A stretch of 34,285 nt of DNA from an uncultured Bacilli bacterium (GTDB lineage: Bacteria; Bacillota_I; Bacilli_A; RF39; UBA660). Made by a program: the position numbers and the translations under genes. The stretch covers positions 1 to 34,285 of the forward strand of contig CANROY010000006.1 in assembly GCA_947632355.1 (NCBI GenBank), written 5' to 3'. Below, one piece after another: positions 1-34,285 of the stretch. Under the pieces are notes generated by a model. The model worked only from the letters and a program-made list of their open reading frames with translations. It did not search any database and was not told the origin of the DNA. How positions within the stretch are numbered: the first letter of the stretch is position 1; each line of letters opens with the position of its first letter.

Positions 1-390
1 ATTCGTAACAAAGATATTGAAATCTTTGATATAAATATAGATTTATTAAATGAAATCGATTATAATGAAATTGAGAAGTTAAATGAAAGGGATTTAAGAT
101 GGCTTTTGTATATCTTTGTATGTGAAGATAAAAGGCTACGAGAAGAGGTTTATGGGGAGAGTGAAATGATGAAAAAGGTAAATGACAAGATAGATGACTA
201 TCAAGCATTTCTAAATCGATGGTTATACTATGACAAAGAATATCTTGATAATTGTGGTATTCGATATAAATTTCAAATAGAAACAGCAAAGAAACTATTG
301 CAAATGAAGTTAGGAACTGACGAACAAATAGCAAAAGCAACAGGTTTAGATTTAGAACGAATTGAAAAATTAAAGAAGGAAAAAGAATAG
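1..390 (+). CDS. C-terminal fragment of Rpn/PD-(D/E)XK nuclease family transposase-like protein (truncated at window edge)
   Basis: Frame 1 is open from base 1 (IRNKDIEIFDINIDLLNEIDYNEIEKLNERDLRWLLYIFVC...) to the stop at 390; C-terminal ETAKKLLQMKLGTDEQIAKATGLDLERIEKLK resembles the tail of Rpn-type proteins. Confidence 0.6.
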   Translation: MRNKDIEIFDINIDLLNEIDYNEIEKLNERDLRWLLYIFVCEDKRLREEVYGESEMMKKVNDKIDDYQAFLNRWLYYDKEYLDNCGIRYKFQIETAKKLLQMKLGTDEQIAKATGLDLERIEKLKKEKE

Positions 391-430
391 AAAATTTTTC
401 TTTTTTCTTTTTCATTTTCATCATAAAAAC

Positions 431-459
431 TTGTATTTCCATTTACACTATGCTATAAT
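431..459 (+). promoter_or_regulatory. sigma-70-type promoter for the adhesin/Tad operon
   Basis: TTGTAT (431-436), 17-nt spacer, TATAAT (454-459), just upstream of the CDS at 492. Confidence 0.6.
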
Positions 460-491
460 CTTTAATAGATTATTGAAATTGGGTGGATTAG

Positions 492-1247
492 ATGAAAACA
501 AATTTGAAAAACTTGTTTTTACTAGCAATTATATTACTAACTCCAAGTATGGTACAGGCAGCAAGTTCTTGCAGTTATAGTGAACAAGCAGAATTAAATA
601 ATATAGTTGCTAATGTAAAAGCAACTTATGAAGTAGTAGATATATATAAAGGAAAAGTGTTAGATATTGATAGTCCAGATGAAAATGGTAATATTCCTGA
701 AGTTGATCATTATATAAAAGGCTTTGATATTACAATATTAAATATAACGGATGATATATATGTAAAAGTATCTAATGATGCTAATTCCAATGAAAAAACG
801 TATTACTATAAGGATACAAATAATGGCCAAGTAACATTTAGAACAGAAGAAACTAGCAAGTTAGTAAATTACACAATAGAAGTGTATTCTAATAAATATT
901 CTTGTGCAGGAGAAAGATTTAGAACAATTCCTCTAATTACACCGATGTATAATCCGTATTCGGAATTAGCAGTTTGTCAAAATAATTCTGAATTCTACTA
1001 TTGCCAACAATTTATATCAAGCGAAAACATTTCACTAGGGGATTTTATTAATCAGGTAGAAAAATATACTGAAGAAAAGCAAGAAGAACAACAACAAGAG
1101 GAAAATAATAAGAATTTTATTGACAAATTGAAAGATTTTTATAATAATAATAAACTAATAATTTATTCAGTTGGAATAGTTATTGTTGTAGCGGGGGTTG
1201 CTACTACTGTGATTCTGATTAAAAAGAAAAGGAGTAGGGTATTATGA
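492..1247 (+). CDS. secreted/membrane-anchored surface protein of unknown function
   Basis: N-terminal signal peptide, ectodomain, C-terminal TM plus KKKRSRVL tail; stop overlaps the next start (ATGA). Confidence 0.7.
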   Translation: MKTNLKNLFLLAIILLTPSMVQAASSCSYSEQAELNNIVANVKATYEVVDIYKGKVLDIDSPDENGNIPEVDHYIKGFDITILNITDDIYVKVSNDANSNEKTYYYKDTNNGQVTFRTEETSKLVNYTIEVYSNKYSCAGERFRTIPLITPMYNPYSELAVCQNNSEFYYCQQFISSENISLGDFINQVEKYTEEKQEEQQQEENNKNFIDKLKDFYNNNKLIIYSVGIVIVVAGVATTVILIKKKRSRVL

Positions 1248-3988
1248 AAAAAAATGAAAGGATTATAAAATATGGAATAATTTCCTTATTAGGAATTTTA
1301 TTAATGAATCCATTACATGTAAATGCAGCTAAAGCATGGATTAGTAACAATGGTACTACGGATAATTCTACATTATACAATACAGGTGAAGCTTATCAAG
1401 ATTTTTACGTTACAGTTCAAGATGGAAATGCAACGTATGATGCATACTGTCTAGACCATGGAAATGCTTTAGATGGTGGAGATAATCCTTCTGATGTATC
1501 ATGTCAAAGTGTAACGGATACTAAAGTTGCTGCCGGTTTTGCTTATATTCTAAATGCACCTGTTGGACACAACGTAAAACAAATGGCACTTCGTGAATTT
1601 GCACGTATTCATAACTTGTCTAAATCAGCAGATTACATTGTAAGTTCACCTTTGTTATCACAAATACAATCTTTAGTTTCTGAAGCCAACAATGCAACTG
1701 TAAATAATAATCAAGCAACTGCAAATTTAAGTTTTACTAAAATTAGTGGAAATGGTGCAGAAGTAACTTATAGCGTTACCTCTTCTGTACCGCTTGATAA
1801 AGTAGATTTTGTTTGTAAATCAGGTTGCGAAATAAAAAACAAACAATGGGATAAAACAAGTGGTACAATAACAGTTGCTGCAACAAACAATGGTTGTTCT
1901 TTTACCATTAATGCATTTTATAATAGTGCAGGTGTACGTTTTTGTACAGCTGCTAGTATAATCCAAAATGTTATCTATTATAGTGATGTTGTTTCACAAA
2001 ACGAAAATGCTAGTCAAACAAATGCAACACAAACTTTTACGGGAAGTATAGATCCTTCAACAGGTGGAAATTATTATGAAAAATATTGTAAAAATAATGA
2101 TAATGACAAATGTAATGAAAAAACTACCTTAGAAAAAAAAGATTATTGTGATGTATCTGGAAATGAAATGAAAATAACAGCTCCTAAAAATGCTAAATAT
2201 TGTATTTTAAATAGTAACGATGATGCCGGTAATACTTATCAAGATACATCAACAGTAAAAAAGAATAATCCTTATTGTGCAGTGTATTGTAAAGAAGATT
2301 ACGTTATGTCTTTACCGGGAGCTAAATACTCAGATAGCGGTAGATATTTTGAATTAGAAAATACAGTAGTTAACGCAACAAGAACATGTTATGCTACTAA
2401 TGCAGATAATGACCCGGAAAAAGGTGTTAATATTAATAAATACCTTTCTGATATTAAAAAAGCTCAAGAGGATTTAAGAGATGCTTACAATGCTTATATA
2501 AAAGCAAAACATGAAGCTGAACTTGCTAAATCTGCTATGCCTCATTATGGAACAAATTGTGATAATAAATCAGCTGGAATCTTTTGGGAAATTGACTCAA
2601 AAAGTTACAATGACGGAATAGCATTAACTAATTACAATAAAGATACAGGAGAATATCAAGTTAAATATGGAGCTTCTATTCAAACAGATTATCATAAATG
2701 GGGAAGTGAAGGCTATACTGCTACCGTACCAGATAAAAATTCTCCAAATGGAACTAAATGTGTAAATCAATCACACGATTACGGAAGTTATGATCCGGAA
2801 GGCAATTTAAATACAGCTAGAAGTAATTTAAATACTGCAGAGAATCATTTAAAAGAAGTAATTAATAATATGGAAGATTGTTATAATTGGAAAAATAATT
2901 TATGTTTAAATCCTGAAGTAGTCTTTGATTATAACGAACAATATAGTGGAGATATAAATTATGAACTTGTAAGTGGTGGAGGTACTATTGTAGGTGAAGA
3001 TGCTACTTATAAAACAGGTTCTAAAGATGGAAATACACCGATAGATAATGAATATACAACCTCTGGAGGTTCTACTCTAGAAAATCCTGCTTATGTAAAT
3101 TGTACTGAAGAGGGATGTAAAACTCAAACGACAGAAAAAGGTATTTCTACAAATAGTAAAGCTTTATATTATCGTAAAATTGAAGTAACTGGTACTGCTG
3201 AATATGCAAATACTCAAGAATTTCAAACAAATTATCCACATGGAACAATTGATACTATTCCTGAAGGTGCAGAAGTACACAAAAACTATTCTTATTTAGG
3301 TGCTGTCTTCCCTGTAGCGTTAAATACAAAAACAGGTGTATATAAATGGACATTAAACTTCTCTAACTTAGGTATGTATAATGATGAACCATCTTGTAAG
3401 AATGGTCGTTTAGATGATGTATTAGCTACAATCCCTGAAAATGCATCCGCTGGAGTTGAATACGTATGTGTTTACGTAGTAGACTGTGACGACTGTGATT
3501 ATGAATGTGTAGGAGATTATTGTTATCATGATGAAGAACCAAAATGTCCGGAATGTGATGTTTATTGTACGAATTGTATATTTGATGGTGATGGTTTCGT
3601 ATTTAATTATAAAGTTGCATCCGTTAATGATCTAAATCCAAATGAAAGAACAATGGGTTCTAACTGGACAAGTGAAAAAGGACAAAAAGCTTTAGAAGCA
3701 ATTGAGGCAGCTGCTGAAACTATTTATGAACAACCACAATATGTTATTACACTAAATCCAAATAATATGAAAGAAATTCGTGATTATAATAAAGAAACGG
3801 ATACTTATGTGGCAAAAGATTTGGATTATCATACTAAAGATGAAATTCCAAATGCTTATGGTACAAGTGCTTTCTTAAGAGATGAAAAAAATCAAAAGAA
3901 ATTCTTTAATGAAATTAAATTAAATGATAGTTGGGAATTATGGACAAGTGTTGATAAAGCAAATCATGTAGGACCTGCATATAAGTAG
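1244..3988 (+). CDS. thioester-domain adhesin-like large secreted protein
   Basis: Signal peptide; AYCLDHGNAL (Cys69) and VKQMALREFA (Gln113) match the Cys/Gln motif spacing of Gram-positive thioester domains; Cys-rich segment CDDCDYECVGDYCYHDEEPKCPECDVYCTNC; no LPXTG or C-terminal TM seen. Confidence 0.65.
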   Translation: MKKNERIIKYGIISLLGILLMNPLHVNAAKAWISNNGTTDNSTLYNTGEAYQDFYVTVQDGNATYDAYCLDHGNALDGGDNPSDVSCQSVTDTKVAAGFAYILNAPVGHNVKQMALREFARIHNLSKSADYIVSSPLLSQIQSLVSEANNATVNNNQATANLSFTKISGNGAEVTYSVTSSVPLDKVDFVCKSGCEIKNKQWDKTSGTITVAATNNGCSFTINAFYNSAGVRFCTAASIIQNVIYYSDVVSQNENASQTNATQTFTGSIDPSTGGNYYEKYCKNNDNDKCNEKTTLEKKDYCDVSGNEMKITAPKNAKYCILNSNDDAGNTYQDTSTVKKNNPYCAVYCKEDYVMSLPGAKYSDSGRYFELENTVVNATRTCYATNADNDPEKGVNINKYLSDIKKAQEDLRDAYNAYIKAKHEAELAKSAMPHYGTNCDNKSAGIFWEIDSKSYNDGIALTNYNKDTGEYQVKYGASIQTDYHKWGSEGYTATVPDKNSPNGTKCVNQSHDYGSYDPEGNLNTARSNLNTAENHLKEVINNMEDCYNWKNNLCLNPEVVFDYNEQYSGDINYELVSGGGTIVGEDATYKTGSKDGNTPIDNEYTTSGGSTLENPAYVNCTEEGCKTQTTEKGISTNSKALYYRKIEVTGTAEYANTQEFQTNYPHGTIDTIPEGAEVHKNYSYLGAVFPVALNTKTGVYKWTLNFSNLGMYNDEPSCKNGRLDDVLATIPENASAGVEYVCVYVVDCDDCDYECVGDYCYHDEEPKCPECDVYCTNCIFDGDGFVFNYKVASVNDLNPNERTMGSNWTSEKGQKALEAIEAAAETIYEQPQYVITLNPNNMKEIRDYNKETDTYVAKDLDYHTKDEIPNAYGTSAFLRDEKNQKKFFNEIKLNDSWELWTSVDKANHVGPAYK

Positions 3989-4003
3989 AAAGGGTGTTAT
4001 TAA

Positions 4004-4411
4004 GTGAAAGAAACATACTGGGGTTATTGGTTAATCTTGTTAGGTGTATTTGTTGTTGTTATTATGATGCTTATATCGAATGTTACAACACAAAATACAG
4101 AAGATTACTATTTGATTAAAGAAGTAACGGAAGCTGCGATGGTTGATTCAGTCAATTATGGGTATTTCCGTGAATATGGAGAACTTAAAATTGATCGTGA
4201 AAAGTTTATAGAATCTTTCGTAAGAAGATTTGCAGAAAACGTAAGTTTTAATACGTATGAAATTGCTTTTTATGACATATATGAAGCACCACCAAAGGTC
4301 AGTGTAAAAGTAACGAGTAAAACAAGAAGTTTTATGGTTGTTGGAGACGCTACTTCATTTGATATTGTAAATAAGGTTGATGCTATTCTTGAACTTTCAG
4401 GTCAAGAGTAG
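4004..4411 (+). CDS. TadE-like / pseudopilin-like single-TM protein
   Basis: N-terminal TM (MKETYWGYWLILLGVFVVVIMML) followed by a soluble domain; lies next to cpaB and cpaF. Confidence 0.5.
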   Translation: MKETYWGYWLILLGVFVVVIMMLISNVTTQNTEDYYLIKEVTEAAMVDSVNYGYFREYGELKIDREKFIESFVRRFAENVSFNTYEIAFYDIYEAPPKVSVKVTSKTRSFMVVGDATSFDIVNKVDAILELSGQE

Positions 4412-4441
4412 GGTTAATAATAAAATTAGGAGGAATGAAAA

Positions 4442-5302
4442 ATGGGAAATGTATTAACATCTGTTAAAAGATTTTTAGCAAACAAAAACACAGTGACAAT
4501 ATTAGGAGTGTTACTAGCCATATTGGTACTATATATTGGTTATAATTATCGTGTAAAACAAGCAACAACACCAGTAACGGTACCATATGCAAAAGAAGAG
4601 TTATCTTCACGTACATTAATTACAGCTGATATGATTGGTTATATGGAAGTATCTAGTAGTGTTGTAAAAAATAGTCCAAACTTAATTACAAATGCTAGTG
4701 AAATTATCAATAACTATGTTTCTTATGGAGCAACTATTCCTGAAAATGGTATGTTCTATAAAAACCTTGTAAAAACAAAAGCAGAACAACCTGATAGTGC
4801 TTTTAATGGGTTACCTGACGGTTATGCACCATATAGTTTAAGTGTAAATTTACATGATACCTATGCAAATTCTATATTCCCTGGAAATTACATCGATTTA
4901 TACTTTAGTGCTGTTGATGATGATGGTAAATATATTTACTCACCATTTATTAAAAGTATTGAAGTAAAAGATGTAAAAGATAGCCAAGGAAATTCTGTGT
5001 TTGAAACTGCATCTGAATCACGTGTCCCTGCTGAATTAATTTTCTGGGTACCGAATGATATGTTAAGATTATTAAATCTTGCTGAAGACATCAGTGGATA
5101 TTCTATAAAAGTTAATCCAGTACCAAGAAATGCATCTTATAGTGCAAATCCTGATTCTACGAGAGTAGAAAGTGACTATATTAGAGCATTTATAGAATCT
5201 AAAGCTGCTGCTATACCTGAAAATACAGTAACTACACAAACAACAGATACAACGAACACGAATAATGCTACAAACAATAATGATACAACCAATAATGGTT
5301 AA
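4442..5302 (+). CDS. cpaB: SAF domain CpaB/RcpC-like pilus assembly protein
   Basis: N-terminal TM, then VPYAKEELSSRTLITADMIGYMEVSS SAF-type motif; upstream of CpaF. Confidence 0.75.
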   Translation: MGNVLTSVKRFLANKNTVTILGVLLAILVLYIGYNYRVKQATTPVTVPYAKEELSSRTLITADMIGYMEVSSSVVKNSPNLITNASEIINNYVSYGATIPENGMFYKNLVKTKAEQPDSAFNGLPDGYAPYSLSVNLHDTYANSIFPGNYIDLYFSAVDDDGKYIYSPFIKSIEVKDVKDSQGNSVFETASESRVPAELIFWVPNDMLRLLNLAEDISGYSIKVNPVPRNASYSANPDSTRVESDYIRAFIESKAAAIPENTVTTQTTDTTNTNNATNNNDTTNNG

Positions 5303-5342
5303 GAAAAAATAAAAGAATAAAAAGGAAAGAAGGTGTCTAGAC

Positions 5343-6512
5343 ATGGATGATGCAATATTTTCACAATTAGATTTTGGACCCCTAGAAGAGTTTTTACGCA
5401 TTGATGATGTCACCGATATTTCATATAGTAATGGTGGTCAAGTATGGATTAAGACACTTTCTCGAGGTGTATTTAAAGTAGAAAGACCGGAAATTAATAA
5501 TGCATTAATGGAAAAATTAGCGTTTCAATGTTCAAACGTAATGGGTAAAACGTTTAATATGGCTCATCCATTTTTAGATGCTGAATCTACGGAACTTCGT
5601 TTGAATTTCATACATGATTCAATTGCTACAAATGGTATTGCTTGTTTAATACGTAAAACACCTGCTAAAATACGTTTGAACAAAGAAAAGTTAATAAATG
5701 AAAAATATGTATCGGAAGATTTACTTGATTTTCTACTACAATGTGTACAAGGGCATGCCAATATAATCGTAAGTGGTGAAACTGGTTCAGGTAAAACCGA
5801 ACTTGTTAAATATTTAGCAAGTACAACAAAGGAAGATGAAAAAATCATTACGATAGAGGATACTTTGGAATTACACTTAGATCGTATATTTCCTCATCGT
5901 GATATTGTTGCAATGAAAACCAATAATATTGCTTCTTATACTGATGTACTTGTTACCTGTATGAGACAAAACCCAATTTGGATTCTTTTATCTGAGGTAC
6001 GTAGTGCCGAAGCCGTACTCGCTGTCCGTAACTCTATTTCATCAGGGCACCATATCTTATCTACAATCCACTCTGATAAAGCATCCTCAATTCCTATGCG
6101 TATGTATAGTTTATTGGAAACCAATCAAGATGTAGAACAATTTTTAACAACAATACATCGTTATGTTCAAATAGGTGTTTATGTTAAAGGTTATATGAGT
6201 AAAGAATTAGGTCGTTTTCAAAGGGAAATTATGGAAATATGTGAATTCTATGTGGATGATAATGACAATAAACCAAAAGTAAATACAATCTATCAAAAAT
6301 CCATGGATGGTAAAATGACCTTAAATAATCCAACCCAACATTTAAGAGATTACTTATCCATTCAAGGAGTGGTTTTACCGGAAAATATCTTTCGAACAGG
6401 AAGTCCAACACCTAGTATAAAACCTATTGCAACAACACCAACAACAAGTACTCAAACACAAACGACTAGTCGTCCGACTGCTACCATTAATCGAGTAGCA
6501 GATACAATATAG
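5343..6512 (+). CDS. cpaF: CpaF/TadA-VirB11 family secretion ATPase
   Basis: Walker A VSGETGSGKTELVK, TIEDTLELHL, MRQNPIWILLSEVRSAEA, and STIHSDKASSIPMRM motifs. Confidence 0.92.
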   Translation: MDDAIFSQLDFGPLEEFLRIDDVTDISYSNGGQVWIKTLSRGVFKVERPEINNALMEKLAFQCSNVMGKTFNMAHPFLDAESTELRLNFIHDSIATNGIACLIRKTPAKIRLNKEKLINEKYVSEDLLDFLLQCVQGHANIIVSGETGSGKTELVKYLASTTKEDEKIITIEDTLELHLDRIFPHRDIVAMKTNNIASYTDVLVTCMRQNPIWILLSEVRSAEAVLAVRNSISSGHHILSTIHSDKASSIPMRMYSLLETNQDVEQFLTTIHRYVQIGVYVKGYMSKELGRFQREIMEICEFYVDDNDNKPKVNTIYQKSMDGKMTLNNPTQHLRDYLSIQGVVLPENIFRTGSPTPSIKPIATTPTTSTQTQTTSRPTATINRVADTI

Positions 6513-6527
6513 AAAGGAGTAAAAAAA

Positions 6528-7421
6528 ATGGAATTAATCATTTTATGGATTATCGGAATCTATGTTGTATCGTATCGCCAAAATAATGGAGAAAATGTGT
6601 ATCGTTTCTTCATTACGCAAGTAAAAGATACGTATGAAAAATTTGCTCCCTATAGTTACAAAGAAGTAAGAGAAAAAGTAAAAGCTTTAGGACAAGACTT
6701 TACCGCAAGACAATATACAAGTCAAATTGTTATGTTTGCAGGTATTGCTGGAGGTATATCTTATTTATACTTTTATAATATCGTGGTAGCCATTATCTAT
6801 GCTTTAATTGCTGTTGCGTTTATCCCTTACTTAGCGTATTTACGTTATCAAAAGATTTATAGTGAATTTATTTTTGAACAAATTCAAATTTATACGACAA
6901 ACGTTATTATGGAATTTACAACGACCCAAAGTTTTGTTAAATCTCTAGAAGGTGTAAGAGATTCAGGTATCTTAGAAGACCCTGTTTTACAAGATGTAAG
7001 AACAATGATTGATATGTCTTATCAAAATGGTACCATTGATGAATCAATTGAATTCTTTAATGAAAAATATCCATTCTATATGGTAAAAAATATGAACCAA
7101 TTGTTCTTACAAATTACCAAAGAAGGTGCTAAGGACTCAGGAGAAGCCTTAGAAAACATGAGTCAAGATATCGATGCCTTAGTTGAAGGAGTCTATCGTG
7201 ACCAAGCAGACCGTAAAAACTTCCATAAACGTTTCATTACTTTTGGTCTTGCGTTATTCTTACTTGTTATGGCCATGCAATTTCTACTTGGAACGGATAG
7301 TTATATTGAACTATTAGATATATGGTATGTAAAATTAATCTTACATGCAATCATAATTATTAATTGTTATTTCTTACTTAGTGGTGAGAAATACTACAAT
7401 GCAGATGTGGGGGTAGAATAG
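6528..7421 (+). CDS. tadB: TadB-like type II secretion F-family membrane protein
   Basis: Follows cpaF; polytopic with T2SS-F-like cytoplasmic region. Confidence 0.75.
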   Translation: MELIILWIIGIYVVSYRQNNGENVYRFFITQVKDTYEKFAPYSYKEVREKVKALGQDFTARQYTSQIVMFAGIAGGISYLYFYNIVVAIIYALIAVAFIPYLAYLRYQKIYSEFIFEQIQIYTTNVIMEFTTTQSFVKSLEGVRDSGILEDPVLQDVRTMIDMSYQNGTIDESIEFFNEKYPFYMVKNMNQLFLQITKEGAKDSGEALENMSQDIDALVEGVYRDQADRKNFHKRFITFGLALFLLVMAMQFLLGTDSYIELLDIWYVKLILHAIIIINCYFLLSGEKYYNADVGVE

Positions 7422-7422
7422 T

Positions 7423-8211
7423 ATGGCGATAGAAATATTAATTATAGGAGCTATTTTCCTCTTTGTAATGAATTATACAGGTAGAATCAGTACCAACCGT
7501 TTTATTGCAGACAATGAAGTCTATTTTAGAAAACTAAAAGAAGAGGATTGGGATTTTTATGTTAGAGCCAAATATGGTGATGGCGTAAATGGTGATATTC
7601 TATTTAACAAAAGAATTCGTAATGGTTTAATTACCATCGTTGTTTTGGTTTTTTGCTTTATTTCAAAATTAAATTATGTTACCCTTCTTTTCTGTTTCAT
7701 AGGTGGTTTTTTAGTATTTAAAATCGATTATTTTAATATTAAAAAATATTATAAAGCTCATTTACATGAAATTAATTCTATGCTACCACATTACTTAAAA
7801 AGTTTAGAAATCTTAATTCAACACTACACGGTACCGGTAGCAATCGGAAAATCCATTGATGATGCCCCTCCAATCTTTAAAGAAGGTTTACAAGAATTAA
7901 TTAATGAAATTAATGCTGGTAATGATAAAATTGATCCATATGTAAACTTTGCTAGACAATATCCCGTAAGAGATTCCATGCGTATGATGCGTCTTTTATA
8001 TCGTTTAAGTTTAGGTAGACAAGAACATAAACAAGATCAATTACTAGCCTTCTCAAAAACGATTAGTAATTTACAACAAAAAGCTCGTGAAACAAGATAC
8101 AAAGAAAGACTTGAAAAAATGGAATCAAAAACCATGAGTATGTTAATTACAACTGGTTTAGGTGTTATGGTTTTATTAATTTTTGCCGTCTTAATGTTAA
8201 TGGGAATGTAA
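7423..8211 (+). CDS. tadC: TadC-like membrane protein
   Basis: Starts right after tadB; TM segments at both ends with a cytoplasmic helical domain. Confidence 0.7.
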   Translation: MAIEILIIGAIFLFVMNYTGRISTNRFIADNEVYFRKLKEEDWDFYVRAKYGDGVNGDILFNKRIRNGLITIVVLVFCFISKLNYVTLLFCFIGGFLVFKIDYFNIKKYYKAHLHEINSMLPHYLKSLEILIQHYTVPVAIGKSIDDAPPIFKEGLQELINEINAGNDKIDPYVNFARQYPVRDSMRMMRLLYRLSLGRQEHKQDQLLAFSKTISNLQQKARETRYKERLEKMESKTMSMLITTGLGVMVLLIFAVLMLMGM

Positions 8212-8227
8212 AAAAATAGACATTCTA

Positions 8228-8256
8228 TTGATAATATAATAAAAAATAGTTATAAT
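8228..8256 (+). promoter_or_regulatory. internal promoter for the pilin genes
   Basis: TTGATA (8228-8233), 17-nt spacer, TATAAT (8251-8256), in a 73-bp gap before the first pilin-like gene; followed by a strong RBS (GAGGAGG). Confidence 0.6.
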
Positions 8257-8284
8257 AAAAATTAGAATAGAGGAGGAATAAAAT

Positions 8285-8530
8285 ATGAAAGAAGCAACCG
8301 GAGAATTAAACATGACCGTTGTTACAGTAGTAGCTATTGCAGCCGTAGCAGCATTCTTCTATGCATTCGTATGGCCAAGCATTAAAGTAAATATTTTAAA
8401 TAGTACCAAATGTGCATCTACTACTACATGTAATTGTACTGGAAAAACGTGTCAATGTACGTATATGGATGAAAATAATCAAGCACAAGAAGTAACTTGT
8501 CCAAATAATAATGATGCTGATAAAAAATAG
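8285..8530 (+). CDS. Flp-like small Cys-rich pilin candidate 1
   Basis: 81 aa; MKEATGELNMTVVTVVAIAAVAAFFYAF hydrophobic N-terminus and short C-terminus with 6 Cys; strong RBS. Confidence 0.6.
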   Translation: MKEATGELNMTVVTVVAIAAVAAFFYAFVWPSIKVNILNSTKCASTTTCNCTGKTCQCTYMDENNQAQEVTCPNNNDADKK

Positions 8531-8550
8531 GATTTAAGGAGAAATAAAGA

Positions 8551-8790
8551 ATGAAAGAGGCCACAGGTGAACTTAATATGACAGTTGTAGTTGTTGTAGC
8601 GGTAGGACTCCTATCGGTCTTTTTCTTTGCTATTTTATGGCCTAATTTAAAAAATACTTTTATTGCAACCAATAAATGCAGTGATGCCATTTGTGATAAA
8701 AGAACTTTAAGTGATGGACTTGTTACTTGTAAATACTATAAGAATGGAAAACAACAAGGGAATGAATTTAGATGCCCTTGGAAAGGATAA
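8551..8790 (+). CDS. Flp-like small Cys-rich pilin candidate 2
   Basis: Same first 13 residues (MKEATGELNMTVV) as the preceding ORF; short C-terminus with 4 Cys. Confidence 0.6.
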   Translation: MKEATGELNMTVVVVVAVGLLSVFFFAILWPNLKNTFIATNKCSDAICDKRTLSDGLVTCKYYKNGKQQGNEFRCPWKG

Positions 8791-8803
8791 ATAAGGTGGT
8801 ACT

Positions 8804-9265
8804 ATGAGAGAAGCAATAGGTGGTACTTGGATTTTTCAAATTGTTATTTTCTTTATTTTGCTCTTTACAGGTTATATGTGTTTATCTATAAATCATTCAA
8901 AGGCATTTAATGTAAAAAATACCATTGTAAAAGAAATAGAAAGAGCAGAAGGAGCCAATTTAAGTGATCCGGAATCGGATGAAGCAATAAAAAAAATAGT
9001 TGAATATTTAAAAGAAAATTCTTATAGAACAACTGGAAGATGTCCAGATGATTATAATGGTTATAATCGTGATGGAAGTTTAGATGAACGAAACGCTGCT
9101 TTTTGTTTAAAAAAACAAAGTGTAGCAGGAGGTTCTGATATGCCAGAAATGGTTTACTATCGTGTAGTTGTCTTCTATCAACTTGATTTACCAATATTTA
9201 GAAGTGCTTTCCAATTTAGAGTATCTGGTGATACCAAAATTATAAGCCATTCAAGAGAGGTGTAA
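8804..9265 (+). CDS. TadE/pseudopilin-like minor pilin candidate
   Basis: MREAIGGTWIFQIVIFFILLFTGYM N-terminal TM; paralog of the next ORF. Confidence 0.55.
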   Translation: MREAIGGTWIFQIVIFFILLFTGYMCLSINHSKAFNVKNTIVKEIERAEGANLSDPESDEAIKKIVEYLKENSYRTTGRCPDDYNGYNRDGSLDERNAAFCLKKQSVAGGSDMPEMVYYRVVVFYQLDLPIFRSAFQFRVSGDTKIISHSREV

Positions 9266-9267
9266 GT

Positions 9268-9756
9268 ATGAGAGAAGGAATATCTGGTGTATGGTTAACT
9301 CAACTTGTTATTTTGTTCATTTTAATCTTTGTTGCCTTTCTTGCTTTATCATTAAATTATACAAAAGCATTTAAAGTAAAAAATGAACTTTTAACCATTA
9401 TTGAAAAAAGAGAAGGTTTTACTACAGGTTCAGATGGAAGTATTGCAATTATTAATAACTTCTTAAAAGCGAATAATTATGGGGTTACAAAAGCTTGCCC
9501 TGAAGGAAGTTATGGTGTTTCCAATTTAAATAGTGAAGCTACTGAATATGCAACAGGTGGAAGTAAGAAATATTACTATTGTGTAACAAAAGTAAAAGCA
9601 CCTTCTGAAAATTTACCAAGTAAAGTATATTATAAAGTAAATATATTCTTCTATTTTAATTTACCAATTTTAGGGGATATATTTAAATTTGATGTAAATG
9701 GTTCTACAGGAGATATTGCAAATCCTGCAGACAATTTAATCGCTAAGGAGGAATAA
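9268..9756 (+). CDS. TadE/pseudopilin-like minor pilin candidate, paralog of the preceding ORF
   Basis: MREGISGVWLTQLVILFILIFVAFLALSLNYTKAFKVKNELL aligns with MREAIGGTWIFQIVIFFILLFTGYMCLSINHSKAFNVKNTIV. Confidence 0.55.
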   Translation: MREGISGVWLTQLVILFILIFVAFLALSLNYTKAFKVKNELLTIIEKREGFTTGSDGSIAIINNFLKANNYGVTKACPEGSYGVSNLNSEATEYATGGSKKYYYCVTKVKAPSENLPSKVYYKVNIFFYFNLPILGDIFKFDVNGSTGDIANPADNLIAKEE

Positions 9757-9759
9757 AAA

Positions 9760-10752
9760 GTGAATGTTATAGTGTCAAATAAATATCAATCATTACTAGC
9801 TACATTAGATATTGATATTATTAAAAATATAAATGGAGAATTTGAAGTAGAAGATTTAGTAAGTCAATTTACGAACTTTTACTATAATAAGATGATATTG
9901 GATATTACGGCTTTAAAAAATTATCAAGATATAGCCACTTTACAAAACTTATCCGTTAGTATGGATGTAAGTAATATCATTTTATTATTAGATGATTCAG
10001 AAATTGTAAATTCTCCAAAATATCTATCCGGATTAATTTCTATGGGTATTTATAATTTTACAAGAAATGTGGATGCGATTAAATTCTTAATTAACAATCC
10101 AAATACGTATAAGGATGTTGCTCAATATCATCAATTAAACAATATAAATACTTCTGATGATGAAGGTGGAGATTATAATAAATTAGGATTACGTGTTATT
10201 GGTATTAAAAATGTTACGAATCATGCAGGATCTACAACCTTAACGTATTTATTAAAAAAAGAACTTGCTAAAAAATATAATGTTATTGCAGTTGAAGTGG
10301 ATGAACACGATTTTATCTATTTTAATGATAAATCTTTAAAAACAACTTCTAGTTTAGATTTACCGGCTTTTATTGCTATGAATAGTGAAGCAGAAGTTAT
10401 TTTGGTAGATTTAAATGATCGTGGAAGCATAAGTTCTTGTACAGAAGTGATTTATTTAATCGAACCGGGTTTAATTAAGTTAAATAAATTAATTCGTAAA
10501 GATAAGAGAACTTTTGAAAAATTACATGATAAAAAGATTGTCTTAAATAGAAGTATTTTAAATCAAAGAGATATAAAAGACTTTGAATATGAATCAAAAA
10601 GTAAAGTGTTCTTTAATATTCCTTGCTTAGATGATAAATTAGATAACAATAAGGTATTAGAAGAATTTTTAGTAAAATTGGGTTTTGTTCGTTTTGAAGA
10701 AAATAGTGGAGAACAAACTAAAAATAGTAAAATTTTTAATATTTTTAAATAG
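9760..10752 (+). CDS. TadZ/CpaE-like MinD-family protein with degenerate Walker A
   Basis: N-terminal receiver-like domain, then VIGIKNVTNHAGSTTLTYLLKKELAKKYNVIAVEVD at the deviant Walker A position; VILVDLNDRG downstream; Tad context. Confidence 0.65.
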   Translation: MNVIVSNKYQSLLATLDIDIIKNINGEFEVEDLVSQFTNFYYNKMILDITALKNYQDIATLQNLSVSMDVSNIILLLDDSEIVNSPKYLSGLISMGIYNFTRNVDAIKFLINNPNTYKDVAQYHQLNNINTSDDEGGDYNKLGLRVIGIKNVTNHAGSTTLTYLLKKELAKKYNVIAVEVDEHDFIYFNDKSLKTTSSLDLPAFIAMNSEAEVILVDLNDRGSISSCTEVIYLIEPGLIKLNKLIRKDKRTFEKLHDKKIVLNRSILNQRDIKDFEYESKSKVFFNIPCLDDKLDNNKVLEEFLVKLGFVRFEENSGEQTKNSKIFNIFK

Positions 10753-10761
10753 TATTAAAAA

Positions 10762-10794
10762 AATACTTTCAAAAAAACGAAAGTATTTTTTTTA
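10762..10794 (+). terminator. rho-independent terminator closing the Tad half
   Basis: AATACTTTC - AAAAAAAC - GAAAGTATT followed by a T-run. Confidence 0.8.
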
Positions 10795-10885
10795 TTGCCT
10801 TAAATCGACAAAAAATTTAAACTTTTTCTGTTAATATAGCAACTTTAAGAAGGAAGGTTATTATATGTTTTAATAAAGAAGAAAA

Positions 10886-10913
10886 TTCAAGGTTTCAAAT
10901 TGAAACCTTAGAA
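10886..10913. repeat. palindrome A1 (type A arms)
   Basis: TTCAAGGTTTCAAATTGAAACCTTaGAA; perfect 21-nt core at 10889-10909, outer arms match with one extra A. Confidence 0.85.
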
Positions 10914-10923
10914 AAACTGATAA

Positions 10924-10952
10924 TTTTTTAGCCGCAAATTGCGACCAAAAAA
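10924..10952. repeat. palindrome B1 (type B arms, degenerate left arm)
   Basis: TTTTTTAGCCGCAAATTGCGACCAAAAAA; dyad centred on 10938 with 2 mismatched pairs. Confidence 0.75.
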
Positions 10953-10973
10953 TAAGATAGAAGAGCGAAAAGA

Positions 10974-11000
10974 TTCAAGGTCACAAATTGTGACCTTGAA
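10974..11000. repeat. palindrome A2 (type A arms)
   Basis: TTCAAGGTCACAAATTGTGACCTTGAA; perfect 27-nt odd palindrome. Confidence 0.9.
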
Positions 11001-11011
11001 ATAACAATGAG

Positions 11012-11038
11012 TTTTTGGTCAAAAGTTTTGACCAAAAA
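11012..11038. repeat. palindrome B2 (type B arms)
   Basis: TTTTTGGTCAAAAGTTTTGACCAAAAA; perfect 27-nt odd palindrome. Confidence 0.9.
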
Positions 11039-11059
11039 ATAGAAAAGAGGGCATAGGTT

Positions 11060-11953
11060 ATGAATGAAATAACATTAGAAAAAGTAGAAGTAGAAAACTT
11101 AATCTATGAAATAAGAGGAAAACAAGTAATGCTTGATAGTGATTTAGCAAGACTGTATCAATGTAAAAATGGAACAAAAGAAATAAATCAAGCAGTAAAA
11201 AGGAATTTGAATAAATTTCCAAATGATTTTTATTTTCAGTTAACAGCAGAAGAATGCAAAACTTCAAGGTTCCAATTTGGAACCTTGAACACAAATCAAA
11301 ATAAAAGGGGTACAAATATTAAGTACTTACCATATGCATTTACTCAAGAAGGTGTTGCTATGCTCGCTACAGTATTAAAAGCTCCTATAGCAGTAGAAGT
11401 AAGTATTCGAATTATGCGAGCATTTGTAGCAATGAAAAAATATATAAGCACAAATTTAATAGAACAAAAATATTATAAAAATTTAATTTTAAATCATGAT
11501 AGTAGAATCAATTTGTTAGAAGAATCATTTTCCAAATTTGAAGAAAAGCAAAAAACAAATGAAATCTATTTTAATGGTCAAATCTACGACGCCTATTCAA
11601 AAGTAGTTGATATTTTTAAAAGTGCTAAAAAAGAACTTGTAATTATAGATGGTTATGCCGATAAAACCATATTAGATTATATAAAAGAATTAAATGTAGA
11701 AGTAACATTAATTGTAAAAGAAAAAAGTTTATTACACGAACTCGATATAGAAAAGTATAATCTACAATATCATAATCTAAAAGTAGTTTATGAAAATACG
11801 TTCCATGACCGTTATTTTATATTAGATAAAGAAATCATTTACCATTGTGGAACATCACTAAATCATATCGGAGAAAAAACATTTTCGATTAATTTACTAG
11901 AAGATGAAATTGTAAAAAAATTATTGTTAGAGAAAATATATGAAAAAAATTAG
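11060..11953 (+). CDS. ORF6N-domain DNA-binding protein with C-terminal PLD-like domain
   Basis: N-terminus IYEIRGKQVMLDSDLARLYQCKNGTKEINQAVKRNLNKFPNDFYFQLT...YLPYAFTQEGVAMLATVL is ORF6N-like; C-terminus FHDRYFILDKEIIYHCGTSLNHIGEKTFSIN has an HxRx4D PLD-like motif. Confidence 0.8.
   Translation: MNEITLEKVEVENLIYEIRGKQVMLDSDLARLYQCKNGTKEINQAVKRNLNKFPNDFYFQLTAEECKTSRFQFGTLNTNQNKRGTNIKYLPYAFTQEGVAMLATVLKAPIAVEVSIRIMRAFVAMKKYISTNLIEQKYYKNLILNHDSRINLLEESFSKFEEKQKTNEIYFNGQIYDAYSKVVDIFKSAKKELVIIDGYADKTILDYIKELNVEVTLIVKEKSLLHELDIEKYNLQYHNLKVVYENTFHDRYFILDKEIIYHCGTSLNHIGEKTFSINLLEDEIVKKLLLEKIYEKN
11263..11289. repeat. type-A palindrome inside the ORF6N coding region
   Basis: TTCAAGGTTCCAATTTGGAACCTTGAA, perfect 27-nt palindrome, same outer arms as A2, read in frame as SRFQFGTLN. 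Confidence 0.9.
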
Positions 11954-11991
11954 CCAAAATGTCAAAATTTACACATTTTACACCGTAAAAC

Positions 11992-12020
11992 TTGACATTG
12001 CTTTAAATAATCGCTAAAAT
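11992..12020 (+). promoter_or_regulatory. sigma-70-type promoter for the T4SS half
   Basis: TTGACA (11992-11997), 17-nt spacer, TAAAAT (12015-12020), upstream of the CDS at 12032/12053. Confidence 0.7.
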
Positions 12021-12031
12021 GAATATAGAAA

Positions 12032-12448
12032 TTGAGAGAGAGGTATAAAATTATGAATTCATTTTTAACATTGGTAGTAGATATGCAAAATTCAACTACT
12101 GGTTTTTGTACAAATACAGCCAACATATGGCAAATAGTAGGATATGTTTTATTAGTATTTAAAATTGTTATTCCTATCTTGTTAATTGTATTTGGTATGC
12201 TTGATTTAGGGAAAGCCGTTATTGCAAGTAAAGAAGATGAAATTAAAAAAGCAACTGGTTCATTAGTAAGAAGAGCCATTGCTGCTGTTGTAATTTTCTT
12301 ATTGCCTACAATTGTTACATTTATAATTGGTTTAATAGGTGGGTTTAAAGGAACTGCTGAAAATGATTTTAATGTATGTAAAAAATGTATTACAAATCCT
12401 AATTCTGGATGTAGTGCTGCAGCAGCGATTTGGAATGCAGAAAAATAG
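12032..12448 (+). CDS. VirB2/TrbC-like two-TM pilin-like protein
   Basis: IVGYVLLVFKIVIPILLIVFGMLDLGKAVIASKEDEIKKATGSLVRRAIAAVVIFLLPTIVTFIIGLI; two TMs with a short charged loop. True start may be the ATG at 12053 (MNSFLTL...). Confidence 0.6.
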   Translation: MRERYKIMNSFLTLVVDMQNSTTGFCTNTANIWQIVGYVLLVFKIVIPILLIVFGMLDLGKAVIASKEDEIKKATGSLVRRAIAAVVIFLLPTIVTFIIGLIGGFKGTAENDFNVCKKCITNPNSGCSAAAAIWNAEK

Positions 12449-12466
12449 TTAATGATAAAAGCCTTT

Positions 12467-12495
12467 AAAGCAATTTAAAAAATTGCTTTTTTTTT
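12467..12495 (+). terminator. rho-independent terminator
   Basis: AAAGCAATT - TAAAA - AATTGCTTT followed by T-run. Confidence 0.75.
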
Positions 12496-12530
12496 GGGTC
12501 TATGGTATTATTTTAGTATGGTGAAGCAAA

Positions 12531-13655
12531 ATGAAAAAAAAATTAGAAAAAATAAAAAATTTTTATCAAAATAATAAACAAAAAGTTACGTTTTTTGGAA
12601 GTATTGCACTTGTAATGCTTTTGATTATTATTACTATTGCTATAGCAATGAAATTTGTAGGGATTAAAATATCTTATGAAAAATTAGAAGAAAAGCTTGA
12701 ACAAGCAACTTATACTTATTTAATAGAAAATCCTAGTGAATTTCCAACAAGTTCTAATCCAACAATTGTTATTAGTGCTGATACTTTAATTACGAACAAA
12801 TACATAAAAGAATTAAAAAAATACGTAAAAGACTCTTCTTGTACTGCAAACGTTTTGGTGGATTATGTAAGCAATAATAATTATAAATATCAGGCTTATT
12901 TAAACTGTAAGAATTTTAAAACAGAAGATTTTATAGATGTCGTAAAAACTAATAATAAAATTTCTCAAACTGGAGAAGGCTTATATGAAATAAATAATGA
13001 GCTTGTTTTTAGAGGTCAAAATCCAAATAACTTTGTTAGTTTTGCAAATGAATTATGGCGTATTGTTAAAATAGATTCAAATAATAATATTCAAATGATT
13101 TTAACAGAATCTGATGATATTTATAATATGACAGGAGTATGGGATGATCGTTATAATTCTGAGGAAGATTTAAATTATGGAGTTAACAATTATTCTTTAA
13201 GTAGAGCACTTATAACAACAAAAGATTTTTATAACCAAAAATATAATTCCTATCAAAACTATTTATCAAAATTTGATTTATGTGCTGGTAAAAGGGCATC
13301 TACTAGTGCTGATAAAAGTGGAAGTTTAGAATGTAATGAAATTATTAAAGATCAAGATATTGGTTTACTTCCTTTGTATGATTATATGAATGCAAGTTTA
13401 GATGGTTTATGTCAAACCTCTATAAGTAAACAATGTCAAAATTATAATTATTTAGTAAATCAAAATTATAGTTGGTGGACAATGACAGCAAATATGGATA
13501 ACACTTATGAAGTATTTAATATTAGTGGAATGGGAGAAATAAATCCATATACTGCATCTTATTCAGGCCTTATTAGATATGTCATTGCCTTAAGTAGTGA
13601 TGTATTATACGCTAGTGGTGATGGAACACATGATAATCCATACACAATAAGGTAA
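12531..13655 (+). CDS. membrane-anchored extracytoplasmic protein, possible C-type-lectin/FGE-like fold
   Basis: N-terminal TM; FVSFANELWRIVKID...YSWWTMTANMDNTYEVFNISGMGEI...GLIRYVIALSSDVLYASGDGTHDNPYTIR resembles DUF6273/FGE-like surface domains. Confidence 0.5.
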   Translation: MKKKLEKIKNFYQNNKQKVTFFGSIALVMLLIIITIAIAMKFVGIKISYEKLEEKLEQATYTYLIENPSEFPTSSNPTIVISADTLITNKYIKELKKYVKDSSCTANVLVDYVSNNNYKYQAYLNCKNFKTEDFIDVVKTNNKISQTGEGLYEINNELVFRGQNPNNFVSFANELWRIVKIDSNNNIQMILTESDDIYNMTGVWDDRYNSEEDLNYGVNNYSLSRALITTKDFYNQKYNSYQNYLSKFDLCAGKRASTSADKSGSLECNEIIKDQDIGLLPLYDYMNASLDGLCQTSISKQCQNYNYLVNQNYSWWTMTANMDNTYEVFNISGMGEINPYTASYSGLIRYVIALSSDVLYASGDGTHDNPYTIR

Positions 13656-13749
13656 AGAAATTTGCCTTTTTTTGTTTCAGAATATGGATTTATACTAGTA
13701 ATAATAAAAAAAAATTGATATAATGTATTTGTGAAAAAGTAGGGATATT

Positions 13750-14892
13750 ATGAAAAAAATGCTATTATTTTTAATTACTTTTTTTATTTGTATTATTCAA
13801 GTATATGCAACAACTACAACTAATGGAGTTTCTATAGAAGAAAATACTTCTTCAAATGATAATACATTTTCATTATATTGTGCTTATAAAAATGAAAAAA
13901 TTTGGGTATCGATTAATAGAGGTTCTACAGAGGATAATGGTGAAGTGGATTCAAGTGGAGTTCCTTTTGATAACGCCCGTGATGAAACATTAAAACAACA
14001 TAATTTTATGGATGAAAATGGTAATTTAGATTGCCCAAAATATGCAATTACAAATAGTAGAGATTCTAATGTTGTACTTTATTTTTCTAATACTTTAGAA
14101 ACACTTAGAGATCAAGAAGTTTTTCATTATAGTTTAAATGCACAAAAAAGTTCTTGTACAGGAAAATGCACAGGAAATCAAAATTCAAATTCAAATGATT
14201 TTTGGACTTGTAATTATACCGGGCCTAGTGGCAATTTAACAACAAAGTATGATGGCTTATATCTTGCATATTTTCCAGACGGTGCTTTTACTGAATTAGA
14301 TTCAAATGAAATAAGTTCTGCATGTCCTGATATTTTTTTCAATAAAGTAACGCATGAAATGAAAATGGCTACTTATGATTATGCTGATTATATTAAAAAT
14401 AATAACAATTTTGATCCCACTCAACACGATTATTTATGTGGAAGCAATAAAGACAATTATGAATATTACTGCAGTGGCAATTGCAAATTTCCAAATAATG
14501 CTAATATTGATTGCAATAATGTAACGGAACAAATAAATGGAACGTCAAGCCAAAGCAATAATACGCATCATATTAATGATTTTTGTAATGAAGAAAAGGC
14601 ACAAAATGCTTTAAGATTTATTGGCTACTTATTAGTAGTTGTTAAAATATTAGTGCCTATTTTCTTAATAGTATTTGGTACTGTAGATTATTTTAAAGCT
14701 GTTGTTTCTTCTGATGCAGATGCAATAAGTAAATCAACTAAGTCTTTAATATTTAGAATTATAGCAGGAGTTATCATATTTATTATTCCTACTATAGTTA
14801 ATTTTGCTTTTGGATTAATATCAAATAATAACAGTAATATTAATAATATAAATAAATGTAGGACGTGTATATTTAGTCCAAATAAATGTTAA
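13750..14892 (+). CDS. secreted ectodomain fused to C-terminal VirB2-like two-TM domain
   Basis: Signal peptide, Cys-rich region, then FIGYLLVVVKILVPIFLIVFGTVDYFKAVVSSDADAISKSTKSLIFRIIAGVIIFIIPTIVNFAFGLIS, aligning with the 12032 protein. Confidence 0.6.
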   Translation: MKKMLLFLITFFICIIQVYATTTTNGVSIEENTSSNDNTFSLYCAYKNEKIWVSINRGSTEDNGEVDSSGVPFDNARDETLKQHNFMDENGNLDCPKYAITNSRDSNVVLYFSNTLETLRDQEVFHYSLNAQKSSCTGKCTGNQNSNSNDFWTCNYTGPSGNLTTKYDGLYLAYFPDGAFTELDSNEISSACPDIFFNKVTHEMKMATYDYADYIKNNNNFDPTQHDYLCGSNKDNYEYYCSGNCKFPNNANIDCNNVTEQINGTSSQSNNTHHINDFCNEEKAQNALRFIGYLLVVVKILVPIFLIVFGTVDYFKAVVSSDADAISKSTKSLIFRIIAGVIIFIIPTIVNFAFGLISNNNSNINNINKCRTCIFSPNKC

Positions 14893-14907
14893 AAAAGTAG
14901 GGATAAT

Positions 14908-16020
14908 ATGAAAAAGAAGATTTTTATAATTTTAATATTTTGCATCTTTTTATTTCCTTTTTGTGTTTATGCAGAAGGCTATTTAACTTGTGATTATGAG
15001 GGTTCATATACTAATGAAAGATATGGAACAAAAGAAACAAAAAAGGTAACTATTACCTGTACTTTATATGATATAGGTGGCAATAGTTGCTATGTTTCAA
15101 CTTCTGGTTTTCAACAATCTATTTCTAATTGGTCTTCTCAAATTGGAGGAGGTTTTACTGCAAAAGATTATTTCAATCAAAATAAAACATGTTTTCCCTA
15201 TATGGTATTTTTGGATAAAAATTCCGGAATAGATCGTTATGAAATATATGCTGCAGATACTTATGATAGAGCATTATCTATTGGCGTTGACTTAGGAGGA
15301 AAATCTACCAATTATTTTTATGGTATTATACCTTTGAAATCTAGCAAAGATAATGAGGATAACGCTGTACAAGAAATGTATAATAAAATCGTTACCTATA
15401 CTAATTCAGCTAATAAAATGAATACTGATGAAGATCCATGGGAATTGAATAAATGTTTAACGGAGGATGGAAGCTTAGATCCTAACGCAGCAGATTTATA
15501 TGTTTGTAAAAATAAATTACAACAATTTTATGAAGATATTAAAAATTGGCAAAAAGAAGTTCAAGATGCAATTAATTCAGGGCTAATCGATGCCAATGAT
15601 TCTCGAATTGCTGAGTTTAATAATGCTATACAAAAAGCAAGAAGTAATGTTTCAGAAACTATAGACGAAAGTTTAGGAAAAGATGATGGTATTAAAGATG
15701 CCTCAAGGCCTGATATGAGTTTGGGTATTAGTAACTCTGACGATGCGGATTGTAATAGTATATTTAATAATAAGTTTGGTGAAATATTGCAAAATATATT
15801 AGACTTAATTAAATTTTCTATTCCTATTATAGTTATAGCTTTATCTGTAATAGATTATATGAAAGCCTTACTTGCTCAAAACCAAGATGAAATGAAAAAA
15901 GCAAATCAACGTTTTGTAAAAAGATTAATTATTGGTGTAGCAATATTTGTTCTTCCCGTTATTCTGGAATTCTTAATGAATATTGCAAATTCACAATGTC
16001 CTAATTTACCTATAAAATAG
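14908..16020 (+). CDS. secreted ectodomain fused to C-terminal VirB2-like two-TM domain (paralog)
   Basis: Signal peptide, ectodomain, then LIKFSIPIIVIALSVIDYMKALLAQNQDEMKKANQRFVKRLIIGVAIFVLPVILEFLMNIA. Confidence 0.6.
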   Translation: MKKKIFIILIFCIFLFPFCVYAEGYLTCDYEGSYTNERYGTKETKKVTITCTLYDIGGNSCYVSTSGFQQSISNWSSQIGGGFTAKDYFNQNKTCFPYMVFLDKNSGIDRYEIYAADTYDRALSIGVDLGGKSTNYFYGIIPLKSSKDNEDNAVQEMYNKIVTYTNSANKMNTDEDPWELNKCLTEDGSLDPNAADLYVCKNKLQQFYEDIKNWQKEVQDAINSGLIDANDSRIAEFNNAIQKARSNVSETIDESLGKDDGIKDASRPDMSLGISNSDDADCNSIFNNKFGEILQNILDLIKFSIPIIVIALSVIDYMKALLAQNQDEMKKANQRFVKRLIIGVAIFVLPVILEFLMNIANSQCPNLPIK

Positions 16021-16047
16021 GACGATTAAAGAAAGGAGTGCTTGGAA

Positions 16048-18081
16048 ATGTTATCAATGATTGTTTGGATTAATGTTTCTAAATATGGACTTTCTGGGAT
16101 ACTTTTATTCCTAGATAGTTTGGTTTATTGGGGTGTTGCCAAAGCATTTGCATTATTTTATGCTTTAGCAGGGGTAAGTGCAGATGTGATAACACAAGAT
16201 ACGTATCAAGCAATTGCTAATAAATTTTATGTTATTATTGGTGTAGTAATGCTTTTTTATATTTCATATTCCCTATTAAAATCTTTAATTAATCCTGATG
16301 ATTTTAATAAAAATATGGGTAAAATCGCTTCTAATTTAATTGTTTCTTTAATTTTATTAGGTATTGTTCCATTAATATTTTCATATGCTTTTGAACTACA
16401 GGGAGCTATTTTAGATAATCATATTATTGAACAAGTCGTCACGGGTGTTTCAGGCATTAGTGTAGGAGAAAATGATTCAAATCGTGTACAAGGTAATAAA
16501 GCTTCCTATCTAATGTTGCGATCATTTTTAAATAAAGAAGAAAAAAATATATCTGGTGAAGAAACTATGACTTGGTATTACTTTATGTCTGAAGTAGAAA
16601 ATGGAAATACAGATGTATTTTTGGATATAACCGATTTTGCGGAAGTAGTACATGAAGGAGATATGTCCTATTTATCTGTTTTTAGTACAATTTGTGGTGT
16701 CTTTTTATTATATGTTATTATCTCTTTTTCTATAGATTTAGGAATACGTATTGCCAAACTTGCTTTTTATGAAATCATTGCTCCGATACCAATTTTAATG
16801 CGTATTTTACCAGAAAAAAAATCTGTTTTTGATAATTGGGTAAAAGGAGCAATTGCAACGTTTATGGAAGTATTTATTCGTATTTTTATAATGAGTATAA
16901 TTGTCTTCTTTGCTAGTGTAGTTTTAAATAAAACGAATTTATTTGATTCGAATATTGGATTAATTGGAAATGTTATTATTGTTTTAGGTTTATTTGCATT
17001 TGCTAAACAAGCACCAAAATTGCTTGGAGATGTTATGGGAATTGATTCAGGTAATATTAAACTTGGTATTGGTGGTAAACTTAAAGGTAGTGGTGTTGCT
17101 GGTGCCACTGTTTTAGGAGCAGCTGGAGCTTTAACTGGTGGCCTTGGTGGTGCTTGGTCTGGTATGGTAAACCATAGCGGAATAGGAAAAAGCTTTGCAT
17201 ATGGAGCCCTAAGAGGTGTAAAAGGTAAAGGAAATCAGTTTAATAAACAAAGGCAATCTGTTTATAATGATGTTTTAGGTCAAAAAGGTGATGCTGGATG
17301 GTTTGGAGGACAAGGTTTGGCTTATCGACTTAGAGATACATCTAAAAAGAATGTACAAGATGCTTATGAAGAATCTTCAAAACATTATGTTGAAAAAGTA
17401 AATAAATCAAATAAATATAAAAATATTTATGATAAAATTAAAGCGGATAATGAAAAATTATATAGTGATTTACTTGAACAGTTTAGAAAAGAAACTGAAG
17501 AATTTGAAAGAGAAAAAATGGAAAGAATTAGGGCTTATCAAGAGCAATATGCTAGAGAAGAACAAAAGTTTAATCAAGATAATCTTAATAAAATTATGAA
17601 TTTGCAAAATGCTATTAATACTGCAGAAAAGGCAAAAGATATTACAAGAGTAAATACTTTAACATCTCAACTTCAAGGTTTGCAAAATGCAAAATTTGAA
17701 GATTCTGAAATGGCTCAAGTTTTAACAAATCAAATGAATCAATTAACAAATAGCCGTTATGAAAATAAAGATTTACAAGCAGAAATGGCTAAAATACCAC
17801 ATACAGAAGAAGCCTATGCTCTTGCGGTGGAAAAAGCTTTGGCTAAAGAAGATAGAAGATACAAGGCAAATCGTGAATACGTTCAAACTAGAGCTGCTGA
17901 AAAAGCTGCAAAAGAGTGGCGTGAAGCAAATCCTACCGAAGCCGCTATTAATCAAGAAATGTTAAATAAAATGTTTGATAATTATACCAAAGAACATGGT
18001 GGAGGAGCACCAACTGCTCCAACAACACCAAGTGCTGGATCAGGTGGTAGTTCATCAAGTAGTTCGGGTGGGAAAAAATAG
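16048..18081 (+). CDS. VirB6/TrbL-like polytopic T4SS membrane protein
   Basis: Multiple N-terminal TMs, glycine-rich GGKLKGSGVAGATVLGAAGALTGGLGGAWSG, coiled-coil tail; ATG 16048 has RBS GAAAGGAG (track starts at TTG 16042). Confidence 0.6.
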   Translation: MLSMIVWINVSKYGLSGILLFLDSLVYWGVAKAFALFYALAGVSADVITQDTYQAIANKFYVIIGVVMLFYISYSLLKSLINPDDFNKNMGKIASNLIVSLILLGIVPLIFSYAFELQGAILDNHIIEQVVTGVSGISVGENDSNRVQGNKASYLMLRSFLNKEEKNISGEETMTWYYFMSEVENGNTDVFLDITDFAEVVHEGDMSYLSVFSTICGVFLLYVIISFSIDLGIRIAKLAFYEIIAPIPILMRILPEKKSVFDNWVKGAIATFMEVFIRIFIMSIIVFFASVVLNKTNLFDSNIGLIGNVIIVLGLFAFAKQAPKLLGDVMGIDSGNIKLGIGGKLKGSGVAGATVLGAAGALTGGLGGAWSGMVNHSGIGKSFAYGALRGVKGKGNQFNKQRQSVYNDVLGQKGDAGWFGGQGLAYRLRDTSKKNVQDAYEESSKHYVEKVNKSNKYKNIYDKIKADNEKLYSDLLEQFRKETEEFEREKMERIRAYQEQYAREEQKFNQDNLNKIMNLQNAINTAEKAKDITRVNTLTSQLQGLQNAKFEDSEMAQVLTNQMNQLTNSRYENKDLQAEMAKIPHTEEAYALAVEKALAKEDRRYKANREYVQTRAAEKAAKEWREANPTEAAINQEMLNKMFDNYTKEHGGGAPTAPTTPSAGSGGSSSSSSGGKK

Positions 18082-18100
18082 TATAGGAGGATAAAAAGGG

Positions 18101-18412
18101 ATGAATCATAATTATTTAATACCAGCCAATTCAAAAAAATCAATGTTAATTCTTGGTTTTTTTACACCAGTTGATTTAATTATCTTTGGTGTTGGTTGTA
18201 CGATTACGTTAGGTTTATTGTTTCTATTAAATGATAAAATGGATATGGGTTCTTTATTACTTACTTTATCGCCTGCTTTAGTGGCATCTTTCTTAGTTAT
18301 GCCTGTTCCAAATTATCATAATGTGTTACAATTAATAACGAATATAGTACTGTTTGTGTTTGGTAGAAAGAGGTTATATTGGAAAGGCTGGTGTATAAAC
18401 GATGAAAAATAG
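18101..18412 (+). CDS. PrgI-family / VirB3-like protein
   Basis: About 100 aa, two TMs (IPANSKKSMLILGFFTPVDLIIFGVGCTITLGLLFLL...), directly upstream of VirB4. Confidence 0.75.
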   Translation: MNHNYLIPANSKKSMLILGFFTPVDLIIFGVGCTITLGLLFLLNDKMDMGSLLLTLSPALVASFLVMPVPNYHNVLQLITNIVLFVFGRKRLYWKGWCINDEK

Positions 18413-18959
18413 TAAAGTAGCAAGTAAATATACTGAAGATTGGGTACCTATTAAGCAAATCATGAATGGAATGATTCAACTCGATTCAGGAGAATATGTA
18501 ACAGGAGTAAAAGTATCTCCAAAAAACATCTTTATCTTGGATCAAGATACCCAAAACAATGTGATTTACAATTTAAGAAATTTTTATAATACGATGGATT
18601 ATGAATTTTGGTTAATTATTGCAGATCGTCCAGTTGATATTAATGTGCATTTATCACAACTACAAATTCTTTATAATAACGCAAGTAGTAGTGCTATTCG
18701 TAAACTCATTATGCAAGATATTAATAAAGCCAATATGTTTATGAGTGCAGAATACAATGTTGTAGATACCGAATACTTTATTCTATTTAAAGAAAAGAAG
18801 TTGGAAATTGTGCAAAAACGTATTCATAATTTAATTAGCAATTTATCGAATTGTGGACTAAATTCAACACAAGTATCCAATAACGACTTAAGAATGCTTA
18901 TTGATAACTTCTTTAATGGTGGACAAGCAACTACATTAGGGACGGTGATGCCAGAATGA
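18402..18959 (+). CDS. VirB4/TraE N-terminal domain protein (split VirB4, part 1)
   Basis: DWVPIKQIMNGMIQLDSGEYVTGVKVSPKNIFILDQDTQNNVIYNLRNFYNTMDYEFWLI is VirB4 N-terminal-like; overlaps prgI and the next ORF. Confidence 0.75.
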   Translation: MKNSKVASKYTEDWVPIKQIMNGMIQLDSGEYVTGVKVSPKNIFILDQDTQNNVIYNLRNFYNTMDYEFWLIIADRPVDINVHLSQLQILYNNASSSAIRKLIMQDINKANMFMSAEYNVVDTEYFILFKEKKLEIVQKRIHNLISNLSNCGLNSTQVSNNDLRMLIDNFFNGGQATTLGTVMPE

Positions 18960-20740
18960 ATATTAAAAGTCAATTAGCCCCTAAGGGGATAGAATTTAAA
19001 CCAACCGAAATGATGATTAGTGGTAAATATTGTACTATTTTAACCATCGTTTCTTATCCAAAATATATTTCGGAAGGATATCTTGCCAATATCACAAATA
19101 TTTCTGGAGTTAAAGTAGCGATAAAACATATTCCAATTGCATTTTCTACTTTACAAAAAATGTTAAATAAAGAAATAGCGGATTTAAAACAAAGATATCA
19201 AAATGAAAATGATAAAACGTTCCAAGAAAGAATTCGCCAAGATTATGAATCTTTGGAACAATTTATTCAAATGCTTGCTGCCACTCAAGCAAGAATCTTT
19301 GATTTCCAAATGCATTTATTTATTTCTGCGGATAATAAAGAAGAACTAGAAATGAAGAAAATGCAAGTACGTAACTACTTAGAAGGTATGGGAATGCGTG
19401 GTATACCATTGATGTTTGAACAAGAAAAGGTATTAAAATCCATTTTACCAATCTTCCCAAAACAAGATGTGGAAAATCGTGTTGGAACACCAATTCCTTC
19501 AGTTACCGTTGCTGCTATGTACCCCTTTATCTTTGATAGTATCAAAGACCCTGGAAATAGTATTCTATTTGGAGTTGATTTCTCTGGTGGTGTTGTCCTA
19601 TTTAATCAATTCTTATATAAGATTAAGAAAGAAAACAATCGTAACAATGCCAATATGATTATCTTAGGTACGAGTGGTAGTGGAAAATCAACGGCTGCAA
19701 AATTATTGATTCGTGGACACTTAAGAAATGGTTATAAAGTTGTTTGTATCGACCCTGAAGGTGAACTTGCCGAAATGACACGTTTTGTTGGTGGAGACTT
19801 CCTAGATTTAGGTAAAGGTGGAGAATTCGGTATGATTAACCCACTTGAAATTGTTGTAGATGCCGATGAAGAAGAAATTGAGCAAGGCTTAGGGTATACT
19901 GTTTTAACAAGAACATTACAACAATTAAAAGCCTTCATGAAATATTATTCTCCATCTATTGAAGAAGATGTTTTAACAATGTTTAGTGAAGTGGTTCAAG
20001 ATACGTATAAACGTTATAAAATTGATTATGATACCGATTTTACAAAATTAACTGCGAGTGATTATCCAACCTTCGATGATGTTTATGCAACCATTAAAGG
20101 TAGACTTCTTTCAATGCCAGAAAAAACCCATGAAAGAGATGTTATGGAACGCCTTGAGTTAAAGGTAAGACCTCTTGTTAAAGAATTAAAATATTACTTT
20201 ACAGGTCATACAACTTTAAGTATTGAAAGTGACTTTATTGTCTTTAATATAAGAGAATTAATGAATAGTGATGAAAATATTAAAAATGCTTTATTCTTTA
20301 ATATCTTAAAGTATGCTTGGGGTTTATGTTTGGATAAAGAAGTCGATACCGTTATGTGTGTCGATGAAGCTCATGTACTTTTATCAACACGTAATGAATT
20401 AGGCGCAGAATTCCTTGCTCAAATTCAAAGACGTAGTCGTAAGTATAACACAGGAACAATTATCATTACCCAACAACCAACGGACTTTGCTGCACCAAAT
20501 GTCCTTGTACATGGTAAAGCTATATTTGATAATGCTTCTTACTACTTAATTATGGGATTACGTAAACAAGCAACTGAAGATTTAGGTAAATTAATTGATT
20601 TAAATGATGCCGAACAAGAAAGTATTAAATACTACAATCAAGGGGAAGGACTATTTATCTGTGGTAATAGAAGAATGCGTATTAATGTTATAGTAACACA
20701 AGAAGAATTAGACTCATTTGGTAGTGGTGGAGGACTATAA
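18956..20740 (+). CDS. VirB4/TraE ATPase (split VirB4, part 2)
   Basis: Walker A ILGTSGSGKSTAAKLLIRG, VVCIDPEGELAEMTRFVGG, Walker B-like VDTVMCVDEAHVLLS, IIITQQPTDF. Confidence 0.9.
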   Translation: MNIKSQLAPKGIEFKPTEMMISGKYCTILTIVSYPKYISEGYLANITNISGVKVAIKHIPIAFSTLQKMLNKEIADLKQRYQNENDKTFQERIRQDYESLEQFIQMLAATQARIFDFQMHLFISADNKEELEMKKMQVRNYLEGMGMRGIPLMFEQEKVLKSILPIFPKQDVENRVGTPIPSVTVAAMYPFIFDSIKDPGNSILFGVDFSGGVVLFNQFLYKIKKENNRNNANMIILGTSGSGKSTAAKLLIRGHLRNGYKVVCIDPEGELAEMTRFVGGDFLDLGKGGEFGMINPLEIVVDADEEEIEQGLGYTVLTRTLQQLKAFMKYYSPSIEEDVLTMFSEVVQDTYKRYKIDYDTDFTKLTASDYPTFDDVYATIKGRLLSMPEKTHERDVMERLELKVRPLVKELKYYFTGHTTLSIESDFIVFNIRELMNSDENIKNALFFNILKYAWGLCLDKEVDTVMCVDEAHVLLSTRNELGAEFLAQIQRRSRKYNTGTIIITQQPTDFAAPNVLVHGKAIFDNASYYLIMGLRKQATEDLGKLIDLNDAEQESIKYYNQGEGLFICGNRRMRINVIVTQEELDSFGSGGGL

Positions 20741-20763
20741 CAGAGGTAAGTAGGTGAGATAAA

Positions 20764-23010
20764 ATGGACTTCAATGAAGAGGATGAATTACTAGAAGAAG
20801 AAACAATAGAAGAACAAAGTAGTGAAGGATTTGCAAACGAAGAAGACGCAAATCCTTCTTCTAGTGAACAATTTTCGGATGAAGAGTTATTAAATGAAGA
20901 AGCACCTAAAGAAGAAGCAAGTCCTTTAGAAGAGGCTGATGATACGGATATTGAAGTTGAAAAGGCTGTTGCAGAAAAAGGAATTTTAAGTGTTTTATTC
21001 AAAAAATTTTGGTTTTGGGTTATGATAGGGGTTATTTTAGTATTCATAATTGTTTTATCTTTGCCTTTGGATTTTGATTGGGTTGGTGTAGGAAATCCGA
21101 AACCTGAGCTTTATCCAACGCCTGCTTGTGGAAAAGTTTATTTAACTTGGGAGAATGAATCGTATACAAAACAGCATAAAGATGATCCGGATTATGAACC
21201 AATTACAGATCCAAGTTTAGTGGATATCAATGATGAAGAACGTTTTACTTATAAAGAATATGCATATGATGATTTTGTGGCAGGTGTTATTTGGACTGAT
21301 AATGATGAAGCCAAAGATGTGGATAATGAAATTATGTATCAAGCCATGGCAATTGCAGCTAGGAGTGAATTAATTGCTACTTTACCTGATAATTGTGTTG
21401 TATTAAAAAATTATAATGAACAAGCCCAAAGATTTAATGAATTAGATGGTAGTGAAGAAAAATATGCAGAAATTATGGCTGGGGTACGTTTGTCTAATGG
21501 GATGATTATTGGAAGAAAAGGTTCCATTATTTCTGCTAAATATGAACCGTTTCATTATGTAAAAAAACGTATGGAAGAAGATAATCGAAAATATTTTTAT
21601 CATATGAAAAATGAAAATGAAAGAGAACAACAAGTGGTTCCTGCATATTGGGTAGATGAAATAGAGCAACAAAAAGGAGAAAAAATACCAAAAGTCAAAG
21701 TAGCAGAGTATGTTAAATTAGAATCTATGAGTTTATATGGTGGAAAATATTTATTAGAAAAAGTAGATTCTCAATATGATTTATATCAAGTATTAGAATA
21801 TTATTATGGTAGGGATATTGAGTATTATACGATTAGCACTGCTTTTAGTGATCAATATCTTGGAGATGGCTGTAGTGCGATATCTATGAATAGTACTTCC
21901 TTATCAAGAGAAGAATTTATAAAATGGGCAGAACAATATGCCGCAAGTCATTCAAAAGCAGGAGTACTTGCTGATAATGCCGGTATGATTTATGATATGG
22001 CAACTTCAAATGGAATTAATCCTGAATTAGTTTTTGTTCGTGCTGATGTAGAAGGCTATTCTCCTGGTAGTAGTAAAAACAACTATTGGGGTATGGGATG
22101 TACAAACACCGGTGGTTATGATGCTTGTATTTCTTATAGTAGTTTAAGTAGTGGAGTTGCAGGTTTCTTAAATTATATATCGAAATATTCTTCGCTTAAT
22201 GATTTAATGAGTAAATATGCCTATTTAGGAGATTATTGGTATAATCCGGGTAGTTGGGGAACCGGAGGTTGTGTATACGCAAGTGCCATTTATGGAAGTA
22301 ATATTCCAGATCGTGTAAGAGATGCATGTTCTTCTGGTAAAACTTGTACAACATCTGGAGGTGGAGATTGTGTTCCAACTACCGATGAAGATAAGCAAGC
22401 GTATTTAACTTATCAATCTAGAACAATGGTGGATGCTAGAGAAAGAATCTTTGGATTAGGTGCAGATGTTTGTGTACCATCTTACGGTGTTGGAGAAGCA
22501 GGAACAGGTGCATGTAATATTTGGCGTCAAGGCGATGAACGATGGGGTAGTATTCATTTAGGATCTTCTACGAAATCAACGATGCGTAGCTCTGGATGTG
22601 CCGTAACTTCTGTTGCTATTGCTATGGCTTGTTCAGGAACACAAATAAATAATGTAGCATCATTTAATCCTGGTACTTTAGTCAATTTAATGAATTCAAG
22701 TGGTGGATTTCAAGGTGCTAATATTCTTTGGGGAAATAGTGCTATTACAACTTTAGCACCAGCATTCCGTTTTGTAAAAAGTGAAAGTTTATCAGGATCA
22801 AATACGGAAAAGATTCAACAAGTAATTGCAAACACATCAGGTACTAACAGTGTAATTTTACATTTTAAAAATAGTCAACATCCAAGAGGACACTATGTAG
22901 TCTTAAAAACAATTTCTAGTGAAAATTTTGTAGTTTATGATCCTGCAGATGGTAAAATTAACACTTATCAGGCTGCAGATTTAGACCAAATGGTTATCTA
23001 TCAACATTAA
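20764..23010 (+). CDS. multidomain peptidoglycan-remodelling protein (SpoIID-like, lysozyme/glucosaminidase-like, C39-like peptidase)
   Basis: Acidic cytoplasmic N-terminus, one TM; VAGVIWTDN...YQAMAIAARSELIA (SpoIID-like); DNAGMIYDMATSNGINPELVFVRADVEGYSPGSSKNNYWGMGC (lysozyme/glucosaminidase-like); SSGCAVTSVAIAMA...GHYVVLKT...VVYDPADG (C39-like Cys/His/Asp). Confidence 0.65.
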   Translation: MDFNEEDELLEEETIEEQSSEGFANEEDANPSSSEQFSDEELLNEEAPKEEASPLEEADDTDIEVEKAVAEKGILSVLFKKFWFWVMIGVILVFIIVLSLPLDFDWVGVGNPKPELYPTPACGKVYLTWENESYTKQHKDDPDYEPITDPSLVDINDEERFTYKEYAYDDFVAGVIWTDNDEAKDVDNEIMYQAMAIAARSELIATLPDNCVVLKNYNEQAQRFNELDGSEEKYAEIMAGVRLSNGMIIGRKGSIISAKYEPFHYVKKRMEEDNRKYFYHMKNENEREQQVVPAYWVDEIEQQKGEKIPKVKVAEYVKLESMSLYGGKYLLEKVDSQYDLYQVLEYYYGRDIEYYTISTAFSDQYLGDGCSAISMNSTSLSREEFIKWAEQYAASHSKAGVLADNAGMIYDMATSNGINPELVFVRADVEGYSPGSSKNNYWGMGCTNTGGYDACISYSSLSSGVAGFLNYISKYSSLNDLMSKYAYLGDYWYNPGSWGTGGCVYASAIYGSNIPDRVRDACSSGKTCTTSGGGDCVPTTDEDKQAYLTYQSRTMVDARERIFGLGADVCVPSYGVGEAGTGACNIWRQGDERWGSIHLGSSTKSTMRSSGCAVTSVAIAMACSGTQINNVASFNPGTLVNLMNSSGGFQGANILWGNSAITTLAPAFRFVKSESLSGSNTEKIQQVIANTSGTNSVILHFKNSQHPRGHYVVLKTISSENFVVYDPADGKINTYQAADLDQMVIYQH

Positions 23011-23024
23011 GGAGTTGAAAAAAT

Positions 23025-23798
23025 ATGAAAAAAATAGTAAAAAATCCGGCTTTTTATATTGTTCTTGCTCTTTGCCTTTTTGGAATAATTATCTTCTTTA
23101 TTTTAAATAAAGAGGTTGAGAAAGGGTATCTACTTTTTTCGAATGTAGCAAATTTTGTTTGTACAGAAAAGGATTGTGATACCGTAGATATAGAAAAAAT
23201 CATTTCAGATTCTTCTAAAGGTAAATTTTTAGTTTATGAAAATGGAAATAAAAAAGGTTTATTTACTATTGACTATATAACAAAATGGAACTTTTTTGAT
23301 ACTAATAATAATTGGATAAATATGAGTGATAATTTTATTGCTGCAAGTGAAAACTTAGATTTAGAAAACAAAGAATTTACAACTCGAGTCATAACAAATG
23401 AAGAAAAGCAAATTTTAGACAAATACTTAAAAGAAAATAATATTTCATCTTATACTTCATTAGAACAAAATGAAGTAGTAGAATACGATTTCAATAAGGA
23501 TGGTAAAAATGAGAAAATTATGATTTTATCTAATGTGAATGATACGACCGATGATGAAAAATTATTTGTCTTTGTTATAGGTGTTGTAGGAAATAAAACT
23601 AATCTTCTATTTAAAGAAATTTATAATCAATATGAAAATTATGAAGTTCCTATTTATCAAGTGAACGGAATTATCAATATTTTACATCAAAAAGAAGATT
23701 ATTTGGCTATTTTAAAAGGCTATTTTAGTGAAGTGGGTGAACCCTCTATTACTTTATATAAAGTAGAAAGAAATAATTTTCAAAATTTAGCAGATTAA
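23025..23798 (+). CDS. membrane-anchored protein of unknown function
   Basis: N-terminal TM, extracytoplasmic domain with YDFNKDGKNEKIMI (FG-GAP/VCBS-like segment). Confidence 0.6.
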   Translation: MKKIVKNPAFYIVLALCLFGIIIFFILNKEVEKGYLLFSNVANFVCTEKDCDTVDIEKIISDSSKGKFLVYENGNKKGLFTIDYITKWNFFDTNNNWINMSDNFIAASENLDLENKEFTTRVITNEEKQILDKYLKENNISSYTSLEQNEVVEYDFNKDGKNEKIMILSNVNDTTDDEKLFVFVIGVVGNKTNLLFKEIYNQYENYEVPIYQVNGIINILHQKEDYLAILKGYFSEVGEPSITLYKVERNNFQNLAD

Positions 23799-23810
23799 CG
23801 CTTAAAATAA

Positions 23811-23839
23811 TTGCTAAAACGATAAGTTTATTGTAAAAT
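23811..23839 (+). promoter_or_regulatory. promoter for the virD4-like gene
   Basis: TTGCTA (23811-23816), 17-nt spacer, TAAAAT (23834-23839). Confidence 0.5.
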
Positions 23840-23872
23840 AAGTTAAGAAAAAATTAAATGGAGGAATGATGT

Positions 23873-26074
23873 ATGAAATTTAGAGTGGCTCCAAAAGACT
23901 TTGCAATTTTTATTGTATTTTGTATCTTTTTATTATATTTATGTGCAATTGCTGTACTGAATTTTACTTCCTTTTTCAATGAAGGCGAATTCTTTGGTTT
24001 AAATCCATTCCCAGCTTTTGTTGGAGATAATCTAATTTTGACGATGATTATGTTCTTTACAGCATTAGTCATTATCTTTACATCTGTTTCTTCCTATATA
24101 TTTGATCGAGAAAAAAAAGGTGTAGGGATTAAATTAAAAGAAAAGGAAGAAAAAGGGTACTCTAGATGGAGTAAAGATAAAGAAATTAAAGAGGATAAAA
24201 ATATTGAACATGTTATGGCAACCGATCGTAAAGTAGGAGCAGCAGGTATTCCTCTTATCAATACTGGTAAAGATATTTGGGTGGATAATGGTGAATACCA
24301 TAACTTGGTTATTGGTTCTACGGGATCAGGTAAAACAGAATGTTTAGTAAAACCGATGGTCAACTTACTTGCTAAAAAAGGCGAAAGTATGATTATTACG
24401 GACCCTAAAGGTGAAATTTATGAATACAGTGCTGATTACTTAAAAGAGCAAGGGTATAAAATTATTGTTTTAAACTTTCGTGATCCACAAAGGGGAAATG
24501 CTTGGAATCCACTAACGCTTCCATATCTTTACTATAAAGAAGGAAATGTCGATAAATCAACTGAGTTATTGGATGACGTGGGTTTAAATATTATTAGGGA
24601 TCCAAATAACAAAAGTGAACCTTTCTGGGAAAATAGTGCTGCGGATTATTTTTCAGGTTTAGCCTTAGGTTTATTTATGGACGCCAAAGAAGAAGAGATT
24701 AATTTAAACTCTATCAATTATATGAGTAGTGTAGGAGAAGAGAGATTTGCAACAGGGACGTATTTAAAAGAATATTTCCATATGAAAGGGGAATCATCTA
24801 GCCCATATATTTTTGCATCGAATACAATTAATGCTCCAAAAGATACCCAAGGTGGTATTACTTCAACTTTTAGACAAAAGATACGTATTTTTGCTTCACG
24901 TGAAAAATTAAGTGAAATGTTAAGTCATAGTGACTTTAATATGCGTGATATTGGAAAAGAAAAAACAGCCGTCTTCATGATTATTCATGATGAAAAAACA
25001 ACGTATCATAGTTTGCTTACCATCTTTATTAAGCAATGTTATGAAACGTTAATCGATGTTGCCAAAGAAACGGGTGGAAAACTTCCATTTCGAACGAATT
25101 TTATCTTAGATGAGTTTGCCAATATGCCACCACTTAAAGATGTCGATTCTATGGTTTCAGCTGCTCGTAGTCGTGATATAAGATTTACCTTTATTATTCA
25201 AAACTTTGCCCAATTAAATGATGTGTATGGTAAAGAAGTAGCAGAGGTAATTAAAGGAAACTGTGGTAACTGGATTTATCTAATTAGTACCGAAATGGCC
25301 GCTTTAGAAGAAATTAGTAAGATGTGTGGAGAAGTAAAATCTAAAGAAAAAGATAAAACAGCATCTACACCACTTGTTACAGTGACCGATTTACAAAAAT
25401 TAAATCTTTTTGAAGCGATTATCATTCGTTTAAGAAAATATCCATTTAAAACAAAGTTTGAACCTGATTTTAAAATGGATTGGGGTATTACTCGTAAAAA
25501 AGCAAACTTACCTGAAAGAGAAGAACAACAAATTCAATTATTTGATATTAAAAAATTTGTAACAGAAGAAAAACGTAAAGAAATGTTAAATAGTGCAAAT
25601 GGAGATACATCATCTATGGGAATGCCTAATCTTCCTTCTTTTGGAGGAGGACTTCCAGGAATGAATGCAATGCCAAATATGAATGGAATGCCACCAATGG
25701 GAGGAACAAATCCATTTATGAATGATCCATTTAAAGCACCAAATCCATTCTTAAAAGATGCACCACTTACCAATGATGAAATTGATAGGATGATAGCAGA
25801 TATTGATAAAAAATTAAAAGAATTGGATGAAGAAGAAGCAAGACAAAAAGAAGAAATTGCTAATGATAAAAAAGAAAAAGAAACTGATGAACCAAAAGAA
25901 GAAAAGAAAGTAGAAAAAGAAGAACCGAAACTAGAGAAAAAGAAAGAAAATAAAAAAGAGGAAGAAACAATTCCAGATAAACCAAAAATTAATATTGATG
26001 TTGATAGTGTAATTGTCAATGACAATATTATTACAGATGATGAATTCTTTGATGATTTCTTTGGAGATGAATAA
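23873..26074 (+). CDS. VirD4/TraG-family type IV coupling ATPase
   Basis: N-terminal TMs; VIGSTGSGKTECLVKPMVNLLAKKGESMIITDPKGEIYEYSADYLKEQGYKIIVLNFRDPQRGNAWNPL; NFILDEFANMPPLKDVDSMVSAARSRDIRFTFIIQNFAQL. Confidence 0.93.
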   Translation: MKFRVAPKDFAIFIVFCIFLLYLCAIAVLNFTSFFNEGEFFGLNPFPAFVGDNLILTMIMFFTALVIIFTSVSSYIFDREKKGVGIKLKEKEEKGYSRWSKDKEIKEDKNIEHVMATDRKVGAAGIPLINTGKDIWVDNGEYHNLVIGSTGSGKTECLVKPMVNLLAKKGESMIITDPKGEIYEYSADYLKEQGYKIIVLNFRDPQRGNAWNPLTLPYLYYKEGNVDKSTELLDDVGLNIIRDPNNKSEPFWENSAADYFSGLALGLFMDAKEEEINLNSINYMSSVGEERFATGTYLKEYFHMKGESSSPYIFASNTINAPKDTQGGITSTFRQKIRIFASREKLSEMLSHSDFNMRDIGKEKTAVFMIIHDEKTTYHSLLTIFIKQCYETLIDVAKETGGKLPFRTNFILDEFANMPPLKDVDSMVSAARSRDIRFTFIIQNFAQLNDVYGKEVAEVIKGNCGNWIYLISTEMAALEEISKMCGEVKSKEKDKTASTPLVTVTDLQKLNLFEAIIIRLRKYPFKTKFEPDFKMDWGITRKKANLPEREEQQIQLFDIKKFVTEEKRKEMLNSANGDTSSMGMPNLPSFGGGLPGMNAMPNMNGMPPMGGTNPFMNDPFKAPNPFLKDAPLTNDEIDRMIADIDKKLKELDEEEARQKEEIANDKKEKETDEPKEEKKVEKEEPKLEKKKENKKEEETIPDKPKINIDVDSVIVNDNIITDDEFFDDFFGDE

Positions 26075-26125
26075 AAAAATTATATACTGATTTAATTTAA
26101 ACTAAATCACAAATGGGGTGTTTGG

Positions 26126-26272
26126 ATGAATAAGAAAAATTATATAAAAGAGATAACAAAATTTCCAAAAGGTTTTTTTCAAAAAGATAGACCTACATTA
26201 ACAGCCCAAGAAGCACTTAAAGATGTTATACCAATTGAGTGGGTAAAAAACTTTAAAGAAAAAGGTAAATAA
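26126..26272 (+). CDS. 48-aa small protein of unknown function
   Basis: ATG at 26126 with G-rich upstream sequence (GGGGTGTTTGG); MNKKNYIKEITKFPKGFFQKDRPTLTAQEALKDVIPIEWVKNFKEKGK, stop at 26270; below the ORF-track length cutoff. Confidence 0.45.
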   Translation: MNKKNYIKEITKFPKGFFQKDRPTLTAQEALKDVIPIEWVKNFKEKGK

Positions 26273-26312
26273 ATCAGAAATTTCACCTAAAAAAAGTTGA
26301 GCAATATTCTAT

Positions 26313-26347
26313 ACAGATGATTAGTTATTAGTCATCTGTTTTTTTCT
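26313..26347 (+). terminator. rho-independent terminator
   Basis: ACAGATGA ... TCATCTGT followed by T-run. Confidence 0.75.
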
Positions 26348-26380
26348 TTTTATTTCATATAATATAATGGTGAAGTTGAA

Positions 26381-26656
26381 TTGAAAAGAATTGATATAAA
26401 TGTGTACGATAAAAGTATGGGTATGTTAATCGATGTATCAGATGAATTAACGTTTAAAAAAAATCCATATCCTGGAAGTGTAAACATTCCTTATGAAAAA
26501 CTTTTACTGAATTATAAGCAATTGCTAAATAAAAACAAAAAGTATTATATTATGTGTCAAAAAGGAATTCATAGTCGTAAAGTTGTAAGTATATTAGAAT
26601 TTTATGGTTATGATGTTACCCAAGTGACTAGAACGAAAGAAGAAACGCCTATGTAA
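26381..26656 (+). CDS. rhodanese-like domain protein
   Basis: IMCQKGIHSRKVVSILEFYGYDV matches the rhodanese Cys-loop pattern; TTG start. Confidence 0.75.
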   Translation: MKRIDINVYDKSMGMLIDVSDELTFKKNPYPGSVNIPYEKLLLNYKQLLNKNKKYYIMCQKGIHSRKVVSILEFYGYDVTQVTRTKEETPM

Positions 26657-26670
26657 ATTTCTTCTTTTTT
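26636..26670 (+). terminator. rho-independent terminator overlapping the 3' end of the rhodanese-like gene
   Basis: AAAGAAGAAA ... TTTCTTCTTT T-run. Confidence 0.6.
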
Positions 26671-26758
26671 TAATTTAAAGATAAAAAAGATAGAAAAAAA
26701 TGTCAAAAAAGGATTAGTTTTAAAATAAAGTAGTTGTTCTTGTGGTATAATAATAAAC

Positions 26759-27349
26759 GTGATGGATATGAACTTTTTTGGAAACTTAGATACAATCATT
26801 AATGACTTTTTATTAAATATTGGAATTTATGGGCCGATTCTAGGTTGTTTTTGCATTCTAATTGAATCTATAGTTCCCATACTTCCTTTATTTGTTTTTA
26901 TTACCATTAATTTTTTAGTGTTTGGAAATATAGTAGGATTTCTCATTTCTTGGTTCTTTACCGTTTTAGGTTGTATGTTCTCTTTCTTTTTGTTTCGCAG
27001 TAAAATAAAAAATTGGTTTGATAAAAAAATTAAGAATCAAGAAAAGTTAAAAAAAGTAATGCATGTAGTTACGAAAGTAAAATTAGAACAATTAACTTCA
27101 ATTATTGCCGTTCCGTTTACACCAGCGTTTATGGTGAATATTGCAGCAGGTTTATCGAAAATGTCCTTTAAAAAATTTTTTGTGGCTCTACTAATTGGTA
27201 AAATCTTTTTAGTATTATTTTGGGGCTTTGTGGGAACAAGTTTAGTGCAAAGTTTGACACACCCAATCGCTTTATTAAAAGTAGTGATTTTAGTTTTAAT
27301 GGCATTTCTTGTTAGTAAAATTATCAATAAAAAATTTGCGTTAGAGTAG
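26759..27349 (+). CDS. VTT/DedA-family (TVP38/TMEM64-like) membrane protein
   Basis: Polytopic; VKLEQLTSIIAVPFTPAFMVNIAAGLSKMSFKKFFVALLIGKI resembles the VTT domain. Confidence 0.65.
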   Translation: MMDMNFFGNLDTIINDFLLNIGIYGPILGCFCILIESIVPILPLFVFITINFLVFGNIVGFLISWFFTVLGCMFSFFLFRSKIKNWFDKKIKNQEKLKKVMHVVTKVKLEQLTSIIAVPFTPAFMVNIAAGLSKMSFKKFFVALLIGKIFLVLFWGFVGTSLVQSLTHPIALLKVVILVLMAFLVSKIINKKFALE

Positions 27350-27360
27350 TGGAGGTTTTT

Positions 27361-28428
27361 ATGGAGTATGTTATTTTAGGAATTTTAATTTTTATTGTTT
27401 TACTATTAATCATTCTTTTAGTAAAAGGCCGTGATAATAGTGATGTTACAGAAAAATTAGGAAGATTTGAAACGAATATTACAAAAGAGATTGGAGAATT
27501 TAAATTTAGTTTTACAAATGATTTGCGTAAAGATTTTGATACGTTAAATGAACAAGTACAAAAGAAAATTGATCATTTAAACGAAAGAGTAAATGAACGC
27601 CTAGAAGAAAATTTTCAAAAATCCAATAAAACATTCACCAATATTTTAGAGAGACTAACTAAAATTGATGAAGCGCAAAAGAAGATTGATGGTTTATCTA
27701 TGGAAATTGTTTCTTTACAAAGTGTTCTAACGGATAAAAAAACAAGAGGTATTTTTGGAGAAGTAAATTTAAATTACATATTAACAAGTGTCTTTGGGGA
27801 AAATGCCAAAGGGATTTATGAAATTCAACATAAATTAAGTAATGGATTTATTGCGGATGCGATTCTTTATGCTCCAAGTCCTTTAGGAACGATTTGTATT
27901 GATTCGAAATTTCCTTTAGAAAACTATCAAAGAATGACCGATAAAATGTTATCCAAAGAAGAAAGAGAACTAGCCGAAAAACAATTTAAAAAAGACGTAC
28001 GAAATCATATTGAAGCCATAAGTTCGAAATACATTGTACCAGGTGAAACAGCAAGTGAAGCGATTCTTTTCTTACCGGCAGAAGCCATATTTGCAGAAAT
28101 TAATGCCTATCACTCAGATTTAATCAAAGAAGCATACAACAAGAAAGTTTGGATTACAAGTCCAACGACTTTAATGAGTACCTTAACCACAATTAGTATG
28201 ATTTTAAAAAATATAGAAAGAGATAAATACGCTAAAGTCATACATGAAGAACTAAATAAATTATCTCATGAATTTGCTTTATATAAAGAACGTTGGGATA
28301 AATTATCAAGAAGCATTGATACGGTTACTAAAGATGTAAAAGATATTAACATTACGACCGAAAAAATTACGAAACGTTTTGATTCCATAAATAGTGTGAA
28401 TGTAGAAGAATTAGAGAATAAAAAGTAA
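27361..28428 (+). CDS. rmuC: RmuC-family protein
   Basis: N-terminal TM, coiled coil, KTRGIFGEVNLNYILTSVFGE...DAILYAPSPLGTICIDSKFPLENYQRM; ATG 27361 preceded by GGAGG. Confidence 0.85.
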   Translation: MEYVILGILIFIVLLLIILLVKGRDNSDVTEKLGRFETNITKEIGEFKFSFTNDLRKDFDTLNEQVQKKIDHLNERVNERLEENFQKSNKTFTNILERLTKIDEAQKKIDGLSMEIVSLQSVLTDKKTRGIFGEVNLNYILTSVFGENAKGIYEIQHKLSNGFIADAILYAPSPLGTICIDSKFPLENYQRMTDKMLSKEERELAEKQFKKDVRNHIEAISSKYIVPGETASEAILFLPAEAIFAEINAYHSDLIKEAYNKKVWITSPTTLMSTLTTISMILKNIERDKYAKVIHEELNKLSHEFALYKERWDKLSRSIDTVTKDVKDINITTEKITKRFDSINSVNVEELENKK

Positions 28429-28501
28429 GTTCTTCTTATTCACATTTTCCTTTTGTTATGCTAGAATATAAAAAAGTACATATAAAAAAGGAGAAAGAAA
28501 A

Positions 28502-29113
28502 ATGAAAAAAATACTACTCGTTATCCTTAGTTTGTTTTTCCTTACTGGCTGTGGAAAAGAAGTTTTAAGTGAAGAAAAAAACTATGATGGTATTACGTAC
28601 CAAGAAACCAATAAAAAGACCAATAACGTGGTCATGAATTTAGAAGATGAGAAAAAAATTATCGTCGAATTATATCCGGATATTGCACCAATTTCCGTTG
28701 CGAACTTTCAAAAATTAGTAGCAAGTGATTTTTATAACGATATTATTTTCCATCGAGTAGTTAGAGATTTCGTGATTCAAGCAGGAGATGGAACTAGTTT
28801 AGGTAGAGATGCAAGTACCATAAAAGGAGAATTCCAAGAAAATGGTGTCGAAAATAATTTAAAACACGAACGTGGTGTCCTTTCTATGGCTCGTAATAGT
28901 ATTAGTATGAATAGTGCAAGTAGTCAGTTCTTTATTATGTTAAAAGATAATTCCTCTTTAGATGGTTCTTATGCAGCGTTTGGTCGCGTAATCGCCGGAA
29001 TGGATGTTGTAGATGAAATCGGTTCTGTTGTGACAGACCGTAATGATAAACCAATAAAAGATATTAAAATTTTAAGTATGGAATTTATAAAGGTGGTCGA
29101 TAAAAATGAATAG
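28502..29113 (+). CDS. cyclophilin-type peptidyl-prolyl isomerase lipoprotein
   Basis: Lipobox LFFLTGCGKE; IAPISVANFQKLV, YNDIIFHRVVRDFVIQAGD, SQFFIML motifs. Confidence 0.88.
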   Translation: MKKILLVILSLFFLTGCGKEVLSEEKNYDGITYQETNKKTNNVVMNLEDEKKIIVELYPDIAPISVANFQKLVASDFYNDIIFHRVVRDFVIQAGDGTSLGRDASTIKGEFQENGVENNLKHERGVLSMARNSISMNSASSQFFIMLKDNSSLDGSYAAFGRVIAGMDVVDEIGSVVTDRNDKPIKDIKILSMEFIKVVDKNE

Positions 29114-30758
29114 AGAAGATTTAGCAAATTTAATATTTCCGAATATAACCAAAACGATTGAAGAATACGAAGCAATGTATCCAGAAAGAAACTTAGATGA
29201 AAATGCTAAAGTAACGCGTTATGCTCCAAGTCCAACGGGATTTATGCACATTGGAAACTTCTTGGCTGCCACCATTGATTACGTAATTGCCAAAAATAGT
29301 GGAGGAATTTTTTACTTACGAAATGAAGATACGGATACGTCTCGTGAAGTAGAAGGTGCCGTTGAGTACATTCGTCATATTCTAGAATATTATGATATGA
29401 ATCCGGATGAGTATGAATATCGCGATACCAACGAAACAAAAGGAGAGTATGCCCCTTATATCCAATCCGAAAGAAAAGAAATCTATCAAACGTTTATTAA
29501 ACATTTGGTTCGTGAAGGAAAAGCCTATCCTTGTTTCCTAACCCAAGAAGAGATGGATGTCATTCGTGAAGGGCAAGCAAGAGATAAAAGAAGAATCGGA
29601 ATTTATGGAAGATATGCAAAGTATCGTGATTTACCAGTAGAAGAAGCCATAGAACGTATTAAAAATGGAGAGGCCTATACCATTCGTTTAAAAAGTAGTG
29701 GAGACTTTAATCGTAAATTTAAATTTAATGATTTAGCCTTTGGAGAAATGGAACTACCAGAAAATGATTTGGATATTCCGATTATGAAAAGTAAAGATGG
29801 ACTTCCAACTTATCATTTTGCTCATTTAGTGGATGACCATCTAATGCACACAACCCACGTTGTACGTGGACAAGAATGGGTAAGTTCGATTCCCATTCAT
29901 TATGAGTTATTTAAAACGTTTGGTTTTCAAATGCCTAAATATATTCATATACCTTTAATTTTAAAAAAAGATGGGGATAGTGTTCGTAAAATTTCCAAAA
30001 GATTAGACCCGGAAGCAAGAATGAATTACTATGAAGAAAAGGGATATCCTGCTCTTGCTTTAATCGAAGCTATTATGACCATTGCAAATTCCAACTATGA
30101 AGCGTGGAGAGAAGGACACCCGGATGCCCACTTTACTGAATTTACATTTTCTCCTAAAAAGATGAGTGCAAGTGGAGCCTTATTTGATTTAGATAAACTC
30201 GATAATATCTCTAAAAACTATATGAGTCATTTAACCAAAGAAGAAGTATACGAGGGTGTCCTTCGTTGGAGTCAAAAATACGATACCGAATTCTATACTC
30301 TTTTAACCAAATACAAAGATTATTCTATGGCTATTTATAATATTGAAAGAGAGCAAAAGAAACCTCGTAAAGATTACACCTATTATAGTGAGATTAAAGA
30401 AAAAACGTGGTATATGTATGACGAGTATTTTGCAACTTCTAATCCTGATTTTTTAGAATATGATTTACAAGAAGTAAAAACTATTTTAACTACCTATAAA
30501 AGTATTTATAATGAGGGTGATACCCAAGAGGAATGGTTTAATCATATTAAAGAAATGTGTGAAGAATTAGGGTATGCAACCAATATGAAAGAATATAAAA
30601 TTGATCCAACACCATATAAAGGAAGTGTTGTAGATGTCACAAATATTTTACGTATTGCCCTAACGACCCTTACAACAACGCCAGACCTTTATAGCATTAT
30701 GCAAATTTTAGGAAAAGAAAAAATTTTTGCAAGATTCGACAAAATCATTGCAAAATAG
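29106..30758 (+). CDS. gltX: glutamate--tRNA ligase
   Basis: RYAPSPTGFMHIGN (HIGH-type), YLRNEDTDTSREV, VVRGQEWVSS, VRKISKR (KMSKS-type). Confidence 0.92.
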   Translation: MNREDLANLIFPNITKTIEEYEAMYPERNLDENAKVTRYAPSPTGFMHIGNFLAATIDYVIAKNSGGIFYLRNEDTDTSREVEGAVEYIRHILEYYDMNPDEYEYRDTNETKGEYAPYIQSERKEIYQTFIKHLVREGKAYPCFLTQEEMDVIREGQARDKRRIGIYGRYAKYRDLPVEEAIERIKNGEAYTIRLKSSGDFNRKFKFNDLAFGEMELPENDLDIPIMKSKDGLPTYHFAHLVDDHLMHTTHVVRGQEWVSSIPIHYELFKTFGFQMPKYIHIPLILKKDGDSVRKISKRLDPEARMNYYEEKGYPALALIEAIMTIANSNYEAWREGHPDAHFTEFTFSPKKMSASGALFDLDKLDNISKNYMSHLTKEEVYEGVLRWSQKYDTEFYTLLTKYKDYSMAIYNIEREQKKPRKDYTYYSEIKEKTWYMYDEYFATSNPDFLEYDLQEVKTILTTYKSIYNEGDTQEEWFNHIKEMCEELGYATNMKEYKIDPTPYKGSVVDVTNILRIALTTLTTTPDLYSIMQILGKEKIFARFDKIIAK

Positions 30759-30803
30759 ACTTCTTTTTTTTATAATAACGTTTAAGAAAAGAGGGTGTAA
30801 AAA

Positions 30804-32306
30804 ATGGAACCAAAAAAAGAAGAACTAAAGAAAAAAACAACAACTGCTTCAAAGAAGAAAACGGCTTCTACTTCTGCTAAGAAAACAACGTCTTCTAAAA
30901 AGAATACAACGACGAAAACAAGTACGACTAAGACGTCAACTAAAAAGAGTAGTGTGCCAAAAGCAAATATTTCTTCTACGAAAAAATCTACTTCTACAGC
31001 CAAAAAAAGTCCCTCTAAAACAACAAATGCAAGTAAAAGTACAACTTCAACAACTATGAAAAAAAGGAGTACTCCTTCTAAACAAACAACAAGTAAAACC
31101 AAAAAGAGTACAAATGGTAAAACTTCACCTGTTAAAGTTGTACAAAAAAAAGTAATCAAAACGTCTTTAGATAAAGAAATTGAAACTCCACTGGAAGAAC
31201 CAATTAAACTTATTACAAGTGCGGAAAAAGAAAAAAGAAAAAAAATAGAAAAAAAGAAAATTGATTTTCAAACTATAAACACAAAAATAAAAAAGGCAGG
31301 AAATCAACTTCTTCAAATATTAAAAAACGTTTGGTCAAAACTTGTTACCTTTTTTAAAAACCTAAAATCAAAAGAAAAAGAAACAAAAGTAGAACATCAA
31401 TTGCTTCAAAGTTTAAAACAATTTTCTTTTAAATTAGGATCATTCTTTCAAAAATTAAAACCTATAAAAAAAGAAAAAGAATTAAAAGTAAACGAAGAGA
31501 GACCTTTTAAAACTCAAATTGAAAAGCCAAAAAAGAAAAAAAGAAAATGGGTTATTTTAATAGTTATTTTGCTTTTACTTATTCTTTTAATGCTGATTCC
31601 TTTTGGAAAAGATCTCTATCTATCTGGAGCATCTAATAAAAATTTAGAAGCCCCAAAATTTATGAAATTAAAAGAAGAATGTTGTTCCTATACGGCAACC
31701 TTTAGTTCTCCAAGAAGTGTAATGGCATTAAAAAAAGACATGGAAAAAATAATCGAGGAATATAAAGTATTACAATGTGACAATAAAACGTTTTACTATA
31801 ATGCTAGTGAAAATTATACTATCACTGACTATTCTTTTAAAAAAGGTATTCTATTTAATCAACTTTCCATTACATATGGAGTGGGAAACTCTTGCGATAT
31901 AGACACAAAATTTAAAAAGTTAGAAGTACTCCCTGATGATTTTTCAATAGAAGATGCAAAAAAAGATGGTAATTATGTGATTGATAACGGTAAAGTATAC
32001 AATAAAGAAGCTTATATAAATTTTATGGATCAAATAAATAAAAATATTGATAGTACTTTACGTATTGTAACAACCAATGAAAATAAGGATGTTTTAATTA
32101 CTGATGTTACATATAAAGATGGAAAATATGTTGTTTCTTATGATGGAACTAGAGATAAAAATGCTAAAAATAATAAAAGTATAGTTGCCTATAAGTTTGA
32201 ACATTTAATTGTTTCTAATGGAAAGTTATATGCTTATAATGGAGATGAGTTAGTGACAAAAAAAGCCAAAAAATATGAAACATATTACTTATTAGATGTA
32301 GAATAA
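30804..32306 (+). CDS. membrane protein with long Lys/Ser/Thr-rich N-terminal tail
   Basis: N-terminal ~115 aa rich in KTTSKKST; TM WVILIVILLLLILLMLIPFG; C-terminal extracytoplasmic domain. Confidence 0.65.
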   Translation: MEPKKEELKKKTTTASKKKTASTSAKKTTSSKKNTTTKTSTTKTSTKKSSVPKANISSTKKSTSTAKKSPSKTTNASKSTTSTTMKKRSTPSKQTTSKTKKSTNGKTSPVKVVQKKVIKTSLDKEIETPLEEPIKLITSAEKEKRKKIEKKKIDFQTINTKIKKAGNQLLQILKNVWSKLVTFFKNLKSKEKETKVEHQLLQSLKQFSFKLGSFFQKLKPIKKEKELKVNEERPFKTQIEKPKKKKRKWVILIVILLLLILLMLIPFGKDLYLSGASNKNLEAPKFMKLKEECCSYTATFSSPRSVMALKKDMEKIIEEYKVLQCDNKTFYYNASENYTITDYSFKKGILFNQLSITYGVGNSCDIDTKFKKLEVLPDDFSIEDAKKDGNYVIDNGKVYNKEAYINFMDQINKNIDSTLRIVTTNENKDVLITDVTYKDGKYVVSYDGTRDKNAKNNKSIVAYKFEHLIVSNGKLYAYNGDELVTKKAKKYETYYLLDVE

Positions 32307-32331
32307 TTACTCTTTAAAGGGTAATTTTTTT
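32305..32331 (+). terminator. rho-independent terminator
   Basis: AATTAC-T-CTTTAAAG-G-GTAATT followed by T-run. Confidence 0.65.
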
Positions 32332-32381
32332 GTATATTTTTTTATTCTTTTGTATATTCTAATAAAAGAAAGGATGGTTTT

Positions 32382-32780
32382 ATGTTCCCTAAAAATTATT
32401 CTTTATTTGATGATTTCTTTACCGATTCTTTTTTTCATTCTCCTAATAAAATCATGAAAGCAGATATTGAAGAAAAAGAAAATCAATATAGAATTACTAT
32501 CGATTTACCGGGATTTTCGAAAGAAGAAATTAAAATTTCTTTAGAGAAGGGTTATTTAATGATAATAGCATCGAAAAAGGAACAAAAAGAAGAAAAAGAA
32601 AAAAATCATTATGTCAAACAAGAACGTTATTATGGAGAATGTTCTAGAAGTTTCTTTATAGGAGAAAACGTAAAAGAAGAGGAGATTAAAGCTAGTTTAG
32701 AGCAGGGCTTACTACAAATTACAATTCCTAAAAAAGCCCAAGAAAAATTAAGTACAAGAAACTATATTCCGATTGATTAA
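32382..32780 (+). CDS. Hsp20/alpha-crystallin family small heat shock protein
   Basis: KADIEEKENQYRITIDLPGFSKEEIKISLEKGYLMI...SRSFFIGENVKEEEIKASLEQGLLQITIPKK. Confidence 0.92.
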   Translation: MFPKNYSLFDDFFTDSFFHSPNKIMKADIEEKENQYRITIDLPGFSKEEIKISLEKGYLMIIASKKEQKEEKEKNHYVKQERYYGECSRSFFIGENVKEEEIKASLEQGLLQITIPKKAQEKLSTRNYIPID

Positions 32781-32784
32781 GAAA

Positions 32785-32812
32785 AATAGCTAAAAACTAG
32801 TTATTTTTTTTC
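32785..32812 (+). terminator. rho-independent terminator
   Basis: AATAGCT ... AGTTATT (one G-U pair) then T-run. Confidence 0.6.
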
Positions 32813-32869
32813 TTTTCTAAATAAAATATGATATGATTATACTGTTAGAATGATAGGAAAGGGATTACG

Positions 32870-34162
32870 ATGCAAGATTATAAAAAGGGACGTCTTATTT
32901 TTTTGATTACAAGTTTTTTATTACCAATATTTTTAGTATTTTGCATTATCGGATTTCATAGTCACAAACTTATACTTACGTGGATCCATTACGTTTTGTT
33001 TTTACTATGTTTTGTTACAATCTCTTTATGGATTCTAAGTATTGTTATTTTAGTAAAAAATAAAAAGATAAAAAAGAAAGTTAAATTTTCTAAAAAGAAA
33101 AAGATTATTTTAAGTATTCTAGTTAGTGTAGAAGTAATTGGAGCAACATCTTTTTTAATTCTTATGTATGGACCTTGGAAAAATTTTCGTGAATGGTTAA
33201 TTTCTTCTGCAATGACCACAATGAATCATCGTTATCTTGCTACTTGGTTTTATAGCGAAGAAGAAATAGTTAAAGTTTTAGAGGCTAATAAAATCATTGA
33301 AATTGATGAAGAAACCAATCCAAAATTAATTGAAATACGTAAAAATTTTAATAAAGAGTCTTATGAAAATGAATATGAAAAACAAATTTTTACTGTTGAT
33401 GATATTTATGCTCCTTATAAAATTATTCCGATATCCGGTAAAAACTATGAAGGGTATATGGCTATTGTATATGACCCTTCTAGAGTCAAAGTAGGAACCA
33501 CTCAATACTTAGAAAAAAGAGGTGAATACGTAACAGAGATGGCTGCTCATTCTAATGCTTTACTTGCTGTCAATGGTGGAGGATTTTCTGATCCTTTTCA
33601 AAAAGGAACAGGAGGCTCTCCAGAAGGTGTTTTAATACAAAATGGTAAAGTTCTATCGGATAAATCTTTTGATCGTTCTGGAGGTTTAATTGGTTTTACA
33701 GAGGATCATAAACTAATTTTAGGAAAAATGACTGCTAAAGAAGCCAAAGAAAAAAAGGTAAGGGATGCAGTTTCTTTTGGACCTTTCTTAATTGTCAATG
33801 GTCAAAAAAGTATTATAAAAGGAAATGGTGGTTGGGGAAATGCTCCAAGAACAGCAATTGGTCAAAGACAAGATGGTATAGTTTTACTTTTAGTACTTGA
33901 TGGTAGAAAGGTAAGTGTACCGGGTGCTACGATGCTTGATTTAACCAATGTTTTAGCAAATTATGGTGCTTATAACGCTGCAAACTTGGATGGTGGAACT
34001 TCAACGGTTATGGTATTACCACAAGAAGATGCAAAGAACTATATTACGGAAAAAGAAATGAAGAGTCATTGTTTAAAGAATTATTGCTATATTAACGATA
34101 TTGTAAACGGAAGTGGTGCTCATGTGACACGACCTGTTGTAAGTTCTATTATTGTCAAATAA
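32870..34162 (+). CDS. phosphodiester glycosidase (NAGPA-like) domain membrane protein
   Basis: N-terminal TMs; AVNGGGFSDPFQKGTGGSPEGVLIQNGKVL, APRTAIGQRQDGIVLLLVLDGR, AANLDGGTSTVMVL. Confidence 0.82.
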   Translation: MQDYKKGRLIFLITSFLLPIFLVFCIIGFHSHKLILTWIHYVLFLLCFVTISLWILSIVILVKNKKIKKKVKFSKKKKIILSILVSVEVIGATSFLILMYGPWKNFREWLISSAMTTMNHRYLATWFYSEEEIVKVLEANKIIEIDEETNPKLIEIRKNFNKESYENEYEKQIFTVDDIYAPYKIIPISGKNYEGYMAIVYDPSRVKVGTTQYLEKRGEYVTEMAAHSNALLAVNGGGFSDPFQKGTGGSPEGVLIQNGKVLSDKSFDRSGGLIGFTEDHKLILGKMTAKEAKEKKVRDAVSFGPFLIVNGQKSIIKGNGGWGNAPRTAIGQRQDGIVLLLVLDGRKVSVPGATMLDLTNVLANYGAYNAANLDGGTSTVMVLPQEDAKNYITEKEMKSHCLKNYCYINDIVNGSGAHVTRPVVSSIIVK

Positions 34163-34183
34163 AGTATTTTATGATAGACTAAT

Positions 34184-34212
34184 AGTGTTACGAAAAAAGT
34201 AACACTTTTTCT
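34184..34212 (+). terminator. rho-independent terminator
   Basis: AGTGTTAC - GAAAAAA - GTAACACT followed by T-run. Confidence 0.8.
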
Positions 34213-34213
34213 T

Positions 34214-34285
34214 GGCCTGTTGGTGAAGGGGTTTAACACGCCACCCTCTCAAGGTGGTATTCACGGGTTCGAAACCCGTACAGGC
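34214..34285 (+). tRNA. tRNA-Glu (anticodon CTC), 3' end truncated by window
   Basis: GGCCTGT acceptor strand pairs with terminal ACAGGC(C); anticodon stem-loop CCACC-CTCTCAA-GGTGG; T arm ACGGG-TTCGAAA-CCCGT. Confidence 0.88.

Follow-up and report, generated by a model that had tools for sequence, protein, structure and literature searches.

Palindromic DNA sites that follow the recognition helix of ORF6N-domain proteins lie within ORF6N genes and in arrays beside them

We propose that the palindromes clustered at an ORF6N-domain gene of an uncultured Bacilli bacterium, in the 34,285-nt stretch of DNA analysed here (the window), are sequence-specific sites of the ORF6N protein family. The gene would hold the site of its own protein within its coding sequence, the array beside it would hold foreign sites, and together they might mark DNA as self or non-self; taken as a whole, this is the interpretation towards which we lean by a small measure. 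Recognition of the palindromes by ORF6N proteins through a code in the recognition helix is very probable on the strength of the sequence comparisons. Statistics on those sequences establish the sites, the code, the cis-linkage of a gene to a site located within it, the foreign specificity of the flanking sites and the placement of arrays on both sides of the genes. The features of the locus are given in Table 1.

Table 1. Features of the ORF6N locus, with positions in the window
Feature	Start	End	Strand	Remarks
Conserved head of array	10800	10873	+	Promoter-like leader, ribosome-binding site and mini-ORF
Palindrome A1, core TTC	10886	10913		Class predicted to be read by helices TK[T/S]xNLAVKRN (paralog C10)
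Palindrome B1, core CGC	10925	10951		Class predicted to be read by TKRINEAVxRN (paralog C1, broken gene)
Palindrome A2, core CAC	10974	11000		Class predicted to be read by TK[V/A/I/Q]xNQAVKRN; matching gene absent from the genome's four known
Palindrome B2, core CAA	11012	11038		Class predicted to be read by TKExNQAVKNN; matching gene absent from the genome's four known
ORF6N-PLD-like gene, 297 aa, PADLOC PDC-S05	11060	11953	+	Pfam ORF6N E 6e-30; PDC-S05 E 7e-89; PLD-like fold matches
Recognition-helix codons, TKEINQAVKRN (residues 39-49)	11174	11206	+	Helix 39-48 in AlphaFold model; specificity positions 41, 44 and 48
In-gene palindrome, core TCC	11263	11289		Gene's own putative cognate-class site; encodes TSRFQFGTLN, a low-confidence loop in the AlphaFold model

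The gene downstream of the array encodes an ORF6N domain joined to a PLD-like domain, the latter with fold matches to NucT, Zucchini and TrmB. The Pfam PF10543 (ORF6N) profile matched the protein with 103.8 bits, against a curated cut-off of 27.8, and the PADLOC PDC-S05 model (PDLC04869) covered it end to end (residues 5-293, E 7.4e-89); the protein is thus a phage-defence candidate, with the candidate-level status of PDC-S05. A sequence search found no relative of solved structure. The model of the ORF6N domain matched Ski/Dachshund-type domains, and these only weakly (best E 0.2), and our conclusion on its fold is limited to the helix at residues 39-48. The surrounding genes (positions 4004-26074) encode a T2SSE-type ATPase, a T4SS pilin, a VirB4/TraG-like ATPase, a C39-like peptidase, a coupling protein and an Mbov_0396-like ICE membrane protein, and they look like a type IV secretion or conjugation module. 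In other Bacilli, tandem truncated copies of the ORF6N domain lie directly upstream of a full gene (L213:768-2385; G466:C64, G462:C8 and G445:C6), and each truncated copy in L213 has a different helix and its own palindrome.

The array had been described in a sequence-only reading as four dyads of alternating A and B type, and we found all four at the centres given there (10899, 10938, 10987 and 11025), together with the 88-bp repeat from A to A. As described, A1 (TTCAAGGTTTCAAATTGAAACCTTAGAA) has one extra base, located in its right arm, and B1 (TTTTTAGCCGCAAATTGCGACCAAAAA) has two mismatched pairs; A2 and B2 are both perfect palindromes. A1 looks like a hybrid palindrome: the odd sequence on its right, CCTTAGAA, belongs to a different arm type (TTCTAAGG...CCTTAGAA), in which it forms the right arm. 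The family has a fifth member in the window, absent from that reading, inside the downstream ORF6N gene. Seven short-loop palindromes passed our cut-off in the whole window, among them A1, A2, B2 and the in-gene palindrome, compared to 0.7 per shuffled window. The array is genuine, and chance falls far short of explaining it. When 434 kb of the same genome were scanned without bias, 17 of the 31 strong non-AT palindromes lay in its four ORF6N loci, and Markov shuffles of the 434 kb produced 2.7 strong palindromes in all. Searched genome-wide, the perfect type A pattern occurs at five places, all of them ORF6N loci, and the type B matches with a symmetric core are also confined to ORF6N loci.

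The four ORF6N loci of this 92%-complete genome are those of the window (C6) and of C13, C10 and C1. Each begins with a nearly invariant head of about 73 bp, carrying a ribosome-binding site and a mini-ORF (ATG TTT TAA/TAG); between this head and the start codon lies an array of 4 to 8 palindromes. All flanking sites in the four loci are upstream, except one site after the C1 gene. The mini-ORF of the window (10865-10873, ATG TTT TAA) has a good ribosome-binding site, and it ends in TAA or TAG in all four leaders; this leader was not found in the other loci that we fetched, outside the four of this genome. The ORF6N gene on contig 1 (C1, L005) is broken by an in-frame TAA stop inside its own in-gene palindrome. 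The sequence-only reading held that the two sides of a core change together, and the comparison of C6 with C13 bore this out. The counterpart of A2 of C6 (GGTCACAAATTGTGACC) is GGTCGCAAATTGCGACC and that of B2 (GGTCAAAAGTTTTGACC) is GGTCGAAATTTTCGACC, within near-identical flanks; in each case one core base pair differs, changed on both sides, the unpaired centre base aside. Neither of the two outcomes that would have refuted that reading, cores lacking compensatory change and palindromes absent from other ORF6N loci, was seen.

We gathered 133 unique ORF6N genes from relatives in the host's bacterial family; most genomes used were metagenome assemblies. A palindrome was present at the same codon position in 127 of the 133 genes, compared to 33 of 524 control windows of those genes. 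The in-gene palindromes comprise 119 distinct sequences, and nearly all have the centre in the same codon phase. Counted from the centre, positions 2-12 are paired in nearly all genes, though positions 4, 5, 8, 9, 10 and 12 vary. At position 4 all four base pairs are common (GC 39, CG 31, TA 29 and AT 21); symmetry is therefore kept while the sequence changes. The same site was found in Bacteroides, Parabacteroides, Segatella, Alistipes, Treponema, Sulfuricurvum, Legionella, Butyrivibrio and human-gut phage records. In one ORF6N class (Legionella, Segatella and some relatives), the palindrome is offset by one base relative to the reading frame, and the peptide that it encodes is unrelated. On this comparison, the conserved entity is the DNA and not the peptide.

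The recognition helix has the pattern T-K-a-x-N-b-x-V-x-c-N, in which three residues (a, b and c) predict three core bases per half-site. Because the AlphaFold model makes residues 39-48 a helix, a, b and c (residues 41, 44 and 48) are placed by the model on one helix face. The mutual information between core and helix exceeded that of shuffles, with 1.74 bits for b, 1.34 for a and 0.69 for c, the median column having 0.09. Base position 3 maps to c, positions 4 and 5 map to b and a, and position 8 maps weakly to the Lys before a. Columns after the palindrome have weaker mutual information at core positions 3-5 than the helix columns; positions 8-10 covary with the residues just after the palindrome, which may be a protein-level effect. 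With Glu at b the bases are CG in 54 of 55 genes, with Leu TT (28/29), with Lys TC (17/18) and with Arg GC (27/29), and with Gln they are CA, CC or TC, depending on a. At c, Arg goes with C and Asn with A on backgrounds where b is Glu, Gln or Arg. As a correlational code, the helix-to-core table is nearly deterministic, and its pairings of residue and base are unremarkable in chemical terms: Gln and Asn with A, Arg and Lys with G, Glu with C and Leu with T. Exceptions to the code are L197 (DINKAVKNN with GGA) and L249 (EVNQAVKNN with CGA). With relatives down-weighted, the effective sample size is about 75-82. The window gene's own class (TCC) is less certain than most because its helix type occurs in only a few of the genes tabulated (TCC in two, CAC in two). 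The outer arms, type A or type B, are unexplained by the helix code.

We trained the code table on 147 genes of the host's bacterial family, and when applied to 38 genes of other families and phyla it predicted the full triplet in 29, where 3.2 were expected. Several of the failures involve residues unseen in training, and in Haliovirga the gene does have the predicted CAC site, but the script picked a different palindrome. Relatedness does not account for the code, since among disjoint closest pairs of genes the bases change only where the residues do. Position 3 (k3) differs in 17 of the 20 pairs that differ at c and in none of the 61 in which c is equal (p 9e-15). Likewise, the outer bases (k5k4) differ in 42 of 57 pairs with a change at a or b and in 0 of 24 with both equal (p 1e-10). 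Of 13 genes in which the palindrome falls in a different reading frame, 12 obey the code, so selection acts on the DNA and not on peptide or RNA. We also considered whether loop and helix might covary at the protein level and so give rise to the code, and rejected this, as the frame-shifted genes obey the code while encoding other peptides.

The four cores of the window array (TTC, CGC, CAC and CAA) differ from the TCC of the in-gene site, so the array probably carries sites for other ORF6N specificities and not for that of its own gene. TTC is the class of paralog C10 and CGC that of paralog C1; no gene of the CAC or CAA class was present among the four found in the 92%-complete genome. Among the possible roles named in the sequence-only reading were autoregulatory operators for the ORF6N protein. 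The link to ORF6N stood, as the cores follow the code of ORF6N recognition helices, and the array as operators of its own gene was rejected on the core mismatch in the window and on chance-level matching elsewhere: flanking sites matched their own gene in 5 of 34 cases (4.3 expected) and 6 of 51 (6.9 expected). The latter count equally gives no statistical exclusion of self sites from the arrays. Across loci, at least one half of every upstream palindrome (51/51), and both halves of 44 of the 51, belong to the nine-triplet alphabet of the code.

Flanking sites occur on both sides of ORF6N genes, 35 upstream and 25 downstream, per about 78 kb each; one array is located in a convergent intergenic region, and most ORF6N genes are without a flanking array. 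The exact CGA/CGC core pattern has 39 occurrences in 45 genomes, of which 37 fall inside an ORF6N domain or at most 2 kb from one, and a reversed control pattern has none in the same genomes. The remaining two are on contig 30 of G224 and at a solitary site adjoining a DUF1016 gene, where the 3.1 kb fetched contained no ORF6N gene. No such sites were found at other promoter regions in the 434 kb of this genome or, for the CGA/CGC pattern, in the 45 genomes. In a flank array beside this DUF1016 gene (G070 contig 11, L266:1222-1566), five palindromes of another type (e.g. GTCGCACCAGTGGTGCGAC) accompany the one ORF6N site, which is of the CGA type.

Other gene families also have in-gene palindromes. 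In the DUF1016/YhcG genes of relatives, a co-varying palindrome within the coding sequence has its centre exactly 12 nt ahead of the LSWSHY codons; 15 of 25 genes have a palindrome score of at least 7, all at this offset (L269-L298 and L266:1594-2484). Of 23 RhuM genes (L299-L323), 20 contain a single co-varying palindrome, in the same place within each gene (e.g. AACTATTCGAAAATTTCGAATAGTT and CAGTATGTTCCAAAATGGAACATACTG). As a control, 9 of 276 ordinary open frames had an in-gene palindrome with a score of 10 or more. These palindromes point to a shared logic, in which cognate DNA elements, similar to those of BstA and aba, would be built into DNA-binding defence candidates.

We infer from these results that ORF6N proteins bind the sites directly as dimers and that the binding has a consequence. 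Each palindrome would be the site for a dimeric ORF6N-domain protein, whose recognition helix would set the core, b with a specifying the outer two bases and c the innermost one (C for Arg, A for Asn). The ORF6N gene would hold the site of its own helix in its coding sequence, just downstream of the helix codons, and the DNA-binding domain and its site would thus be transferred together. The four sites of the A-B-A-B array would each serve a different foreign ORF6N specificity, and two of these specificities are those of paralogs in the genome. The in-gene site might restrain or redirect the protein encoded on the same DNA, and through the flanking arrays the locus might carry marks that belong to other members of the family; protein bound to an array in a leader probably also represses transcription. 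By analogy with aba and the KilA-N-like defence protein BstA, the function could well be that of a self/non-self DNA mark, a suggestion that we make tentatively. To us a mark or antidote seems likelier than a simple promoter operator because in-gene sites occur in three families, the pair of domain and site survives domain exchange, and arrays lie on either side of the genes.

Regulation stays a strong rival, since the window array lies in the 5’ leader of the ORF6N gene, where an operator would also sit. The ORF6N proteins would then be repressors, the in-gene site an intragenic autoregulatory operator acting as a roadblock, and the leader sites would cause cross-repression within a mutual-repression network; we consider this possible rather than probable. 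The evidence for recognition through the helix code applies equally here. An autoregulatory operator would have its bases set by the recognition helix of its regulator, which is what we found for the in-gene dyad, and the same reading fits the four paralogous loci, in each of which the array separates the conserved head from the start codon. Other regulators bind sites near their own genes: a recognition code of the LacI family was derived from autoregulated operators, and there too a few recognition-helix residues predict the bases of a palindromic site linked to the regulator's own gene (PMC2978694). LacI sites were, however, sought in intergenic regions before the regulator's operon, whereas the ORF6N sites are within coding sequence and those flanking the genes belong to other specificities. 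The convergent intergenic array and the site at a DUF1016 gene that has no ORF6N neighbour within 3 kb also count against operators, and so may the frequency of downstream sites, which is nearly that of upstream sites. Two classes of the array have no gene among the genome's four, and other promoter regions are devoid of such sites.

We traced one case of gene conversion, between the tandem paralogs L153 and L025, in which the ORF6N core, with its helix and palindrome, moved as a unit; the tract spans about -195 to +44 around the palindrome. Such conversion is in keeping with the proposal that the palindromes are recombination substrates or cassettes that aid the swapping of ORF6N specificity domains, the arrays being donor relics, as are the hybrid palindromes with arms or cores of two types and the truncated ORF6N copies that, in other Bacilli, stand in tandem before a full gene. 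We consider the proposal improbable, as the traced tract runs on for about 45 nt past the palindrome and stops in conserved flanks, and as the proposal leaves unexplained both the helix-base code and the conserved sites far from any domain copy. The end of the examined tract also led us to reject the palindrome as a recombination breakpoint.

A role as RNA hairpins or DNA cruciform substrates, which the sequence-only reading had allowed for, would require symmetry alone. The strong symmetry without a single consensus and a minus-strand scan that labels the palindromes terminator-like are consistent with it. However, departures from symmetry in the in-gene palindromes are equally rare as G.T (21) and A.C (22), and the codons within the palindrome are chosen against the usage of the same genes. 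The Thr codon in the palindrome is ACC in 89 genes and the G.U-compatible ACT in 28, compared to 141 ACC and 649 ACT elsewhere; the Arg codon is AGG in 76 and AGA in 2, compared to 206 AGG and 1087 AGA elsewhere. By these mismatches and codon choices, what is maintained is exact DNA symmetry and not RNA pairing. With the code demanding specific bases, fixed by helix residues, and no match in an Rfam search, the hairpin or cruciform role is disfavoured and very improbable. A mobile palindromic repeat family (RPE- or REP-like), which many copies and the arms shared between loci might suggest, is scarcely credible and was rejected on the restriction of the sites to ORF6N loci (exact CGA/CGC sites against zero control matches), their fixed codon position across phyla, and the finding of no dispersed copies in unrelated genes in the 434 kb of this genome. 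Rickettsia palindromic elements also lie inside open reading frames; they are mobile and inserted in many unrelated genes, unlike the ORF6N palindrome, whose location is family-specific and whose sequence follows the helix of the protein.

The closest parallel to the self/non-self mark that we favour is found in BstA. This prophage defence protein has a KilA-N-like domain, and its own locus contains the cognate DNA element aba, which relieves self-targeting (PMC8585504). In both systems a defence protein, a candidate in the case of ORF6N, has an N-terminal DNA-binding region of the KilA-N type, and a short element that acts as DNA lies in its own locus, which for ORF6N is the in-gene palindrome. 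Each variant has its own cognate element, a match that for ORF6N is the statistical one of the helix-core code. The aba element is 63 bp long, lies over the start codon and has direct CCCGCC repeats; it is not described as a palindrome, and neither a recognition code nor foreign-element arrays are described for it (PMC8585504). The ORF6N site, in contrast, is a co-varying palindrome within the codons of the DNA-binding domain, and its part in immunity is putative. The window protein and the one RhuM gene tested match PADLOC PDC-S05 (the RhuM/ORF6N group), and the one YhcG-type DUF1016 gene tested matches PDC-S02; these PADLOC entries are protein models only, and our open-access search of the literature naming PDC-S05 found no DNA site given for it. 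Perfect inverted repeats of up to 284 bp occur in many coding genes of Nematomorpha mitochondria (PMC6649704), where protein and DNA symmetry are likewise both kept; the ORF6N palindrome differs in being one fixed short site per gene, tied to the DNA recognition of the encoded protein.

In the open-access literature searched, we found no DNA site for ORF6N proteins and no prior description of these coded sites. The little-studied ORF6N proteins are spread over several bacterial phyla and are also present in phages, and the domain now gains a readable, correlational DNA-recognition code of three helix residues for three bases. With the cognate site embedded in its own gene, public sequences become protein-site pairs. 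We speculate that ORF6N, RhuM and DUF1016/YhcG genes might each encode a palindrome read by their own recognition surface, a built-in antidote or self tag inseparable from the gene, and that the flanking arrays might be the tags by which resident relatives accept the locus. The code makes the role of the ORF6N candidate-defence genes directly testable.
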